A stretch of DNA of 64,000 bases, from assembly GCF_036053395.1 (NCBI RefSeq), contig NZ_CP107942.1:3934501-3998500 (forward strand), in the 5' to 3' direction. How positions within the stretch are numbered: the stretch's first letter is position 1; each line of letters opens with the position of its first letter. The notes beneath the pieces were generated by a model. It saw only the letters and a program-made list of their open reading frames with translations. It was not told where the DNA came from and did not search any database. Below, in pieces: positions 1 through 64,000 of the stretch. The DNA is from Actinoplanes sp. NBC_00393. Its GTDB lineage: Bacteria; Actinomycetota; Actinomycetes; Mycobacteriales; Micromonosporaceae. The position numbers and the translations under genes are program-made.

Positions 1-954
1 GCAGCGGAAACGGCCGTCGGCGTCGGTGGCGTACGGCGGCATCTCGGTCGCGCAGACCTCGGTCGAGCGCCAGCACCGGGTGCGGAACGGGCAGCCCGAC
101 GGCGGATGCACGGCGGAGGGGACCGGGCCGGTCAGCGGGACCGGCCGCATGGGATGCAGCAGGCCGGGCGCGGCCGAGAACAGGGCTTGGGTGTACGGGT
201 GACGCCCGTGCTCGATGCGCCCGGCCGGCAGTTCCTCGACGACCCGGCCCAGGTACATGGTCAGGATCCGGTCGGCGACGCGCCGCACGGTCTGCAGGTC
301 GTGCGAGACGAACACCATGGCCAGGCCGAGCCGGGTGCGCAGGTCGAGCAGCAGGTTGAGGATCTGCGCGCGCACCGACACGTCCAGCGCCGAGGTGGGC
401 TCGTCGGCGACGACCAGCGCCGGTTCCAGGGCCAGCGCCCGGGCGATCGCGACGCGTTGCCGCTGGCCGCCGGACATCTGACTGGGCAGGGCGTCGCGGG
501 CCGAGGCCGGCAGGCCGACCAGGTCCATCAGTTCGGTCACCCGCAGCTGCCGGTCACGCGGGCTGCGCCAGCGCTGTACGTCGAGCGGGTCCGCGATGAT
601 GCGTTCCACACTGAGCCGCCGGTTCAGTGAGGTGGCCGGGTCCTGGAACACCATGCCGATCCGGCTGCCGATGTGCTGCCGGCGCCGGGACGTGCTCAGC
701 GACCAGATGTCCGCGCCAGCGACGCGTACCGTGCCATGGGTCGGCCGTTGTAATCCGACGAGGACCTTGACCAGGGTCGACTTGCCGCAGCCGGACTCGC
801 CGACCACCCCGAGCGTCTCCCCGGGCGCGACGCTCATGTCGGCTTTCGTGAGGGCGTGCACGCGGGCCCGGTTGAACACCGAGCCGCCGGGCGCGCGGTG
901 CTCGACGCTGACGCCGCTGAGTTCGGCCAGCGGCTCGCGGCGTTGTTCAGTCAT
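1..954 (-). CDS. Peptide-type ABC transporter ATPase (OppF/DppF-like), 3' end outside window
   Basis: Second ATPase of an oligopeptide/dipeptide-type importer; it would hydrolyse ATP at the inner face of the membrane. The protein begins MTEQRREPLAEL. It shows Walker A GESGCGKST, signature MSGGQRQR, Walker B VVADEPTSALD, the H-loop VFVSHD, and near the window edge the Cys-rich family tail CPFRTRCWRSTEVCA that marks OppD/OppF proteins. The last codons lie beyond base 1, so the gene is partial. Its ATG at 954 lies inside the end of the upstream permease-ATPase gene (8 bp overlap), so translation is probably coupled. The substrate cannot be told from the ATPase; peptides are the family default, but nickel, sugars or other solutes are possible. 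Confidence 0.93.
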   Translation of the reverse strand, partial: MTEQRREPLAELSGVSVEHRAPGGSVFNRARVHALTKADMSVAPGETLGVVGESGCGKSTLVKVLVGLQRPTHGTVRVAGADIWSLSTSRRRQHIGSRIGMVFQDPATSLNRRLSVERIIADPLDVQRWRSPRDRQLRVTELMDLVGLPASARDALPSQMSGGQRQRVAIARALALEPALVVADEPTSALDVSVRAQILNLLLDLRTRLGLAMVFVSHDLQTVRRVADRILTMYLGRVVEELPAGRIEHGRHPYTQALFSAAPGLLHPMRPVPLTGPVPSAVHPPSGCPFRTRCWRSTEVCATEMPPYATDADGRFRC

Positions 955-2872
955 GGACGGCCACCTTTCCGGCCTCGATCTGCGCGGGGTGATGACAGGC
1001 CGCCAGGTGGTCGTTGACCTCGGCGAGCGGCGGGCGCTCGGTGGCGCAGACCGCGGTGGCGTGCGGGCAGCGGTCGGCGAACCGGCAGCCGGCCGGGAAG
1101 TCCGCCGGGGACGGCACGGTTCCGCGGATCTGGACCAGCCGGGGCGCCTGCGCCTCCAGCGAGAGCACCGAGCCGAGCAGCCCGCGGGTGTAGTGGTGGG
1201 TCGGCGCGGCCAGCACCTCGGGGGTACGGCCCTCCTCGACGATGCGGCCGCCGTACATCACCGCGATCCGGTCGCAGACGTCGCTGACCAGGGCCAGGTC
1301 GTGCGAAACCAGGATCAGGGCGAAGCCGAGCTCGGCGCGCAGCCGCAGCAGCAGTTGGATGACCTGGGCCTGCACGGTGACGTCGAGCGCCGTGGTGGGC
1401 TCGTCGGCGACCACGAGTTGCGGGTCCCGGGCCAGGGCCATCGCGATCACCACCCGCTGACGCTGCCCACCGGACAGCTCGTGCGGGTACGACGACAGGG
1501 TCCGGCGGGGGTCGAGGCCGACCAGATCCATCAGCTCGCCGGCCGTACGCGTGCCGCCGCGCCGGATGACCTGCTTGAGCTGTGCCCGTACGGTCATCGA
1601 GGGGTTCAGCGCGGACAGCGCGTCCTGATAGATCATCGCGATCCGCCGGCCCATGATCTGACGCCGCTGCGCGCCGCTGAGGGTGAGCAGGTCGGTGCCG
1701 GCGAACTCGATGCGCCCGCCGGTGCGGGCGCCGCGCGGGTGCAGGCCCATCACGGTCAGCGCGGTCAGCGACTTGCCGCAGCCGGATTCGCCGATCAGGC
1801 CGAGCACCTCGCCGGGCCGCACGTCGAAGCTGACGTCCTCGACGATGTCGACGCCGCGGTGGCTGCCGGCGAAACCGATCCGCAGGTCGCGCACGGACAG
1901 GATCGGCGGCGCGGTGACCGGCGGGCGCGCGGTGGCCGCCAGTCGCGCGGCGGCCTGCGCCAGGCCGGGAAGCTCGACACCGGACTCCCGCTCGGCGGCG
2001 ACGATCTCGTGTTCCACCGGTCCGCTGCCGGCGCGCCGCCGGGCGGCCGGCGCCGCCCAGGCGTCCGAGATGCCTTCGGCCAGAATGTTCAGGCAGAGCA
2101 CGGTGATCAGGATCAGCAGGCCCGGGAAGAACGTCGCCCACCAGCCGCGGCTGGCGAGCATCTGCTGGCCGTACGCGATGACGCTGCCCCACGACGACGC
2201 GCCGGCCTCGGGCTGCAGGCCGCCGCCGATGAACGACAGCGAGGCCTCGAAGACGATCGCGTTCGCCACCATGATCGTGGCGTAGACCAGGATCGGCGCG
2301 GCGCAGTTGCGGGTCACGTGCCGGATCAGGATGTGCCGGCGCCCGGCGCCGATCACCCGTTCCGCGGCGACGTAGTCCTCTTGATACTGCGCGGCGACGT
2401 TGGCCCGGACCAGCCGGGCGATCTGCGGGATCATGACGAACCCGATCGCGCCGACCAGCACCGGCACGCTGTCGCTGCCGTACGCGACGACCAGGATCGC
2501 GGCGAGCACGATCGTCGGGAACGCCATCACGACGTCCAGCAGCCGCATGACCGTCTCGTCGACGGCCCGGCGGCTGGTCGCCGCGACCGCCCCGAGCAGG
2601 GCGCCGACCAGCAGCGCCAGGCCGGCGGAGCCGAACCCGACGATCAGCGAGCGTGGGGTTCCGGCGATCAGCCGGGAGTAGACGTCACGGCCGAGCCGGT
2701 CCACACCGAACCAGAACTCGCCGCTCGGGCCGGTCGACGGCGCGGCGAGCGCGACCTGGGTAGGATCGTGGCGGATCAGCCACGGCGCGGCGATGCCGAC
2801 CGCGACGACGAGAAGGAGGAAACCGAGACAGAATCGGGCGGTCAACGGCAGCCGCCGGAATGCGGCGATCAT
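947..2872 (-). CDS. Fused peptide ABC transporter permease-ATPase (DppC-DppD in one chain)
   Basis: One uninterrupted 641-residue reading frame holds a DppC-type inner-membrane permease (residues about 1-285: N-terminal membrane segment at 13-33, then further segments, with the EAA coupling loop near 165-190 ending ERVIGAGRRH) and, after a roughly 40-residue Ala-rich linker, a DppD-type ATPase (Walker A GESGCGKS 361-368, LSGGQ 466-470, VVADEPTTALD from 487, Cys-rich tail FADRCPHATAVC). The start ATG at 2872 overlaps the stop of the upstream permease by one base (TGATG). Such fusions are known in actinobacteria; no stop or frameshift separates the halves here. It should supply half of the pore and one of the two nucleotide-binding subunits. 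Confidence 0.92.
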   Translation of the reverse strand: MIAAFRRLPLTARFCLGFLLLVVAVGIAAPWLIRHDPTQVALAAPSTGPSGEFWFGVDRLGRDVYSRLIAGTPRSLIVGFGSAGLALLVGALLGAVAATSRRAVDETVMRLLDVVMAFPTIVLAAILVVAYGSDSVPVLVGAIGFVMIPQIARLVRANVAAQYQEDYVAAERVIGAGRRHILIRHVTRNCAAPILVYATIMVANAIVFEASLSFIGGGLQPEAGASSWGSVIAYGQQMLASRGWWATFFPGLLILITVLCLNILAEGISDAWAAPAARRRAGSGPVEHEIVAAERESGVELPGLAQAAARLAATARPPVTAPPILSVRDLRIGFAGSHRGVDIVEDVSFDVRPGEVLGLIGESGCGKSLTALTVMGLHPRGARTGGRIEFAGTDLLTLSGAQRRQIMGRRIAMIYQDALSALNPSMTVRAQLKQVIRRGGTRTAGELMDLVGLDPRRTLSSYPHELSGGQRQRVVIAMALARDPQLVVADEPTTALDVTVQAQVIQLLLRLRAELGFALILVSHDLALVSDVCDRIAVMYGGRIVEEGRTPEVLAAPTHHYTRGLLGSVLSLEAQAPRLVQIRGTVPSPADFPAGCRFADRCPHATAVCATERPPLAEVNDHLAACHHPAQIEAGKVAVHD

Positions 2873-3831
2873 CAGTGTGCTCCTCGCATGCGGGGGTTGG
2901 CCGCCAGGTACAGCAGGTCGACGACGAGGTTCACCACGACGAAGCCGAGCGCGATGGTGATGACGAGTCCGCGGGCCAGGCCGATGTCGTTCTGCTGGAC
3001 CGCGCTCATGATCTGGGTGCCCATGCCGGGCAGCGTGAAGATCGTTTCGATGATCACCGCGCCGCCGATCAGGTAGCCGACCTGCAGGCCGAGCACGGTC
3101 AGCGGGGTCAGCAGGGCGTTGCGCAGCACGTTGCGCCCGACCACGACCACCGGGGGCAGCCCGGCGCCGACCGCGGTCCGCACGTAGTCGCGGTCCAGTT
3201 CCTCCACCATCGAGGTACGCACGACGCGGGCCAGGGCACAGCCGGTCGGTACGGCGAGCGCGACCGCCGGCAGGATCAGGTGCTGGAACCAGCCGCTCAC
3301 CGACTCCGACGGCGCGACGTAGTGACCGCTGGGCAGCGAGCCGCCGCCGATCGTGGACAACTGCTGGATCAGCAGGATGGCCAGCCAGAACGACGGGATC
3401 GAGATGCCGGCCATGGACACCAGCCGGGTCACCTGGTCCGGCCACCGGTCGCGGTAGAGCGCGCCGGTGATGCCCAGGACCAGGGCCAGCACCACGGCCA
3501 GCCCGACACCGAGGGCGGTGAGCTGCAGGGTGACCGGCAGCGCGTCGCCGATGATGCCGCTGATCGGGGCGCTCAGCGAGAACGTCTGGCCCAGGTCGCC
3601 GTGCAGCAGCGCCCACAGGTAGTCCAGGTAGCGGACCAGCAGCGGCTGGTCCAGGCCGTTGGCCTGGTTGAACGCCGCGATCTGCTCGGCGGTGGCCTGA
3701 TCGCCGAGGACCGAGAGCGCGGCGTCGTTCGGCGAGAGCGCCATGACCAGGAAGATGAACAGGATGATGCCGAGCATGAGCGGGATCAGCGCCGACAGCC
3801 GGCGAAGGATGATGCCGAGGAACGCGTCCAC
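2872..3831 (-). CDS. Peptide-type ABC transporter permease (DppB-like)
   Basis: First pore subunit of the importer, 319 residues with about six membrane segments. The chain opens DAFLGIILRRLSALIPLM, the usual DppB amino terminus, carries a long extracytoplasmic loop (residues about 25-90) and the EAA-type loop DYVRTAVGAGLPP, and ends in a short basic tail. I chose the GTG at 3831 because AAAGGAGC lies 5-10 bases upstream; an in-frame ATG at 3879 would add 16 residues (RPLPGRPHPTRKG...) that look like untranslated leader. The stop overlaps the start of the fused permease-ATPase. Substrate unknown. Confidence 0.92.
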   Translation of the reverse strand: MDAFLGIILRRLSALIPLMLGIILFIFLVMALSPNDAALSVLGDQATAEQIAAFNQANGLDQPLLVRYLDYLWALLHGDLGQTFSLSAPISGIIGDALPVTLQLTALGVGLAVVLALVLGITGALYRDRWPDQVTRLVSMAGISIPSFWLAILLIQQLSTIGGGSLPSGHYVAPSESVSGWFQHLILPAVALAVPTGCALARVVRTSMVEELDRDYVRTAVGAGLPPVVVVGRNVLRNALLTPLTVLGLQVGYLIGGAVIIETIFTLPGMGTQIMSAVQQNDIGLARGLVITIALGFVVVNLVVDLLYLAANPRMRGAH

Positions 3832-3885
3832 GGCCGCTCCTTTCCTTGTCGGGTGCGGCCGCCCGGGAAGCGGCCGCACGGAACG

Positions 3886-5466
3886 TCACCCGCGGGAGGC
3901 GCCGAGGAAGTAGAGGCCGGTGGTGGCGGCGCCGGCGAAGTCCTTGAGCTTGGCCGGATCGAACGCCGTGATCATCTTGGCGTGGAAGACCGGGTAGAGC
4001 GGCGCCTCGTCGGCGATCAGGTCGAGCGCCTGCTTCCACAGCGCGCTCTGCGCCGAGCCGGAGCTCTTCGCGGCGTCGTCGATGATCTGCGCGCACTTGC
4101 TCGCCTGCGGCGTGCCCGCCCAGCGGTGCCGGCTCCTGGTCCAGGTCTCGTTGGTGTAGAACCAGCGCAGCAGCAGGTCGGTGTCGGGACCGAAGACGGT
4201 GGGGTCGCCGCTGGCCGCCAGCACCCGGAAGCCGTCGCCGGGCACGATGGTGCCGTAGACCGCCGACGACGGGTTGGTGTTGAGAGTGGCGGTGACGCCG
4301 ATCGCCTTCCAGGCGTCGATGATCACCGGGGCGCTGTCCTTCACGAACGCGGTGTCCGTGGTGACCAGCTCGAACGACAGGTTGGTGACCCCGGCCTCGG
4401 CCAGCAGCGCCTTGGCCTTGTCCGGGTCGTAGCCGTACACGGTCGCGGCCTTCTGGTAGCCGCTGTTGCCCTCGTCGAGGTAGCTGGTGGCGGCGGTGGC
4501 GTGGCCCTGTAGCGCCGTGGTGATCAGCTTGTCCGTGTCGATCGCGTAGTGCAGCGCCTGGCGCACCCGCTTGTCGTCGAACGGCGCGGCGGTGCAGTTG
4601 AACATCAGGAACAGCTGGTTGAAGGCCTGCTTCTCGTCCACCGTCTTGCCGCCGGACACCGCGGTCACGTCCAGGTAGGGCACCGCCTCGATCGCCTGCG
4701 ACGACCCGCCCTGCAGATCGTTGAGGCGGGCGGTGTTGTCCGGGGTGGTCCGCAGCGTGACCTTCTTCGCCTTCGCCGGCCGGGGTCCGTTGTAGTGGCT
4801 GTTGACGCCCATCACCACGCCGGCGGTGGCGTTGGCGCTGACCACGGTGAACGGGCCGGAGCCGATCGGCGCGGTGTCGAACGCCTTGGCGGCCGCGGCG
4901 TCGCCGGTCTTCGCCTTAGGGACGATCTTGATGACGGCGATGCGCTGCGGGAACAGGCTGAACGGCGTCTTGAGCCTGAACTCGACGGTCTTCGGGTCCT
5001 TGGCGGTCACCGTGTCGACGAAGGTGATGAAGCCGGCCATCAGCGCCTTGTTGGCCGGGTCCAGCGCACGCTGGAACGACCACACCACATCGTCCGCGGT
5101 GACCGGTGTGCCGTCGGAGAACTTCGCGCCTTCGCGCAGAGTGACGGTCCAGGTCAGCTCGTCCGCGCCGGCTGCGGGCAAAGCAGAAGCCAGTGCGGGG
5201 TACGGCTCACGCGTGATCGGGTCGAGGTCGACCAGGGCTTCGAAGACGTGCTGGTTGACGGTGGTCGCGACCGCGCTGGAGGCGTTCATCGGGTCGAAGC
5301 CGCTGGACAGGGTGAACGCGAGGGTCGCCTCGATGGTCTTGCCGCCGGGGCCGGCGGAGTCGCCGCCGTCCCCGCAGGCGCCCAGGCCGGCGGTGATCGT
5401 GGTGGCGGCGCCCAGGAGGCCCGCATATCGGAGCAGGTTCCGGCGCGACAGGCCCTTGTCATCCAT
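3886..5466 (-). CDS. Substrate-binding lipoprotein of the peptide-type ABC importer (SBP family 5)
   Basis: Captures the solute outside the membrane and hands it to the permeases. The amino end has a twin-arginine-like stretch SRRNLLRYAG (residues 7-16), a hydrophobic segment and a lipobox GLGAC with Cys31 as the likely lipidated residue. The body is SBP_bac_5 type, with the characteristic LREGAKFSDGTPVTADDVVWS and the later RQALHYAIDTDKLI motif. Three in-frame starts exist (TTG 5478, ATG 5472, ATG 5466); the ATG at 5466 is best placed after GGGG at 5473-5476. It heads the transporter operon and is separated from it by about 55 bases. Upstream palindromes suggest control by the divergent GntR regulator. 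Confidence 0.9.
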   Translation of the reverse strand: MDDKGLSRRNLLRYAGLLGAATTITAGLGACGDGGDSAGPGGKTIEATLAFTLSSGFDPMNASSAVATTVNQHVFEALVDLDPITREPYPALASALPAAGADELTWTVTLREGAKFSDGTPVTADDVVWSFQRALDPANKALMAGFITFVDTVTAKDPKTVEFRLKTPFSLFPQRIAVIKIVPKAKTGDAAAAKAFDTAPIGSGPFTVVSANATAGVVMGVNSHYNGPRPAKAKKVTLRTTPDNTARLNDLQGGSSQAIEAVPYLDVTAVSGGKTVDEKQAFNQLFLMFNCTAAPFDDKRVRQALHYAIDTDKLITTALQGHATAATSYLDEGNSGYQKAATVYGYDPDKAKALLAEAGVTNLSFELVTTDTAFVKDSAPVIIDAWKAIGVTATLNTNPSSAVYGTIVPGDGFRVLAASGDPTVFGPDTDLLLRWFYTNETWTRSRHRWAGTPQASKCAQIIDDAAKSSGSAQSALWKQALDLIADEAPLYPVFHAKMITAFDPAKLKDFAGAATTGLYFLGASRG

Positions 5467-5487
5467 CGTCATCCCCAAGTCTTCGTT

Positions 5488-5513
5488 ATGTAGGACGTCC
5501 TACGTCCGACGTA
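5488..5513. promoter_or_regulatory. Overlapping palindromes, candidate GntR operator
   Basis: Perfect 14 bp palindrome GTAGGACGTCCTAC at 5490-5503, extended to 18 bp with one mismatched pair (5488-5505), overlaps a second palindrome TACGTC-C-GACGTA at 5501-5513. They lie just upstream of the binding-protein gene and between it and the divergent GntR/FCD gene. FadR-subfamily GntR proteins bind short palindromes with GT and AC half-sites, which this matches. Binding itself is inferred. Confidence 0.6.
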
Positions 5514-5644
5514 CTGCGTATGCGGTACCTTAGGAGCGCGCCTCCACCAGGTCAAGAAGTCAGGATCAGCAACCCGGCTCGCGGCCGGAGGCACAACAGG
5601 CACATCCGGCACCCACGAGGGACTTTTCAGATGCGGGAACCCCG

Positions 5645-6364
5645 ATGAGGCGGCGAGTCGCGCCGGCCGCCGGCGCCACGCGCCGGCCCAGCCGTACCGA
5701 TGAGGTGCAACAGCAGATCAAGCAGCTCATCCTCGAACGTGGCCTGACCGCCGGGGACCCGATGCCCACCGAGCTCGAGTTGCTCGACGAGATCAACGTC
5801 AGCCGCAACTCGCTGCGTGAGGCGCTCAAGGCGCTGCAGGCCGTCGGCATCGTGGAGATCCGCCACGGCTTCGGGATGTACGTCGGCACGATGTCGCTGG
5901 TCTCGCTCGTCGACGAGCTCACCTTCCACGGCCGGATGTCGCTGCAGGCCGGCCGCAACGACCTGCGCCACCTGGTGCAGATCCGCGAGGTCCTCGAGTC
6001 CGGGCTGATCCAGCAGGTCATCCGTGGCCGGGAGGCCGGCACTCCGGCCGCCGCCGAGCTGGCCGAGGTGATGGAGCAGATGGAGGCCGAGGCCCGCGCC
6101 GGCAGCGTGACCCCGGAGACCGACAAGCGGTTCCACGAGCTTCTGTACGAGCCACTCGGCAACCCGCTCGTCACGCAGCTGCTGGCGGCGTTCTGGGACG
6201 TCTACCACGCCCTGCACACCGAACTCGACGAGGCCGACGAGACCCCGGTCGAGATCGCCGCCCGCCACCGCCGGGTCTACGACGCGGTCTGCGCCGGCGA
6301 CATCGACGAGTCGGTCGCCGCCCTCAACGAGCACTTCAGCGGGATACGCCGCCGCCTGAGCTGA
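5645..6364 (+). CDS. GntR-family regulator, FadR/FCD subfamily
   Basis: DNA-binding repressor or activator sensing a small carboxylate-like ligand. The winged helix-turn-helix occupies residues about 18-80 (TDEVQQQIKQLILERGL, then NVSRNSLREALKALQAVGIVE and RHGFGMYV), followed by an all-helical FCD domain with DLRHLVQIREVLESGL, the metal or ligand histidines in DKRFHELLYEPLGNP and ARHRRVYDAVCAGD near the end. It is 239 residues, a normal length. It is divergent from the ABC importer with the palindromes at 5488-5513 between, so it most likely controls that operon. The metal-binding His/Asp pattern is consistent with FCD proteins, but the ligand is not predictable. Confidence 0.9.
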   Translation: MRRRVAPAAGATRRPSRTDEVQQQIKQLILERGLTAGDPMPTELELLDEINVSRNSLREALKALQAVGIVEIRHGFGMYVGTMSLVSLVDELTFHGRMSLQAGRNDLRHLVQIREVLESGLIQQVIRGREAGTPAAAELAEVMEQMEAEARAGSVTPETDKRFHELLYEPLGNPLVTQLLAAFWDVYHALHTELDEADETPVEIAARHRRVYDAVCAGDIDESVAALNEHFSGIRRRLS

Positions 6365-6370
6365 GCCCGT

Positions 6371-7318
6371 TCACTCGGCCGCCGCGGCCAGGCGGCCGGC
6401 CAGCTCGCGCAGGTGGGCGATCAGTTCCGGCGGCTCGTGGACGCGGAAGCGGAATCCGAACCGCCCGACGTACAGAGCCAGTTCGTCCAGCGAGTTCGAG
6501 CCGGTGTGCAGGACGCAGCTCGTCTCATCGACGGCTTCCAGAGCGCCGATCGTCGGTGGGATGCGCTCGGCGGCCTCGGCGGGCGGCACGTGCAGGGTGA
6601 TCCGCGCCCGGCACCGGTAGGGGGCGGTGGAGACACCCCGGGTCACATAGGCCGCGAGGTCCTCGTCGGGCAGCGGGCGCGGGCTGAACCGGGGGCCGGT
6701 CGGCACCCGCGGGCGCATCCGGTCCACCCGGTAGGTGCGCCAGTCCTGCCGGTCGACGTCCCAGCCGACCAGATACCAGCGGCGCCCGGTGTGCACCAGC
6801 CGGTACGGCTCCGCGACCCGCAGCGTGGACACCGCATCCTGCCGGGTGTAGTCGAACCGCAGGCGGTGCTGGTCGCGACAGGCGGCGGCGACGGCGGTGA
6901 GCACGTCCGGATCCACAGTGATGCCGCCGGGGACGGCGACGGTCACCGAGCGCAGCAGGTCGACGCGTTGGCGTACCCGCGACGGCAGCACCTGCTCCAG
7001 CTTGGCCAGCGCCCGCAGCGAGATCTCCTCGATGCCGGTGATCGAGCCGCTCGCGGCGGTCCGCAGGCCCACCGCGACGGCCACCGCCTCCTCGTCGTCG
7101 AGCAGCAGCGGCGGCAGCCGCGTGCCGGCGCCGAGCCGGTATCCGGCAGCGCCCGCTGTGGCGTGCACCGGATAACCCAGGTCACGCAGTTTCTGGATGT
7201 CGCGCCGCACGGTACGCACGTCGACGTCGAGGTTGCGGGCGAGTTCGGTGCCGCTCCACTCGCGCGGGGTCTGCAACAGGGCGAGCAGTCGCAGCAGCCG
7301 CGCCGAGGTTTCTGCCAT
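6371..7318 (-). CDS. YafY-type transcriptional regulator, HTH-WYL domains
   Basis: A 315-residue regulator with a DeoR-like helix-turn-helix at residues 1-60 (REWSGTELARNLDVDVRTVRRD) and a WYL ligand-sensing domain around residues 140-220, containing RRWYLVGWD and the following TYRVDRM. WYL proteins bind nucleotides or nucleic acids, or small ligands, and act as repressors or activators. It is divergent from an epoxide hydrolase gene, 63 bases away, with a strong inverted repeat (7340-7360) in the gap. Related in sequence to the WYL protein at 59967-60953 in this window (both start with a variant of LLALL-REWSG). No RBS is obvious; the ATG at 7318 begins directly at the HTH. Confidence 0.9.
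   Translation of the reverse strand: MAETSARLLRLLALLQTPREWSGTELARNLDVDVRTVRRDIQKLRDLGYPVHATAGAAGYRLGAGTRLPPLLLDDEEAVAVAVGLRTAASGSITGIEEISLRALAKLEQVLPSRVRQRVDLLRSVTVAVPGGITVDPDVLTAVAAACRDQHRLRFDYTRQDAVSTLRVAEPYRLVHTGRRWYLVGWDVDRQDWRTYRVDRMRPRVPTGPRFSPRPLPDEDLAAYVTRGVSTAPYRCRARITLHVPPAEAAERIPPTIGALEAVDETSCVLHTGSNSLDELALYVGRFGFRFRVHEPPELIAHLRELAGRLAAAAE
6376..6398. terminator. Possible hairpin between convergent GntR and WYL genes
   Basis: Inverted repeat CGGCCGCC, 7-base loop, GGCGGCCG lies within the last codons of the WYL gene, just after the stop of the convergent GntR gene. No T-run follows. It could terminate the rightward transcript, but GC-rich hairpins are common by chance in such DNA. 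Confidence 0.3.
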
Positions 7319-7339
7319 GCCGCCGATATTCGCACAGAG

Positions 7340-7360
7340 CTAGGACCGAAGCTGTCCTAG
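7340..7360. promoter_or_regulatory. Inverted repeat, candidate WYL-regulator operator
   Basis: Perfect repeat CTAGGAC-N7-GTCCTAG between the divergent WYL regulator (start 7318) and epoxide hydrolase (start 7382). The core GGAC-N7-GTCC also occurs, with longer arms, between the second WYL regulator and its divergent neighbour at 59922-59950, which supports operator function. Confidence 0.65.
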
Positions 7361-7381
7361 GCGGTCCGTAGCGTTGTCGGT

Positions 7382-8521
7382 ATGAGCGAACAGATCACAC
7401 CCTTCCGGATCGACATCGCCGACGAGCGCCTGGACGACCTGCGCCGCCGCCTGCAAGCCACCCGCTGGCCGGAGCCGCTGCCCGGCGACGACTGGACGAC
7501 CGGGGTGCCGACCGGTTGGCTGCGCAAGCTCGCCGAGTACTGGCGCACCGAATTCGACTGGCGGGCGGCGGAGCGGCGGCTCAACTCGTTCCCGCAGTTC
7601 ACCACCGCCATCGACGGGCAGCGCATCCACTTCCTGCACGTGCGCTCCCCGCACCCGGACGCGCTGCCGCTCGTGCTGACCCACGGCTGGCCGGGCTCGG
7701 TCGCCGAGTTCCTCGACCTGATCGGGCCGCTGACCGAGCCGGACGACCCGGCCGACGCCTTTCACCTGGTCATCCCGTCACTGCCCGGCTTCGGCTTCTC
7801 CGGGCCGACCGCCGACGGCGGCTGGGACACCGACCGGATCGCCCGCGCCTGGGCGGAACTGATGCGCCGGCTCGGCTACGAGAGGTACGGCGTGCAGGGT
7901 GGCGACATCGGCGCGGCGGTCAGCCCGCGGGTGGCCCGGACTGCGCCGAAGAACGTGGTCGGCGTACACGTCAACGGCGATCCCGGCCCGATGCCGCCGA
8001 TGGAGCTCTCTGATGAAGAGCTGGCGTCGCTCAGCGAGGTGGAGCGCGACCGGATCGCCCGGATCCAGGAGTTCATGCAGGAGCAGTTCGGCTACATCGC
8101 CATCCAGTCGACCCGGCCGCAGACCCTCGCATACGGGCTGACCGACTCGCCGGCCGGGCAGCTGGCCTGGATCATGGACAAGTTCCGGGAGTGGACGCAT
8201 CCGCGGCCGACGCTGCCCGAGGAGATCATCAGCCGGGACTGGCTGCTCACCAACGCCAGCATCTACTGGTTCACCGCCACGGCGGGCAGCGCGGCGTACG
8301 TGGGATACGGCCAGTCGAACTGGGGCGCGGTCGACGAGAACTCCGGCGTGCCCACCGGGGTCATCGTCTTCGCCCAGGACATCGGGATCCGCCGGTACGC
8401 CGAGACCCAGAACACCATCGTCCGCTGGACGGACGTCGACCACGGCGGGCACTTCGCAGCGCTGGAGGAGCCGGACCTGCTCGTCGCCGACGTCCGCGAC
8501 TTCTTCCGCGACCTGCGCTGA
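7382..8521 (+). CDS. Epoxide hydrolase (EHN plus alpha/beta-hydrolase)
   Basis: 379-residue soluble enzyme that would open epoxides to diols. The amino-terminal EHN domain ([18 protein letters not shown], residues 7-24, through the R-TRWPE segment) is typical of microsomal-type epoxide hydrolases. The hydrolase fold follows: oxyanion region HGWPGS at 101-106, nucleophile Asp175 in GGDIGA, and the catalytic His in [12 protein letters not shown] near residue 357. Asp rather than Ser at the nucleophile elbow fits epoxide hydrolase. Starts at ATG 7382, divergent from the WYL regulator with an operator-like repeat between, so probably its regulatory target. Natural substrate unknown; detoxification or natural-product tailoring are both possible. 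Confidence 0.9.
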
Positions 8522-8528
8522 ACCGCGG

Positions 8529-10082
8529 TCAGAAGCCGGAGCCGTCCTCGGTGTCGATCGCGGTGGCCGCGACGGCCGCTCCGTCGAGGGTCGCGGTGCG
8601 GCCCACGGTGTCCAGTGATGGCGCGGGCCGTGGTTCGTCACCGACGGTGAGAACGCCGACCTGGGTGCCGTCGGGCAGGACGATCCAACCGCCCTTCACC
8701 CGGGCGCCGCGTACGTCCGCCGCGGCCCGGAAGAGTGCGGACGGTTTGCGAACGGCGGGGACGGCGAAAACGATGTCGCGGTCACCGAGGGTGATCCGGC
8801 CGGTCGCCTTCGCGGAGGTGAAGACGCCGTCGAGGGTCCCCTGTTTGCCGGTCAGGTGGTACGCGCCACCGGCCACGGTGCCGCGGAACCAGGCCTCGAC
8901 CCGGTTCCCGTCACACAGGTAGGCGATGGCCACGCCGTCACGCAGGGCCAGGAAGAGGGTTCCGGCGCCGCCGGGCAGTCGTGCGGCGTACGTCGCCCGG
9001 GTCCTCTCGGCTGCGGTCGCCGCCACCGTGGCCACCCTGATCGAAGCCATCGGGGCGGCTGCCGACGCCGGTGCGCTGACCGCGGGCATCGAGCCGTCCG
9101 CGGAGCCGTCCGTCGCCTGGTTCACCGCCAGACCGAGGGCGACCGAGACCCCGACGGTGAAGCCGACCGTGACCTTGAGGCTGACCCGGATCCGGTGGGG
9201 CGGCGCCGCGGCGGGTTCCGGCGCGGCGTCTCGCGGGCGGGCGACGGGCGGCACCGGCACGGTTGCCCGCCAGGTGGGTTCCGCATCGTCGAACCGGGTG
9301 GCCGGGATGGGCGCGGTCTGCAGCGGCCTGGTCGGCGACGTCCGGGTGCCGCCGGTGTCCGTGCCGGCGGTCGCCGCACGCAGGTGAGCGGCGACATTCC
9401 GCGCCGCCGGGCGGTCGCGTGGCTCCGCTGCCAGACAGTTGCGGGCCAGCAACGGCAGGTCGGCCCGCACAGCCTCAGCCGGAGGCAAACCCGTGATCAT
9501 CTCGGCGAGCAGCACGCCGAGGGCGTACACGTCGGCGGCGGCCGTCGCCGTACCGCCGCCGAGCACTTCAGGGGCGACGTAGCCCGGCGCCCCGGCGACC
9601 GAACACAGCGCCGACACGCCGAAGTCACTGACCTTGACGGCAAGCGCGCCGGTCACCAGCACGTTCTCCGGCTTGAGGTCCAGGTGGAGGATGCCCTGCG
9701 CGTGCGCGGCCGCCAGCGCGGACGCCACCTGAAGCCCGATCGCCCCGGCCTCGCCGGTGCTGAGCCGGCCACCGCGGGCCGCCAGGTGCTGCCGCAGGTT
9801 CACCCCGTCCACATACTCCGTCAGGAACGCGATCTGCCCGCCCTCGACCACCAGGTCGTGCAGGGCCACGACGGACTCGTGGCGCAGCCCGCGCAGGACG
9901 GCCTCCTCCTGCAGGATCACGTCGCGGACACGGCGGTCACCGGCGTACCGGGCATGCAGCAGTTTGGCCGCGAGCGGTGGCCCGCCCCACCGGTTGGTGG
10001 CGCGCCGCATCACCGCCCACGCGCCCCGGCCGATCTCCTCGTGCAACAGGTAACCGCATCCGAGCGGCTCTTCACCGGCCAT
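8529..10082 (-). CDS. Membrane-anchored serine/threonine protein kinase (PknB-like) with unassigned extracellular domain
   Basis: 517 residues. The kinase domain at 10-235 has the Gly loop GRGAWAV (18-24), catalytic Lys40 in AAKLL, HLDLKPEN with Asp135, DFG at 153-155 and the APE motif VAPEVL. A Pro/Thr-rich juxtamembrane stretch leads to one membrane helix at about 300-320, then an outer portion of about 195 residues without PASTA repeats. The outer part repeats short beta-type motifs (FLALRDGVAIAYLCDGNRVEAWF, GRITLGDRDIVFAVP) and resembles no domain I can name. The HRD arginine is replaced by Leu (HLD). I chose ATG 10082 because GGAAAGGAAG lies just upstream; the open frame continues to 10526 but would overlap the divergent Kelch gene. 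Confidence 0.88.
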   Translation of the reverse strand: MAGEEPLGCGYLLHEEIGRGAWAVMRRATNRWGGPPLAAKLLHARYAGDRRVRDVILQEEAVLRGLRHESVVALHDLVVEGGQIAFLTEYVDGVNLRQHLAARGGRLSTGEAGAIGLQVASALAAAHAQGILHLDLKPENVLVTGALAVKVSDFGVSALCSVAGAPGYVAPEVLGGGTATAAADVYALGVLLAEMITGLPPAEAVRADLPLLARNCLAAEPRDRPAARNVAAHLRAATAGTDTGGTRTSPTRPLQTAPIPATRFDDAEPTWRATVPVPPVARPRDAAPEPAAAPPHRIRVSLKVTVGFTVGVSVALGLAVNQATDGSADGSMPAVSAPASAAAPMASIRVATVAATAAERTRATYAARLPGGAGTLFLALRDGVAIAYLCDGNRVEAWFRGTVAGGAYHLTGKQGTLDGVFTSAKATGRITLGDRDIVFAVPAVRKPSALFRAAADVRGARVKGGWIVLPDGTQVGVLTVGDEPRPAPSLDTVGRTATLDGAAVAATAIDTEDGSGF

Positions 10083-10381
10083 TTCCGGACTTCCTTTCCG
10101 CCAGCCGGTGGAGTCACCGAGCGAACCGTGATGGCTACCGGAAGTATCGGCGCTTGACGGATCGGCCACATCCGGACGGATCGCCATATTCGCCTCCATC
10201 GGGACCATCTGGTTCACCGCCATTCGGACGATGAGGGTGGAAAGGTGCAGCTCGCGCCCCATGTTCGATCGACGATTCCTGATCGACTCCGCAGCCGGGA
10301 TCGTGCAGGCCCATCCGATCGGGCTAGCCCCACCGGGGGAAAGCCGTCCGGGTCTAATGTGGGTGACGGGGAGGAAGTCCG
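10083..10381. other. Divergent intergenic region, kinase / Kelch lipoprotein
   Basis: About 300 bases between two outward-reading genes, which must contain both promoters. The only clear signals are the kinase RBS near 10090-10098 and the RBS GGGGAGGAAG at 10368-10377 before the Kelch gene. I see no strong palindrome or RNA structure. Confidence 0.5.
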
Positions 10382-11500
10382 TTGTCCGGTCGGCTGCGGG
10401 ATGCACACCGCTCGTCAGCGGTGTGGCTGATCCTGGCCGCCGTGACGCTCGCCGCCGGCTGCGCGGCCGGTGATCCGCCGCCACCACCGGCCTCCGGGCT
10501 GACGATGGCGGTGCCGCGGGCATCACACACCGCGACGCCGTTGCCCGGCGGTCGCGTACTGATCGTCGGTGGTTGCGTGGTGGACCACTGCGACGGCGCT
10601 GCCGGCGCCGACAGCGAGCTGTTCGACCCGGTGACGGGCCGGTTCACTCCCGGCGCCCCGCTGTCGGTGCCGCGGGCCGGGCACACCGCGACCGCCCTGG
10701 CCGACGGCCGTGTCCTCGTGGCCGGCGGGTTCTCCGGCGAGCGGCAGCCACCACTCGCCGGCGCCGAGGTGTACGACCCGGCGGCCGGCCGGTTCGAGCC
10801 GGCCGGCGCGATGTCGCAGCGCCGCGCGGAGCACACCGCCACCCGCCTGCAGGACGGGAGGGTGCTCATCGCCGGCGGCACGAACGGCATGGACACTCTC
10901 GCCGGCGCCGAGATCTACGACCCGGCGACCGGCCGGTTCAGCGCCGCCGCGGAGCTGCCCGGCCGACGGTCGATGCACGGCGCGACGCTGCTCGCGAACG
11001 GTCAGGTGCTCGTCGCGGGCGGCCGGTCCGCGCGCGACCGGCTGGTCGACACCGCAGCGGTGTACGACCCGGCAGCCGGCTCCTGGCGCGCGGCCGGCCG
11101 GCTCGACGCGCCGAAGTACAAACTGGCCGTCGCCGCACTGCCGGACGGCGGCGCCCTGGTCGTGGGCGGCCAGACCGCCGACGACCGGCAGGCCCGGCTG
11201 TCCCGCACCGAACTCTTCGATCCCCGCTCGGGTACGTTCCGGCCGGGCCCGACCATGTCGGAGCCGCGATACAAGATCTCCGACGCGGTGGTCACCCTGG
11301 CCGACGGCCGGGTCGTCATCGCGGGCGGGTACGGCGCCGAGACCTACGCCGACGGCGCGCTGCGCGCGCTGGGAACCGTTCCGGGGCCGGAGCGCCAGTT
11401 CCCCGCGGCGGCCGCGCTCCCGGACGGCCGGGTCCTCATCACCGGCGGCTACGACGATCGCACCTACCTCACGGCGACCGCCGTGGTCATCCGCCCGTGA
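10382..11500 (+). CDS. Kelch-repeat lipoprotein
   Basis: 372-residue secreted, probably lipid-anchored, beta-propeller. The signal peptide ends with a lipobox-like LAAGC near residue 27, followed by a Pro-rich spacer. At least six to seven repeats follow the pattern AxxLxDGRVLxxGG...A-E-x-YDPxxGRF (for example RVLIVGGC, RVLVAGGF, RVLIAGGT, QVLVAGGR, RVVIAGGY, RVLITGGY), the galactose-oxidase/Kelch signature, so one full propeller is likely. No copper ligands for oxidase activity are apparent. The start is TTG 10382, backed by a strong GGGGAGGAAG. Divergent from the Ser/Thr kinase, whose outer domain could see the same surface; a functional link is only inferred. Confidence 0.8.
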   Translation: MSGRLRDAHRSSAVWLILAAVTLAAGCAAGDPPPPPASGLTMAVPRASHTATPLPGGRVLIVGGCVVDHCDGAAGADSELFDPVTGRFTPGAPLSVPRAGHTATALADGRVLVAGGFSGERQPPLAGAEVYDPAAGRFEPAGAMSQRRAEHTATRLQDGRVLIAGGTNGMDTLAGAEIYDPATGRFSAAAELPGRRSMHGATLLANGQVLVAGGRSARDRLVDTAAVYDPAAGSWRAAGRLDAPKYKLAVAALPDGGALVVGGQTADDRQARLSRTELFDPRSGTFRPGPTMSEPRYKISDAVVTLADGRVVIAGGYGAETYADGALRALGTVPGPERQFPAAAALPDGRVLITGGYDDRTYLTATAVVIRP

Positions 11501-11533
11501 TGAGTCCTGCCGCCCAGCGCCGTCTCAATATGC

Positions 11534-12103
11534 ATGAGCGCACATGACACGCAACCGCAGACCGCCGACGGCAAGGTTCTCTGGCACTTCAGCATGTCGC
11601 TGGACGGATTCGTCGCCGGGCCGCACCACGCGATGGACTGGCTGGTCGGCACGCCGACGCGGCCCGGCCTGATCGCCGAGTACACCACCACCACCGGCGC
11701 GGTGCTGGCCGGGCGCAACGGGTTCGACGCGATGCCGGGCGCCCGCCCGTACGGCGACGACTGGCAGGGACCGATCTTCATCCTCACCCACCACCCGCAG
11801 GACGCGCCGCCGACGCCGGGCATCACGTTCCTCAGCTGCGACGTGGCCGAGGCCGTCCGGATCGGGCTGGACGCGGCAGGTGGCAAGAACCTGGAGGTGT
11901 TCTCGCCGACGATCGGCCGGCAACTGCTCGCCCTGGGCCTGATCGACGAGATCGACATCCACATCTCACCGGTGCTGCTCGGCGACGGCATCCGCCTGTT
12001 CGACAACCCGGGCGGCAAGCCGGTCGCCCTGCACCGGGTCGGCGCCGGGGACCCGCTCGAGGAGGTCAACGTGCGCTACCGGCCGGCGCCGGCCCGCCAC
12101 TAG
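11534..12103 (+). CDS. Dihydrofolate-reductase-like protein (RibD C-terminal domain)
   Basis: 189-residue NADPH-dependent reductase-like protein of the RibD_C/DHFR superfamily. It shows the amino strand SMSLDGFVAGP (residues 20-30), GAVLAGRNGFD, the Rossmann-like middle PIFILTHHP, and LIDEIDIHISPVLLGDGIRLFD near the end, all diagnostic of the YwjB/YyaP type. Real substrate is unknown in this family. No clear RBS precedes ATG 11534. Its TAG stop shares the palindrome CTAG with the stop of the convergent TetR gene. Confidence 0.88.
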   Translation: MSAHDTQPQTADGKVLWHFSMSLDGFVAGPHHAMDWLVGTPTRPGLIAEYTTTTGAVLAGRNGFDAMPGARPYGDDWQGPIFILTHHPQDAPPTPGITFLSCDVAEAVRIGLDAAGGKNLEVFSPTIGRQLLALGLIDEIDIHISPVLLGDGIRLFDNPGGKPVALHRVGAGDPLEEVNVRYRPAPARH

Positions 12104-12711
12104 GCGCGTGCCCTGATCCCGTCGAGCAACTGGCCGAGCACGTGGACGCATTCGTCGGTGGCCGCGCCCGCGTCGCCGGAGGCGGCCACGTAGCGGGCCG
12201 CCTCGTTGAGGGCGCCGAGCAGCAGCTGGGCCAGGGGTGCGGCCGGTTGCGGAGTCAGCACGCCGGCGTCGATCAGGTTCTGCACGGCGCTCTGCACGAG
12301 TCCCAGGCCGTACTGTTCGTTGAGCTGCTGCCAGCCGGCGGCGCCGAGGACCGCCGGGGCGTCGCGGAGCACGACCTGGTCGATGCGCGGGTCGGCGTAC
12401 GCGGTGAGGAAGACCCGGGCGCCCCGCAGCAGTCCGGCGACCGGGTCGGCCGCGGGTTCGGCCAGGGCCGAGGTCACCTGGGCGACGATCTCCGTCTCGA
12501 CGAGTTCCACGACCGCGCCGAACAACTCGGCCTTGTCACGGAACTGATGGTAGAGGGCGCCCCGGGTGACACCCGCCGTGTGGACGATCTCCTCGGTGCC
12601 GACATCGGCGTATCCGCGCTGCTCGAACAACGTCCGGGCGGCGGTGATCAACCGCTCCCGGGTCGCGGCGGACCGCTGGGCGTGCTTGGTCGTCCTGGGC
12701 TCCATCGACAT
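12100..12711 (-). CDS. TetR-family repressor
   Basis: 203 residues: TetR helix-turn-helix near residues 15-60 (RERLITAARTLFEQRGYADVGTEEIV, then GVTRGALYHQFRDKAELF), followed by a ligand-binding helical domain rich in Ala and Leu. ATG 12711 follows AAGGGTGGG; ATG 12705 is also possible. The gene diverges from an alpha/beta hydrolase with two near-identical palindromes between the starts, so autoregulation and repression of the hydrolase are likely. The carboxy terminus overlaps the end of the DHFR-like gene by four bases. Confidence 0.9.
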   Translation of the reverse strand: MSMEPRTTKHAQRSAATRERLITAARTLFEQRGYADVGTEEIVHTAGVTRGALYHQFRDKAELFGAVVELVETEIVAQVTSALAEPAADPVAGLLRGARVFLTAYADPRIDQVVLRDAPAVLGAAGWQQLNEQYGLGLVQSAVQNLIDAGVLTPQPAAPLAQLLLGALNEAARYVAASGDAGAATDECVHVLGQLLDGIRARA

Positions 12712-12723
12712 CCCACCCTTGAA

Positions 12724-12765
12724 TGCATACAGGCTGTATGCAATTGTGCGTACAGGCTGTACGCA
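12724..12765. promoter_or_regulatory. Twin TetR operators
   Basis: Two 19 bp palindromes centred on G: TGCATACAG-G-CTGTATGCA (12724-12742) and TGCGTACAG-G-CTGTACGCA (12747-12765). Centres are 23 bp apart, about two helical turns. They occupy the whole space between the TetR start and the RBS of the hydrolase at 12783. Symmetry and repetition make operator function very likely. Confidence 0.82.
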
Positions 12766-12782
12766 TGTGAGGAGGGCATCGT

Positions 12783-13664
12783 ATGCCGCACGCCGCACTG
12801 CCCGCGGGCACCATCCACTACCGCGACACCGGACACGGCCGTCCAGTGGTCCTGCTGCACGGACTCCTGCAGGACGGGCGGCTGTGGAACCCGGTCGCCG
12901 ACCGGCTCGCCGGCCACCTGCGCTGCATCACACCCGATCTGCCGCTCGGCGCGCACCGGGTCGCGATGCGCCCCGGCGCCGACCTGAGCGCCTCCGGTGT
13001 CGCCGGCACTGTGGCCGATCTGCTCGACCACCTCGACCTACGGGACGTGACCATCGTCGGCAACGACACCGGCGGTGTGATCGCCCAGGTCCTCGCCGCC
13101 CACCGGCCCGACCGCCTGGGCCGGCTGGTGCTGACCAGCTGCGAGGCGTTCGACAACGTGCCGCCTGCGGTATTCCGGACCCTGCCGGTGGCCGCCCGGC
13201 TCGGGCTGCTTCCGGCGCTGCTGTCGGCCCTGCGCGTGCGCCCGCTGCGGGCGCTGCCGACGGGGTACGGCTGGCTGACCCGCAACCCGCTCCCCCATGA
13301 TCTGATCGACGACTGGATCGCGGCCTACTACCGTTCGCCGGACGTCCGCCGCGACACCCGCCGCTTCGTCGCCTCACTCGGCGACCGGCGCCTGTTGACC
13401 CGCCTCGCCGACAAGCTGGCCGACTTCCCGCATCCGTCGCTGATCGTGTGGGCGGCCGACGACAAACTGTTCCCGCCCGCCCACGCCGGGCGGCTCGGCC
13501 GGCTCCTGAACGCCGCACAGGTCGAACTCGTCGCGGACTCCCGCACCTGGCTGATGATCGACCAGCCGGACCGCACCGCCGCGTTGATCCGCAACTTCGT
13601 CGAGGACACCAGGCTCACCCGCCGCGGAGGATGCGGTGGGCCGGCCGGCACGGCACCGTCGTAG
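12783..13664 (+). CDS. Alpha/beta hydrolase with Asp nucleophile, catalytic His not evident
   Basis: 293 residues. LLHGLLQDGRLW (24-35) is the oxyanion loop, GNDTGG (93-98) places Asp95 at the nucleophile elbow as in haloalkane dehalogenases and epoxide hydrolases, and IVWAADDKLFPPAHAGRL holds the acid region. Where the catalytic His is expected the sequence reads VADSRTWLMIDQPDR, with no His; similar SRTF/SYTL versions occur in actinobacterial relatives, so activity may be altered. The RBS GAGGAGGG directly precedes ATG 12783. Divergent from TetR and probably repressed by it. The tail (RRGGCGGPAGTAPS) looks disordered. Confidence 0.85.
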   Translation: MPHAALPAGTIHYRDTGHGRPVVLLHGLLQDGRLWNPVADRLAGHLRCITPDLPLGAHRVAMRPGADLSASGVAGTVADLLDHLDLRDVTIVGNDTGGVIAQVLAAHRPDRLGRLVLTSCEAFDNVPPAVFRTLPVAARLGLLPALLSALRVRPLRALPTGYGWLTRNPLPHDLIDDWIAAYYRSPDVRRDTRRFVASLGDRRLLTRLADKLADFPHPSLIVWAADDKLFPPAHAGRLGRLLNAAQVELVADSRTWLMIDQPDRTAALIRNFVEDTRLTRRGGCGGPAGTAPS

Positions 13665-13685
13665 GAGGACAGGGAGGGGCCGGAG

Positions 13686-14222
13686 ATGGCAGTCGACACA
13701 TTCATGGCCTACGTCGGCGCGTACCCCAGCGTGGCCGCGGCCCAGCAGGACTACGAACTGGTGAAATCGCTGCACCGCGACGCCGGGCTGATCGACGCGT
13801 ACGACGCCGCCGTGCTGGAGCGACACGCGGACGGCAAGACGAAGGTGATCAGGAAGCACGAGACGCCCACGCGCGCCGGCGGGTTGCTGGGCGGCGGGAT
13901 CGGGCTGGCCGTCGGGCTGTCCGCGGTGATCTTCCCGTTCGCAGCGCTCGGCGGCGGGCTGCTGGCCGCCACGACGGCCGGTGGCGCGGTGATCGGCGCG
14001 GTGGCGGGACACGCCGCCGCCGGGATGAGCCGCGACGATCTTCAGGAGCTCGGCGAGCTGCTGGACTCCGGCGAGGCGGGCCTGGTGGTGGTCGCGGCCG
14101 CCGAGATGGGCCCGCAGGTGGAACGCGTGATGCGGCAGAGCGCGCAGAACGTGGCCGCCCGCGAGATCAAGGCCGACGCCACCGCGATCGCGCAGGACGT
14201 CAAGGCGGCCGAGGCGACCTAG
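13686..14222 (+). CDS. DUF1269-like putative stress or membrane protein
   Basis: 178 residues. The amino half is acidic/soluble (AYVGAYPSVAAAQQDYELVKSL) and the centre is a Gly/Ala-rich hydrophobic stretch (residues about 65-112) of the kind that inserts as a hairpin in DUF1269-type proteins. The carboxy part has DLQELGELLDSGEAGLVVVA and a helical tail. The DUF assignment is tentative and function is unknown. A good RBS (GGAGGGGCCGGAG) precedes ATG 13686. It follows the hydrolase by 21 bases and precedes a small membrane protein, so the three may be co-transcribed. Confidence 0.7.
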   Translation: MAVDTFMAYVGAYPSVAAAQQDYELVKSLHRDAGLIDAYDAAVLERHADGKTKVIRKHETPTRAGGLLGGGIGLAVGLSAVIFPFAALGGGLLAATTAGGAVIGAVAGHAAAGMSRDDLQELGELLDSGEAGLVVVAAAEMGPQVERVMRQSAQNVAAREIKADATAIAQDVKAAEAT

Positions 14223-14239
14223 CCGGGAAGGGATCGAGG

Positions 14240-14680
14240 ATGCAGAGCAGTTACGCGAGTGAGCGTCCCACCGGCGCCGGAACAGCGCCGGCCGCCACGA
14301 CCTGGATCGGAGTCGTGGTCTTCGCCGGGATCATGATGCTGGCGCTGGGCTCGTTCCAGGTGATGGAGGGTGTGGTCGCCCTCTACCGCCAGCAGGCGCA
14401 CCCGATCGCGCTGGACCGCCTGATGATCGAGGTGAACTACACGGCCTGGGGCTGGACGCATCTGATCCTCGGCCTGCTCACCGTCGGCACCGGCGTCGGC
14501 GTCCTGCTCGGGCAGACGTGGGCACGGGTCGTCGGCATCATCATCACCGCCGGCGCTGCCCTGGTGCACTTCTCCTTCCTGGCCGCGGCGCCGTTCTGGT
14601 GCACCATCCTGATCACCATGAACGTCATCATCATCTACGCGCTGGCCGTTCACGGGCGAGACGTTCGTAGCCGGCCCTGA
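14240..14680 (+). CDS. Small four-helix membrane protein (DUF7144-like)
   Basis: 146 residues, with a short polar start and four hydrophobic helices (about 22-48, 70-92, 97-117, 120-138). WGWTHLILGLL and the paired helices resemble the small actinobacterial membrane proteins called DUF7144; the name is tentative and no function is known. The ATG at 14240 follows GGGAAGGGATCGAGG. The last 50 bases overlap the 3' end of the convergent SDR gene. It sits 17 bases after the DUF1269-like gene. Confidence 0.78.
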   Translation: MQSSYASERPTGAGTAPAATTWIGVVVFAGIMMLALGSFQVMEGVVALYRQQAHPIALDRLMIEVNYTAWGWTHLILGLLTVGTGVGVLLGQTWARVVGIIITAGAALVHFSFLAAAPFWCTILITMNVIIIYALAVHGRDVRSRP

Positions 14681-15608
14681 CCCCGATCAGCAGCGCACCG
14701 GTCAGCACCGCGCCCGTCGCGAGCGGCCGCAGCCAGGACCGGCGGTACTCGCCGTGCAGTGCCGCCTGCGGCGCCGGTGTGAAGACGTTGCCGGGGTGCG
14801 GCGCGACCGCCTCCCGGGACAGGCCGCCGGCCCGCATCAACGGGCCGACCAGCGCGTCGTACAGGGCCGGGGTTGCCACGAAACCGAAGCTGATCAGCCG
14901 GTTCGCGGCGCCGACCGGCACGGTGGCCCGCGGCCGCCGGGCGCAGCGCACGATGGCGCGCGCCACCTTGGCCGGCGAGTCGACCGGCGGCGGAGGCTGC
15001 CCGTAACGGCCCGCGTAGTTCGCCGCGTTGCGGTAGATCGGGGTGTTCACCGCGCCCGGTGAGACCAGGCAGACGTGGATGTCGGCGGCGTCGCGGGTCT
15101 CCTGTCGCAGCGACCGGACCAGGGCGCGCAGCCCCCACTTGCTGGTGACGTAAGAACTCGTGTACGGGGTGACCACGGTGCCGAGCAGCGAACCGCAGAA
15201 GATCAGCACGCCGCTGTCCTGTTCCCGGAACCGTGTCAGCGCGACCCGGGCCACGGTGGCGGCGCCCAGCAGATCGGTGGTCACCACCTGCTCGAAAACC
15301 TCGGCGGGCACGTCCTCGAACCGGCCGTACGCCATCACGGCCGCCGTGTGCACCCACACGTCGAGGCGGCCGAACGCGCTGGTGGCAGTCACCGCCACCT
15401 GCTCGACCGTCTCCGGCCGGGTGATGTCGGCGACGACCACCCGCACCTCGGCGCCGGCCGCCCGGCACAGCGCGGCGACCATCTCCAGCCCGGGCCGGGA
15501 GCGGGCGGCCAGCACCAGGCGGGCGCCGTCGCGGGCGAAGGCGAGCGCAGCGGCCCGCCCGACGCCGCTGGAGGCACCGGTGATCACGACTACCGAGTTC
15601 GCGCGCAC
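14631..15608 (-). CDS. Short-chain dehydrogenase/reductase with C-terminal extension
   Basis: 325 residues. NAD(P)-binding Rossmann fold with ITGASSGVGRAAA (Gly motif near residue 10), acid/base region VHTAAVM, catalytic Ser in FCGSLL, and Tyr-x3-Lys in SSYVTSKWG. After residue 235 an extra part includes a proline-rich stretch and a hydrophobic helix near the end (GAVLTGALLIGVRAGY), suggesting membrane association. It closely resembles the SDR at 44126-45088 in architecture and in the (V/P)xTP-x5-AAN(Y/H) block. The GTG at 15608 is the first start ahead of the Gly motif; SD is weak. It diverges from an Rrf2 regulator across a palindrome. Substrate unknown. Confidence 0.85.
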   Translation of the reverse strand: MRANSVVVITGASSGVGRAAALAFARDGARLVLAARSRPGLEMVAALCRAAGAEVRVVVADITRPETVEQVAVTATSAFGRLDVWVHTAAVMAYGRFEDVPAEVFEQVVTTDLLGAATVARVALTRFREQDSGVLIFCGSLLGTVVTPYTSSYVTSKWGLRALVRSLRQETRDAADIHVCLVSPGAVNTPIYRNAANYAGRYGQPPPPVDSPAKVARAIVRCARRPRATVPVGAANRLISFGFVATPALYDALVGPLMRAGGLSREAVAPHPGNVFTPAPQAALHGEYRRSWLRPLATGAVLTGALLIGVRAGYERLARERPARR

Positions 15609-15683
15609 GCCCCCCGCTGTACCCGCCGCGAGCTGCCCTAAGCAGGTTGCGCCGGACCGTTGGTTGCGCCCGGACCGCTGGTT

Positions 15684-15700
15684 GTAATAGAAATTGTTAC
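15684..15700. promoter_or_regulatory. Palindrome at the Rrf2 start, candidate operator
   Basis: GTAATAGAAATTGTTAC, an imperfect AT-rich palindrome (five paired positions per arm), ends one base before the ATG at 15702. Its AT content stands out from the surrounding DNA and may include the -10 element. No RBS is visible, so the message could be nearly leaderless. Just upstream (15644-15684) a unit like GGTTGCGCCGGACCG is repeated twice. Confidence 0.5.
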
Positions 15701-15701
15701 G

Positions 15702-16127
15702 ATGGCTTCGAACAGCAGAGTGACGATCGCGGCGCACGCGCTCGCGTGGCTGGAGCTCGCCCGCCGGCGCGGCCGCCCCTGGCTCACCTCCGACGAGGTG
15801 GCCGCGAGCGTCAACACGAACCCGGTGATCCTGCGGCGCAGCCTCGGCGACCTGCGGCGCGCCGGCCTGGTCACCGCGCGGCGCGGCACCGGGGCCGGAT
15901 TCGCGCTGGCCCGCCCCGCCGAGGAGATCACCCTCTACGACGTGTGGGCAGCCGTCGAGGCCGAGCCACTGCTCGCCCTGCACCACTCCGAACCCAACCA
16001 GCAGTGCCCGGTGGGCCGCGGCATCCGGCCCGTGCTCAGCGAGATGTACGACGAGGCGACCACCGCGTTCGGCCAGGCCCTGGCCCACCGCACGATCGCC
16101 GACATCCTCGAGAGGATCCCGACGTGA
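15702..16127 (+). CDS. Rrf2-family regulator lacking the Fe-S cysteine cluster
   Basis: 141 residues. The winged helix of the Rrf2 type spans residues 1-75 (WLTSDEVAASVNTNPVILRRSL, then RRAGLVTARRGTGAGFALARP). The Fe-S form has three Cys in the middle; here only one is seen, in NQQCPVGRG, so it is probably a non-iron member such as YwnA/YwgB, responding to another signal. ATG 15702 is chosen over the in-frame upstream ATG because it opens the HTH. Its stop overlaps the GTG of the NIPSNAP gene by four bases (GTGA), indicating an operon. Confidence 0.85.
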   Translation: MASNSRVTIAAHALAWLELARRRGRPWLTSDEVAASVNTNPVILRRSLGDLRRAGLVTARRGTGAGFALARPAEEITLYDVWAAVEAEPLLALHHSEPNQQCPVGRGIRPVLSEMYDEATTAFGQALAHRTIADILERIPT

Positions 16128-16729
16128 TCGTCGAGCTTCGGCAGTACACACTGCACCCCGGCCGCCGCGACGAGCTGATCGAGCTGTTCGACGCGCAGTT
16201 CGTCGAGTCCCAGGAGGCCCTCGGCATGGCCGTGCTCGGCCAGTTCCGCGACCTGGACCGGCCCGACGTGTTCGTCTGGCTGCGCGGCTTCCCCGACATG
16301 GCCGCCCGCGGCCGCGGGCTGCGCGAGTTCTACGGCGGCCCGGTGTGGAAGCAGCACCGCGACGCGGCGAACGCCACGATGATCGACTCCGACGACGTGC
16401 TGCTGCTACAGGCGATCGTGCCGCCGCCGGCGCATCCGCGCGACGGCCGGCCTGCGGAGTCGATCATCCGGGCCACGATCTGGTATCGCGACCGGCCCTT
16501 CGACGACGCGTTCGCGCAGTGGTTCACCGGCCAGGACACCGGCGCCGTCGCCGTGCTGTCGAGCGAGTACGCCGAGAACAACTTCCCGGCCCTGCCGGTG
16601 CGCGAGGGCGAGCACGCGTTCGCCTGGTTCACCCGTTCCCCCGGCGAGGTGACACCACCCGACCACTTCGGCGTCGTGAAGACCGAGCGGTTGCGACTGA
16701 CCCCGACCGCCCGGTCCACCTTCCGATGA
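16124..16729 (+). CDS. NIPSNAP-family protein
   Basis: 201-residue soluble protein. The amino half is NIPSNAP (MIVELRQYTLHPGRRDELIELF, then GQFRDLDRPDVFVWLRGFPDM), a dimeric ferredoxin-like fold of unclear biochemical role; the second half (residues about 105-201) has a similar pattern and may be a second copy. Start GTG 16124 overlaps the Rrf2 stop, and its own stop overlaps the PAP2 start (ATGA). The pairing with Rrf2 and the divergent SDR suggests a common regulon. Confidence 0.82.
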   Translation: MIVELRQYTLHPGRRDELIELFDAQFVESQEALGMAVLGQFRDLDRPDVFVWLRGFPDMAARGRGLREFYGGPVWKQHRDAANATMIDSDDVLLLQAIVPPPAHPRDGRPAESIIRATIWYRDRPFDDAFAQWFTGQDTGAVAVLSSEYAENNFPALPVREGEHAFAWFTRSPGEVTPPDHFGVVKTERLRLTPTARSTFR

Positions 16730-17712
16730 CAGGCACAGTGCCGGGACGGGACCCGCGGCGCCGGTGGTGGATCCTTGTCGCGGTCGGCGTGACCGGGCTG
16801 GTAGGGGCGTATGCCGGATTTGTTCTCACGGCGACCGGACAGGCGCTGGAGAACGCCGCGCTACGAGGCGCCGACCAGGTCGCCGACTGGAATCTCGCCG
16901 AGTCGGACGAAGCGCTGGCGCACATCACGGTCGCCTCCCTCGCGGTGGCATGCACGGTGATCGCGGTGGTGGGTCTGCTGCGGCGATCCGTGCCGCTCGC
17001 CGTGGCCGCGGTGGGAACGGTCGTCGCCGGTCAGGTCGTGACGCAGGGCCTCAAGACGTTCATCCTTCCGCGGCCGGCTCTGGTGGAGGCGTCCGAGGCG
17101 TACACCGGCAACAGCTTCCCGAGCGGGCACACGGCGATCGCGCTCACGGTGCTCGCCGCCACGCTCATGCTCGCGACGTGGCGCGTACGCGGAGTCGCGC
17201 TGTTCTTCGTGGCGAGCTCGGCAGTCGCGATCGCCGGTTACACGCTGCAGTCCAAGTGGCACCGGCTCAGCGACACGCTCGGCTCAGCGGCGGTGACTCT
17301 CATCGTGGCGTCGCTCGCGTCACTGTGGCTGCACCGGCGCGGGCTGGTACGCACGGTCACCACCGGGGGCCACCGCGCGCGGATCGTGCTCGTAGCGGCG
17401 CCACTCGCGATCGGGACCGTCGTCTCGGCTGCGCTCGGCGTGCTCCTGCTGGTCGCGTCGGACGACGTGCTCGGCGCCGACCCGGTGATCGAGTACAACG
17501 TGTATCTGGCGCTTCAGTCGCTCGCAGCGGCCGGGTCCGGCGCGACCGCCCTCGCCCTGTGGTGGAGCTGGCACCGTATCGAGGTCGTCACCCACGCTGA
17601 CGGCGCGGCACCGCAGCGGCCGGACCGGTCGACGTCAGCGGCTGCCGCCGCGGAAGATGCGCAGGAAGAACAGGAAGACGTTGAGGATGTCGAGGAAGAT
17701 CGACGCCGCTAG
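16726..17712 (+). CDS. PAP2-family membrane phosphatase with acidic tail
   Basis: 328 residues, about six membrane helices. The three phosphatase motifs are near-complete: KTFILPRP (110-117), FPSGH (131-135) and HRLSD with His179 and Asp183. These would hydrolyse lipid phosphates or pyrophosphates on the outer face. The final 26 codons encode a strongly acidic, Glu/Asp-rich tail which lies entirely opposite the end of the convergent Bax-inhibitor gene (78-base overlap), so this tail may be an accident of readthrough into that gene. ATG 16726 overlaps the NIPSNAP stop. Confidence 0.86.
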   Translation: MTGTVPGRDPRRRWWILVAVGVTGLVGAYAGFVLTATGQALENAALRGADQVADWNLAESDEALAHITVASLAVACTVIAVVGLLRRSVPLAVAAVGTVVAGQVVTQGLKTFILPRPALVEASEAYTGNSFPSGHTAIALTVLAATLMLATWRVRGVALFFVASSAVAIAGYTLQSKWHRLSDTLGSAAVTLIVASLASLWLHRRGLVRTVTTGGHRARIVLVAAPLAIGTVVSAALGVLLLVASDDVLGADPVIEYNVYLALQSLAAAGSGATALALWWSWHRIEVVTHADGAAPQRPDRSTSAAAAAEDAQEEQEDVEDVEEDRRR

Positions 17713-18294
17713 CAGCGGGGCGGCGTCGATGTCCTTGGAGCGCCGCAGCCGCTGGAAATCGAACATGATGAAGCCTGCGAAGATCACCAAGCCGAGTACG
17801 GAGTAGATCAGCGAGCCGTACGGGATGTTGACGAAGATCAGCACGATGCCGAAGACGAGCAGGGCGACCAGCGCCCAGAAACAGATCCGGGCCAGGGCTG
17901 ACAGGTCGCGGCGGGTGGCGTACCCCGCGGCGCCGAAGGCGGCCACGAACAGAGCCGTCGCTCCCCCTGCCTGCCAGAGTGCCTGCGGGTCGGTGCTGGC
18001 GTAGTAGACCAGCGTCGGCGCGACCGCCACGCCCATCAGCAGCCCGAAGCCGAGCAGCAGCGCGACGGTTGTCTGCCGCGAGCGGCGCACGGTGAACTGC
18101 ATGGCGATCAGGGCGGCGAACGAGGCGAGGTAGGCCAGGAAGGCCACGCCGACGGGCAGGTTGCGGCCGAGGTACGCGCCCATGGCGAACAGTCCGGTGG
18201 TCACCGCGACGTAGCCCATCGTCTGCGCGAACAGGGTACGGCTGTGGTCGCGGACGGCAATCCCGGCCGGCGGGTACGCGTACGCCTCACCCAT
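17635..18294 (-). CDS. Bax inhibitor-1/YccA-type membrane protein
   Basis: 219 residues with seven hydrophobic helices and the BI-1 pattern (RTLFAQTMGYVAVTTGLFAMG at the start, LIYSVLGLVIFAGFIMFDFQRL near 170-190, then SIFLDILNVFLFFLRIF). Family members are pH-sensitive calcium leak channels; a role here is unknown. A clear RBS (GGGAGC) precedes ATG 18294. The last 26 codons overlap the PAP2 gene on the other strand. Confidence 0.9.
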   Translation of the reverse strand: MGEAYAYPPAGIAVRDHSRTLFAQTMGYVAVTTGLFAMGAYLGRNLPVGVAFLAYLASFAALIAMQFTVRRSRQTTVALLLGFGLLMGVAVAPTLVYYASTDPQALWQAGGATALFVAAFGAAGYATRRDLSALARICFWALVALLVFGIVLIFVNIPYGSLIYSVLGLVIFAGFIMFDFQRLRRSKDIDAAPLLAASIFLDILNVFLFFLRIFRGGSR

Positions 18295-18458
18295 CGCAAG
18301 CTCCCTTGTCTGGTTGCGGGGTCCGCTCCACTCTGCGCGTACGCAATCGGACAGACACCATCCGCCAGGGGTGACCCGGCCCGGTTTTGTGGCAGTACGA
18401 ATAGATCACCTTGCCTGTTCCGCCTAGACTGGGCGGCGCGGTGAAAGGCGGATTCCGA

Positions 18459-20345
18459 GTGCCAGACGACACGGGCCGGCCCGGGGGCAGCAGCCGGCGG
18501 CACAACATCGTGGTCGGTCTGATCGCCGTGCTGATCGTGGGCGCCGCCCAGTTCGTCGTGGAGTGGGCGCAGAATCCCTGGTCGGTGCTGGGCGGCGCGA
18601 TGGTGATCGCCGCGGTGACGCTCGGGACGCTGAAGTTCCCCGATTCCCTCGCCTGGCTGTTCGAGAAGATCACCTCGATGCCCGGGTGGGCCAAGGCGGG
18701 TGCGGCCGGTGCGCTGGCGCTCGTGGTGCTCGTCGCCGCGACGGTGGCGGCGGTCGCCTGGTCCGGTGACGACGACTGCCCGCAGGCGTTCGGGCTGCGC
18801 ATCCTCACCTCGCCGGAGGGTCTGCAGGCCACGCGTGAGCTGGCCCAGGAGTACGCGAGGGCCACCGCCCGCGACAACGACGGATGCCCGGCGGTGTATC
18901 CGTACGTCTATGCCGCCGCAACCTCGGCGGTGAGCGGCGCCCTGGCCCGCGGCTGGACCGCCGCGGGCACGGAACGCCCGCTCGATCAGCTGGGCCCGCT
19001 GCCGGACCTCTGGCTGCCCGATTCGATGCTGGACGTACGCCGGGTCCGCGACATCGTCGCGAAGGGTTCGCTGCAGTCCCTGCTGCTGCCGGTGACGTCG
19101 ATCGGTTCGTCGCCGATCGTGCTGGCCGGCAGCGCCGTGTCCGACGTCGACGCCACGTCGCTGCCGGAGCTGGTGTCGTCGCTGCTGGAGCGGCCCGCGC
19201 CCGGGCTGTCGCTGTCGGCCGCCGATCCCGAGGCTTCGGCGGCCGGGCTGCTCGCCGCCGCCGTCTACCTGCACGACGCGCAGGGCGTGATGGTGCAGCC
19301 GGAGGTGGCCCGCCGGCGCGCCCGGATCGTGTTCGATTCCACGACCGCCGGCACCGATGAGGTCAGCCTGCTGTGTTCCTACCGGCGTGAGCGCAAGGCG
19401 CCGGCTGCCGTACTGGTCAGTCTGCGGACCTGGCAGCGTTTCGTGGAGGGCCGGGCGCTCGGCGCCGGTTGCCCGGCCCCGGGCCCGGCCGCGCCGAACC
19501 TGCCGGAGCCGGCGGTGTTCAAGTCCGGTCCGGCGCTCGATCACCCGTTCGTGCAGTTCAGCTGGACCAGCGCCCGGCACCGGGAGGCGGCCGAACACTT
19601 CCGCGACTGGCTGCGCAGCGAGAACGCCGAGCCGCACCGCGCGGCGGCAGGCCTGGACGATCCGCTGGAGGCCTGCTCCGAACTGGACGTCAACGCGTGC
19701 CTGCCGGCCGATCTGGGGGCGACGCTGGACCGCTACGAGAACGCCAAGCGGCCTGGCCGGGTGCTGCTGGCGGTGGACAGCTCGGGGTCGATGGCCGAGG
19801 GCGCCCGGTTCACCGTCGCCGCCCAGGGCGTCGGCGCGGCGCTCGGGCAGCTCGGCGCCCGCGACGAGTTCGGCCTGTGGTCGTTCCCGGTGCCCCGCGG
19901 CCGCCGCTCGTACGAGCTGGTCGGGGTCGCGACGGGTTCGCCGCAGCACCGCAAGGCGGTGGTCGACAGGCTGCGGGCCGTCAAGCCGGCCGGTGGGACG
20001 CCGCTGTACGCGACGATTCTGGCGGGCATGCGGGAGCTGTCCGCGGATGCCGACGACGAGCGGATCCGGGCGCTGGTCGTGCTGACCGACGGCGAGGACA
20101 CCGGCAGCAGCGCGCGCGTGCGGCAGACGGTGCTCGGCGAGGTCGGTCGCCGGGCCGCCGGGTCCGACGTGCGGCTGTACGTGATCGCCACCGGTGAGGC
20201 CCGGTGCGAGGACCGCACCGGCACGGCCGGACCGGGACTGTATCTGCTGGCCGCCGCCGGTCGCGGCGAGTGCGTCGTGGCCGGGCAGGGACAGGTGCCG
20301 GAGACCATGGCCAGGCTTTTCGAGACCCTGTGGAGCGGGCGTTGA
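18459..20345 (+). CDS. Membrane-anchored substrate-binding plus vWA domain protein
   Basis: 628 residues. One helix at about 17-35, a second at 44-58 and a third at 83-101 anchor it; the rest is probably outside. Residues 105-430 form a substrate-binding-protein-like domain (CPQAFGLRILTSPE, then LWLPDSMLDVRRV). Residues 434-628 are a von Willebrand A domain with a complete MIDAS: DSSGSM at 440-445, GGTPLYATI for the Thr, and LTDGEDTG for the Asp. The GTG at 18459 has AAAGGCGGA seven bases upstream; GTG 18441 is also in frame. Its stop overlaps the next gene's ATG (TGATG). No permease or ATPase is nearby, so it is unlikely to be an importer part. Confidence 0.85.
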   Translation: MPDDTGRPGGSSRRHNIVVGLIAVLIVGAAQFVVEWAQNPWSVLGGAMVIAAVTLGTLKFPDSLAWLFEKITSMPGWAKAGAAGALALVVLVAATVAAVAWSGDDDCPQAFGLRILTSPEGLQATRELAQEYARATARDNDGCPAVYPYVYAAATSAVSGALARGWTAAGTERPLDQLGPLPDLWLPDSMLDVRRVRDIVAKGSLQSLLLPVTSIGSSPIVLAGSAVSDVDATSLPELVSSLLERPAPGLSLSAADPEASAAGLLAAAVYLHDAQGVMVQPEVARRRARIVFDSTTAGTDEVSLLCSYRRERKAPAAVLVSLRTWQRFVEGRALGAGCPAPGPAAPNLPEPAVFKSGPALDHPFVQFSWTSARHREAAEHFRDWLRSENAEPHRAAAGLDDPLEACSELDVNACLPADLGATLDRYENAKRPGRVLLAVDSSGSMAEGARFTVAAQGVGAALGQLGARDEFGLWSFPVPRGRRSYELVGVATGSPQHRKAVVDRLRAVKPAGGTPLYATILAGMRELSADADDERIRALVVLTDGEDTGSSARVRQTVLGEVGRRAAGSDVRLYVIATGEARCEDRTGTAGPGLYLLAAAGRGECVVAGQGQVPETMARLFETLWSGR

Positions 20346-21607
20346 TGAAAACGGGATCGCTGGCGTGGTTCGTTTTGGGCGTTCTGCTGATGGCCGCCGG
20401 CATGGCCGTGCTCGATCTGGTGAATGAACCGGAGCCGGAGCCGGCGCCGGCCGGGCTGGTCCTGCTGTCCGGCGAGGACGAGAGCACCGGCGGGCAGCGG
20501 CAGAAGCTGATCGAGCAGTGGAACGAGGAGCACGAGGACACCCCGGTCACCCTGGTGAGCCTGTCGCGCAGCGCTGACGCGCAGCTCAGCGAGATGCGGG
20601 CGCGGGCCCAGTCCGACGTGCCGAACGTCGACGTCTACAACCTGGACGTCACGTGGACCGCCCAGTTCGCCTCGGCCGGCTTCATCCTGCCGCTCAACGA
20701 GAAGACCGACACCGGCGGTTTTCTCGCCGCCCCGCTCGCCACCTGCCGGTTCGACGACAAGTTGTGGGCGCTGCCGTTCAACACCGACGCCGGGCTGCTC
20801 TACTACCGCAAGGGTGTGCAGCCGGAGGCCCTGCCGGAGACGTTGCTGCCGGACCGCAACGACGTGCAGGTGCTGGCCGATGCGGTGCCGGGCGTCGAGG
20901 CCGGGCTCGTCACGCCGCTCGCCCGCTACGAGGGTCTGACCGTGAGCGCGCTGGAGGCCATCTGGGCCGAGGGCGGCGACGTGTACGACGCCGAGAAGGA
21001 CCTGGTCGTGATCGACAGCGACGAGGCGCGGGCTGGGCTGCGCAAACTGGCGGCGGCATTGCAGCCGGTCGGCGACATCCCGCCGGCCGTCCACCCGGAG
21101 TCGGTCAACTTCCGCGAGGACACCAGCCGCGCGGCCTTCCAGAGCGGCAAGGCCGCGCTGATGCGCAATTGGCCGGTGGCGTACGGGCAACTGCGCGCGG
21201 GCGACAAGCCGATGTCCGATTTCGACGTCGGGCCGCTGCCCGGGCCGAGCGTGCTCGGCGGGCAGAACCTGGCCGTGGCAAGCAGCACCCGCGATCCGCA
21301 GGCCGCCCAGGAGCTGATCGAGTTCCTGACCAGCGAGGAGAGCGAACAGCGCCTGTTCCGTGACGGCGGTCTGGCGGCCACCCGGACCGCCGTCTACGAC
21401 GATCCGCAGGTGCTGGCGAAGCGCCCGTTCGCCCCGACGCTGAAACAGGCCCTGGAGAACGCCCGGCCACGCCCGGAGACGACGCACTACGCGCTGTTCA
21501 GCAGCACTTTCCAGGAGATCGTGACGCAGGCGCTGAACAACGGCGGCGAACTGCCCGGTGACGCGGTGGCCCGGCTGACCGACGCGCTGCACGGCCGGAT
21601 CAACTGA
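20345..21607 (+). CDS. Solute-binding protein (SBP family 1) with N-terminal anchor
   Basis: 420 residues. It has a hydrophobic amino helix (residues 6-25) without lipobox Cys, so signal-anchor or cleaved signal peptide. It carries an SBP_bac_1-type fold: VLLSGEDESTGGQRQKLIEQWNEEH, NLDVTWTAQFASAGFILPL, LPFNTDAGLLYYRKG, then AALMRNWPVAYG and LIEFLTSEESEQ. Such proteins usually bind sugars, but the corresponding permeases are missing. It is translationally coupled (one-base overlap) to the vWA-binding protein upstream, implying a joint complex at the cell surface. Confidence 0.86.
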   Translation: MKTGSLAWFVLGVLLMAAGMAVLDLVNEPEPEPAPAGLVLLSGEDESTGGQRQKLIEQWNEEHEDTPVTLVSLSRSADAQLSEMRARAQSDVPNVDVYNLDVTWTAQFASAGFILPLNEKTDTGGFLAAPLATCRFDDKLWALPFNTDAGLLYYRKGVQPEALPETLLPDRNDVQVLADAVPGVEAGLVTPLARYEGLTVSALEAIWAEGGDVYDAEKDLVVIDSDEARAGLRKLAAALQPVGDIPPAVHPESVNFREDTSRAAFQSGKAALMRNWPVAYGQLRAGDKPMSDFDVGPLPGPSVLGGQNLAVASSTRDPQAAQELIEFLTSEESEQRLFRDGGLAATRTAVYDDPQVLAKRPFAPTLKQALENARPRPETTHYALFSSTFQEIVTQALNNGGELPGDAVARLTDALHGRIN

Positions 21608-21614
21608 GTTCCGG

Positions 21615-22838
21615 TCACCGCCGCCGGAAGCGGGCCTCGGCCTCGTCGATGGCGGCGAGCTGGGCGACGATCTCGCCGGGCGACGAGTCACCGACCACCT
21701 TCTGCAGGAACGGCGTGTGGTCCAGGATCAGGTCGCGGACCGGGCGCAGCGGCGCCGGGGCGTGGTGGAAGACCTGGCCGAGCAGGTACGCCTGCTGGAC
21801 CTGACGGGCGGTGTGCGGCTTGCGCGGCGCCTCGAACGCGCCCAGGGCGGCGCGCACAGCGGCCTGGTCGGACAGATCCACACCGGCGAGCCGGCGGCCG
21901 AGGAAGTAGCCGTCCTCGGTGGCCATGCCGGCGCCGTACGCGGCGTACGGCGAGGTGGGGTGCGCGGCGTCGCCGACCAGCGTGACCCGGCCCTTCGACC
22001 ACTGGGCGAGCGGTTTGCGGTCGCGCAGCACCCACCGCTGGACGTGGGCCGGGTCGGTGGCGGCGATCAGCTGCGGCAGCGGGGCGGCGAACCCGGCGCC
22101 CATCGTGGTGGCGGTGGCGTGCAGGTCGCCGGTGAACTCGCGGCCGGCGTCGTGGGCGCCCAGCACCCACCACTGGAAACCGTCGCGGCCCTTGGCGCGG
22201 ATCGAGGTCCAGCTGCCCTGCACGGTGCGGCTGTGCGAGACGATGCACAGGCCGCGGTCGGCGCTCACGCTCTCGTCGAAGGTGTAGCCGCCGAAGATGT
22301 GCAGGTTGTGCTCGCGTTTCGGCGCCTCGCCCCACAGGGTCCGGCGCACCAGAGAGTCGATGCCGTCGGCGCCGACCAGCACGTCCACCTCGATCGTGTC
22401 GCCGTCGGACAGATGCAGCCGTACGCCGCTCTCGTCCTGCTCGAAGCTGTCCACCGCCCGGTTGACCTGCAGGACGCCCGGCGGGAGGGCGGCGAGCAGT
22501 CGCGCGTACAGATCGGGGCGTAGCAGCCCGATGAACCCGCCGCCGTAATCGGTCACGACCTCGTCGGGCAGGTTGACCCGGACCCGGGTCCGTCCCGCGG
22601 CGGTCCGGAACTCCGAGTAGCAGGGCGCGCCCAGGTCCTCGATGTCGACGCCGAGCAGGCCGAGTGCCTTGATGGGCGGCGGCCACAGGTTGAGGATGTT
22701 GCCGGCCGGGCGGGCCTGCGGGTAGCGCTCCAGGAGCAGGGCCTCGTGTCCGGCCTGGTGGACGGAGAGCGCGGTGGCCATGCCGGCCGGTCCCGCTCCG
22801 ATGACCGCGACGCGGCCGGGGCGTGCAGTGCTGCTCAT
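21615..22838 (-). CDS. FAD-dependent aromatic-type monooxygenase
   Basis: 407 residues, class A flavoprotein hydroxylase. FAD-binding GAGPAG at 14-19, DG region DVLVGADGIDSLVRR in the middle and the GD motif TLVGDAAHPTSPYAAYGAGM near residue 290. It would use NAD(P)H and oxygen to hydroxylate or oxidise an aromatic or polyketide-like substrate. ATG 22838 follows GAGGGAGACTTCC. Divergent from a TetR gene across a palindromic promoter region, so very likely its target. Antibiotic inactivation and catabolism are both possible. Confidence 0.88.
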   Translation of the reverse strand: MSSTARPGRVAVIGAGPAGMATALSVHQAGHEALLLERYPQARPAGNILNLWPPPIKALGLLGVDIEDLGAPCYSEFRTAAGRTRVRVNLPDEVVTDYGGGFIGLLRPDLYARLLAALPPGVLQVNRAVDSFEQDESGVRLHLSDGDTIEVDVLVGADGIDSLVRRTLWGEAPKREHNLHIFGGYTFDESVSADRGLCIVSHSRTVQGSWTSIRAKGRDGFQWWVLGAHDAGREFTGDLHATATTMGAGFAAPLPQLIAATDPAHVQRWVLRDRKPLAQWSKGRVTLVGDAAHPTSPYAAYGAGMATEDGYFLGRRLAGVDLSDQAAVRAALGAFEAPRKPHTARQVQQAYLLGQVFHHAPAPLRPVRDLILDHTPFLQKVVGDSSPGEIVAQLAAIDEAEARFRRR

Positions 22839-22873
22839 GGAAGTCTCCCTCGACGTGCTTCTCGTGCAGCAGA

Positions 22874-22892
22874 ACGTAGCGTTCACTACGCT
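22874..22892. promoter_or_regulatory. Inverted repeat, candidate TetR operator
   Basis: The sequence holds CGTAG-N6-CTACG (22875-22890) overlapping AGCGT-N5-ACGCT (22878-22892), between the divergent FAD monooxygenase and TetR genes. Size and position fit a TetR dimer site that covers both promoters. Confidence 0.55.
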
Positions 22893-22928
22893 TTTGCCAC
22901 AACCCCCGAATCCGCGAGGATGACGACC

Positions 22929-23570
22929 ATGACCGCTTCCCCCGATCCCGGCTCGCTGGAGGTCCGGCCTCCGCTGCAGCAACGCAGCCGCGAGGCGTGG
23001 CAGCGGGTCCTCGATGCCGGGGTCGCCCTGGTCGAGGAGGGCGGCTACGAGGCGTTCACCATCGCCGCCGTGTGCGAGCGCGCCCAGGTGCCGCCGCGTG
23101 CGCTCTACGCCCGGGTCGACAACAAGGACGCCCTGTTCCTGGCCGTCTACGAGCACGGCATGGCCCGGGTGCTGGCCGAGCACGCGGTGTTCGACGACGG
23201 CGAGCGATGGCAGGGGCTGACCGCCGACCGGGTCGTCGCCGTCGCCGTCGCCGAGGTGGCCGGCATGTTCGCCCGGCACACCGCCTTCCTGCGCGCCATC
23301 GTGCTGATCTCCGGAGCGCACCCCGAGGTCTACCGCCGCGGCGTGCGCTACACCCAGGAGCTCGGCGACCGGTTCACCGCGCGACTGCTCAGCGTGGGGG
23401 CGGGCGCCGGTGAGCCCGATCCGCGGGCCGCGGTCCGGGCCGCGTTCAACGCCGTCTTCTCCTCGCTGGTGCTGCGCAACGCCTACGGCCCCGCCTTCGC
23501 CACCCCCGCGGACAGCGAGGATGACTTCCGGCGGACCCTCACGGCCATGGTGAGCCGCTACCTGCTTTGA
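22929..23570 (+). CDS. TetR-family regulator of the monooxygenase
   Basis: 213 residues. The HTH lies at about residues 20-65 (REAWQRVLDAGVALVEEGGYEAFTIAAV, then VPPRALYARVDNKDALFLAVYEHGM), followed by a helical ligand domain (VAGMFARHTAFLRAIVLIS) with the TetR C-terminal features. ATG 22929 has GAGG nine bases upstream; ATG 22920 is three codons earlier and cannot be excluded. It reads away from the FAD monooxygenase, sharing the intergenic inverted repeat. Confidence 0.88.
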   Translation: MTASPDPGSLEVRPPLQQRSREAWQRVLDAGVALVEEGGYEAFTIAAVCERAQVPPRALYARVDNKDALFLAVYEHGMARVLAEHAVFDDGERWQGLTADRVVAVAVAEVAGMFARHTAFLRAIVLISGAHPEVYRRGVRYTQELGDRFTARLLSVGAGAGEPDPRAAVRAAFNAVFSSLVLRNAYGPAFATPADSEDDFRRTLTAMVSRYLL

Positions 23571-23622
23571 TCGACATCAGCCGATGGGCGTATCGGCGCG
23601 GTCCCGCGGGTATCCGGTCACC

Positions 23623-24939
23623 ATGTCCACCCCGTCCTCGGCACGCCGGGTCATCGTCGCCAGCCTGATCGGCACGTCCCTGGAGTGGTACGACTTCTTC
23701 CTCTACGGGTCGGCCGCGGCGCTGGTCTTCGGCAAGCTGTTCTTCCCGCAGTTCGAGTCGCTCACCGGGACGTTGCTGGCCTTCACCACGTACGCCGTCG
23801 GGTTCGTGGCCCGCCCTCTGGGCGGAGTGATCTTCGGGCACTTCGGTGACCGGGTGGGCCGGCGCAACGTCCTGGTCGTCACGCTGCTGCTGATGGGCGC
23901 CGCGACATTCGCGATCGGGCTGGTGCCGACCTATGCCGCGATCGGGGTGGCCGCGCCGATCCTGCTGGTGCTCCTGCGGTTCCTGCAGGGCCTGGGGCTG
24001 GGCGGTGAGTGGGGCGGCGCGGTGATCATGTCGGTCGAGCACGGCGACAGCCACCGGCGCGGCCTCAACGCCAGCTGGCCGCAGGTCGGCGTGCCCGCCG
24101 GGAACCTGCTCGCCGCCGGCGTGCTGTGGATCCTGAACGCGATGCTGTCGGAGTCGGCGTTCCTGTCGTGGGGCTGGCGGATCCCGTTCCTGCTCTCCGG
24201 CGTCCTCGTCGTGGTCGGCCTGTGGATCCGGCTGACGATCACCGAGTCACCGCTGTTCGCCGAGGTCGAGCAGTCCGGGGCGAAGGCGAAACTGCCGCTC
24301 GTGGAGGTGCTGCGCCGGCACCCGCGGGGACTGCTGGTCGCGATGGCCGCCCGGATCGGCACCGACGTCGCGTTCTACACCTTCTCGCTGTACATCCTGA
24401 CCTACATCACCGGGACCCTGGGCCTGCCGCGCAGCGTCGGCCTGGCCGCCGTCCTGATCGGCTCGGCGTTCCAGCTCGCCCTGATACCGGCATTCGGCGC
24501 GCTGTCCGACCGGGTCGGGCGCCGGCCGGTGTACGCCATCGGCGCGGCCAGTGCCGCGATCTGGGCGTTCGCGTTCTTCCCGCTGCTGGACACCGGCAAC
24601 CGGGCGGTGATCGTGCTGGCCACGGTGATCGCCCTGGCCACCCACGCCGCGATGTACGGGCCGCAGGCCGCCTTCATCGTCGAACTGTTCAGCACCCGCC
24701 TGCGCTACTCCGGCGCGTCGATGGGCTACCAGATCGCCGGCATCCTCGGCGGCGCCCTGGCCCCGATCATCTCGATCCAGCTGGTCCGGGCCACCGGCAC
24801 GGCGTTCGCGGTCTCCGCGTACGTCCTGGTGGCCCTGCTGATCACGCTGGTCGCCCTCTGGTTCGCCCCGGAGACCTCACGCCTCGACCTGCACGCCGAG
24901 CACCCTGACGCGACCGGTGCGTCCACCCACCGCGTCTGA
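23623..24939 (+). CDS. MFS transporter, metabolite:H+ symporter (MHS) type
   Basis: 438 residues, 12 membrane helices. MHS/ShiA-ProP hallmarks are clear: SLIGTSLEWYDFFLYG (amino helix), GHFGDRVGRRNVLV (motif A), FLQGLGLGGEWGGAVIM, the ELFSTRLRYSGASMGYQ motif in the second half and ITESPLFAEV. It imports a carboxylate or osmolyte with protons. The start at 23623 is chosen from family alignment; 13 in-frame upstream codons from 23584 look like leader. It follows the TetR by 53 bases and may belong with the monooxygenase regulon. Confidence 0.88.
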   Translation: MSTPSSARRVIVASLIGTSLEWYDFFLYGSAAALVFGKLFFPQFESLTGTLLAFTTYAVGFVARPLGGVIFGHFGDRVGRRNVLVVTLLLMGAATFAIGLVPTYAAIGVAAPILLVLLRFLQGLGLGGEWGGAVIMSVEHGDSHRRGLNASWPQVGVPAGNLLAAGVLWILNAMLSESAFLSWGWRIPFLLSGVLVVVGLWIRLTITESPLFAEVEQSGAKAKLPLVEVLRRHPRGLLVAMAARIGTDVAFYTFSLYILTYITGTLGLPRSVGLAAVLIGSAFQLALIPAFGALSDRVGRRPVYAIGAASAAIWAFAFFPLLDTGNRAVIVLATVIALATHAAMYGPQAAFIVELFSTRLRYSGASMGYQIAGILGGALAPIISIQLVRATGTAFAVSAYVLVALLITLVALWFAPETSRLDLHAEHPDATGASTHRV

Positions 24940-25228
24940 CTCGCGCGGGACGCTGACCCCTGACAGCACATCGGCGGCGAGGATGACCTCGCCGCCGATC
25001 AAGTCTTCCGACACTCGCCGAGCAGGTGCACGATCAGCCGGCGGAGCCTTCGCCGCCGCGCTCCCCATAGTGCTTCGACGTAGTCGTCATCTTTGCCCCC
25101 ACACCGCAGAGGGTGACCTCGGCCCGCAATCGCCCCGTGAGGCCTTTCGCGTCGATCGCCCGAATTATGGACCGCCACCGGCCCTTTGCCACCGGGAAGC
25201 CTAGCGCAGCAATGGAGGGATTGCGGGA
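24940..25228. other. Intergenic region, MFS / tandem unknown membrane genes
   Basis: The region between two convergent gene ends holds the hairpin at 24970-24999 and no convincing gene. A 78-codon open frame on the minus strand (24999-25235) has no RBS, no domain and no GC-frame support, so it is not called. Confidence 0.6.
24970..24999. terminator. Strong hairpin terminator after MHS transporter
   Basis: ATCGGCGGCGAGG, loop ATGA, CCTCGCCGCCGAT: a perfect 13 bp stem, 31 bases after the transporter stop and before the oppositely oriented unknown gene. No U-run, as usual for actinomycete hairpin terminators. Confidence 0.7.
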
Positions 25229-26092
25229 CTAACACTCATTCCGGTTCGGACGACTCGATGAGGCGGAACCAGCCGAATGGGCGTCACCTCCCCAATCCAC
25301 TCGCAATCCGAACTCGTACCGGGCCGCGGTCGCCGGCTTGTCGGCACGCCACAGGATCAGCCAGTTACCATCCGAATCCATTTCGGCTTCACCGACCGTG
25401 CCGCGACGATTACGCTCCTGGAGGGAAACTGCCGCCGCCTTGGCATCGAATATGAACCGAATGGTGAATTCCCCTATCGAAAAGGCCCGGACATCGTAGC
25501 GAAACGTATCGAGGCCGATGGTTCTCAAAGGGTCCCAGAGTCCGTTGACGGTATAGGAGATCTCCCACTGCAGCTCGTCGTGTTCGGCCACGGGCATGAA
25601 ATGAACGACGCCGCGCCCGGTGTCGTCGAGGGGCATCCAGCTCGCTTCGGCGCCGGCGTTCAGCGCCTGCACCCGCGGGGTGATCGAGATCTTCTCCGCG
25701 TCGGAACCGGCGAACGGGGAGATCAGCGTCAGCGCCCGCTGCTCGACGACGCGGGCGGATCGGGTCGAACGGCGCTCGAGGACGCGGTCACCCTCGGCCG
25801 TTCCACCGACCCAGAGCGTCAGGTCCAGGTCCTCGGTGAAAGGCCCGTCCTGGTTGGCGGGTTCGGCGACGGGACGCGACGGATGAGCCCGGAGCCGCCG
25901 CGCGAGGAAGACCCCGGCACCCACCAGCATCAGGCACAGGACGAGCAGGGCTGCCCGGGGACCGGCACTGACTCCGACCACCAGCAGGACGTTGAGCATG
26001 GTGACCACGATGGGCACCACCCACGACGCGATCATCCCCACCCTCGACAGCCGGCGACCCGCATCCCTCGGCACACCAGGGTTCGCCATCAC
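25229..26092 (-). CDS. Membrane protein of unknown function, copy 2 of a tandem pair
   Basis: 287 residues. Two membrane helices (about 18-42 and 45-66) precede a soluble beta-rich part. It is not a family I recognise, but the soluble part is related to the preceding gene: ELQWEISYTVNGLWDPLRTIGLDTFRYD here versus RVQWSASYRSPGYWDLLRRGGLQEFEWI there, and PRVQALNAGA versus FHLEALNREA. GTG 26092 is used because GGGAGGG lies six bases upstream; ATG 26089 immediately follows. It overlaps the upstream copy by 4 bases. The carboxy tail is Ser-rich. Confidence 0.75.
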   Translation of the reverse strand: MMANPGVPRDAGRRLSRVGMIASWVVPIVVTMLNVLLVVGVSAGPRAALLVLCLMLVGAGVFLARRLRAHPSRPVAEPANQDGPFTEDLDLTLWVGGTAEGDRVLERRSTRSARVVEQRALTLISPFAGSDAEKISITPRVQALNAGAEASWMPLDDTGRGVVHFMPVAEHDELQWEISYTVNGLWDPLRTIGLDTFRYDVRAFSIGEFTIRFIFDAKAAAVSLQERNRRGTVGEAEMDSDGNWLILWRADKPATAARYEFGLRVDWGGDAHSAGSASSSRPNRNEC

Positions 26093-27018
26093 GTCGCACC
26101 CTCCCGCTTGATGAGCTTCAACGACCAGCTGATCGGATTGACCGCGGCCCGGCCCGCCACACCCGGCAGGCCGGCGACATCCTGGACGGTGTACCGGTGC
26201 TGACCGGCGTCGTCACGTTCGAAGGTGACGCCGGACGGCAGCATCTGAGTCTGCGGGTCGGACAGCCAGCCCAGCGACGCCGGCACCCGGAAGACGAAGG
26301 TGAGTGACCGCACGGGGCTGCGCCGCTTGGACTCCTCCTCGAGACCGATCGCCGGCGGTATCCATTCGAACTCCTGGAGTCCCCCTCGCCGCAACAGGTC
26401 CCAGTAACCGGGTGAGCGGTAGCTGGCCGACCATTGGACCCGGTCCCGTGGGGGCGCGAAAAGGACCAGCGCCCGGGGCGGGTTGCCCGGCAGCCTGATC
26501 TCGACGGCTGCCTGCGGTTCACCCGGCGGCTCCGGCTGCCGGTTCAGCACCAATTTGATGTCCGCCCAGGTCAGCTTATGGCTCGCCTCGCGGTTGAGCG
26601 CTTCGAGGTGGAACCAGTGCACGATCGAACCGGGAGCGGCCCGCGTGACGTGATATTCCTCGATGGTGTCGTCGTCCGGACGTTCGCCGATATTGAACAC
26701 AATCGTGCGGTCGTCGTGGTAAGGCCGGTATCCGGCGAAGGTGCTGTCCAGAGCGTTCTTGGTGCGGTCCAGCTCAGCGGCGACCACGGCGGGCCCACCG
26801 TCGCTCCCGTTCAGAGCGAGCTGGTAGCCGACCGGAAGCAGACTCACCGCCACCACGAAACCAAGAGCCACCATGCCCGCCGGCGTGAACCGGTCCAGGG
26901 TGGCGATCTGGATGACCGTGGCGGCCAGCCCGCCGACGGCCGCGAACGACGGACCGATGAGGATCACGAATCGGCGCAGGGCGGACCGCCGGCGCTTGCC
27001 GGCATGCCCATCGGTCAT
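26089..27018 (-). CDS. Membrane protein of unknown function, copy 1 of a tandem pair
   Basis: 309 residues with a basic amino end (GKRRRSALRRF), two membrane helices (about 15-36 and 46-68), then a soluble domain. It is paralogous to the next gene (shared QW-x-SY-x5-WD-x-LR-x2-GL motif and a conserved ALN box). Starts at ATG 27018; no strong RBS is seen. Topology suggests the soluble part faces the cytoplasm if the N-terminus is inside, but it could equally face out. The pair forms one transcription unit by overlap. No neighbour suggests a role. Confidence 0.75.
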   Translation of the reverse strand: MTDGHAGKRRRSALRRFVILIGPSFAAVGGLAATVIQIATLDRFTPAGMVALGFVVAVSLLPVGYQLALNGSDGGPAVVAAELDRTKNALDSTFAGYRPYHDDRTIVFNIGERPDDDTIEEYHVTRAAPGSIVHWFHLEALNREASHKLTWADIKLVLNRQPEPPGEPQAAVEIRLPGNPPRALVLFAPPRDRVQWSASYRSPGYWDLLRRGGLQEFEWIPPAIGLEEESKRRSPVRSLTFVFRVPASLGWLSDPQTQMLPSGVTFERDDAGQHRYTVQDVAGLPGVAGRAAVNPISWSLKLIKREGAT

Positions 27019-27405
27019 CGGGCCGTGGCCTGACGCTGCGACCCGCGAGCTTCTCCAGCATCGCCAAGCCCTCCGGCTCCTCCGACGTTTCGCGAAACAC
27101 CCTCAGAACTACACATCAGTATGAAGTCTACGAAGAGTGCGAACCAGGCGCATAAGTCGGAAATGCTGCACTGCGCCCATGTGGGCGCGCCCGCCGACTG
27201 TTCCGGCCGACCATTTCGCCTTGTCCCTGCTGGTCATCAAACCTTCGCGGACTTCATCGGCGAAGACCGGGGAAATCCCGGTCACCCGTCCGAGGGCTTA
27301 TGCCGGAAGGCCATTACACCCAACCGAGGAGATCGCCCCTTCCGCAGTCGCCGGTTCGAGCGTCGCCCTTCCGGCAGAAAAGTGAAGGGGACGGGGAGCG
27401 CCTGG
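27019..27405. other. Gene-free stretch of about 390 bases
   Basis: It lies upstream of the paralogous membrane pair and behind the phosphoesterase. It must hold the pair's promoter. It is somewhat richer in A/T near 27100-27150 (ACATCAGTATGAAGTC), a possible promoter zone. Around 27346-27360 a tRNA-like TTCGAGC occurs but pairing fails. No clear ORF, repeat or structured RNA was found. Confidence 0.5.
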
Positions 27406-28101
27406 TTACGCCTGGACGAAGCGGGAGGCCACCGTGCCGTCCTCGTGCAGAGCGCAGAGGCGGGCGCCGGTGCGGCCGGTGCCGCCGATGACGATCCGGT
27501 CGCCGTCGTGCTGGAAGGCGATCAGCGTCGACGGGGCGCCGATCACCGCGCCGGCCTCGAACGGGTCGTGCAGGTGGCCGGTCAGCAGTGCGCGCAGGTG
27601 GGGCCGCCGCGCGACGGCTGCGGTCAGCTCGGCGGCGCCGTCCAGCTGGAACCACTCGTGGGTCGACGGGGACACCGGCGGATGGTGCAGGGTCAGCAGG
27701 GTGGGGCGCTCGTCGTAGCGGTCGATCCGGGCCATTTCGGTACCGACGTCGACACTGCCGTGGATCTGGCCGGGCCGCGACGAGTCCATGCCGATGATCC
27801 GCCACGGTCCGAGTTCGAGGACGTCGGGGCCGAAGAGATCGCGGATCACCTGCGGGTCGTCGTGGTTGCCGGGCACCGCCAGTGTCGGCAGGCCGAGCGG
27901 GGCGAGCATCGCGACCAGGTCGGCGGCGGCGGCGTGGGTGCCGTCGTCGGTCAGGTCACCGGTGAGCACCAGGGCGTCGACGGCCCTGTCAGAGACCGCG
28001 TTCAGCACGGTGGTGAGCCGGGCGGCCGGGTCGCGGCCGTTGACTGCGATCCCGCCCGCGGCGAAGTGGATGTCGCTGAGGTGCAGCAGATGCAGGGTCA
28101 C
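27406..28101 (-). CDS. Metallophosphoesterase (CpdA-like cyclic-nucleotide phosphodiesterase)
   Basis: 231-residue calcineurin-like phosphoesterase. All dinuclear-metal motifs are present: HLSDIHF at the start (D-x-H), TGDLTDDG (GD-x2-D), VPGNHDD (GNHD), LLTLHHPP and LLTGHLHDPF. The length and pattern fit 3',5'-cAMP phosphodiesterases (CpdA/Rv0805-like), though other phosphoesters are possible. GTG 28101 begins VTLHLLHLSDIH; a TTG at 28119 with AAGAAGGG directly ahead would add six residues, so the start is uncertain. It diverges from the cellulase gene by about 90 bases. Confidence 0.85.
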   Translation of the reverse strand: MTLHLLHLSDIHFAAGGIAVNGRDPAARLTTVLNAVSDRAVDALVLTGDLTDDGTHAAAADLVAMLAPLGLPTLAVPGNHDDPQVIRDLFGPDVLELGPWRIIGMDSSRPGQIHGSVDVGTEMARIDRYDERPTLLTLHHPPVSPSTHEWFQLDGAAELTAAVARRPHLRALLTGHLHDPFEAGAVIGAPSTLIAFQHDGDRIVIGGTGRTGARLCALHEDGTVASRFVQA

Positions 28102-28158
28102 GGCGTCTACCGTACGCAACCCTTCTTTTCATGACTGTCGATGTGTTGTAACGTCGCC

Positions 28159-28172
28159 TGGGAGCGCTCCCA
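28159..28172. promoter_or_regulatory. CebR box (cellulose operator)
   Basis: TGGGAGCGCTCCCA, the exact 14 bp palindrome known as the CebR site for cello-oligosaccharide control in streptomycetes, 19 bases before the cellulase ATG at 28191. The RBS AGGAG follows. CebR itself is not in the window. Confidence 0.93.
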
Positions 28173-28190
28173 CGTCCCCAGGAGCTGTCC

Positions 28191-29321
28191 ATGAGAAAAG
28201 CCTTCCGTTCCCTCATCGCCGCCACCGTGTTCGCCGTCGCTGCCGTGACCGCGTTCGTGGTGGCCCCACCGGCGCAAGCCGACACCCTGATCTGCGAGCA
28301 GTACGGCGCCACCACGATCGGCGGCCGCTACGTGGTGATGAACAACCGCTGGGGTGGCACCGCCGAGCAGTGCATCAACGTCACCAACACCGGTTTCACC
28401 ATCACCAGCCAGCAGAGCGTCGGCAACACCAGCGGCGCTCCGGTGTCCTACCCGGCGGTCTACTTCGGCTGCCACTACACCCGCTGCTCCCCCGGCACCA
28501 ACCTGCCGATACGCGTCGGGTCCATCTCCAGCGCGACCAGCAACGTCAGCTACACGTACGTCTCCGGCGCCACCTACAACGCCTCCTTCGACATCTGGCT
28601 CGACCCGACGCCGCGCACCGACGGCGTCAACGCGCAGGAGATCATGATCTGGTTCAACCGGCAGGGTTCGATCCAGCCGATCGGCTCGCAGGTCGGCACC
28701 GCCACCATCGGCGGCCGGACCTGGCAGGTCTGGCGCGGCAGCAACGGCTCGAACGCGGTGATCTCCTACGTCGCGCCGTCCCCGATCACCAGCTGGAGCT
28801 TCAGCGTCCTGGACTTCATCAACGACGTGAAGAGCCGCGGCGCGATCACCGATTCCTGGTACCTGACCAGCATCCAGGCCGGCTTCGAACCGTGGATCGG
28901 TGGCGCCGGGCTCGCGGTGAACAGCTTCAGCGCATCCGTCAACGGCGGTGGCACCACCAGCCCGCCGCCGTCCAGCCCGCCGCCGTCCAACCCGCCCGGC
29001 AACAGCTCCTGCCGGGTCACCTACGCGACGAACGTGTGGAACTCCGGCTTCACCGCCAACGTCACCGTCGCCAACACCGGCAGCGCAGCGATCAACGGGT
29101 GGACCCTCGGGTTCACGCTGCCGTCCGGCCAGTCGGTCACCAACTCGTGGGGCGCCACGCTGACCGGCAGCTCCGGCGCGATCTCGGCCCGCAACGTCGG
29201 CTACAACGGCAGCATCGCCGCGGGCAGCAGCGCCACCTTCGGATTCCAGGGCACCTACAGCGGCAGCTTCGCCGCACCGTCCACCTTCACCCTCAACGGC
29301 ACGGCCTGCACCCGGGCCTGA
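28191..29321 (+). CDS. Secreted endoglucanase, GH12 plus CBM2
   Basis: 376 residues. A signal peptide (MRKAFRSLI..., cleavage near AQA-D at 30/31) exports it. The GH12 beta-jelly-roll (about 31-250) carries the nucleophile Glu150 in NAQEIMIW and acid/base Glu233 in AGFEPW. A Pro/Ser linker (258-271) joins a CBM2 cellulose-binding domain (272-376; CRVTYATNVWNSGFTANVTV, NGWTLGFTLPSGQ, then TFTLNGTAC with paired Cys). It would cut beta-1,4-glucan in cellulose or xyloglucan. The CebR box just upstream shows induction by cellobiose or cellotriose. A 16 bp hairpin follows the stop. Confidence 0.96.
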   Translation: MRKAFRSLIAATVFAVAAVTAFVVAPPAQADTLICEQYGATTIGGRYVVMNNRWGGTAEQCINVTNTGFTITSQQSVGNTSGAPVSYPAVYFGCHYTRCSPGTNLPIRVGSISSATSNVSYTYVSGATYNASFDIWLDPTPRTDGVNAQEIMIWFNRQGSIQPIGSQVGTATIGGRTWQVWRGSNGSNAVISYVAPSPITSWSFSVLDFINDVKSRGAITDSWYLTSIQAGFEPWIGGAGLAVNSFSASVNGGGTTSPPPSSPPPSNPPGNSSCRVTYATNVWNSGFTANVTVANTGSAAINGWTLGFTLPSGQSVTNSWGATLTGSSGAISARNVGYNGSIAAGSSATFGFQGTYSGSFAAPSTFTLNGTACTRA

Positions 29322-29323
29322 CC

Positions 29324-30199
29324 TCAAGCCTGGTCGCCGCCCTGCGTCCCCTGCAGGGCGGCGACCAGCGCCGCCACGGCCCCGGGCGCCTGCGGCAGGA
29401 ACAGCGACGGCTCGACCAGCTCCACCTCCAGGACGCACGGTTCGCCCCGGTCGTCGCGGACCAGATCGACGCGGGCGTAGAGCGGGACGCCGAAACGCTG
29501 CGCCACGACGTCCACGGCATGCTGGGCCACCGCGATCTGTTCGGCCTCGGCGACATGCGGAGCGTTGGTCTCCTCGGCGAACAGGTCGTCGATCACCCCG
29601 GCGCGCGGCAGCGCCACCCGCTTGCTGGCGGCATGGCTGTAGCGGCCGCCGAAGAACACCAGCGGCCACTCGCCGTCCACCGCCACCGACGCCAGCAGCG
29701 GCTGCACGAGCACGCTCGCCCCGGCGGCATGCAGGCGCCGCACGTGGCCGGCCGCCGAATCGTGCTGGTCCGGGCCGTAGGAGGCGGCGTCCCGGCTGCC
29801 CGCGCCGATCGCCGGCTTCACCACGAACTCGCCCGCAGGAAAGGCCGGGGAGTCGCCCGGTTCCAGGAACAACGTCGGAGTGATCGGTACGCCGGACCGC
29901 TCCAGATCCGCGAGATAATGCTTGTCCAGGTTCCAGCGCACCATCGCCAACGGATTGCGCAGGTCCGTGACCTGGCCGACGGCCTCCAGCCAGGCCAGGA
30001 ACGCCCCCAGACGCTGCGGATAGTCCCAGGTCGAGCGCAGCACCACCCGCTCGTAGCCGGCCCACCGCACCGCCGGGTCATCCCAGTCGACGACATCGAC
30101 GGTGACCCCGGCAGCCCGCAACGCGGTCACGGCGAGTTCCTCGTCCTCGTCCCGGCCGCGAGCCTCCTGCGTGGTCACCCATGCCAGCCTTCTGATCAC
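29324..30199 (-). CDS. ATP-grasp domain protein (RimK/DcsG-like ligase)
   Basis: 291 residues. Motifs of the ATP-grasp fold: VVLRSTWDYP early (about 52-61), FVVKPAIGAGSRD (ATP-binding Lys/Gly loop), WPLVFFGGRYSHA, and LEVELVEPSLF near the end, the Mg-binding region. Relatives are glutathione-synthetase-like carboxylate-amine ligases, including the cycloserine cyclo-ligase DcsG; the substrate is unknown. GTG 30199. It lies 18 bases after the response regulator and is probably the last gene of the ABC/two-component operon. Confidence 0.82.
   Translation of the reverse strand: MIRRLAWVTTQEARGRDEDEELAVTALRAAGVTVDVVDWDDPAVRWAGYERVVLRSTWDYPQRLGAFLAWLEAVGQVTDLRNPLAMVRWNLDKHYLADLERSGVPITPTLFLEPGDSPAFPAGEFVVKPAIGAGSRDAASYGPDQHDSAAGHVRRLHAAGASVLVQPLLASVAVDGEWPLVFFGGRYSHAASKRVALPRAGVIDDLFAEETNAPHVAEAEQIAVAQHAVDVVAQRFGVPLYARVDLVRDDRGEPCVLEVELVEPSLFLPQAPGAVAALVAALQGTQGGDQA
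29330..29368. terminator. 16 bp hairpin between cellulase and ATP-grasp genes
   Basis: A perfect stem (arms 29330-29345 and 29353-29368, beginning CTGGTCGCCGCC) with loop GTCCCCT. It begins 9 bases after the cellulase stop but lies inside the last codons of the convergent ATP-grasp gene, so it could stop rightward transcripts and cap the leftward one. Confidence 0.72.
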
Positions 30200-30217
30200 G
30201 ACGTGACGATACGGCGC

Positions 30218-30823
30218 TCAGATCCAGCCGTTGGCACGGGCGCTGATGGCGGCCTCGATACGGTTGCGGGTGCCGGTCTTACCGATCGCGGCGGACAGGT
30301 AGTTGCGGACGGTGCTCTCGGACAGGTGCAGGCGGCCGGCGATGTCGGCGACGGTCGCGCCGTCCACCGCGGCGGCCAGAACGTCGCGCTCCCGGTCGGT
30401 GAGCGGGTTCGGGCCGGTCGAGAGGGCCGCGGCGGCGAGGGCGGGGTCGATCACCCGGTCCCCGGCCAGCACCCGCCGGACAGCGGCCGCGAGGTCCTCG
30501 ACCGGGCCGTCCTTGACCAGGAAGCCGGCCGCGCCGGCCTCCATCGCCCGCCGCAGGTAGCCGGGCCGGCCGAACGTGGTCAGGATCAGAACCCGGCAGC
30601 CGGGTAGCCGGTCACGCAGCACCGCCGCTGCGTCCAGGCCGCTTCCGTCGGGCATCTCGATGTCCAGCAGGGCGACGTCCGGCCGCGTGGTCAGGGCTTG
30701 CTCCACGGCTTCCGCGGTGGTTGCGGCCTGGGCCACCACCTCGATGTCGGGTTCCAGGCCCAGCAGCAGGGCCAGGGCGCCACGCATCATGCCCTGGTCC
30801 TCGGCGAGCAGCAGCCGGATCAT
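30218..30823 (-). CDS. NarL/LuxR-type response regulator (DesR-like)
   Basis: 201 residues. The receiver domain at 1-120 has the acidic pair LLAEDQ, phospho-acceptor Asp54 in LLDIEMPDG, TTFGRPGYL and Lys in FLVKDG. The LuxR helix-turn-helix occupies about 140-200 (LTDRERDVLAAAVDGATVADIAGRL, STVRNYLSAAIGKTG). Its ATG overlaps the kinase stop (ATGA). It should receive phosphate from the adjacent kinase and control the ABC transporter or membrane genes, as in DesKR/YvfTU systems. Confidence 0.93.
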   Translation of the reverse strand: MIRLLLAEDQGMMRGALALLLGLEPDIEVVAQAATTAEAVEQALTTRPDVALLDIEMPDGSGLDAAAVLRDRLPGCRVLILTTFGRPGYLRRAMEAGAAGFLVKDGPVEDLAAAVRRVLAGDRVIDPALAAAALSTGPNPLTDRERDVLAAAVDGATVADIAGRLHLSESTVRNYLSAAIGKTGTRNRIEAAISARANGWI

Positions 30824-31962
30824 CCGGTCACCCGCCCGGGGACGTGGGCGGTGAGCAGCAGGCCGCCGTCGCGGGCCGAGGCGAACCGCAGCGTGCCGCC
30901 CACCCGCTCCATCCGTTCGGCAAGGCCGCGCAGACCGTTCCCCGGCTCCGGCCGGCCACCGGCGCCGTCGTCGCGGACGGTCAACGTCGCTCCCGCGGCG
31001 TCGACCTCGACCGCGATGTCACACCGTGCGGCCCCGCTGTGCCGCAGCACATTGGTCACCCCTTCCCGCAGCACCCACCGGAACGCGTCGCCGGCCTCGG
31101 CGCCGAGCGGCTGTCCGCTCTCCCGCACCGTCACCGCGATGCCGACGTCGGCCAGGATGGCTCGGGCATGGGCCAGTTCCCGGCCGAAATCCTGCTCACG
31201 GTAGCCGTTGACCGCCTCCCGAACCTCGGCCAGCGCCGTGCGACCGATCCGTTCGATGTCGGCCGCCTCCACCGCGGCCCGGCCGGGATCGGCCGGGACG
31301 AGCCGGCGCACCACCTCGGCCTTCACCACCACCAGCGACAACGTGTGGCCGAGCAGGTCGTGCAGGTCCTGGGCGAAGCGCAGCCGTTCCCGCTCGACCA
31401 TGCTGTGGGCCAGTTCCTGCTGCGTGCGGCGCAGCTCCTCGACCAGCCGAGCCACCCGCGCGAAGGCCACCGTCACCGCGCCGGCCAGCAGCGTGATCAA
31501 TGCCGTCGTCATCGTGTCGTCGCCGGGCAGCCGGTGCGCGGCGCCGATCACCAGCACCGCGACCACGCTGCCGCCGACCCAGGCGAACGCCCAGCCGGCG
31601 CGGGCCAGCCCCACGGCGCCGGCCGAGCAGACGAACATCAGCAGGATCAGCCAGTCCTGCGGGCCGCCGGCGTACGCGCCGGCCAGCCCGACCCCCAGCA
31701 CCGCGAGCAGGGCGAGCCCGACGCGGTGCACGGCGGGCCGAACCGTCAGATCCATCACGGGTACGGCTACCAGCGCGAGGTTGAGCAGGGCGAAGACGAC
31801 CAGTCCCACCGCTGCCACCGGCGCCCGGGCGACCTGTCCCCGCGCGATCGCCGCGGCCGGCGGCACGAGGAACCACAGCCACAGGGTGTGCGCCGCCAGC
31901 AGGGTCAGCCCGCGGCGCGCACCACGGTCGGCGGCGGTCGGGACGGCGGGTGCACCGGGCAT
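30820..31962 (-). CDS. Sensor histidine kinase (HisKA_3/DesK type)
   Basis: 380 residues. Five or six hydrophobic helices in the first 170 residues (sensor region), then the dimerisation/phosphorylation motif RFAQDLHDLLGH with His201, and the ATPase part with NVLRHSGA (N box), DDGAGG and GNGLRGLAERM. No large extracellular domain, so the signal is probably sensed in or through the membrane. ATG 31962 is used; an in-frame GTG at 31971 (three codons upstream) is equally plausible. It lies between the ABC permease and the response regulator. Confidence 0.92.
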   Translation of the reverse strand: MPGAPAVPTAADRGARRGLTLLAAHTLWLWFLVPPAAAIARGQVARAPVAAVGLVVFALLNLALVAVPVMDLTVRPAVHRVGLALLAVLGVGLAGAYAGGPQDWLILLMFVCSAGAVGLARAGWAFAWVGGSVVAVLVIGAAHRLPGDDTMTTALITLLAGAVTVAFARVARLVEELRRTQQELAHSMVERERLRFAQDLHDLLGHTLSLVVVKAEVVRRLVPADPGRAAVEAADIERIGRTALAEVREAVNGYREQDFGRELAHARAILADVGIAVTVRESGQPLGAEAGDAFRWVLREGVTNVLRHSGAARCDIAVEVDAAGATLTVRDDGAGGRPEPGNGLRGLAERMERVGGTLRFASARDGGLLLTAHVPGRVTG

Positions 31963-31982
31963 GGTCGACACGGTAGTGGCGC

Positions 31983-32711
31983 TCAGCGGCGTACGGTCGA
32001 ATGGCGGTAGGCCCGGGCCGCCGCGGCGGCGAAGACCACCGTCCAGACGGCGAGCACACCCAGGCCGGGCGCCGCGGGCGGCTCGCCGGCGGCCGCGTGC
32101 CAGCCGAGCTCGGCGTAGCGGTAGGTGGGCAGTGCGTGCGCCAGGTGCTGCAGCGCCTCCGGGAAGTACGTCGCGGGAACCAGCAGTCCACCGAGGACCG
32201 CCAGGGCGAGGAAGACCAGGAAGTTCGCCGGCTGGGCGACCTGCGGGGTGAGCCCGTACCCGATGGCCAGGCCGAGCAGGGCGAACGGGACCGTGCCGGC
32301 CCACATCAGCAGCACCAGGGCGACCCACCGGCCGGCGCTCAACTCGACGTGGTGCTGAAGGCGCCCGGCGATCCCCACGGCCACCACCGGCGGGACCGCG
32401 CACAGCGAGCTCAGCAGCGCCTTGACGGCGACCACCCGCGAGGAGGGCAGCGGGGTGACGCGCAGCTGCCGCAGCCAGCCGACCGCACGTTCCTGGGAGA
32501 CCGACGCCCCCACCATCAGCACCCCGGCCACGGCGCCGTACCCGGCCAGCCCCACCATGATCGCGGCCGGGGCGTCCAGGCCCTCGAGCTGGTCGCCGCC
32601 CGCCCAACTCGAGAAGATCAGGTAGGTGGCGACCGGGCCGAGCACGGCGAACAGCGTGAGGCGGGGGTCCCGGACCAGGCGGCGCAACTCGAATCGCAGG
32701 TAGGCACGCAT
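31983..32711 (-). CDS. ABC-2 type exporter permease
   Basis: 242 residues with six membrane helices; the pattern is ABC2_membrane (FELRRLVRDPRLTLFAVLGPVATYLIF, SQERAVGWLRQLRVTPLPSS, then LGGLLVPATYFPEAL). Such permeases export drugs, lipids or antibiotics with a partner ATPase. ATG 32711 lies one base after the ATPase stop (TGAGATG), so the two are tightly coupled. Downstream are kinase and regulator genes, the same gene order as yvfRSTU of Bacillus. Confidence 0.9.
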   Translation of the reverse strand: MRAYLRFELRRLVRDPRLTLFAVLGPVATYLIFSSWAGGDQLEGLDAPAAIMVGLAGYGAVAGVLMVGASVSQERAVGWLRQLRVTPLPSSRVVAVKALLSSLCAVPPVVAVGIAGRLQHHVELSAGRWVALVLLMWAGTVPFALLGLAIGYGLTPQVAQPANFLVFLALAVLGGLLVPATYFPEALQHLAHALPTYRYAELGWHAAAGEPPAAPGLGVLAVWTVVFAAAAARAYRHSTVRR

Positions 32712-32712
32712 C

Positions 32713-33597
32713 TCAGTGCTCCGTTCCGGCGGTCAGGGTGAGGAAGGCGGTGTCCAGTCCGGCGGTGACCTCCAGCCCGCGGAAGCCGCGGCCGGCCAGC
32801 GCGGTGACGGTGGCGTCGGCGTCTTCGGTGGTGAGCACCACCCGGTCCCCGCGGATCCGCACCGACCGGACGCCGGGCAACGACTCCAACCCGTCGACGG
32901 GGGTGCCGGCCAGGTCGACGGCGACAGTCCGGCCGCCGGCGAGAGCCCGGATCTGCGCCGGTGAGCCGTCGGCCACCACCCGGCCGGCGGCGAGCACCAC
33001 GACCCGGTCGGCGAACTCGTCAGCCTCATGCAGGTGGTGGGTGCTGAACAGGACGGTGTGCCCGGTCTCCGCGTACCGGCGCACCGCGCTCCAGAACGCC
33101 TGGCGGGCGGCGACGTCCATGGCCGCGGTCGGCTCGTCGAGAACCAGCAGGTCCGGGTCGCCGGCCAGCGCGAACGCGAACCGGGCCCGTTGCGCCTCGC
33201 CGGCGGAGAGCCGCTCCAGCCGCCGGCCGGCCAGTTCGGTCAGCCCGGACGTTTCCAGTAGCCGGTCGGTGGCGAGCGGACGCGGGTACAGCGCCCGGGC
33301 CAGTTCGATGAGTTCCCGGACGGTGGCGGCAGGCGCCAGTCCGGCATCCTGCAGCATCGCGCCGACCCGACCGGCCCGGACCGCCTCGGCGGGTGGCCGG
33401 CCGAACACCGCCACAGCGCCGGTGTCCGGCGGGGTCAGACCCAGCATGATCGAGATCGCGGTCGTCTTGCCCGCGCCGTTGGGCCCGAGCAGGGCGACGA
33501 CGGTGCCCTGCTCGATCGTCAGGTCGAGGCCGGCGGCGGCCCGAACGGATCCGAACCGGCGGGCGATGCCAGTGAGTCGTACAGCGATGTCACCCAT
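32713..33597 (-). CDS. ABC exporter ATPase
   Basis: 294 residues. Walker A LLGPNGAGKTT, signature-like LSAGEAQRARF (LSAGE in place of LSGGQ), Walker B LLVLDEPTAAMD and H-loop FSTHHLHEAD are all present, followed by an 80-residue C-terminal domain of the drug-resistance ABC type (VRSVRIRGDRVVLTTEDADATV). It provides energy for the permease directly downstream. ATG 33597 has no clear RBS, so a start a few codons upstream is possible. First gene of the exporter/two-component operon. Confidence 0.92.
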   Translation of the reverse strand: MGDIAVRLTGIARRFGSVRAAAGLDLTIEQGTVVALLGPNGAGKTTAISIMLGLTPPDTGAVAVFGRPPAEAVRAGRVGAMLQDAGLAPAATVRELIELARALYPRPLATDRLLETSGLTELAGRRLERLSAGEAQRARFAFALAGDPDLLVLDEPTAAMDVAARQAFWSAVRRYAETGHTVLFSTHHLHEADEFADRVVVLAAGRVVADGSPAQIRALAGGRTVAVDLAGTPVDGLESLPGVRSVRIRGDRVVLTTEDADATVTALAGRGFRGLEVTAGLDTAFLTLTAGTEH

Positions 33598-33686
33598 GCC
33601 GATCACGTTAGGAACGTGCCGCGGCGGCCGGCAGAGCCGTGGATACGCCGTGCGCGGTGACAAATGTCCTGCCGTGGCGGGCCGGG

Positions 33687-34538
33687 TCAGCCGGCCCGCA
33701 CCGCCGCGCTCAGCAGGCGTTCCAGGCTGGTGGCGGGACAGCCGGTGAGGTCGGTGACGTGGGTGGTCACGCCGGCCAGTTCGCCGGCGGCGATGGCGGT
33801 GTACGTGGAGACCCAGGCGTCGACCTGCCAGCGCGGTGCGCCGTACGCCTCGCGGGACGCGTACGCCTCCGGCACCGTCTCCGCGTGATAGCTGATCTCG
33901 CGGCCGGTCGCCTCGCTCAGCAACGCCGCGACCTCGGCGAGGGTGAGCGCCTGCGGGCCGGTCAGCGAGTAGGTCTGCCCGGCGTGCGGCGCAGGATCGC
34001 GCAGCACGATGCTCGCCGCGTCGGCGATGTCGTCCTGGGCGACCGCGGCGACCCGGCCGTCTGCGGCCGGGCCGCGGATCACGCCGTCGGCGCCGGCCAG
34101 GGCGGGCAGGAAGTCGGCGTACAGGTTGTCGCGCAGGAACGTCGCGGCCAGACCGGACTCGCGGATGTGCTGCTCGGTGGCCCAGTGGTCGCGCGCCAGG
34201 GTGAAGGTCGCGTCCGGCGCGGCGCCGTAGAACGAGATGTAGACCAGGTGCCGGACACCGGCGGCCACGGCGGCGTCGACGAAGGTGAGGTGCTGCTGCA
34301 CCCGGTCGGGTGTCTCGGCGGCCGACACCATCAGCACGGTCTCGATGCCGTCGAGGGCGTCGCGCACCGCGGCGCCGTCGTGGTACGGCGCGAGCACGCT
34401 GGTGCTGTCCGGCAGGCGCGGGGCGCGGGCCTGGTCGCGGACGAGCAGCCGCTGCGGCACGCCGACGGCTGCCAGCCGCCGTGCGACACGTCCACCGAGC
34501 TGCCCGGTGACGCCGGTGACGGCCACGGGAAGAAGCAT
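33687..34538 (-). CDS. NmrA/SDR-type NAD(P)-binding protein
   Basis: 283 residues of atypical SDR (NmrA/QOR2 type). The NAD(P) glycine motif GVTGQLGG is at residues 9-16, with a following Arg-rich pair RLLVRDQARAPRL; then HLVYISFYGAAPDATFTLARDHWATEQHI, TFLRDNLYADFLP and a substrate domain (TYSLTGPQALTLAEVAALL) in the second half. No Tyr-x3-Lys at the usual place, so it may be a redox sensor or quinone reductase rather than a dehydrogenase. ATG 34538. It stands alone between the exporter operon and the hybrid kinase. Confidence 0.86.
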   Translation of the reverse strand: MLLPVAVTGVTGQLGGRVARRLAAVGVPQRLLVRDQARAPRLPDSTSVLAPYHDGAAVRDALDGIETVLMVSAAETPDRVQQHLTFVDAAVAAGVRHLVYISFYGAAPDATFTLARDHWATEQHIRESGLAATFLRDNLYADFLPALAGADGVIRGPAADGRVAAVAQDDIADAASIVLRDPAPHAGQTYSLTGPQALTLAEVAALLSEATGREISYHAETVPEAYASREAYGAPRWQVDAWVSTYTAIAAGELAGVTTHVTDLTGCPATSLERLLSAAVRAG

Positions 34539-34640
34539 GATCCGATCCTAGGGGGTCGCGCGCGGTGCCGTACGGCGGCATTTGCCCTGAAGGGTCTATT
34601 CCCGTCGAACCCGGCCGACAGCGGCGCCGGCAGGCAGAGA

Positions 34641-36974
34641 ATGGAACCTGCGACATGCGGTACGGGGATGGTGATCGTCGTGGTCGCGCAACAGAACAGC
34701 CACAAGAGATCGGCCACCGACGCCATCGTCGGCTGCGACACCGAGGGCCGGATCACCGCCTGGAACCGGGCGGCCGAGCGGATCTACGGCTACCGCTGTG
34801 CCGAGGTGCGCCGCCGGCCGGTGACGATGATGTTCCCCGCCGACGTCGCCGACCGGGACTGGCAGATGTTCCAGGCGGCGCTGCGCGGTGTCACCACCAG
34901 CCAGCTGCGCACGGACCGGCTGCACAAGGACGGGACCCGCATCCCGGTCCGGATGTCGTTCGCTCCACTGGAGGGCGTGGACGGGTCGGTGCGCGGCGTC
35001 GTCAGCGTCGGGCACGAGCTGACCGACGAGATCAAGTCCGAGGCGCGGATGGCGGCGCTGCTGCAGGCGACACCCGACGCGATCGTCGGCCTGCACCGCG
35101 ACGGGCGGATCGCGTTCGCGAACCGGTCCTGCGAGAAGCTGCTCGGCTACCGCCCGGACGAGCTGATCGGCCGGCAGGCCCGGATGCTGTTCCCCGAGGA
35201 CGTCCGCGCCGCCATGATCGATCTGCGGGAGCGCCTGTTCGCGGACGCGGAGCTGCGCGCGCAGACCCACACCGTGCCGACCCGGATCCTGCGCAAGGAC
35301 GGCATGGTGCTGCCCAGCGAGACCACGCTCAGCTGGCACGACGAGCCGGGCGAGCCACTGATGATCGCCGCGATGCGGGACCTGTCGGAGCTGCACCGGG
35401 CGGAGTCGCGCCTGCGGGCCCTGCTGGAGGCGGTGCCGGATGCCATCACCGGCATCGACGCGGACGGCCGGATCGTGATGGTGAACCAATGCGCCGAACA
35501 GTTGCTCGGCTATCCGCGCAGCCAGTTGCTCGGCCGGCCGTACACCCCGCTTCTTCCCGACAGCGAGCGGGAGCGCGCCGCTCAGGCCGTCGCCGCTGCG
35601 TTCGCGGCGCGGGAGCAACGGACGGTGGCGTACGCCGACGTGATCCGCGCCGACGGCAGCCTGGTGTCCACCGAGAACATCCTCACCCGCTTCGACACCG
35701 GCGGCGAGTCCATCCTGCTCATTCTCGGGCGCGACATCACCGACCGGGTCGCGGCGGAACGGGAGCGGGTCCGCCTGATCGAGCAGGTGCAGCGGCAGCG
35801 CGCCGAGCAGGCCATCCTGCGGGCCCAGCGGCTGGAGACGCTCGGCCGGCTCGCCGGCGGCGTGGCCCACGACTTCAACAACCTGCTCGCGGTCATCGCC
35901 AACTACGCCGACCTGCTTCACGAGGAGGTCACCGAGCTGGCCGGCGCCGACCCGCAGCGCTGGAGACCCTTCGGCGAAGATCTGGCCCGGATCCAGCAGG
36001 CGGCCCAGCGCGGCGCCGCACTGACCCAGCAGCTGCTGACCTTCAGCGGTCGCGACCTCAATCGGCCCCAGGTGCTGGCGCCCGCCGCAGCGCTGGAACG
36101 GTTGCTGCCCGCGCTCCGGACCGCCGCCGGGGAGCTCCACGCGATTACCACGGACACCGCCGCCGAGTTGTGGCCGATCCTGCTCGACCCCGGCCAACTC
36201 GAACAGATCCTGGTCACGCTGACCGCCAACGCCCGTGACGCGCTGCCGGACGGCGGCCCGATCCGCATCGCCGTCGACAACTTCCGGGCCGCACCGGGCG
36301 ACCCGGCCTACCAACCGCCGCCGGAGCCGGAGCAGCGCTACCTGCGGCTGCGGGTGATCGACGACGGAACCGGCATGACCTCCGAGGTCGCCGCCCGCGC
36401 CTTCGAACCGTTCTTCACCACCAAGGCGAAGAACTCCGGAGCGGGACTCGGGCTGGCCGCCGTGCACGGCATCGTCGGGCAGGCCGGCGGCTGTCTGGCC
36501 ATCGAGTCCCGGCCGGGCGCCGGAACCACCATGACGGTCCTGCTCCCGGCCACCGACCGGACGCCGTCCAGCCCGGCACGGACCGGCACCGGACCGGCGG
36601 AGCCGCCACCGCGCGTCGTGTTGCTGGTCGACGACGAGGAGGGCGTCCGCGAGTCGACCGCACGGCTGCTGACCCACCACGGCTACCAGGTGCTGACCGC
36701 CCACGACGGCCTGGACGCCCTGCGCCTCGCGCAGCAGCACCGCGATCAGATCGACGTGCTGCTCACCGACCTCGTGATGCCGAAGATGCACGGCGGTGAG
36801 CTGGCCCGCCGCGTCGCCGATCTGATCCCCGGTGTCCGGGTGATCTTCATGTCCGGCTACGCCGAACCGCTGCTCGACACCGCGCCGACCGACTCGGCGG
36901 TCCCGCTGCTGAAGAAGCCGTTCACCACGGCCGACCTGTTACGGATCGTGACAGCAGGGACACCCTCACGGTGA
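34641..36974 (+). CDS. Hybrid sensor histidine kinase, three PAS domains plus receiver
   Basis: 777 residues, soluble (no membrane segment). PAS 1 about 23-128 (ATDAIVGCDTEGRITAWNRAAERIYG), PAS 2 about 135-250 (TPDAIVGLHRDGRIAFANRSCEKLLG), PAS 3 about 258-370 (VPDAITGIDADGRIVMVNQCAEQLLG), then HisKA with His410 in GGVAHDFNNLL, HATPase (NARDALPDGG, DDGTGM, GAGLGLAAV) and a C-terminal receiver with DDEEG, phospho-acceptor Asp710 in LLTDLVMPK and Lys in LLKKPF. PAS pockets could bind haem, flavin or small ligands, but none is evident. ATG 34641 follows GGCAGGCAGAGA; ATG 34668 is possible. STAS-type genes follow after 81 bases. Confidence 0.92.
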   Translation: MEPATCGTGMVIVVVAQQNSHKRSATDAIVGCDTEGRITAWNRAAERIYGYRCAEVRRRPVTMMFPADVADRDWQMFQAALRGVTTSQLRTDRLHKDGTRIPVRMSFAPLEGVDGSVRGVVSVGHELTDEIKSEARMAALLQATPDAIVGLHRDGRIAFANRSCEKLLGYRPDELIGRQARMLFPEDVRAAMIDLRERLFADAELRAQTHTVPTRILRKDGMVLPSETTLSWHDEPGEPLMIAAMRDLSELHRAESRLRALLEAVPDAITGIDADGRIVMVNQCAEQLLGYPRSQLLGRPYTPLLPDSERERAAQAVAAAFAAREQRTVAYADVIRADGSLVSTENILTRFDTGGESILLILGRDITDRVAAERERVRLIEQVQRQRAEQAILRAQRLETLGRLAGGVAHDFNNLLAVIANYADLLHEEVTELAGADPQRWRPFGEDLARIQQAAQRGAALTQQLLTFSGRDLNRPQVLAPAAALERLLPALRTAAGELHAITTDTAAELWPILLDPGQLEQILVTLTANARDALPDGGPIRIAVDNFRAAPGDPAYQPPPEPEQRYLRLRVIDDGTGMTSEVAARAFEPFFTTKAKNSGAGLGLAAVHGIVGQAGGCLAIESRPGAGTTMTVLLPATDRTPSSPARTGTGPAEPPPRVVLLVDDEEGVRESTARLLTHHGYQVLTAHDGLDALRLAQQHRDQIDVLLTDLVMPKMHGGELARRVADLIPGVRVIFMSGYAEPLLDTAPTDSAVPLLKKPFTTADLLRIVTAGTPSR

Positions 36975-37055
36975 CACGGTTGCGACCATGGAGCCCGAGG
37001 GCGAGGCTGAGGTAACCGTGCCGCGCGTTCCGCGGCACCCCTTTCGAGTGCGGGC

Positions 37056-37925
37056 ATGGCCGTTGTGGACCCTGATGCTGATAGCCGGTTGTTCCGATGG
37101 GTGAGATCAGTTCGGCCCTCCGTCGCTGCGCCGCACCTGCTCGACCCCTTCGATCAGGAACGCGGTGAGGGCGTCGGCGTCACCCTGGACGTGGAGTCGT
37201 CGACGGTCACGCTGGCCGTCCACGGCCGCTGGGGCAACGATTTGCGCCGCGACGTGCACACCGCGCTGCGCAAGAGCCTGAGCGAGCACCCCCATCACCT
37301 CTTCATCGACCTGCAGGACCTGCAGGATCCGCACGCGGCCAGCGTCGGCACCTGGCTCGCGGCCCGCCGGAGGTGCGCGGGGCTGAACCCGGGAGTTCTG
37401 GTGACCCTCTGCACAGCTGCCGACACCGCACTCACCGCCCGGCTGTTCCGTACCGGCGCCAACCGGTTCCTGCGGATCTTCCCCGACCTCGCTCAGGCCC
37501 GCGCCGCCGTCGTCGACACACCGTTGCCCGACCGCATCTACCTGCCGCTCGACGCGGTGCCCGGCTCGGCGGCGCGGGCCCGCGCCGCCGTCACCGATGC
37601 CTGCGCCTCCTGGCAGCTGCCGAATCTGCACGACCGGGCCCGGCTGGTGGCCTCCGAGCTCGTGACGAACGCGATCACCCACGCCGGCACTCCGCTCGCC
37701 CTGGTCGTCGCTCATCGCGGCGATGCTCTGCAGGTGATCGTGCGTGACGGCGTGGCGGTCCTGCCCCGACGACCCGAACTGCCGGCCACGTGGCCCGGCC
37801 CGGACCTGCCGCCACGCGGGCTGGGCCTGGCCGCGGTGCATGCGGCCGCGACCGTCTGGGGCGCGATGCCGACGCTCGAGGGCAAGGCGGTGTGGGCCGC
37901 CATCCGTCCCGAGGTGCGGCGATGA
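37056..37925 (+). CDS. STAS-like plus HATPase (RsbW-type) fusion
   Basis: 289 residues. The first half (about 40-155) resembles a STAS/anti-sigma-antagonist fold (VTLDVESSTVTLAVHGRWG, HHLFIDLQDLQDPHAASVGTWL), but without the phospho-Ser motif. The second (about 160-285) is a GHKL ATPase of the RsbW/SpoIIAB type: N box ASELVTNAITHAG (199-211), G1 VRDG and G2 RGLGLAAVHAAA. It would act as an anti-sigma kinase or PAS-partner switch. ATG 37056 is assigned; RBS weak. The stop overlaps the next gene (ATGA). Confidence 0.85.
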   Translation: MAVVDPDADSRLFRWVRSVRPSVAAPHLLDPFDQERGEGVGVTLDVESSTVTLAVHGRWGNDLRRDVHTALRKSLSEHPHHLFIDLQDLQDPHAASVGTWLAARRRCAGLNPGVLVTLCTAADTALTARLFRTGANRFLRIFPDLAQARAAVVDTPLPDRIYLPLDAVPGSAARARAAVTDACASWQLPNLHDRARLVASELVTNAITHAGTPLALVVAHRGDALQVIVRDGVAVLPRRPELPATWPGPDLPPRGLGLAAVHAAATVWGAMPTLEGKAVWAAIRPEVRR

Positions 37926-38275
37926 GAACACACGCCGAGGGCCCGGCCGGCAACGATCCGGTGATGCCGGACGCCGTCGCGACCGTGCACGGCGACACCC
38001 TGACCCTGCAACTCACCGGCGACATCGACGCCTTCACCGCGCCCACCCTGCTGGAGCAGGCACACAAGATCGTCGCCTCCGGCACGGTACGCCACGTCGA
38101 TGTGGACCTGACCGAGGTCACCTTCAGCGACGCCGCCGCCGTGCGGGCCCTCAGCCGTCTCGCCGCGGAGGCCACCGACCGCAGGGCCAGCTTCGGGATG
38201 CGTGACGCGCGGCCGCACATCCGGTGGTTGCTTCAGCAGGTCGGGGCCGGCCACCTGCTCACCGAGCCCGACTAG
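37922..38275 (+). CDS. STAS-domain anti-sigma-factor-antagonist lacking the phospho-Ser
   Basis: 117 residues. RsbV/SpoIIAA-type STAS fold (ATVHGDTLTLQLTGDIDAFTAPTLLEQ, then VDVDLTEVTFSDAAAVRALSRL). In the usual D-S-S/T-G/A phosphorylation motif the Ser next to Asp70 is Ala71, so it cannot be phosphorylated there by an RsbW-type kinase. It may be a constitutive antagonist or a signalling scaffold. ATG 37922 overlaps the stop of the upstream fusion protein. Its TAG stop is shared with the convergent BCCT gene in a CTAG. Confidence 0.85.
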   Translation: MRTHAEGPAGNDPVMPDAVATVHGDTLTLQLTGDIDAFTAPTLLEQAHKIVASGTVRHVDVDLTEVTFSDAAAVRALSRLAAEATDRRASFGMRDARPHIRWLLQQVGAGHLLTEPD

Positions 38276-39846
38276 TCGGTGGCACGCTCCGGGCGTACCG
38301 TGCGGACCGCGTCACCGAGTCCGTGCGGGCGTGCCCGACGCGGCCGGGCACCGGCCGCCGGATCACCGGCCATCTCCTTCACCAACGACGCCGCGAGAGC
38401 GAGCAGCACCACGACGAACGGCAGGGCGATGACGATGGTGGCCTGCTGCAGCGCCTGCAGACCGCCGGCGAGCAGCAGACCCGCGGCGACCGCGCCCATC
38501 AGCACACCCCACATCACCACCAGCAGCCGGTGCGGGCGCAGCGCGCCGCGCGAGGACAGTGAGGCGAGCACCAGCGACGCCGAATCGGCGCTGGTGATGA
38601 AGAAGGCACCGACCAGCACCATGGCCAAGGTGGTGGTCACCGCGGCCAGCGGCAGCGCCTCGAAGAGGCCGAACAGCGCGTACTCGGCGCCGTCACGCAG
38701 GTCCGCGACCAGGTCGGCGGAGCCGGAAGCCTGGGTACGCAACGCGCTGCCGCCCATGATCGAGAACCAGACCGCGCTCGCGCCGCTGGGCACCAGCAGC
38801 ACACCGACGACGAACTGCCGCACGGTGCGGCCCCGCGAGATCCGGGCGATGAACGTGCCCACGAACGGCGCCCACGAGATCCACCACGCCCAGTAGAACA
38901 GCGTCCACGCGCCCATCCAGTCCGGGTCGGAGAACGCTCCGGTGCGCGTCGACATGACCAGCAGATTGTTCAAATAGTCCCCGACCGCCGCCGGCAGCAC
39001 CTCCAGGGTGTAGACCGTCGGCCCGATCACGAACACGAAGACCATCAGCAGTACGGCCAGACACACGTTGATCGTCGACAGCCATTTGACGCCGCGCTGC
39101 AGACCGGAGAAGGCCGACGCGCAGAACGCCGCGGTCAGCCCGCCGATGATGATCAGCTCGACGGTCCGGGTGTCCGGGACCCCGGCGACGATGCCGAGGC
39201 CGGCCGCCACCTGCAGGGCGCCCAGGCCCAGACTCGTGGCGCTCCCGAACACGGTTGCGAAGATCGCCAGCAGGTCGACCACCCGGCCCGGCAGGCCGTC
39301 GGCACGCGCGCCGAGCAGCGGCCGGAACGCCGCCGAGAGCTGAGTGCCGCGCCCTTTGCGAAACGTCGAGTAGGCCAGCGCCAGCCCGGCGATCGCGTAG
39401 ATCGCCCACGGGTGCAGGGTCCAGTGGAACAGGGTGTACTGCATCGCGACCGACGCCGCGTGACCGGTCTGCGGCACCGCCCCGGACGCCGGCGGCGGCG
39501 ACGCGAAATGTTGAATCGGCTCGGCGACGGCGTAGAACAGCAGGCCGATCCCCATTCCGGCGCTGAACATCATCGCCACCCAGGCCAGCGCGGTGAACTC
39601 CGGCTCGTCCTCGTCGGCGCCGAGCCGGATCCGCCCGAACCGGCCGGCGGCGAGCACCACCGCGAGCACCAGGAACGCGTCGGCGGCCAGCACGAAGAAC
39701 CAGCCGAAGGTGCTGATCGTCCAGCTGAGCCCGGCGTCACCGGCCCGGGCGACCGCGTCGGGCGCCAGCACGGCCCACACCACGATCGCCAGCACTCCGG
39801 TGGTGCCGGCCAGCACCAGCGGGCGATCCGTGCGAAAGCCGTCCAT
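38272..39846 (-). CDS. BCCT-family betaine/choline/carnitine-type transporter
   Basis: 524 residues, 12 membrane helices. BCCT hallmarks: SAGMGIGLLFYAVAEPIQHF, FHWTLHPWAIYAIAGLALAY, and the glycine/tryptophan-rich segment FYWAWWISWAPFVGTFIARISRG containing the substrate-binding aromatic cage. SADSASLVLASL lies in a later helix. It takes up osmoprotectants with Na+ or H+. The N-terminus is short and the C-terminus is Arg-rich and short (about 30 residues), so osmoregulation by the tail is uncertain. ATG 39846. Confidence 0.94.
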   Translation of the reverse strand: MDGFRTDRPLVLAGTTGVLAIVVWAVLAPDAVARAGDAGLSWTISTFGWFFVLAADAFLVLAVVLAAGRFGRIRLGADEDEPEFTALAWVAMMFSAGMGIGLLFYAVAEPIQHFASPPPASGAVPQTGHAASVAMQYTLFHWTLHPWAIYAIAGLALAYSTFRKGRGTQLSAAFRPLLGARADGLPGRVVDLLAIFATVFGSATSLGLGALQVAAGLGIVAGVPDTRTVELIIIGGLTAAFCASAFSGLQRGVKWLSTINVCLAVLLMVFVFVIGPTVYTLEVLPAAVGDYLNNLLVMSTRTGAFSDPDWMGAWTLFYWAWWISWAPFVGTFIARISRGRTVRQFVVGVLLVPSGASAVWFSIMGGSALRTQASGSADLVADLRDGAEYALFGLFEALPLAAVTTTLAMVLVGAFFITSADSASLVLASLSSRGALRPHRLLVVMWGVLMGAVAAGLLLAGGLQALQQATIVIALPFVVVLLALAASLVKEMAGDPAAGARPRRARPHGLGDAVRTVRPERATD

Positions 39847-39917
39847 CCCCGCAGTCTTTCAGCTGCACAGCGGCCGGTTCTGAGAATTCGCGGCTCTGGA
39901 ATGTCTCATTACGCCTA

Positions 39918-39933
39918 GTTACCGTCCGGTAAC
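39918..39933. promoter_or_regulatory. Palindrome GTTACCG-TC-CGGTAAC
   Basis: A 16 bp perfect inverted repeat with two-base spacer, in the divergent region between the BCCT transporter and the lipase. TTACCG/CGGTAA half-sites are typical of TetR-family operators. No TetR gene is adjacent, so the regulator would be encoded elsewhere. Confidence 0.5.
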
Positions 39934-39965
39934 CACGTTCGACGCCGAGTCACCGGAGGCCGGAC

Positions 39966-41282
39966 ATGTCCGTACGCACCCGCATCCTCGCCGCAACGCT
40001 CACCGCAACCATCGTCGGCGCCGCCGTCGCCCCGCCGCCCGCACAGGCCGCCGTCACGTCCCGCGGCGTCACGATCCCCGCCTTCTACACCCCGCCCGCG
40101 ACCCTGCCCGGCGCCGACGGCGCCCTGATCCGCACCGAACCGCTTCCGCTCGCGCTGTCGCTGCCCGGGATCACCGGCACGCTGCCCGGCCGCGCGACCC
40201 GGATCATGTACAAGTCCACCGACTCGACCGGCAACCCGGTCGCCGTGACCGGCGCCTACCTGGAGCCGGCCGCCGCCTGGCGGGGCGCCGGACCGCGTCC
40301 GCTGGTCGTGCTCGCCCCCGGCACGATGGGCCAGGGCGACCAGTGCAGCACCTCGCTGGCCCTGCAACGCGGACTCGTCCTCGGCGTGGACCAGGGCCAG
40401 ACCACGGTGTCGATCGGCTACGAGGTCCTGGCCATGTACCGGCTGCTCGCCAGGGGCGTCGCGGTCGTGCAGACCGACTACCCCGGGCTCGGCGCCACCG
40501 ACCGGCTGCACACCTACGTCAACCGGGTCGATTCCGGGCATGCGGTGCTCGACGCCGCCCGCGCCGCCAAGGCGCTGCCCGGCACGTCGCTCACCGCCAG
40601 GTCGGCCGTCGGCCTGTACGGCTACTCGCAGGGCGGCGGCGCGGTCGCCTCGGCGGCGGAACTGCAGTCGTCGTACGCCCCCGACGTGCGGCTGAAGGCC
40701 ACCTACGCGGGCGCCCCACCGGCTGACCTGCACGAGGTCACGGCGGCGATCGACGGCAGCGAACTGCTCGGCGCGCTCGGCTGGTCGGTCAACGGGTTCG
40801 CCCAATCCGAGCCCGGCCTGCAGCCGCTGCTCGACGAGTACGTCAGCGACGCCGGCCGGGCCGCGCTCAAGGACCTGTCCACCATGTGCGTCGGGGACGC
40901 GATCTTCGGGTACGCCGGCAAGCGCAGTTCGGGGTGGACAAAGAACGGGCAGACGGTCAGTCAGATCATCGAGGCGGAACCGCGGCTGCGGGCGTACATC
41001 GATCGGCAGCTCCTCGGCACCCGCAAGCCCGCCGGGGTGGTGCGGGTGGCCACCGGCGTCAACGACAACCTGGTGCCACACGCCCAAGCCCGCACGATGG
41101 CCGCCGACTGGTGCCGCCGTGGCGGCGACGTCGTGTACGCCCCGGTCAGCCTGCCCCGCACCGGCAGCCCGCTGATCAACCACTTCGGCCCGCTGCTCAC
41201 CGACCAGGGCACCGCCGTCGACTGGCTGACGCTCCGGCTCGCCGGCCTGCCGGCCCTCTCCACCTGCGCGATGCTGCGCTGA
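39966..41282 (+). CDS. Secreted lipase/esterase of the LIP family
   Basis: 438 residues. A signal peptide of about 28 residues (RTRILAATLTATIVGAAV..AQA) exports it. The alpha/beta fold is LIP type (fungal/actinobacterial secretory lipase): LVVLAPGTMGQGDQC, VQTDYPGLGATD, nucleophile Ser in LYGYSQGGGAVASAAEL, and acid/base residues in TGVNDNLVPHAQARTMA and LINHFGPLLT. Paired cysteines suggest disulphides. ATG 39966. It probably hydrolyses lipid or polyester substrates outside the cell. A strong hairpin follows. Confidence 0.9.
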   Translation: MSVRTRILAATLTATIVGAAVAPPPAQAAVTSRGVTIPAFYTPPATLPGADGALIRTEPLPLALSLPGITGTLPGRATRIMYKSTDSTGNPVAVTGAYLEPAAAWRGAGPRPLVVLAPGTMGQGDQCSTSLALQRGLVLGVDQGQTTVSIGYEVLAMYRLLARGVAVVQTDYPGLGATDRLHTYVNRVDSGHAVLDAARAAKALPGTSLTARSAVGLYGYSQGGGAVASAAELQSSYAPDVRLKATYAGAPPADLHEVTAAIDGSELLGALGWSVNGFAQSEPGLQPLLDEYVSDAGRAALKDLSTMCVGDAIFGYAGKRSSGWTKNGQTVSQIIEAEPRLRAYIDRQLLGTRKPAGVVRVATGVNDNLVPHAQARTMAADWCRRGGDVVYAPVSLPRTGSPLINHFGPLLTDQGTAVDWLTLRLAGLPALSTCAMLR

Positions 41283-41288
41283 GCACGG

Positions 41289-41337
41289 CTGGTCAACAGG
41301 GCTGCTTCCGGACCCGCGAAACAGCCCTGTCAACCAG
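41289..41337. terminator. Bidirectional hairpin between lipase and antiporter
   Basis: Arms of 16 bases (41289-41304 and 41322-41337, core ACAGGGCTG/CAGCCCTGT) with two mismatched positions and a 17-base loop. It starts 7 bases after the lipase stop and covers the last codons of the convergent antiporter gene, so it could end both transcripts. Confidence 0.72.
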
Positions 41338-42534
41338 CCCAACCGGAAGGCCGCCGAACAGCAGCACACCACCGACCACCGTGATCGTCATGGCCGTCAG
41401 CGCGGTGTCCGCCAGCTCACCGGCCGGCAGATCGTTGAACGCCAGCAACCCGAACACCACCGACGACGTGCCGCGCGGCCCGATCGCGGCCAGCGCCAGC
41501 CGCTCGCGTCTGCTCAGCGCCGAGCCGATCGCCGCCAGCTGCACCGGCACGAACCGGACCACGGTCAGCACGGCCACGCAGAACAACACGATCCGCCAGC
41601 TCACCCCGTCGCGCACCGCCAGCACCGTGGCATTGCCCAGGTAGAGCCACATGCCGATGGTGAGCAGCGCGGTCACGTCCTCCAGCAGCTGCAGATCGTC
41701 CGTGGTGTGCACTTCCTTGATCCGCCGCCGGGGAACGACCTCGCGCAGGTAGCGGAAGGTGATGCCGCAGACGAACGACGCCACGAACCCGTTCCCGCCG
41801 ACCGCGACGGTGGCCGTGTAGCTCAACAGCGGCGCGACCACCACGGCGATGCGCCGCGACTGCCCGGTCATCCAGCCGGCCCGCTGCGTCACGTTCATCA
41901 GCGAGGCGATCGCCGCGCCGAACAGCAGACCCGACACGATCGCCGTCACCGCGCTGGGCACCGCCGTGCCCAGGGCCTCCATCGGGGTGTCGGCCTGCGA
42001 CGAGGTCCCGGCCAGGATCAGCGCGAACGCGAACACCGGGGAGACGAAACCGTCGTTGTAGCCACTCTCCACGCTCAGCACCCCACGCACCCGGGCCGGC
42101 ACGAAACCGCCGGCCAGCAGGGACTCGGCCGGATTCAGATCGATGGGTACGAGCATGCAGGCGATCAGTAGCAGGGCCGGCCAGCCGAACGTGGCGGGCA
42201 GCAGCACCGCGCCGAGCAGGAACGCCACCGCGATGCTCAACGGCAGGGCGAGGACCAGCATCCGTACGGCCAGACCCGGCTCGTCCCCGAGCAGCCGTCC
42301 CCCGCCGATCTTCGTGGCGTCGACGAACAGCAGCACCGCGAGGATCACCTCGGCCGCGTGCTGGGCGACCTCCGAGTTCAGCGTCTCGACGACCGTGTTG
42401 CCCGGGTGCAGCCCGACCACGATCCCGGCCAGCACCATCACCAGCGGAAGCTGAACGTGCCAGCGCCGCAGCCGCCCGGCGACGAGCGCCCACACACCGG
42501 TCACCGCCGCGATCACGACCAGGCTGAGGATCAT
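41293..42534 (-). CDS. Na+/H+ antiporter, CPA1 (NhaP-like)
   Basis: 413 residues, about 12 helices. Signatures are AAEVILAVLLFVDATKIG, ESGYNDGFVSPVFAFALIL (the E-S-x-x-N-D-G motif of CPA1), GGNGFVASFVCGITF and IGPRGTSSVVFGLLAFNDLPAG. It exchanges Na+ or K+ for H+ to control pH. There is no long cytoplasmic tail, unlike eukaryotic NHEs. ATG 42534; divergent from the adenylate kinase by 108 bases. Confidence 0.93.
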   Translation of the reverse strand: MILSLVVIAAVTGVWALVAGRLRRWHVQLPLVMVLAGIVVGLHPGNTVVETLNSEVAQHAAEVILAVLLFVDATKIGGGRLLGDEPGLAVRMLVLALPLSIAVAFLLGAVLLPATFGWPALLLIACMLVPIDLNPAESLLAGGFVPARVRGVLSVESGYNDGFVSPVFAFALILAGTSSQADTPMEALGTAVPSAVTAIVSGLLFGAAIASLMNVTQRAGWMTGQSRRIAVVVAPLLSYTATVAVGGNGFVASFVCGITFRYLREVVPRRRIKEVHTTDDLQLLEDVTALLTIGMWLYLGNATVLAVRDGVSWRIVLFCVAVLTVVRFVPVQLAAIGSALSRRERLALAAIGPRGTSSVVFGLLAFNDLPAGELADTALTAMTITVVGGVLLFGGLPVGLVDRAVSRVRKQPC

Positions 42535-42642
42535 TGCTCGGTCGACCGTACCGGGCGACGGTTACCCACTTTGGTGGCTATTCGTGTTTCCGGCGCATTT
42601 CTAGACTCCAGATTCCCGTCGCCGGATGCGTTGGAGTCTCCG

Positions 42643-43248
42643 TTGGGAAATTCGCCGAACCTGACCACCGGCCCGCTCGCCGCGAGCATCATCCTGACCG
42701 GCGCGCCCGGCTCCGGCAAAGGCACCCAGGCCTCGATCCTCGCCCGGCGCCGCAGCCTGCCGCACCTGTCCACCGGCGATCTGTTCCGCAGTCACATCGC
42801 GCGCGGCACCGAACTCGGGCGCGCCGCCCAGCGGCACATCGACGCGGGCCACTACGTGCCGGACGAGGTGACGAACGCGATGGTCCGCGACCACATCGAG
42901 CGGACCGCCCCGGACGGCCGGATCATCCTGGACGGCTTTCCGCGTACGCGTGCGCAGGTCGACTTCCTCGACACGCTGCTGACCGATGTCGTGGTCCTCA
43001 ACCTGGTCGTCGAGCCGGCCGAGCTGCTGCGCCGGCTGGAACACCGCGCCACGGTCGGCGGCCGCAGCGACGACGCGGCGGAGGTGGTCCGGGAACGGCT
43101 CGCCCTGTACGCGGTGGAGAGCGAACCGGTGCTGGCGGCGTACCGGGACCGCGGGCTGCTGCGCGACCTGGACGGCGCCGGCGAGTTGCACGCGGTGGCC
43201 CGGCGCATCGACGAGGCGCTGGCCACGCTGCCGGCCGCCAGCTGCTGA
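42643..43248 (+). CDS. Adenylate kinase (short form)
   Basis: 201 residues. P-loop GAPGSGKGT at 20-28, AMP-binding LSTGDLFRSHIARGTELG, DGFPRTRAQVDFLD, and the nucleotide-binding part LEHRATVGGRSDDAAEVV. The LID is short with no zinc Cys, as in short adenylate kinases. It interconverts 2 ADP and AMP plus ATP. The TTG at 42643 is preceded by GGAG at six bases spacing. An essential adk normally lies in the secY ribosomal operon; this copy is outside that context, so it is probably a second, specialised kinase. Confidence 0.88.
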   Translation: MGNSPNLTTGPLAASIILTGAPGSGKGTQASILARRRSLPHLSTGDLFRSHIARGTELGRAAQRHIDAGHYVPDEVTNAMVRDHIERTAPDGRIILDGFPRTRAQVDFLDTLLTDVVVLNLVVEPAELLRRLEHRATVGGRSDDAAEVVRERLALYAVESEPVLAAYRDRGLLRDLDGAGELHAVARRIDEALATLPAASC

Positions 43249-43250
43249 GC

Positions 43251-44036
43251 TCAGGACTGTCGGATGGCGCGGTACCGGTGCACGGCCTCCAGGCGGGAGC
43301 GCGCACCGAGCCGCGTCATCAGCGCGCGCATGTAGGTCTTCACGGTCTGCTCACTGAGCCCGAGCCGCGCGCCGATCTCCGCGTTGCGCAGGCCCAGCTC
43401 GGCCAGTTCCAGCACCTCACGCTGGCGCGGCGTCAGGGCCTCGGCGCCGTCGGGCACCGGCCGGAACCCCTCCAGGACCTCGTGCAGGGCACTGCGCGTC
43501 TGCGGGTCCCGGGTGCTCCGGGCGATCTCACGCAGCCGGCCGACCGCCTTCGTCCGCTGCGCCTCGGTGGCCCGCATCCGGCGTTCGACCTCGTCGCGCA
43601 CCGACAGCTCCAGCGACATCGAGTGCCCCTCGGCGGCCAGCGCCGACACGATCTCCGAGGTCAGCGCCGCGTGCTGCCGGGTGCCGGCGTAGAGCAGCCC
43701 GCGCACCTGGCTGCCGCTCATCAACGGCACCACGGCCAGGCCGACCACACCCTCGCCCAGCACCGGCTCGTCGTAGTCGTGGGTGATCTCCGGCGCCCGG
43801 TCGTAGCGCGGCAGCGCCAGCAACCGCTTCTGCACCAGCGCCTTGCCGCCCAGGCCCCGGTCGGGCCGGATCACCAGGGATTTCAGCGCGGAGGTCTGCG
43901 CACCCAGACAGACCGTCACCGGTACGTCAGTCGTGCCGACACCCCCGAAGATCAGCGGAATGTCGGCCTGCCGGGACAGGTTGCGGGCCGCCCGGGCGAG
44001 CAGCATGTTGTCGGCCTGCCTCTGCGAAGCATCCAA
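43251..44036 (-). CDS. GAF-LuxR transcriptional regulator
   Basis: 261 residues. A GAF-like sensor domain (about 10-150: LLARAARNLSRQADIPLIFGG, LVIRPDRGLGGKALVQKRLLAL, VVGLAVVPLMSGSQVRGLLYAG) precedes a linker helix and a LuxR-type DNA-binding domain at the end (LTPRQREVLELAELGLRNAEIG, SEQTVKTYMRALMTRLGARSR). This is the arrangement of actinobacterial GAF-LuxR activators. TTG 44036 has GGAAGGG eight bases upstream; GTG 44096 or earlier starts are possible. Its target may be the SDR gene immediately upstream. Confidence 0.85.
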   Translation of the reverse strand: MDASQRQADNMLLARAARNLSRQADIPLIFGGVGTTDVPVTVCLGAQTSALKSLVIRPDRGLGGKALVQKRLLALPRYDRAPEITHDYDEPVLGEGVVGLAVVPLMSGSQVRGLLYAGTRQHAALTSEIVSALAAEGHSMSLELSVRDEVERRMRATEAQRTKAVGRLREIARSTRDPQTRSALHEVLEGFRPVPDGAEALTPRQREVLELAELGLRNAEIGARLGLSEQTVKTYMRALMTRLGARSRLEAVHRYRAIRQS

Positions 44037-44125
44037 CGCCAGGTCCCTTCCCCGGTGGCACGACCGGCCGCAGCCGCTGGGACCAGCATGGATCACGAAG
44101 CCGATCGACGCCACCGCGGCCCTGC

Positions 44126-45088
44126 TCAGCCCGGAGACGCCCGATGCCCGCGCACCTGGGCGGCGCCGAGCCATTCGCCGAGCCGGCGGCGCAGCCGGCC
44201 GCGCCGGTAGCCGCCGTGCACCGTGCCGGTCGGCGGCGGGTCGAACAGCGCTCCCGGGCCGGGCGCCGCGCCGGCCGCCCTGGTCACGAGGGCCCCGCCC
44301 CACTGGCCCACCACCGTCTCGGTGACCCGCGGCGCCAGCCGGTGTGCGACCAGCGCCAGGTGCGAGACCACTCCCGCAGTGGCCTGCCGGCGGGGCCGGC
44401 GGGCGCAGCTGACGATTTTGGCGGCGATCCGCTCCGGGGCGTACGCGGGCGGGATGGCCCGCAGTTGACGACCCGAGTGGTTGGCGGCCCGCCGGAAGAA
44501 GGGGGTGTCGACCGGCCCGGGCAGCACCAGGCTCACCCGGATCCGGGGATGACGGGCGACCGCCTGCTGCAGGCTCAGGGCCAGCCCGCGGATGGCGAAC
44601 TTGCTCATCGAATAGAGCGGGATCGTCGGGTTCGGGAACACCGACAACAACGATCCGACCAGCACGAGGGTGCCGTCGCCCTGCCGGCGGAAAGTCGTCA
44701 GCGCGGCCCGGGAGCACAGCACACTGCCGAACACGTTGGTGTCGACGAGCCGGCGGATCTCGTCGACCGATTCCGAGCCGAGCGGCCCGGCGATACCGAC
44801 GGCCGCGGCTTCGACCCAGACGTCGATCCGCCCGTACCGCTGCACCGCCGAGTGGGCCAGCCGCTCGACCGCTGCCGGATCGCCGATGTCGGTCGGCACC
44901 ACGAGGACCTGTGCACCGCGTGCCCGGCAGTCCCGCTCCACCTCGGCGAGCGCTCCGGGGCTGCGGGCGGCCAGCACCAGTCTGGCTCCCTCGGCAGCGA
45001 ACGCCAGCGCGGTGGCACGGCCGATGCCGCTCGACGCGCCGGTGACCAGCACGACGGCGTCAGGAAAGGTCTTCCGCTTGTCCAGCAC
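44126..45088 (-). CDS. Short-chain dehydrogenase/reductase with C-terminal extension (second copy of subfamily)
   Basis: 320 residues. Gly motif VTGASSGIGRATA at 15-27, catalytic Ser in LVLVGSLLS, Tyr-x3-Lys in LYSMSKFAIRG. The carboxy third is extended and Arg-rich. It closely matches the SDR at 14631-15608 (same order of VxTPxxRxAAN block and C-terminal part), although they lie 30 kb apart. GTG 45088 starts it. It may act on a steroid or polyketide substrate, but nothing here proves this. A GAF-LuxR gene follows. Confidence 0.85.
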   Translation of the reverse strand: MLDKRKTFPDAVVLVTGASSGIGRATALAFAAEGARLVLAARSPGALAEVERDCRARGAQVLVVPTDIGDPAAVERLAHSAVQRYGRIDVWVEAAAVGIAGPLGSESVDEIRRLVDTNVFGSVLCSRAALTTFRRQGDGTLVLVGSLLSVFPNPTIPLYSMSKFAIRGLALSLQQAVARHPRIRVSLVLPGPVDTPFFRRAANHSGRQLRAIPPAYAPERIAAKIVSCARRPRRQATAGVVSHLALVAHRLAPRVTETVVGQWGGALVTRAAGAAPGPGALFDPPPTGTVHGGYRRGRLRRRLGEWLGAAQVRGHRASPG

Positions 45089-45202
45089 ACTCCCGCACTA
45101 CCCGGGCGAGCGCCGATCATTCCCGTCACGTCTCGGCGGTGCGCACCTCGCCGCGGCGGTGTTCCGGACCGACCGCCACCGCGGCTCCCCGTCACGCCGG
45201 GG

Positions 45203-47488
45203 TCAGAACCGGCCGCCACCACCTCGGCGGCCGCCTCCGCCTCCGCCGGTGCGGCGGGCCCGTGAGCCACTGCCGCCGAAGCCGCCGCCACCCCAGCTGC
45301 CGCCACCGCCGCCCCAGCCGCCGTGCCCGCCGCCGGAGCGCATGCCGCCGGCCAGGATGCCGCCGAGGACCGCGCCGGCGAAAGAGCCCGCGTCGATGCC
45401 GCCGGTGCGACGCCCGTACGGATCAGTCGTGGTCCAAGCGTGCACATCTGCCTGCGCGGCGTGCCCTGCGGCAGCGGCCAACTGCCGTGCCTGTTCGGCC
45501 TCGCGCAGGGCGGTGGCCGGGTCGCTGGTGGCCGCCTGCTCCGCCAGGGCCAGATGGCGATGCGCTTCGGAGAGGCGGACCCGGGCCTCCTGGCCGATCG
45601 CACCGCGGCGGGTCGCGATGAAATCGTCGGTCGCGGCCACCTCGGCGCGGGCCACCGGCAGGGTCTGCGCCAGCAGGGTACGGGCGTGGGTGTCCCGTTC
45701 GGTCTGTTCCTGCACTGCGGCGAGGGCGCTGTCCAGGGCGGCGTCGGCGGCCTGCAATCGCGCGACGATCTCCACCGGGTCCGGCCGGGAGGTGCCGAGC
45801 GCGGCGCGCGCCCCGGTCAGGGTCTGCTCAGCGGTCGCCACCGCGGCGGCCAGCCCGGCCGGCGCCGGGGTGTTGCCTGCCAGGGCGGCGTGGCCGGCCG
45901 ACAGCTCAGCGGCGATCTCGGACATCAGCGCGTCCGCGGCGGCCCGGGCGGCCGGCAGCTCACTGGCGGCCTTGTCGACCGCCGTCACCAGCTGACCGGC
46001 CTGGTCGATCGCCTGCTCCGCCGCCCGCACCGCGAGCGCCGCCTCGGCACGGCCGGTCACCACGCCCCCAGCATCCGGCACGGCCCCGCCACCCGGCGCG
46101 GCCTCAGGAGGCGGCACGGCTCCAGCACTCGGGCCGACCTCAGCGCCCAGCCCGGCGCCTGCACCCAGCCCGGCGCCTGCGCCCAGCCCGGCGCCTGCGC
46201 CCAGCCCGGCGCCTGCACCCGGCCCGACCTCAGCGCCCAGCCCGGCGCCTGCACCCGGCCCGGCCTCGGCGCCGGTCGCTGGGCCCTGGGCACGGGCGGC
46301 CGTCGCGGAGTCGGTGTCCGGGGCGAGGGGCGCTGCCGTGTCGACGCTGCCCTGTGCGGCGCCGGACAACGCGGCTCGGGCCCGGTCCAGGGCGGTGGCC
46401 GCGAAGGCGAGACGCTCGCGCGCCTGGTCGACGTTGCCGGCGATCGCGGTCACCGTCGAACCGCTGTAGGTGGCGCGCATGTCCTCGATGCGGGCGGCCG
46501 CGGCGGGCAGCGCCGCCTCGACGGCGGCCCGCTGCCGGTCCAGGTCGGCGGCCACCTCGGCGGCCCGGCCCTCCAGGTCGCGCAGCCGGTCGAACGCCTC
46601 CGACTCCGCGTCCAGCCGGGCGTCGGCGTCGCAGCACAGTTCGATGATCCGGGTGAGGGTGCTGCGGCGGGTGGGCTCGTCGGGCGCCGGCACCTCCTCG
46701 AGGGTCATTCTGAGCCGGAACGCCTCGGCGACGTTGCCGCGTGCGGCCGTGAGCGCGGCCTGGAAGCGTTCGGTCGCTGCCGCACCGTACTGGGCGGTCG
46801 CCAGCTCGCCCTCGCGTTCGCTGGCCCGCAGATCGTCGTCCAGTTCGATGAGCAGGGCGTTCGCCTGGTTCGTCAATTCCTCCAGGCTCGGGCCGGCGAC
46901 GGCGGCCGGCTGTGCCACCTTCGCCCCGGCCCGGCGCCGGCGCAGCCAGACCCAGACCAGGGCCCCGATCAGCACAGCGGCAATCACCAACAGCGCTCCG
47001 GTGAGCCCCGCGCCCCCGCCGCCTCCGACGGCATCCTCGTAACCGCCCGCCGCGGCGATCACGGCGCCGGACCAGTCCTGCCGGGCCAGCGCCGGTTCGA
47101 TGTCGTCGGCGGCCACGTCGGCGAGGTCGCTGTCGCTGAGCCGGGAGTCGTCGGGGAACGAGTAGGCGTACGCCCGGTCGGTGGTGGCGACCGCCAGCAG
47201 CGCGTCGCGGTCGCCGAGGTCGCTGAGCCGGGCGGTCTCGTCGGTCCACTGCTGCGCCGGCAGCCCGTCGAAGGAGCCGACGAACACCACGAACAGCTGG
47301 ATGCCGGTCTCCTGCTGCAGTTGCCGCAGCGCCGCGTCCATGCCGGCCCGGTCGCTGAGCACCCCGGCCGGGTCGGTCACCTGGGCGGCGAGACGGCCCG
47401 GCGCGTCGGCGTACGCGGCGCCCGGCGCCGCGAGCAGGCCGGCGAGCAGGAGAATCACCAGGGCGGCCAGGGTCCGCCCGCTCTTCAC
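45203..47488 (-). CDS. TPM-domain membrane protein with Gly-rich tail
   Basis: 761 residues. Signal peptide (KSGRTLAALVILLLAGLLAA), then a TPM domain (about 30-160: TDPAGVLSDRAGMDAALRQLQQETGIQLFVVFVGSFDGLPAQQWTDETA), one membrane helix (LTGALLVIAAVLIGALVWVWL, about 165-185), long coiled-coil/Ala-rich helices, a low-complexity GAGAGL stretch (about 415-460) and a Gly/Trp/Arg-rich tail ending GGGGRF. TPM domains occur in phosphatase-like and photosystem-repair proteins; function here is unknown. GTG 47488 is preferred for the signal peptide, GTG 47509 is also possible. The tail's Gly richness is like proteins annotated as 'TPM domain-containing'. Confidence 0.82.
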   Translation of the reverse strand: MKSGRTLAALVILLLAGLLAAPGAAYADAPGRLAAQVTDPAGVLSDRAGMDAALRQLQQETGIQLFVVFVGSFDGLPAQQWTDETARLSDLGDRDALLAVATTDRAYAYSFPDDSRLSDSDLADVAADDIEPALARQDWSGAVIAAAGGYEDAVGGGGGAGLTGALLVIAAVLIGALVWVWLRRRRAGAKVAQPAAVAGPSLEELTNQANALLIELDDDLRASEREGELATAQYGAAATERFQAALTAARGNVAEAFRLRMTLEEVPAPDEPTRRSTLTRIIELCCDADARLDAESEAFDRLRDLEGRAAEVAADLDRQRAAVEAALPAAAARIEDMRATYSGSTVTAIAGNVDQARERLAFAATALDRARAALSGAAQGSVDTAAPLAPDTDSATAARAQGPATGAEAGPGAGAGLGAEVGPGAGAGLGAGAGLGAGAGLGAGAGLGAEVGPSAGAVPPPEAAPGGGAVPDAGGVVTGRAEAALAVRAAEQAIDQAGQLVTAVDKAASELPAARAAADALMSEIAAELSAGHAALAGNTPAPAGLAAAVATAEQTLTGARAALGTSRPDPVEIVARLQAADAALDSALAAVQEQTERDTHARTLLAQTLPVARAEVAATDDFIATRRGAIGQEARVRLSEAHRHLALAEQAATSDPATALREAEQARQLAAAAGHAAQADVHAWTTTDPYGRRTGGIDAGSFAGAVLGGILAGGMRSGGGHGGWGGGGGSWGGGGFGGSGSRARRTGGGGGGRRGGGGRF
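46131..46262. repeat. 18 bp tandem repeats encoding GAGAGL
   Basis: Unit CCCAGCCCGGCGCCTGCR repeated about six or seven times inside the TPM protein gene, giving a Gly-Ala-Leu hexapeptide repeat (GAGAGL). This is prone to slippage and may vary in copy number among strains. Confidence 0.85.
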
Positions 47489-47544
47489 GACATCCGTAAC
47501 GGCGTGCACCGCACCGGTTTACCCGGCGCGTCACGGCGCCAACC

Positions 47545-49188
47545 TCAGGCCGGCGCCAGCTTGCCCGCCGCGTGCTGGGCCGCCGCGTAGCCGAAGCTCA
47601 GACCTTGGCCGATGGTGGCGCCCGGGCCGGGGTAGACGCGGCCGAAGGCGTTGCCCGCGGCGTTGCCGGTGGCATAGAGGCCCTCGATCACGGTGCCGTC
47701 GGGGCGCAGCGCCCGGCCGAGCGCGTCCGCGCGGACGCCGCCGCAGGTGCCGAGGTCGCCGGGAACGACCTTGATGGCGTAGAACGGGCCTTCGTCGATC
47801 GGTCCGAGGCACGGGTTCGGGGTGATGCTCGGGTCGCCGTAGTAGCGGTCGTAGGCGCTGTCACCACGGTGGAAGTCGTCGTCGCGGCCGGAGGCGGCGA
47901 GCAGATTGAACCGTTCGAGGGTCGCGGGCAGCTCGGCCAGGCCGGTCTTGCCGGCCAGTTCGGCCACCGTGCCGGCCTTGACCGCAACGCCGGCCTCGTA
48001 CCAGGCCTTCGGCAGCTGCTGGCGCGGGAAGACGCCGCCGCCGAACACGTAACGGTTGCGGTAGCGCTGGTCGAAGACCATCCACACCGGCAGCTGCTCC
48101 TTGATCAGGATCTGCCCGGCGGTCATGTAGTTGACGGCCTCGTTCATGAACCGCCGGCCCTGCTGGTCGACGATGATCTGGCCGGGCAGCGAGCGTTCGG
48201 CCAGCAGCGGGCCGGGCATCGGGCCGGGAATCGGGAGCGCCGGGAACCACCACGCCTCGTTCATGAACGCCAGGTCGGCGCCGGCCGCCTTGGCGATCTC
48301 GATGGCGTCGCCGGTGTTCTCCGGGTTGCCCAGGCACCAGTCGGTGTCGAGCTGGTCGGACTGGTGCTCGTGGCGCAGCGCCCGGTTGCGATCGAAGCCG
48401 CCGGCCGAGAGCAGGACGCCACGCTCCGCGCGTACCGTGACGCTCTTTCCGTCTTTCTGGACCACGACTCCGGTGACCTTGCCGTCCTCGATCAGCAGGT
48501 CGGTCAGCGGCGTCTCGAACCAGACCGGGATGCCCGACTTGCGCACCCCGGCGAAGAGCCCGGCCGCCAGGGCGGCGCCGCCGGCCTGATATTCGCGGCG
48601 GATCGCCAGGCCGCCGACCCCGAGTCCGAGCAGCTTGGCGCCGGTCACGATGCCGCGCGGATGCCGCGCGACCAGGTTGAGCCACTTGTAGGTGCGGCCG
48701 GAGACCGGCATGGGGAACGGCGCCGAGAGCGCCGGCGGCCGCAGCCGGGCACGGTCGGCACCGAGGCGGCGTACGTCGAACGGCTTCGGTTCGATCGCGC
48801 GGCCCACTGCTGACCCGCCGGGCAGCTCCGGGAAGTAGTCGGCGTAGCCGGTCATCCACTGGTACTTCAACGGCGTCCGGCGGCGCATCACCTCGACGGC
48901 GGCCGGGCCGTGCAGGACGTGGGTCTCCCAGCGGGACTCCGGTGACTCGCCGGCGGTGACGTTGCGCAGATATTCGCGGACGCGCTCCGGGCTGTCGGTC
49001 ACGCCCGCCTGCTGCAGCAGGGCGTTGTTCGGGATCCAGAAGCCGCCACCGGACAGCGCGGTGGAGCCGCCGAAGTAGCGGGACTTCTCGACGATCAGGA
49101 CGGACAGGCCGGCTTCGGCTGCGGTCAGCGCCGCGAGCATCCCCGTTCCCGAGCCGACGACCACGAAGTCAAAGCTTTGCTCGCCCAT
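47545..49188 (-). CDS. 3-ketosteroid delta-1-dehydrogenase-like flavoprotein (KstD family)
   Basis: 547 residues. FAD Rossmann motif VVVGSGTGMLAALTAAE near the start with EKSRYFGGSTALSGGGFWIPNN, and the C-terminal KstD signature NPCLGPIDEGPFYAIKVVPGDLGTCGGV (Tyr in PFYA and the TCGG turn). It matches KstD length and pattern throughout, but could be a related fumarate-reductase-like flavoprotein. It would introduce a C1-C2 double bond into 3-ketosteroid ring A. ATG 49188 follows AAGGTGG. Divergent from a TetR regulator. Confidence 0.88.
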   Translation of the reverse strand: MGEQSFDFVVVGSGTGMLAALTAAEAGLSVLIVEKSRYFGGSTALSGGGFWIPNNALLQQAGVTDSPERVREYLRNVTAGESPESRWETHVLHGPAAVEVMRRRTPLKYQWMTGYADYFPELPGGSAVGRAIEPKPFDVRRLGADRARLRPPALSAPFPMPVSGRTYKWLNLVARHPRGIVTGAKLLGLGVGGLAIRREYQAGGAALAAGLFAGVRKSGIPVWFETPLTDLLIEDGKVTGVVVQKDGKSVTVRAERGVLLSAGGFDRNRALRHEHQSDQLDTDWCLGNPENTGDAIEIAKAAGADLAFMNEAWWFPALPIPGPMPGPLLAERSLPGQIIVDQQGRRFMNEAVNYMTAGQILIKEQLPVWMVFDQRYRNRYVFGGGVFPRQQLPKAWYEAGVAVKAGTVAELAGKTGLAELPATLERFNLLAASGRDDDFHRGDSAYDRYYGDPSITPNPCLGPIDEGPFYAIKVVPGDLGTCGGVRADALGRALRPDGTVIEGLYATGNAAGNAFGRVYPGPGATIGQGLSFGYAAAQHAAGKLAPA

Positions 49189-49248
49189 GTCACAACCACC
49201 TTCGACGGGTGACGACCGGATGATCGACAGTAGGACGGCACCCCGCAA

Positions 49249-49269
49249 AAGGCAACGGCTTGTCGCCTT
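49249..49269. promoter_or_regulatory. Imperfect inverted repeat near TetR start
   Basis: AAGGCAACGGC-TTGTCGCCTT, with AAGGC half-sites, lies between the KstD-like and TetR genes. It could be the operator of this TetR, but the symmetry is only partial. Confidence 0.4.
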
Positions 49270-49294
49270 AGTAGATGGGCTAGGGTCGGGGTCG

Positions 49295-49873
49295 ATGACG
49301 GACTCGACGCGGCGTACCCGCGGTCTGCGACACGGACCGCGCGGCGCTCAGGTGGTCGAGAAGGTCCGGGCGGCCACCCTGGCGGAGCTGGCCCGCGCCG
49401 GTTTCGCCGGCCTCACCATCGACGGGGTCGCCAAGGCGGCCGGCGTCAACCGCACGACCATCTACCGACGCTGGCCGTCGAAGGCGGCGCTGCTCGCCGC
49501 GATGGTGGAGCCGGTTCTCGAGCGCTACGACACCGATCCGGACACCGGGTCGGTCCAGCAGGACCTGCTCGCCCTGCTGCTGATGATCAGGGACAACACC
49601 GCCCTGCCCGAGGGTCTCGCGCTCACCGAGGCCGTGGTCGCCAGCGGCGGCGAACTACACGACCTGATGCGGACCACCATCGACCGGGCCATGGCGCCGT
49701 TCCACCGGGCGCTCGAGCGGGCGGTGGCCAGGGGCGAGATGAGTGCGGCCACCGACGTACGGATGATCGCCTATCTGGCCTTCCACGGTGTCGTCATGTG
49801 GGAGCCGACCCACGAAAGCCCGCCGAGCGACCTCGACTGCGCCCGCATCGCGCGGACCGTGCTGGGACGGTGA
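49295..49873 (+). CDS. TetR-family regulator
   Basis: 192 residues. HTH at about 25-65 (VEKVRAATLAELARAGFAGLTIDGVAKAAGVNRTTIYRRWPSKAALLAAM), helical ligand-binding domain following. The pattern is TetR C-terminal type 11 (MIRDNTALPEGLALTEAVVASGGELHDLMR). It is divergent from the KstD-like gene and should regulate it. ATG 49295 follows TAGGGTCGGGG. The ligand could be a steroid-like compound. Confidence 0.88.
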   Translation: MTDSTRRTRGLRHGPRGAQVVEKVRAATLAELARAGFAGLTIDGVAKAAGVNRTTIYRRWPSKAALLAAMVEPVLERYDTDPDTGSVQQDLLALLLMIRDNTALPEGLALTEAVVASGGELHDLMRTTIDRAMAPFHRALERAVARGEMSAATDVRMIAYLAFHGVVMWEPTHESPPSDLDCARIARTVLGR

Positions 49874-49876
49874 CGC

Positions 49877-50353
49877 TCACTCGTCGAAGCGATGGCCGCT
49901 GGCCCGCTGGCAGTCCCCCAGCCGGCGCCGGGCCGCGTTCAGGCGCCCGGCCATGACCTGCAGGAAGCGGGTGGTGAGCTCGTGACCGAGCGCCGGGTCG
50001 CTCTGGAACAGGGCCCGGACCAGCGGGCCGTGGAACGTCAGCGCCTGCGCGGTGCTCACCGCGACCGCGCCGAACTGCCACCGGTACGGCGGGAACAGCC
50101 ACGAGCAGCCCAGCACCGCCGGCGACCGCAGGGTCTCCAGCACGAAGTTGTCGTGGCCGCGGACCTCGCTGTCGAGGAACACCCGGCCGTCGGTGAGCAG
50201 CCAGAACTGCTCGGCGGGAGTGCCCTCCCGGAAGATCCGGTTCCCGGCGTGGAACATCGACCGGCCGGTGAGGGGCGCCAGCAGACTCAGCTGATGCTCG
50301 GTCAGTCCGGCGAGGAACGGCTGCGCGGCGAGTGTCTCGACGGTGATGGACAT
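49877..50353 (-). CDS. Cyclic-nucleotide-binding-domain protein without HTH
   Basis: 158 residues. The cNMP-binding beta-roll is clear (FLAGLTEHQLSLLAPLTGRSMFHAGNRIFREGTPAEQFWLLTDGRVFL, and TLRSPAVLGCSWLFPPYRW), but the usual Crp DNA-binding helices are missing and the end (GRLNAARRRLGDCQ) is only a helix. The phosphate-binding RxA motif is not obvious, so ligand binding is uncertain. It is convergent to the TetR gene by three bases. ATG 50353. Confidence 0.82.
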   Translation of the reverse strand: MSITVETLAAQPFLAGLTEHQLSLLAPLTGRSMFHAGNRIFREGTPAEQFWLLTDGRVFLDSEVRGHDNFVLETLRSPAVLGCSWLFPPYRWQFGAVAVSTAQALTFHGPLVRALFQSDPALGHELTTRFLQVMAGRLNAARRRLGDCQRASGHRFDE

Positions 50354-50400
50354 GCCGGTAGTCCAGCGCCGCCGGGCGGCGCTGGACAAGGGTCGTACGG

Positions 50401-50436
50401 CGGTGACCCGCAGGACTGTCGTCCCGCGGGTCACCG
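50401..50436 (-). terminator. 16 bp hairpin terminator after subtilisin-CAP gene
   Basis: CGGTGACCCGCAGGAC, loop TGTC, GTCCCGCGGGTCACCG: stem with one mismatch, beginning six bases after the protease stop (50443) in the minus orientation. A second hairpin (GTCCAGCGCCG/CGGCGCTGGAC, 50361-50387) lies behind it. Confidence 0.78.
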
Positions 50437-50442
50437 TTGCGA

Positions 50443-52269
50443 TCAGGAGCGGCCGAAGTCCTGGGTCCAGTACGTCGTGCCGTCCGCCTTGATCACCAGG
50501 CCGACACCGATGGCGACGCTGTTGCAGTTGAGGATGTTGGTGCGGTGCCCGGAACTGTTCATCCAGCCGGTCACGACGTCCTGCGGGGTGCGGTAGCCGT
50601 AAGCGATGTTCTCGGCGGACGCACCCGTGTAGCCGGTCCGGGACACCCGGGTGACGAAGTTGCTGCCGTCGGAGCCGGTGTGGCTGAAGAAGCCCTGCGC
50701 CGCCATGTCGGCGCTGTGCGCGCGGGCCGCCGTGGTCAGCCGGTCGTCGGTGCGCAGCGCGGCGCAGCCCTTGGCGGTGCGCTGCGCGTTGGTCAGGGTG
50801 ATGACCTGCGCCTCGTAGCTGGTCACGGTGTTGCTGGGCGCGCTCGTGGTGGGCGCGGTGGTCGGCGCCTTGGTCACCGGAGCGCTGGTGGTCGGCGCGG
50901 TGGTCGGTGCCTTGGTGGTCGGTGCCTTGGTGGTCGGCGCGGTGGTCGGGGCGCTCGTGGTCGGCGCGGTCGTCGGCGCCTTGGTCACCGGAGCGGTGGT
51001 CGGGGCGGTGGTCGGTGCCGTGGTCGGTGCGGTGGTGGGTGCCGTGGTCGGGGCGGTGGTCGGGGCCGGGGCGACCTTGGCCAGGGCGGCGACCGGGTCG
51101 ACGCGACCGTTGCCGTAGTCCTTGTCGAAGCCCTTGGTGCCCAGGTCGACCGCGGTCTGCTCCATCGCGGCCTCGATCTGGTCCGGCGTCAGCGCCGGGT
51201 TGGCGGCCTTGAGCAGCGCGGCGACCGCCGCGATGTGCGGCGACGCCATCGAGGTGCCGTTCATGGACTTGTACGAGCCCAGCGCGGTCGGATAGGTGCT
51301 CATGATGCTGCTACCCGGCGCGGCGACGTCGACGTAGCTGCCGGCGTTGGAGTAGGAGCCGTACTTGTCGTTGCTGTCGGTCGCGGCGACCGCGATCACC
51401 CCGGCGTCCGCGGCCGGGTACGAGGTCGGGCTGCCGGAGCTGCGGCTGTTGCCGGCCGCGGCGACCACGGTGACACCCTTGCTGCGGGCGTAGTTGATCG
51501 CGTTGGTCACCGCGGTGACCTTCGTGGTGGACCCGAGCGACATGTTGATCACCTGCGCGCCGTGGTCGGCGGCCCAGATGATGCCTTCGGCGGCGTCCGA
51601 CATGTTGCCGCTGCCGTTCGCGCCGAGCGCCTTGACCGGCAGGATCTTGGTGTCCGGCGCGACCGCGGAGATCCCGACGTTGTTGCCGGTGACCGCGGCG
51701 ATGGTGCCGGCCACGTGGGTGCCGTGCCCGTTGCCGTCACTGCTGGCGCCGGCCTTGTTCGCGATCGCGTCGTAGCCGGGCAGCACGTTGCCGGCCAGAT
51801 CCGGGTGCTTGACGTCCACGCCGGTGTCGATCACCGCGACGGTGACACCCGCACCGGTCGACTTCTTCCACGCCTCCGCGATCTTCAGCTTCGCGAAATC
51901 CCACTGCTTGCTACGGCTCGGGTCCGAACCGGTCGGGACACCCATCGTGTACATCGGGGCGTCCACCTCGACACTGACCGCGTCCTCGGCGCCCTGCCCC
52001 TCCGCGACCATCTCGGCCGCGGTATCCCGGTCGGTGGCCTCACGCACCGTGATCACCGGACGGCCGTCCTTGCCGACCGTGGTCGTCACGATCCGCGCCG
52101 GCTTCTCCACCGACACCGTCGCCGGCACCAACTCCGCCGGGCTGGCGGTCAAACCGTAGGTGACAGGCTCCCAGCCCACCGTGCCGGTCGGCAGAGCGAA
52201 AGCGCCGACAGCGGCGAACGCACCGACAGCGACAGCGCCGACGGCGTACTTACGGATCTGAGCCTTCAT
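50443..52269 (-). CDS. Secreted subtilisin-like protease with CAP (SCP) domain
   Basis: 608 residues. Signal peptide (KYAVGAVAVGAFAAVGAFAL), a long propeptide-like part, then an S8 peptidase with catalytic Asp148 (AVIDTGVD), His182 (GNGHGTHVAG) and Ser340 (NGTSMASPH). A Pro/Thr-rich linker of about 84 residues, mostly PTTA/PTTK units (about 401-485), leads to a CAP domain (about 490-608: SYEAQVITLTNAQRTAKGC, AHSADMAAQGFFSHTGSDG, GASAENIAYGYRT, MNSSGHRTNIL). ATG 52269 follows GAGGGAA. The combination of protease and CAP in one secreted chain is unusual. Confidence 0.92.
   Translation of the reverse strand: MKAQIRKYAVGAVAVGAFAAVGAFALPTGTVGWEPVTYGLTASPAELVPATVSVEKPARIVTTTVGKDGRPVITVREATDRDTAAEMVAEGQGAEDAVSVEVDAPMYTMGVPTGSDPSRSKQWDFAKLKIAEAWKKSTGAGVTVAVIDTGVDVKHPDLAGNVLPGYDAIANKAGASSDGNGHGTHVAGTIAAVTGNNVGISAVAPDTKILPVKALGANGSGNMSDAAEGIIWAADHGAQVINMSLGSTTKVTAVTNAINYARSKGVTVVAAAGNSRSSGSPTSYPAADAGVIAVAATDSNDKYGSYSNAGSYVDVAAPGSSIMSTYPTALGSYKSMNGTSMASPHIAAVAALLKAANPALTPDQIEAAMEQTAVDLGTKGFDKDYGNGRVDPVAALAKVAPAPTTAPTTAPTTAPTTAPTTAPTTAPVTKAPTTAPTTSAPTTAPTTKAPTTKAPTTAPTTSAPVTKAPTTAPTTSAPSNTVTSYEAQVITLTNAQRTAKGCAALRTDDRLTTAARAHSADMAAQGFFSHTGSDGSNFVTRVSRTGYTGASAENIAYGYRTPQDVVTGWMNSSGHRTNILNCNSVAIGVGLVIKADGTTYWTQDFGRS
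50828..51080. repeat. 12 bp tandem repeats coding for PTTA linker
   Basis: About twenty variants of GGTGGTCGGGGC (on the + strand, read as proline-threonine codons on the minus) inside the protease gene. They encode the Pro/Thr linker between peptidase and CAP domains. Confidence 0.85.
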
Positions 52270-52338
52270 CAAGAACGTTCCCTCTCCCCCGTGTGTCATA
52301 CGGGTCCAGAGTCGGAGCGCCCGGTTGTGACTCAGATG

Positions 52339-52577
52339 TCAGACTGTTGCTCCTGGGTAGTACCTGCCTGCTGCCGGCGCATCGCCGTCACCTGCTCCGC
52401 ACAGCCGCGCCGGATCGCCGGTCTCGAGCGCCTCGGCGAGCTCGCCATAGCCGCGGCGTCCACGCCGGCACGCACCTCGACCAGCGGGCCGTGCCGGCGC
52501 AGCGCGGTATACACCGCGTACGGATCTGAGCGCCCTGCCGGGGACATCAGCAGCCGTGCCGCCTCGACGATCTCCAC
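52339..52577 (-). pseudogene. Cytochrome P450 amino-terminal fragment (frameshifted remnant)
   Basis: From GTG 52577 the frame reads EIVEAARLLMSPAGRSDPYAVYTALRRHGPLVEV, the typical start of a bacterial P450 (substrate-pocket N-terminus with DPY and HGPL). After this the frame loses similarity, while a shifted frame continues as GYGELAEALETGDPARLC, the next P450 segment (GYAELAE type). Hence a frameshift near 52455-52480. No I-helix, ExxR or haem Cys follow; the rest is absent. Remnant of a P450 gene next to the secreted protease. Confidence 0.65.
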
Positions 52578-52602
52578 GCCCCGGCATCGTGGTGGTGCGG
52601 CG

Positions 52603-53895
52603 TCAGTCCAGCTTGGCCAGCAGGCCCGGCGGCACGTCGACGGCTGCGGGACCCTCGCGGGCGGCGGCGAACGCGGACGGGTCGACCTGGCTGCGGCCCA
52701 CACCGTCCACCCGCCAGATCACGCCGTCGGAGACGTCGCGCAGCAGGGTGCCCTCCGCCGGGCGGACCGACAGCGAGTTGAGCCGTCCGACCGGCACGTC
52801 GGTGAACGCGGGCCGGTGCAGCAGCTCGTACTCCTCCGGGGTCAGGTGGTAGCCGTAACCACCGACGACCTGGTGGATCGCGCCGGTCTTGACGTGGCGC
52901 AGGAAGGTGGGCTCCACCGGGACGGTCGCGGTGATCGAGGCGATGAAGCCGGGCGGCACGTTGGTGAAGCCGGGCCGGCCCAGGTCGTCCCAGCCACCGT
53001 CCTTCAGGTAGTACTTCGCGTTGCCGGTGATCTGGTAGATGTCGCCGTTGGTGTGGTCGCGCAGCATCGTGCCGTCATTGGGCGAAGTGTCCAGGACGGA
53101 CAGCAGCCGGGGCGGCAGGTTGACGAACGCCGGGTTCTTCATCGCGGCGTACTCGGCCGGGGTGAAGCGGTAGCGGGCGCCGCCGGCCACGATCGAGATC
53201 ACGCCGTCGGTGTAGGTGCGGATCACGGTGCCGTCCGCGATCACGCCGGGCATCGAGGCGAAGGTGCCGGCCGGGACGCTGGTGTACATCGGGCTGCCCA
53301 TGGCCTTGTACTCGTCGAGCGTGAGCAGGAACGGCGCGCCGCCGACGACGATGGAGATCCGGAAGTCGGGCTCCCGCAGGATGTGCTTCTGGGCCTGCGG
53401 CTGCGGCTTGGGCGGCGGCGGCTTCGGCGCGTCCTCGGTGATCTTCAGGTAGCGGATGCCCTGGAAGCCCTTGTTCATGTCGTTCCAGGATCGCTTACCC
53501 CGGTTTCCGAGGTTGCTCTCGGTGCTCGGATTGTTGACCGTCTCCCGATCGTTGTTGAACGAGTAGACGTAGCACCCCTTCTTCGGATCCTTCGGGTCGA
53601 CCCAGCGGGCGAACAGTTCGGCGTGGCCTCCGTGCGGGCTGCTCTTGGGCCGGACGAAGGCGTCGCCCGGCCGGAGGTCCTCCAACCGCACGTTCATCTT
53701 GCCGCTCCACCGGAAGAGCGCCGTCGTGTCCGGCTGGATGGACAGGCGCCACGCCATGCTGATCAGTCCGGAGCAGTCCGTCCGGTAGGTGCGGCCCTGC
53801 GGATCGGGCCTGTGCTGCACCTGCGAGTAGATGAACTTGCGGTCGACCCAGTACTGAGCGCGTTTGAGCACTTCGGCTCGAGTGATTTCCCCCAT
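52603..53895 (-). CDS. NlpC/P60-like peptidase with five C-terminal repeats, no signal peptide
   Basis: 430 residues. The amino domain (1-150) is NlpC/P60-like: EVLKRAQYWVDRKFIY, catalytic Cys41 in RTDCSGLISMAW, His91 in HGGHAELF, so a peptidoglycan peptide hydrolase or amide-bond enzyme is expected. A proline-rich spacer (158-168) joins five repeats of about 50-53 residues (from 171 to 430) of the form GTxLRxxxDGxIxxVxGGxxYxLTxxEYxxxxxPAFxxVPxGxL. Five such blades could make a beta-propeller. No signal peptide or membrane segment is visible, so it may act in the cytosol or be exported by another route. ATG 53895. Confidence 0.8.
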   Translation of the reverse strand: MGEITRAEVLKRAQYWVDRKFIYSQVQHRPDPQGRTYRTDCSGLISMAWRLSIQPDTTALFRWSGKMNVRLEDLRPGDAFVRPKSSPHGGHAELFARWVDPKDPKKGCYVYSFNNDRETVNNPSTESNLGNRGKRSWNDMNKGFQGIRYLKITEDAPKPPPPKPQPQAQKHILREPDFRISIVVGGAPFLLTLDEYKAMGSPMYTSVPAGTFASMPGVIADGTVIRTYTDGVISIVAGGARYRFTPAEYAAMKNPAFVNLPPRLLSVLDTSPNDGTMLRDHTNGDIYQITGNAKYYLKDGGWDDLGRPGFTNVPPGFIASITATVPVEPTFLRHVKTGAIHQVVGGYGYHLTPEEYELLHRPAFTDVPVGRLNSLSVRPAEGTLLRDVSDGVIWRVDGVGRSQVDPSAFAAAREGPAAVDVPPGLLAKLD

Positions 53896-54130
53896 GCCCA
53901 GACACCGTCCGCCACGGGGTCAACCCTGATCAATGGCCGGCTGGACGCCGTCGATTACGCTGCTTCGCCGCCGTTCAGCCGGCCGGCCCGGTACACCAGG
54001 CGCAGTATCAGCCTGATGAACACCGACGCCTCGTCACTGTCTGTCGCGATGACGACGGCCGGGATTGATTTGTGGTCCAGGTCACAGTCACCGACGCACC
54101 GTATGCGATCATCGCTTCGTCTTGCTGGGT

Positions 54131-54682
54131 GTGAAACGAAGCCTGAACGTGGCTGACGAGGCAGAACTCGTCCGCCGCACCGCCGCCGGGGACCGGCGCG
54201 CGTTCGACGAGCTGTACCGGCGCACGTCGCCGTGGCTGCTCAGCCGGCTGCGCCGCCGCTGCTCCGACGACGACGTGGTCGCCGACGTGATGCAGGAGAC
54301 CTACCTGGCCGTCTGGCGGGCCGCGGGCAGCTTCGCCGGCGCCACCACGTCAGGCAGCGCGGTCGGCTGGCTGTGGACCATCGCCGCGCACCGCCTGGTC
54401 GACGCGTTCCGCCGCCGGGCCCGGCAGAACCAGGTGCCCGCGGTGCCGATGGCCGAGACGGTCGCCCCGGCCGCCGAGGACGAGGTGATGGCCGTCCGGG
54501 TCGGCCAGGAACTGGAACAGGCCCTGCTGGAACTGCCCCCGGAGGCGCGGCAGGTGCTGCGGGCCATGGTGCTCGACGGCCTGTCCGTCCGGGAGACGTC
54601 CCTGCTGCTCGGCCTGCCCGAGAACACCGTGAAGTCGCGGGCCCGCCGGGCCCGGATCGCCCTTCGGGAGGCACTGTCGTGA
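54131..54682 (+). CDS. ECF-family RNA polymerase sigma factor
   Basis: 183 residues. Sigma region 2 (DRRAFDELYRRTSPWLLSRLRRR, DVMQETYLAVWRAAGSF, WLWTIAAHRLVDAFRRR) and region 4 (LEQALLELPPEARQVLRAMVLDGLSVRETSLLLGLPENTVKSRARRARI). This is an extracytoplasmic-function sigma factor. GTG 54131 is chosen after the in-frame start at 54065 was judged leader; GTG 54149 is also possible. Its TGA overlaps the GTG of the anti-sigma gene (GTGA). Confidence 0.92.
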   Translation: MKRSLNVADEAELVRRTAAGDRRAFDELYRRTSPWLLSRLRRRCSDDDVVADVMQETYLAVWRAAGSFAGATTSGSAVGWLWTIAAHRLVDAFRRRARQNQVPAVPMAETVAPAAEDEVMAVRVGQELEQALLELPPEARQVLRAMVLDGLSVRETSLLLGLPENTVKSRARRARIALREALS

Positions 54683-55479
54683 CCGCACATCCGAATCCCA
54701 CGGTGATCGCCCGCTACGCCGACCCGGCGGCGACCCTCGACGAGGTCACGGTCTGGTCGGTCGAGGTGCATCTGGAGGACTGCCCGGACTGCCGGGCCCT
54801 GCTGGCCGACCGCACCAACGACGACTCGCGGGCCCTGCTCGCCCGCGTCGCCGCCGGCATGGGCGACGCCATCGCTGCCGGACCGGCTCCGGCCGCCCGG
54901 CGGCGCTGGTCAGCGGTGCGCAACCGGTTGCTCGTCTGGCACCTCGTGCCGTGGCTGACCATGACGGTGGCGGTGCTCGCCTGTGCCGTCGCACTGCATT
55001 CCATCCAGCCCAGCCTGCCGTCGATGGTGGCCCTGCTGGCCCCGATCGCGCCGCTGCCCGGCGTGGCGATCGCGTGGAGCCGCCGGCACGACCCGGCGTG
55101 GGAGCTGATCGCGGGCACACCGGCGGCCGGACTGGCCATGCTGCTCCGGCGTACCGCTGCGGTTCTGGCCGTGGTGGTGCCCGCACTGGCGCTGGCGAGT
55201 AGCCGTACCGGCGTGTCTCTGGCCCTGACGCTGCTGCCGTGCCTGGCCTTCACCGCCGCGACCATCGCCCTGGGTGGCTTCGTCGGCGTGCGGCGGGCCG
55301 CGCTCGGCCTCGGCACCGCCTGGTCGCTGGCCGTGGTGGTGCCCGCCCTGGCCTCGGCGCAACTGCCGCTGGTGCTGCAACCGGGCAGCTCACTGATCTG
55401 GGCACTGCTGACTTTGGTGCTGGCCGGCTTCGTCGCCGCCCGGTCCGACAACTTCCGCCGGCTCTCCAGCCACAACTGA
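54679..55479 (+). CDS. Zinc-binding anti-sigma factor with membrane domain
   Basis: 266 residues. Amino-terminal zinc-finger motif H31-x3-C35-x2-C38 (VEVHLEDCPDCRALL) of the ZAS type, then six hydrophobic helices from residue 90 on (HLVPWLTMTVAVLACAVAL, LAMLLRRTAAVLAVVVPALALA...). It should bind the ECF sigma factor and release it on an envelope signal. It overlaps the sigma gene by four bases. The stop lies in a 14 bp tandem duplication. Confidence 0.88.
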   Translation: MTAHPNPTVIARYADPAATLDEVTVWSVEVHLEDCPDCRALLADRTNDDSRALLARVAAGMGDAIAAGPAPAARRRWSAVRNRLLVWHLVPWLTMTVAVLACAVALHSIQPSLPSMVALLAPIAPLPGVAIAWSRRHDPAWELIAGTPAAGLAMLLRRTAAVLAVVVPALALASSRTGVSLALTLLPCLAFTAATIALGGFVGVRRAALGLGTAWSLAVVVPALASAQLPLVLQPGSSLIWALLTLVLAGFVAARSDNFRRLSSHN

Positions 55480-55495
55480 AAAGCCACAACTGAAA
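55468..55495 (+). repeat. 14 bp tandem duplication at anti-sigma stop
   Basis: AGCCACAACTGAAA occurs twice head-to-tail (55468-55481 and 55482-55495), covering the last codons and the TGA stop of the anti-sigma gene and a copy of both after it. Looks like a recent slippage event. Confidence 0.9.
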
Positions 55496-55505
55496 GGGAC
55501 CGAAG

Positions 55506-56306
55506 ATGCGTACGGTGAGCGCGGCTGAAACAGCCCCCACCACCTATCCCTGGGCGGTGCACGCCGAAGGCCTGCAGGTCCGGGCCGGCCGCCACCTGGC
55601 CGTGGACGGGCTCGACCTGAGCCTGAACACCGGGGTGCACGGCCTGCTCGGGCCCAACGGCGCCGGCAAGACCACCCTGATGCGGGCGCTGGCGACGGTG
55701 CTGAAACCGGCCGGCGGCCGGCTCACCCTGCTCGGCGAGTCGGTGGACAGCCGCGCCGACCTGCGCCGGGTGCGCCGCGGGCTGGGCTACCTGCCCCAGC
55801 AGTTCGGGTTCTACCCGAGGTTCACGGTGCGCGAATTCGTCGAGTACATGGCGTGGCTCAAGGAGATGCCGAAGACCGCGATCCCCGGCGCGACGCAGCG
55901 GGCGATCGAACGGGTCGGGCTCGCGGACAAGGCCGGCGCCCGGATGAAGACGCTGTCCGGCGGCATGCTGCGCCGTGCCGGCATCGCCCAGGCGATCGTC
56001 AACGACCCGGCGATCCTGCTGCTCGACGAGCCGACCGTCGGCCTCGACCCGGAGCAGCGGCTGGAGTTCCGCGAGCTGCTCCGCGACATCGGCGTCGACT
56101 GCTGTGTGCTGGTCTCCACCCACCTCGTCGAGGACGTGGTCGCCGCCTGCAGCGACGTCGTCATGATCAACGAGGGCCGGCTGCTGTTCCAGGGCACCCC
56201 GGACGGACTGGTCGCACAGGGCAGCGACAGCGATCCCGGCGACAGCCCGGCCGAACGCGGCTACTCGGCGCTGCTGCGCCGGCACCGGACGGAGGCGGGC
56301 CGGTGA
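55506..56306 (+). CDS. ABC transporter ATPase of the sigma-controlled operon
   Basis: 266 residues. Walker A GPNGAGKTT (49-57), Q-loop LPQQFGFYP, signature TLSGGMLRRAGIAQAI, Walker B LLLLDEPTVGLDPEQ, H-loop VSTHLVED. It resembles drug- or lipid-export ATPases. RBS GAAAGGGACCGAAG precedes ATG 55506. Its stop overlaps the following permease start (GTGA). It lies 26 bases after the anti-sigma gene, so it is likely in the same operon. Confidence 0.92.
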   Translation: MRTVSAAETAPTTYPWAVHAEGLQVRAGRHLAVDGLDLSLNTGVHGLLGPNGAGKTTLMRALATVLKPAGGRLTLLGESVDSRADLRRVRRGLGYLPQQFGFYPRFTVREFVEYMAWLKEMPKTAIPGATQRAIERVGLADKAGARMKTLSGGMLRRAGIAQAIVNDPAILLLDEPTVGLDPEQRLEFRELLRDIGVDCCVLVSTHLVEDVVAACSDVVMINEGRLLFQGTPDGLVAQGSDSDPGDSPAERGYSALLRRHRTEAGR

Positions 56307-57625
56307 GACGCGTACTCGGCATCGAACTGCGCCGCTCCGCGGCGGCCGGATCCGCGCTGATCCTGCTGGTGGTCGGCGTGCTCGCGCTGTACTTCGCCGA
56401 AGGGATCGGGTTCGCGACCGGCTGGATGCAGCTGGCCATGTCGCAGCGGCTCTACCTGGCCCTGCTGTGGCCGCTGGCGCTGGCCGCCGGCGCCTGGCAG
56501 GCCAGCCGGGAGAACCGGTCGAAGGTGACCGAACTGTTCGCCAGCACCCCGCGCCCGCGCGCGTCCCGCATCCTGCCGATCCTGCTCGCGATGGCCGCCG
56601 CGGTCACCGCCGCCTACCTGGCGATGGGCCTCGCCGGCGGCCTGTGGATCTTCGACACCGCGGCGTACCTGCCCGTGCAGGCCCTCGTCGTCACCGCCGT
56701 CGGCGTGCTGGCGCTGATCGCGGCGGTCTGGCTGGGACTGGCGATCGGCCGGCTGCTGCCGTGGCGGGCGACCGCGCCGGTACTGGGCATCGCCGGCCTG
56801 GGGCTGCTGCTGGCCATCCCCGGCGCCACCCGGCCGCACGGCTGGCTGGCCCTGGTGTTCTCCCCGATCTACGAGATGAACATGCCGGACGCCTTCACCA
56901 CCGTGCCCGGCCGGGCCAGCGCTGCCCAGGCTCTCTGGCTCGCCGCGCTGGCCGGCGCAGCGGTGCTGCTGTTCGCCTCCGGCGGGTGGCGAACCCGTGT
57001 CGCGGCGCTGCTGCCGGTCGCCCTGGGCGCCGCGCTGGCGATCACCGTCATGCCGCACCAGAACCGGTACGTCGTCGGCTCCGTCGACCCGGTCGCCCAG
57101 GAACTGGTGTGCGCCGACGACGAGCCGCGGGTCTGCCTGAGCCGGGTGCACTCCGGCCTGCTGCCCGAGCTGACCGCCTCCGCCCGCGACGGCCTCACCG
57201 CGCTCGCCAAGCTGCCCGGCGCGCCGACCCGGGTGCACGAGGACACCAGCACCTACGTCCCGGACCGCTACGCGCCGTGGCGCCCCGACCTGGTCCTGCT
57301 CCGCGTCGCCACCGGCCAGGACGGTCACCTGGAAGAGCCGGACCGCGTCCAGGCGAAGGTGGTGGCCGGAGCCTTCACCGGGTCACCCGAATGCCAGAAC
57401 TTCCCCCGCCCGGCCGACCAGTACGCCGCCGCCTACTGGTTGATCGGCCAGGAACCGGCGGCAGGCACCTTCTACGAATCGGACGAGCAGGCCTCGGCCG
57501 TGGAGCAGTGGCACACCCTGCAGGCGATGCCCGCAGCCGAAGCGCAGGCCCGGGTTGCCGCGCTGCGCGAGGCCGCGGTGAGCTGCGCGGACGGAGCAAG
57601 CCTGTTCGCCGGGAGCGCCCGGTGA
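56303..57625 (+). CDS. ABC-2-like membrane protein with large outer domain
   Basis: 440 residues. About eight hydrophobic helices (17-37, 52-68, 89-113, 121-145, 152-173, 205-225, 227-245) then a soluble region of about 180 residues with four or five Cys (CADDEPRVC, PECQNFPRP, CADGASLF) and a conserved pattern RVHEDTSTYVPDRYAPWRPDLVLL. The Cys pairs suggest disulphides on the outer face. It probably forms the export channel with the ATPase. GTG 56303; stop overlaps the next gene. Confidence 0.82.
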   Translation: MRRVLGIELRRSAAAGSALILLVVGVLALYFAEGIGFATGWMQLAMSQRLYLALLWPLALAAGAWQASRENRSKVTELFASTPRPRASRILPILLAMAAAVTAAYLAMGLAGGLWIFDTAAYLPVQALVVTAVGVLALIAAVWLGLAIGRLLPWRATAPVLGIAGLGLLLAIPGATRPHGWLALVFSPIYEMNMPDAFTTVPGRASAAQALWLAALAGAAVLLFASGGWRTRVAALLPVALGAALAITVMPHQNRYVVGSVDPVAQELVCADDEPRVCLSRVHSGLLPELTASARDGLTALAKLPGAPTRVHEDTSTYVPDRYAPWRPDLVLLRVATGQDGHLEEPDRVQAKVVAGAFTGSPECQNFPRPADQYAAAYWLIGQEPAAGTFYESDEQASAVEQWHTLQAMPAAEAQARVAALREAAVSCADGASLFAGSAR

Positions 57626-58227
57626 GGTGGCTGACGCTGTACCTGCGCTCCCGGCGCATCCCGGTCGCGCTGGCCGCAGCCGGCGGCGGCACGGTCCTGA
57701 TGTGGACGCTGTGGTCGGTGTTCTCCGACAGCCGCGACGCCGGCATGCCGATGGTCGTGCTGACAGTCCTGCTGCTGGTCGCGGCGCTGACCGCGACCCT
57801 GGGCGGGCCCGACGACGCCCTGGAGCGCACCGCGGCGATCGCCTGGCCGCGGCGCCGGGCCGCGCACCTGCTGGTGGCCCTGCTGGTCGTGGTGGCGCTG
57901 CTGCTGGCCACGCTGGTCACCGGCGCACGGTTCGGGCCGGCCGGGCTGGTGGTGCGCGACGCGGCCGGGCTGCTCGGGCTGACCGCGCTGGGCGCCGCGA
58001 TGTTCGGCACCGCCAAGGCCTGGTTCCTGCCGCTGGGCTGGACACTGGCGGCGGTCCTGTTCCCCCGGGGCGAACCTCTGCTGGGCCGGATCCTGACCTG
58101 GCAGGCACAGGAGCCGGCCAGCACCGCTGCCGCGATCACCGCGGGACTGCTCGCGGTGAGCGGACTGATCGCGTACGCGGTGAGCGGCCCCGCCCGCAGC
58201 GCGCCGGCCGAGGCCGCCCAGCATTGA
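57622..58227 (+). CDS. Second membrane component of the sigma-controlled ABC system
   Basis: 201 residues with six hydrophobic helices (about 13-30, 40-58, 74-96, 110-125, 130-145, 168-184). It shows no recognisable motifs apart from ABC-permease-like hydrophobicity. GTG 57622 overlaps the preceding stop (GTGA). It probably dimerises with the 440-residue partner. Confidence 0.8.
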   Translation: MRWLTLYLRSRRIPVALAAAGGGTVLMWTLWSVFSDSRDAGMPMVVLTVLLLVAALTATLGGPDDALERTAAIAWPRRRAAHLLVALLVVVALLLATLVTGARFGPAGLVVRDAAGLLGLTALGAAMFGTAKAWFLPLGWTLAAVLFPRGEPLLGRILTWQAQEPASTAAAITAGLLAVSGLIAYAVSGPARSAPAEAAQH

Positions 58228-58323
58228 GCGCCACAGTCTGCGACACGGGCCGGTCCAGGGCATAGCCGGGCGGGCGGCGGGTATCCGCGGGCAACGATGC
58301 CGTCCGCAGACAGGAGTCCCGCG

Positions 58324-58455
58324 ATGGCCACCAAGGGGCCGGCGCTGGCCTTCGCCGGCAACCTGGTCGGGGCGGTCGTGTTCGTCGCCACCTCGTACTG
58401 GTACATGTACCTGCGCGACGACCACGACGCCCCGGACCAGCAGCCGTCCCGGTAG
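58324..58455 (+). CDS. 43-residue single-helix membrane peptide
   Basis: MATKGPALAFAGNLVGAV starts it; one hydrophobic helix (about residues 8-30), followed by RDDHDAPDQQPSR. The RBS AGGAG lies 8 bases before ATG 58324. It is the last, free-standing small gene behind the sigma/ABC operon (97 bases after). It is probably a real small membrane protein, but function is unknown. Confidence 0.65.
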   Translation: MATKGPALAFAGNLVGAVVFVATSYWYMYLRDDHDAPDQQPSR

Positions 58456-58464
58456 GGCCGGTCG

Positions 58465-59904
58465 TCAGTGGCCGGAGTCCGGCGCGGCCGCCCGGGGCAG
58501 CAACAGCATCAGGCCGGCCGCCACGACGTAGAGCACGACCTGCCAGCTCAGCACGCTGCCGAACGCGTCGCTGAACACCTGAAGGCGGTCCGGCGCGCTG
58601 TCGACCGCGAGGAAGAACACGGTGCCCAGGACGGCGACGCCGGCGGCGCCGCCGATCTGCGTGACGGTGGAGAGCACCCCGCCGGCGGCGCCCGCGTCAC
58701 GGCCCGGCACACCGGCGAGGATGACATTGACCAGGATCGGCGCGGTCAGCCCCAGCCCGAGCCCGCCGGCGAACAGGGCGAGCGCCAGCATGGCGTACCC
58801 GGGGTCCTGTCCGTCGCGGACCAGCCACGACAGCATCGCCTGGGAAGCGGCGAGCAGGAGCGAGCCGGTCACCGCGAGGGCCCGCCCGGCCCGGGCAGCC
58901 AGCGCGACACCGAGGCCGGAGGTGAGGACGGAGCCGATGGCGTACGGCAGGATCACCAGACCGGTCTGCCAGGCGCTGCGGCCGGTGCCGGCCTGCAGGT
59001 AGATCGACAGGGTGAGGAAGAACGCCGCGATGGCGCCGAAGAAGAACAACGCGGCGGCGAGGCCGGCGGCGAAGCTGCGGATTTGAAGCAGCGCGGGGTC
59101 CAGCAGCGGCTGCCCGCCGCGGGCGGCGAGGCGGGCCTCGGCAGCCAGGAAGGCGAGCAGCACCACGACACCGGCCGCGATCAGCGCGAACCCCCACCAC
59201 GGCCAGCCCCAGACCCGGCCCTGGACGAGCGGGAGAAGGATCAGCAGGACCGCCCCGGTCACGGTGACCGCGCCCCGCAGGTCCAGTCTGGTCCGCTCGC
59301 CGCCGGTCGACTCGGGCAGCACCCGGGCGCCCAGGGCGAGCGCGATCAGCCCGATCGGCACGTTGATCCAAAAGATGGTCCGCCAGCCCAGGCCGAACAG
59401 GTCCGCGTCCACCAGGAATCCACCGAGCAGCGGGCCGGCCACCGAGGCCAGGCTCAGCACCGCGCCGTACGCGCCGAACGCCCGGGCCCGGCCGGCGGCG
59501 TCGAACGACGAGCGGATGATGCCGAACACCTGCGGAACCATCACCCCGGCCGCCAGGCCCTGCAGCGCCCGGGTGGCGATCAGCATGGCCGGACCGGTCG
59601 CCAGCGCGCACAGCGCCGACGCGGCCACGAAACCGGCCAGGCCGGCCAGGAAGATGCGGCGCCGGCCGTAGCTGTCGCCGATGCGGCCGCCGGTGATCAG
59701 GGCCGAGCCCAGCGCGAGGGTGTAAGCGGCCAGCGTCCACTGCAGCTGCGCCTCGCTCGCGCCGAGGTCGGCGGCCAGCGCGGGTGCGGCGACGACCACG
59801 ATCGTCGCGTCGAGCAGATCCATGAAGTCGGCGAACAGGACCACCGCCAAGGCGATGCCGGCGGAGCGTCCCGCCCGTTGCAGCGGTGCTGGTGATGTCG
59901 TCAT
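58465..59904 (-). CDS. MFS drug-efflux transporter, EmrB/QacA type (14 helices)
   Basis: 479 residues. DHA2-type motifs: FADFMDLLDATIVVVAAPAL (motif D1), LITGGRIGDSYGRRRIFLAG (motif A), ALQGLAAGVMVPQVFG, and GPLLGGFLVDADLFGLGWRTIFWINVPIG (motif C). It exports drugs or toxic compounds with protons. ATG 59904 starts it; the first 25 codons of the longer frame (from 59979) cross the operator. It is divergent from a WYL regulator and separated by the inverted repeat at 59922-59950. Confidence 0.93.
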   Translation of the reverse strand: MTTSPAPLQRAGRSAGIALAVVLFADFMDLLDATIVVVAAPALAADLGASEAQLQWTLAAYTLALGSALITGGRIGDSYGRRRIFLAGLAGFVAASALCALATGPAMLIATRALQGLAAGVMVPQVFGIIRSSFDAAGRARAFGAYGAVLSLASVAGPLLGGFLVDADLFGLGWRTIFWINVPIGLIALALGARVLPESTGGERTRLDLRGAVTVTGAVLLILLPLVQGRVWGWPWWGFALIAAGVVVLLAFLAAEARLAARGGQPLLDPALLQIRSFAAGLAAALFFFGAIAAFFLTLSIYLQAGTGRSAWQTGLVILPYAIGSVLTSGLGVALAARAGRALAVTGSLLLAASQAMLSWLVRDGQDPGYAMLALALFAGGLGLGLTAPILVNVILAGVPGRDAGAAGGVLSTVTQIGGAAGVAVLGTVFFLAVDSAPDRLQVFSDAFGSVLSWQVVLYVVAAGLMLLLPRAAAPDSGH

Positions 59905-59921
59905 ACCGGGCACGCTGACAC

Positions 59922-59950
59922 CGGTACCGGACACCGGATGTCCGGTACCG
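59922..59950. promoter_or_regulatory. 12 bp-arm inverted repeat, candidate WYL operator
   Basis: CGGTACCGGACA, five-base spacer, TGTCCGGTACCG: perfect arms between the divergent MFS (59904) and WYL regulator (59967). Core GGAC-N7-GTCC equals that at 7340-7360. Confidence 0.8.
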
Positions 59951-59966
59951 ACGGCAGCATGGTGCC

Positions 59967-60953
59967 GTGGCCACGACATCGGAGCGCATCCTGAAGCTGC
60001 TGTCCCTGCTGGCGTCGCGCCGCGAGTGGAGCGGCGACGAACTCGCCGCCCGCGCCGGGGTGAGCACGCGCACCATCCGGCGCGACATCGAGGCGCTGCG
60101 CGAACTCGGCTACCCGGTGCTGACGACCAAGGGTCCGGACGGCGGGTACCGGCTCGGCGCCGGCACCACGCTGCCGCCGTTGATGTTCGACGACGACCAG
60201 GCGGTCGCCGTCGCGCTGGCGTTGCAGACGGCGCCGGCCACCGTGTTCGGCCTCAGCGACGCCGCGGCCCGGGCGCTGGAGACCATCCAGCAGGTCATGC
60301 CCGCCCGGCTGCGGGCCGAGATCGACGCGCTGCGCATCACCCGGCTGCGCAACTGGTGGGAGTTCGCCGCCCCGCCGATCGACGCGGGCGCCCTCAAGGC
60401 GGTCGGCAACGCCGTACGCAAAGGTCATCTGCTGCTCTTCGACTACCTGCGGCCCGACGGCACGCGACCCGAACCGCGCGACGCTGATTTCGTGCCGCCG
60501 CTCCGGGTCGAACCGCACCACCTGGTGTTGTGGGCGGGCCGGTGGTATCTGGTCGCCTACGAGCCGGCCAGCGGCTCCTGGCCGATCTACCGCGTCGACC
60601 GCATCCACGCCCACACGCCGACCGGCCGGCCCTTCACCCGCCGGGACCTGCCCGGCGGCAGTGTCGCCAACCACGTCATGAACAGCTACGACCGCGGCGA
60701 CACCCGGCCCGACTGGCAGTGCGTCGGCACCGCGCGGATGGACCTGCCGCCGGAGATCGTGGCCCGCTGGGCTCCCGGCGGATCAGTGGTCGAGTACGTC
60801 GGTCCCGCTCAGGCGCGGATCACGCTGGGCGCCTGGTCGTGGGCCGGCATCGCGGGCATCCTCGCCACCTTCGACGCCGACATCGACGTCATCGAACCGG
60901 CTGAACTGCGCGACGCCTGCCGCGCCCTGGCACGAAGACTTTCGAAGGCGTGA
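59967..60953 (+). CDS. YafY-type WYL transcriptional regulator (paralogue of 6371-7318)
   Basis: 328 residues. HTH at 1-60 (ERILKLLSLLASRREWSGDELAARAGVSTRTIRRD), WYL domain with GRWYLVAYE near residue 193 and IYRVDRIH. Like its paralogue at 6371-7318 it has no extra effector domain. GTG 59967. It diverges from the efflux pump with the inverted repeat between, so it probably represses the pump until a ligand is sensed. Confidence 0.92.
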   Translation: MATTSERILKLLSLLASRREWSGDELAARAGVSTRTIRRDIEALRELGYPVLTTKGPDGGYRLGAGTTLPPLMFDDDQAVAVALALQTAPATVFGLSDAAARALETIQQVMPARLRAEIDALRITRLRNWWEFAAPPIDAGALKAVGNAVRKGHLLLFDYLRPDGTRPEPRDADFVPPLRVEPHHLVLWAGRWYLVAYEPASGSWPIYRVDRIHAHTPTGRPFTRRDLPGGSVANHVMNSYDRGDTRPDWQCVGTARMDLPPEIVARWAPGGSVVEYVGPAQARITLGAWSWAGIAGILATFDADIDVIEPAELRDACRALARRLSKA

Positions 60954-61020
60954 GGCGCGCAACGACAGGATGATCACGGCTCCGGGCCGGGCCACGCTTC
61001 GAGCGGAACGCTGCTCCTGC

Positions 61021-62226
61021 TCAGTTCTCCGGGCGCAGGGCGGGCGCATCGGCTTCCTCGGTCTGCGGCCCGGCCGGGCGGCCGGCGCGGCGCAGGAGGA
61101 GGGCGCCGGTCAGGGCGGCCAGCAGCTGGCCGGCGGCGATCACGCCCAGCAGCAGGGCCGGGCCGGCGGTGGAGAGCAGGCCGCCCACGGCGGCGCCGGC
61201 GGCGGCTGAGGTGACCTTGATGCCGGCGCCGAGGGTGAAGACCTGGGTGCGGATCTCGGGTGGGGACTCGCGGTCGCGGATCGAGAACAGGGCCACCGTG
61301 GTCGGTCCCATCAGCAGCCCGGCCACGGCGATCAGCGGCCACAGGCCGGGCAGGAACGCGACGAGCAGGAACGGTACGGCCATCGCCGCGATGCAGATCA
61401 GCAGGGTGCGGACCGGACGGCGGTGCACGACCGTGATCCGGGTGGTCAGCAGCGAACCGACCAGGCTGCCGGCGGCGCCCACTGCCATGATCAGGCCGGT
61501 CAGGGGCGGGTCGTGGCGGGCGGTGGCGATCGCGGCGGCGGCCAGGGGCAGCGCCCCGAAACCGAACTGGCTGAGCCCGGTGGCCGCGGTCGCCGCGCCC
61601 AGCCGTGGCCTGCTGACCATCACCGCGAAGGCGGCCAGTGGCCGTTTCGGGCGCGTCGCGCGTACCTCGGAGGGGCGTGCCCCCAAGGGCAGGGTGAGAA
61701 ACGCCGCGGCACCCAGCAGGGCGAACCCGCCCAGGGTGACCAGTGACCAGGCCGCTCCGGCGAAGCCGGCGACCAGCGCGGCGAGCGCCGGGCCGGCGAT
61801 GCCCGCCACCGAGTAGGTGGTGGCGTCGAAGCCGAACGCGCGTCCCAGGTTGCCGGGGACCAGCTCGCGCAACAGGCTGCTCAGGCCGCCGAACAGCAGC
61901 GGCGCGAGGCATCCGCCGGCGAACAGCAGGATGGCGGCCGCCCAGGTCGCGGGGCCGATCAGCAGCGCGGAGCCGGTCAGTGCCAGCGCGTAGGCGACGA
62001 AGGCGGCCAGATAGAGCGGTTTGCGGCGGCGGGCCCGGTCGGCGGCGGCGCCGGCCAGCGGGGCGGCGGCCACGTGCGGGACCATCAACGCCGCGACCAG
62101 CAGCCCGCCGACCCCGGCATGGCCGGTCTGCTCGATGGCGAGCAGCACGATCGACACCCGGGCGCCCTCGTCGGCGAGGCGGGCACCGATCGCGGCCGAC
62201 AGGTATCGCGTCAGGACCGGTAGCAC
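61021..62226 (-). CDS. MFS transporter, 12 helices
   Basis: 401 residues. MFS pattern with an amino-terminal RYLSAAIGARLADEGARVSIVLLA, motif A-like DRARRRKPLYLAAF, and a second half beginning HRRPVRTLLICIAAMAVP. It resembles the MFS_1/EntS-type exporters (LRELVPGNLGRAFGFDATTYSVAGIAGPALAALV is characteristic). Substrate unknown. GTG 62226 with AAGG eight bases upstream. Divergent from the GAF-SpoIIE phosphatase gene. Confidence 0.88.
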   Translation of the reverse strand: MLPVLTRYLSAAIGARLADEGARVSIVLLAIEQTGHAGVGGLLVAALMVPHVAAAPLAGAAADRARRRKPLYLAAFVAYALALTGSALLIGPATWAAAILLFAGGCLAPLLFGGLSSLLRELVPGNLGRAFGFDATTYSVAGIAGPALAALVAGFAGAAWSLVTLGGFALLGAAAFLTLPLGARPSEVRATRPKRPLAAFAVMVSRPRLGAATAATGLSQFGFGALPLAAAAIATARHDPPLTGLIMAVGAAGSLVGSLLTTRITVVHRRPVRTLLICIAAMAVPFLLVAFLPGLWPLIAVAGLLMGPTTVALFSIRDRESPPEIRTQVFTLGAGIKVTSAAAGAAVGGLLSTAGPALLLGVIAAGQLLAALTGALLLRRAGRPAGPQTEEADAPALRPEN

Positions 62227-62301
62227 GTAGGGCACCTTACCCGAGCAGCCGGTTCCCCGCCGGGCGCATGAGCCGGCCCTCCATTGGGGAAGATGAGGGC
62301 G

Positions 62302-63468
62302 ATGTCCGCGTCGATGGAGGCCGTGCGACGGCTCATGGATCTGCGGCACCGCGGGCGGGCCGAGGATCTGCCGCAGGTGCTGGCCGAGGCCGCGCCGCTG
62401 CTCGACGCGGAAGCCGTCACCGTCCTGCTCGTCGACTACGGGCAGGAGGCGCTGCACCCGTTGCGCGGGACCGTGCTCGACACCGCCACCACGCTGGCGG
62501 TGGAGGACACCCTCGCCGGGCGGGCCTTCACCACCGCGCGGCACCAGTGGAACGACGACGGGATGCTGTGGCTGCCGCTGCTGCACGGCGCCGAACGGCT
62601 CGGCGTGCTGGAGTTCCGGGTCAAGGCTCCTCCCCCGCTTCCCGTGCAGCACGACCTCGAGGTGATCGCCGCCCTGGTCGCCGAGCTGATCGCCAGCCGG
62701 CGATTCTACGGCGACGCGGTCGAGCACACCCGGCGGCGGATGCCGATGCAGCTGGCCGCGGAGATCATCTGGAATCAGCTGCCGCCGCTCACCTTCGCGG
62801 TCGACGGCACCATGGTCACCGCCGTGCTCGAACCCTGCTACGAGGTCGGCGGCGACGCCTTCGACTACGCGGCCAACGGTGACGTCCTGCACGTGGCGCT
62901 CTTCGACACGGTCGGGCACGGGATCAGCGCGAGCGCGCTGACCACCCTGACGTTGAACACATACCGTAACGCCCGCCGGTCCGGGCTCTCCCTGCTCGAC
63001 ACCTGCCGGTCGATCGACAAGTGGATCCGCGCCCAGTATCCGGGCGCCTTCGTCACCGCACTGGTGGCCGAACTCGACATCGCGACCGGCGCGTACCGGC
63101 GGATCAGCGCCGGTCACCCGGCCGAGCTGTTCCTGCGTGACGGCCGGGCCCTGCCCATGCTGCCCACGCCCAACGCGCTGCCGCTCGGCCTCGGCCACAT
63201 GCTGCGCCGCGTCCCGCAGGTGATCGAGGTGCAACTGGAACCGGGGGACGCGCTGGTCCTCTACACCGACGGCATCACCGAGGCCCGGGACGCCTCCGGC
63301 ACGCTGTTCGGCGTGGAACAGCTCAGCGAATTCATGCTGCGCACCCTGGGCGCCGGCATTCCGGCGCCGGAGACGATGCGCCGGCTCATCCAGACGATCG
63401 TCTCCTACGAACAGGGTGAACTGCGCGACGACGCGACCGCCGCGATGCTGCAGTGGCGCCGGCACTGA
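62302..63468 (+). CDS. GAF-domain PP2C/SpoIIE-type phosphatase
   Basis: 388 residues. A GAF-like sensor (about 20-145: [41 protein letters not shown]) followed by a SpoIIE phosphatase domain (about 160-388) with [49 protein letters not shown] and RDDATAAML. These metal-binding Asp residues are intact. It would dephosphorylate an RsbV-type STAS protein. ATG 62302 (two in-frame starts upstream, TTG 62284 and ATG 62293) is preceded by GGGGAAG. It could act on STAS proteins, but the one at 37922 has no phospho-Ser. Confidence 0.9.
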
Positions 63469-63493
63469 CCGGGCATGCGCGGGGGCGTGAAAA

Positions 63494-63513
63494 CGTTGTG
63501 CCTGTCGACAACG
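63494..63513. promoter_or_regulatory. Inverted repeat CGTTGT-N8-ACAACG
   Basis: It lies 17 bases before the msrA ATG and behind the SpoIIE phosphatase. Likely regulatory, but the type is unknown; it could also help terminate the upstream message. Confidence 0.35.
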
Positions 63514-63530
63514 AAAGAAGGTGCGGCACT

Positions 63531-64000
63531 ATGAGCACGCAGAAGGCCATCCTGGCCGGTGGCTGTTTCTGGGGCATGCAGGACCTGATCCGCAAGCGCC
63601 CCGGCGTGGTCTCCACCCGGGTCGGCTACACCGGCGGCCAGGTGGAGAACGCGACGTACCGCAACCACGCGGGCCACGCCGAGGCCATCGAGATCGTCTA
63701 CGACCCGGCGGTCACCTCGTACCGGGATCTGCTCGAGTTCTTCTTCCAGATCCACGACCCGAGCACGGTCAACCGCCAGGGCAACGACATCGGTACGAGC
63801 TACCGCTCGGCGATCTTCTACGAGAGCGACGAGCAGAAGCAGGTCGCCGAGGACACCATCGCCGACGTCGACGCGTCCGGCCTGTGGCCCGGCAAGGTCG
63901 TCACCGAGGTGACCGCGGCCGGCCCGTTCTGGGAGGCCGAGCCGGAGCACCAGGACTACCTGGAGCGCATCCCGAACGGCTACACCTGCCACTTCCCCCG
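63531..64000 (+). CDS. msrA: Peptide-methionine (S)-S-oxide reductase, 3' end cut by window
   Basis: MsrA repairs oxidised methionine. The first 156 residues are present: catalytic Cys12 in [13 protein letters not shown], then [48 protein letters not shown] and HQDYL, all strongly conserved in MsrA. The stop lies past base 64000, so the carboxy end (with any resolving Cys) is not seen. RBS GAAGG lies 11 bases upstream of ATG 63531. It starts 62 bases after the SpoIIE phosphatase. Confidence 0.95.

Follow-up and report, generated by a model that had tools for sequence, protein, structure and literature searches.

Candidate operators of two WYL regulators in Actinoplanes sp. NBC_00393 and the covariation of their half-sites with recognition-helix residues

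Introduction

WYL regulators are widespread and mostly uncharacterised. The stretch of DNA analysed here (the window; 64,000 nucleotides of Actinoplanes sp. NBC_00393) encodes two of them, WYL1 and WYL2, each divergent from a putative target gene and separated from it by a palindrome with the core GGAC-N7-GTCC. A preliminary description took these palindromes for operators and the shared core for a recognition signature of the family. Are they the sites at which the neighbouring regulators bind and, if so, which features of protein and DNA determine the match? The literature searched, mostly papers available without subscription, yielded no family-wide study of WYL operators and no recognition code for them. 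The correlation of residues with bases is itself a standard method for the IclR, GntR, LacI, and MerR families; the recognition-code studies of these groups, as far as the accessible parts of the accounts describe them, apply the same approach to large regulator–operator sets in other protein families (PMC8222616, PMC2978694, PMC4494728, PMC5045206). What appears to be new here is a residue rule across the WYL family, together with a mirror-symmetric promoter layout.

Results

The two loci

Features of both loci are collected in Table 1. Site 1 sits at the exact midpoint of the 63 bp that separate WYL1 from the epoxide hydrolase gene. Its arms (CTAGGAC, 7340-7346; GTCCTAG, 7354-7360) are fully complementary and 7 nt apart, and its centre base is 32 bp from the A of either ATG (7318 on the minus strand, 7382 on the plus strand). 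The centre of site 2 is 31 bp from the GTG of WYL2 (59967) and 32 bp from the ATG of the MFS transporter gene (59904). The latter start was preferred to 59979 because of the register of operator and -10 element; the mechanical open reading frame (ORF), which spans 58465-59979, has a start that crosses site 2. The transporter's match to TIGR00711 (NCBIfam) falls below the curated cut-off.

Table 1. Coordinates of the palindromes, genes, and predicted promoter elements at the two WYL loci of the window.
Feature	Position	Strand	Basis or detail
Site 1, palindromic, probable operator, CTAGGAC-N7-GTCCTAG	7340-7360, centre 7350		Perfect 7-bp arms; conservation in relatives
WYL1 regulator, 315 aa (HTH_11 + WYL + WCX)	6371-7318	-	Pfam
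Epoxide hydrolase (EHN + alpha/beta hydrolase, abhydrolase), putative divergent target	7382-8521	+	Pfam
Predicted -10 of epoxide hydrolase promoter, TAGCGT	7369-7374	+	+19 to +24 from centre; inferred
Predicted -10 of WYL1 promoter, GAATAT	7326-7331	-	+19 to +24 from centre; inferred
Site 2, palindromic, probable operator, CGGTACCGGACA-N5-TGTCCGGTACCG	59922-59950, centre 59936		12-bp arms, 5-nt spacer
WYL2 regulator, 328 aa (HTH_11 + WYL + WCX)	59967-60953	+	Pfam
MFS transporter (DHA2/EmrB-like), putative divergent target	58465-59904	-	Pfam, NCBIfam; start by register
Predicted -10 of MFS promoter, CAGCGT	59912-59917	-	+19 to +24 from centre
Predicted -10 of WYL2 promoter, CAGCAT	59955-59960	+	+19 to +24 from centre

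The HTH_11, WYL, and WCX domains exceed their curated Pfam cut-offs in both regulators. The second locus had been called unrelated, which holds for the loci and their targets; the proteins themselves are paralogues, 43% identical. A structural model of WYL1, of modest quality (mean pLDDT 74.6, pTM 0.42), places the predicted recognition helix, with R35, R38, and R39, at residues 34-46 and the predicted wing strands at 51-53 and 60-62. Its fold matches PafBC (the top match), DriD, CapW, and BrxR, with E values from 9e-16 to 1e-7 and low TM-scores (0.24-0.45).

As a bare sequence, site 1 is unremarkable, unlike site 2. GGAC-N7-GTCC occurs three times in the window, where shuffling predicts 3.44 (at least three are reached in 72 of 100 shuffles), and perfect 7-bp arms around a 7-nt spacer occur 19 times against about 13 expected, while 12-bp arms like those of site 2 are found once against about 0.03. 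Since the core is not enriched and such 7-bp arms are not rare in the window, the case for site 1 rests on its relatives: the excess over chance lies in position and in conservation across them.

Palindromes before WYL genes

Among 80 WYL1 homologues from named genomes, 23 carry GGAC-N7-GTCC between -160 and +15, in 22 cases near the WYL start and in one (L038) at -109; most of the remaining homologues have a palindrome of differing sequence in the same place. A wider set of 203 WYL proteins, drawn from the WYL1-homologue loci and from the own, genus-level, and class-level genomes, has its best odd-centred palindrome (at least 6/7) at -32 in 71 cases and at -31 in 42, where the background rate at other centres is about 0.6%. 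After removal of duplicates and of proteins with partial N-termini, 276 WYL genes were available. A palindrome of at least 6/8 is centred between -33 and -30 in 182 of them and absent from those positions in 94; such a palindrome stands there before 30 of 767 other ORF starts, a control made up of mechanical ORFs of at least 200 aa from the L018-L097 loci, spurious ones included. One locus with N letters upstream (L145) was excluded from ratios and from the covariation, tree, and promoter-layout counts. In the organism's own genome, 15 of 18 WYL-domain matches were kept, and nine of the 15 have a palindrome of at least 6/8 at -34 to -30.

The exact core GGAC-N7-GTCC is centred 30-33 bp before the start codon in 46 of the 276 genes, against 0.17 expected from 161 other positions, so the search of divergent WYL genes that the preliminary description had proposed is strongly positive. 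Position and conservation in relatives likewise support the reading of both palindromes as WYL operators that are placed alike with respect to a divergent target. The claim that the core is the signature of the family fits those 46 genes and fails for the 230 without the exact core, which changes with the recognition helix. Site 1 is very probably the operator of the adjacent WYL1, and site 2 very probably that of WYL2, as far as position and conservation of sequence can indicate.

Palindromes of this kind also occur further afield. Among 19 plasmid-borne WYL loci from Pseudomonadota, Bacillota, and Deinococcota (Shinella is counted twice, with nearly identical loci), a palindrome that bears CA-N5-TG and scores at least 6/8 lies in the 60 bp upstream of 11 and is missing from the other eight; the chance of such a palindrome, estimated from more distant upstream positions, is about 0.01 per locus. 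Position 39 is Arg in all 11 loci that bear the palindrome, so that none of them bears on the Asn rule described below.

Promoter layout

A -10-like pattern, NAnnnT, stands at +19 to +24 from the operator centre on the WYL side in 170 of 183 operators and on the other side in 163 of 183, a register that was chosen from, and then counted on, largely the same loci. On neither side of these 183 operators was a -35 element found: at normal spacing the mean numbers of matches are 1.69 and 1.99 of 6, fewer than the 2.40 in shuffled operator letters. Divergent genes were counted on mechanical ORFs. A candidate with its start codon 28-36 bp from the centre, mostly at 31 or 32 bp, faces 109 of 201 operators. 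Homologues of the epoxide hydrolase make up 72 of 194 candidate divergent ORFs, 68 of them starting 28-36 bp from the centre, and homologues of the window's MFS transporter make up 11, of which eight start within that range. Five nearer homologues that were compared (L018-L021 and L026) all face such an epoxide hydrolase, 49-61% identical. With start codons some 32 bp from the centre and 7 bp between -10 element and start codon, leaderless transcripts are probable. A single WYL dimer appears to stand in for both -35 elements of two promoters arranged as mirror images.

Recognition-helix residues and half-site bases

Half-site positions are numbered from the palindrome centre. In centre-aligned operators the weighted conservation of G is 98% at position 6 and 89% at position 7; positions 4, 5, and 8-12 differ between WYL subfamilies. 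Mutual information was computed for 315 protein columns and 10 half-site positions (3150 cells) from 189 pairs with an effective number of 113. The highest raw value, 1.00 bit, joins residue 55 in the wing to position 10, and the second-highest, 0.84 bit, joins residue 39 in the recognition helix to position 4; after average-product correction the latter pair comes first, followed by 58 with 11 and 55 with 10. In the WYL1 model the covarying residues fall where the predicted recognition helix begins and in the span that separates the predicted wing strands. Past column 56 the wing alignment is uncertain, WYL1 being one residue shorter there.

The association at residue 39 is nearly categorical: Arg goes with C4 (GGAC) in 253 of 260 half-sites, and Asn with A4 (GGAA) in 98 of 100. 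In loci fetched after this rule had been formulated, where 48 of 76 had a usable palindrome (the 74 of the 276 genes without one of at least 6/8 in -46 to -17 are left out of these counts), the corresponding figures are 71 of 78 and 14 of 16. Among 25 representatives less than 70% identical over the N-terminal 75 columns, they are 42 of 44 and 4 of 4. The exact GGAC-N7-GTCC is found in 46 of 199 Arg39 genes and in none of 60 Asn39 genes, 38 of which have GGAA-N7-TTCC; a constant GGAC-N7-GTCC core for the family was rejected on that count. Less variable than the core are G6, the 5 bases that separate the half-sites, and the distances at which the two -10 elements and the two start codons lie. 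The core common to sites 1 and 2 very probably reflects recognition residues that their regulators share.

Further associations emerged at residues 35 and 38. In the new loci R35 accompanies G6 in 81 of 88 half-sites and A or S35 accompanies C6 in 8 of 8, while R38 accompanies G7 in 61 of 68 and L, Y, or Q38 accompanies C or T7 in 22 of 24; these counts are not independent tests, since both rules were first seen in the new loci themselves. One group (L012 and its relatives L248-L250) has Ala or Ser in place of R35, and its operators read GTGCTCA-N5-TGAGCAC, with C in place of G6. A subfamily of genus relatives with Leu34 (L103-L123) has a shifted-looking half-site, AGGTGCCA, rather than (C/A)GGACA, with T7 in 32 of 38 half-sites. 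A wing rule pairing R55 with T10 failed in the new loci (19 T and 24 A among 46 half-sites). The proposal that the flanks confer specificity is plausible in view of the raw mutual information at position 10; it is weakened by this failure and by the tree-based result for K55 given below. Taken as sequence covariation, these patterns suggest that single amino acids of the recognition helix decide which operator bases WYL regulators bind.

Ancestry

It is conceivable that large Arg39 and Asn39 clades carry different operators for other reasons, and that shared ancestry explains the association of residue 39 with position 4. Base evolution was therefore simulated on a FastTree tree built without the DNA-binding domain, for pairs picked after looking at the data. 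The R39-C4 association was reached in none of 5000 simulations, R35-G6 in 3, L34-T7 in 7, K55-A10 in 55, and R38-G7 in 91 of 2000 each. Residue 39 has few independent state changes on the trees (4-7), and an independent-pairs test, with only three supported pairs, each of them concordant, did not reach significance by itself (p 0.25); both leave room for an effect of descent. Against it stand the simulations and the rank of residue 39, which among about 315 columns shares the most mutual information with position 4. In the accessible part of the BrxR–DNA crystal account, moreover, R38 of the helix contacts positions ±6 and 7 and K64 of the wing contacts ±10 and 11, near the covarying positions (PMC9122589). 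We consider shared ancestry improbable as the explanation. Given the simulation counts, the few changes at residue 39, and the independent-pairs result, R39-C4 is well supported, the R35 and L34 associations are moderately supported, and those of R38 and the wing weakly.

Discussion

Comparison with known WYL systems is limited to the accessible parts of the published accounts. A close parallel in placement is DriD, a WYL activator of Caulobacter crescentus with the consensus ATACGAC(X)7GTCGTAT and Arg–guanine contacts, which sits over the -35 of a divergent operon at a fixed distance from the -10 and contacts RNA polymerase (PMC12340889, preprint). Like WYL1, whose model its fold matches, it is a wHTH-WYL-WCX protein beside a divergent gene; the GAC-N7-GTC core of its consensus is present in sites 1 and 2, and its type of placement is matched in the sequence by a -10-like element at +19 to +24 with no -35. 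DriD differs in that it has several targets and activates the divergent operon and not its own gene (PMC12340889), whereas each exact site here is unique in the genome, -10-like elements stand on both sides, flanks and targets are different, and single-stranded DNA, the trigger of activation by DriD, is not a known ligand of WYL1. SiwR of Mycobacterium smegmatis, an actinobacterial homodimer, activates divergent genes from a palindrome in a gap of similar size, about 60 bp, and its HTH variant R38A-R42A loses function (PMC10693628). Its palindrome is imperfect, 19 bp long, located between -35 and -10, and has a conserved GGA; its target genes are DinB-like, unlike the epoxide hydrolase and MFS transporter genes, and Pfam recognised no divergent DinB-superfamily target at sites 1 and 2. 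The available portion of the SiwR account contains no residue–base rule (PMC10693628).

BrxR of Acinetobacter binds 10-bp half-sites 5 nt apart (PMC9122589). The arms of site 2 have the same separation, and site 1 agrees with it in centre and register, with position 3 mismatched. BrxR differs in its AT-rich half-site and its defence operon (PMC9122589); its similarity is weak, with a fold match at 16-17% identity. PafBC, a mycobacterial WYL-wHTH pair and the top fold match of the WYL1 model, provides sigma adaptation where promoters lack a usable -35 (PMC11804915); it differs in being a heterodimer with a large regulon, a requirement for single-stranded DNA in promoter binding, and a different site. 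Both window loci have a single WYL gene rather than a PafB/PafC arrangement, and the adjacent PafB/PafC-like pair of this genome (L006) lies elsewhere.

We regard it as likely that site 1 is the operator of a WYL1 homodimer, at the dyad of two promoters without -35 elements, from which RNA polymerase is most likely recruited for the divergent gene. Each winged helix-turn-helix of the dimer would read one half-site, with arginines 35, 38, and 39 of the recognition helix reading G6, G7, and the G opposite C4, and the wing reaching positions 10-12. Bound at the dyad of back-to-back promoters that have -10 elements and no -35, the dimer would take the place of both -35 elements and most likely recruit RNA polymerase to the divergent gene in the manner of DriD, presumably when its WYL domain binds a ligand; WYL1 may also set its own level from site 1. 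Site 2 would work in the same way for WYL2 and the MFS gene.

The same operator could, alternatively, serve a repressor: WYL1 would occlude both promoters until a ligand releases it. BrxR and CapW are both described as repressors, and an operator flanked by -10 elements on both sides could obstruct RNA polymerase. Moreover, the BrxR palindrome, with the same 5-nt spacing, overlaps a -35, and BrxR is proposed to repress the BREX defence operon (PMC9122589). A promoter that is strong when not repressed should, however, retain its -35 matches, which are lacking here, and DriD and SiwR, likewise placed beside divergent genes, activate (PMC12340889, PMC10693628). Repression is the main rival and a possibility to be taken seriously, although we think it unlikely. 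If the palindromes are operators, -10 elements on both sides with no -35 make activation of the divergent gene by WYL1 and WYL2 the likelier mode, with fair confidence.

Two further explanations concern the palindrome itself. It might belong to another regulator, such as the GntR/FCD protein whose gene (5645-6364, plus strand) adjoins WYL1, but across deep paralogues, whose neighbours differ, the bases of the half-site vary in step with the recognition-helix residue of the WYL protein encoded alongside, which makes this very unlikely. It might also be a chance palindrome, or an RNA hairpin, with no regulatory role. The near-chance frequency of its arm type and the lack of core enrichment in the window would permit the former, but most homologues keep position and symmetry while the sequence changes, and the palindrome probably lies upstream of both predicted starts and so in neither mRNA. 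Neither form is, in our view, at all credible, and we retain the WYL1 operator as the preferred reading.

Extended beyond this genome, the observations may reflect a single grammar of WYL-wHTH proteins, not confined to Actinobacteria, in which a palindrome with a 5-nt spacer stands between mirror-image, -35-less, leaderless promoters and its half-site can be read from the protein (R35 for G6, R38 for G7, R39 for C4, N39 for A4, and the wing for positions 10-12). We lean, if only slightly, toward this generalisation. Were it true, the operators of very many uncharacterised WYL regulators could be predicted and single-residue swaps of specificity could be tested; if the residue–base rule and symmetric layout hold, operator, promoter, and main target would often be predictable from sequence. 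If the rule holds, the single substitution R39N would put a recognition code cleanly to the test in a winged helix-turn-helix family. From the fixed placement over the -35 it would also follow that many actinobacterial WYL proteins are activators that stand in for this element, as DriD and PafBC do in the accounts available.

Within the 11.4-Mb genome, sites 1 and 2 look like dedicated local operators rather than boxes of a regulon, each having a single exact copy, its own. With up to 2 mismatches allowed, site 1 has five other matches, each with 2 mismatches, against 39 for a backward-read control; a genome-wide regulon for site 1 was rejected because its near-copies are fewer than in that control. 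Near-copies of site 2 with 2-3 mismatches lie at 31377, 1782423, and 2410121. The one at 31377 is overlapped by candidate ORFs alone, on both strands, and that at 2410121 is the operator of a WYL2 paralogue, L007 (C1:2410121-2410145), with 3 mismatches to site 2, so that cross-binding between WYL2 and L007 is possible. The remaining one (C1:1782423-1782447; L336 2124-2148), ATAGCGGACA-N5-TGACCGGTAC, is again a palindrome of the WYL type. Its centre lies 32 bp ahead of a gene whose product resembles, by eye, a VOC/glyoxalase-like protein, and TAGCGT occupies the -10 register. No WYL gene was recognised by eye among the ORFs of the surrounding 4.2-kb stretch, and the palindrome is a possible in-trans target of WYL2 or L007. 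The third GGAC-N7-GTCC match of the window, GGACGTCCTACGTCC at 5493-5507, sits between an ORF starting at 5478 on the minus strand (by eye, one for a solute-binding protein) and the gene of the GntR/FCD regulator; it may be a chance match or a GntR site.
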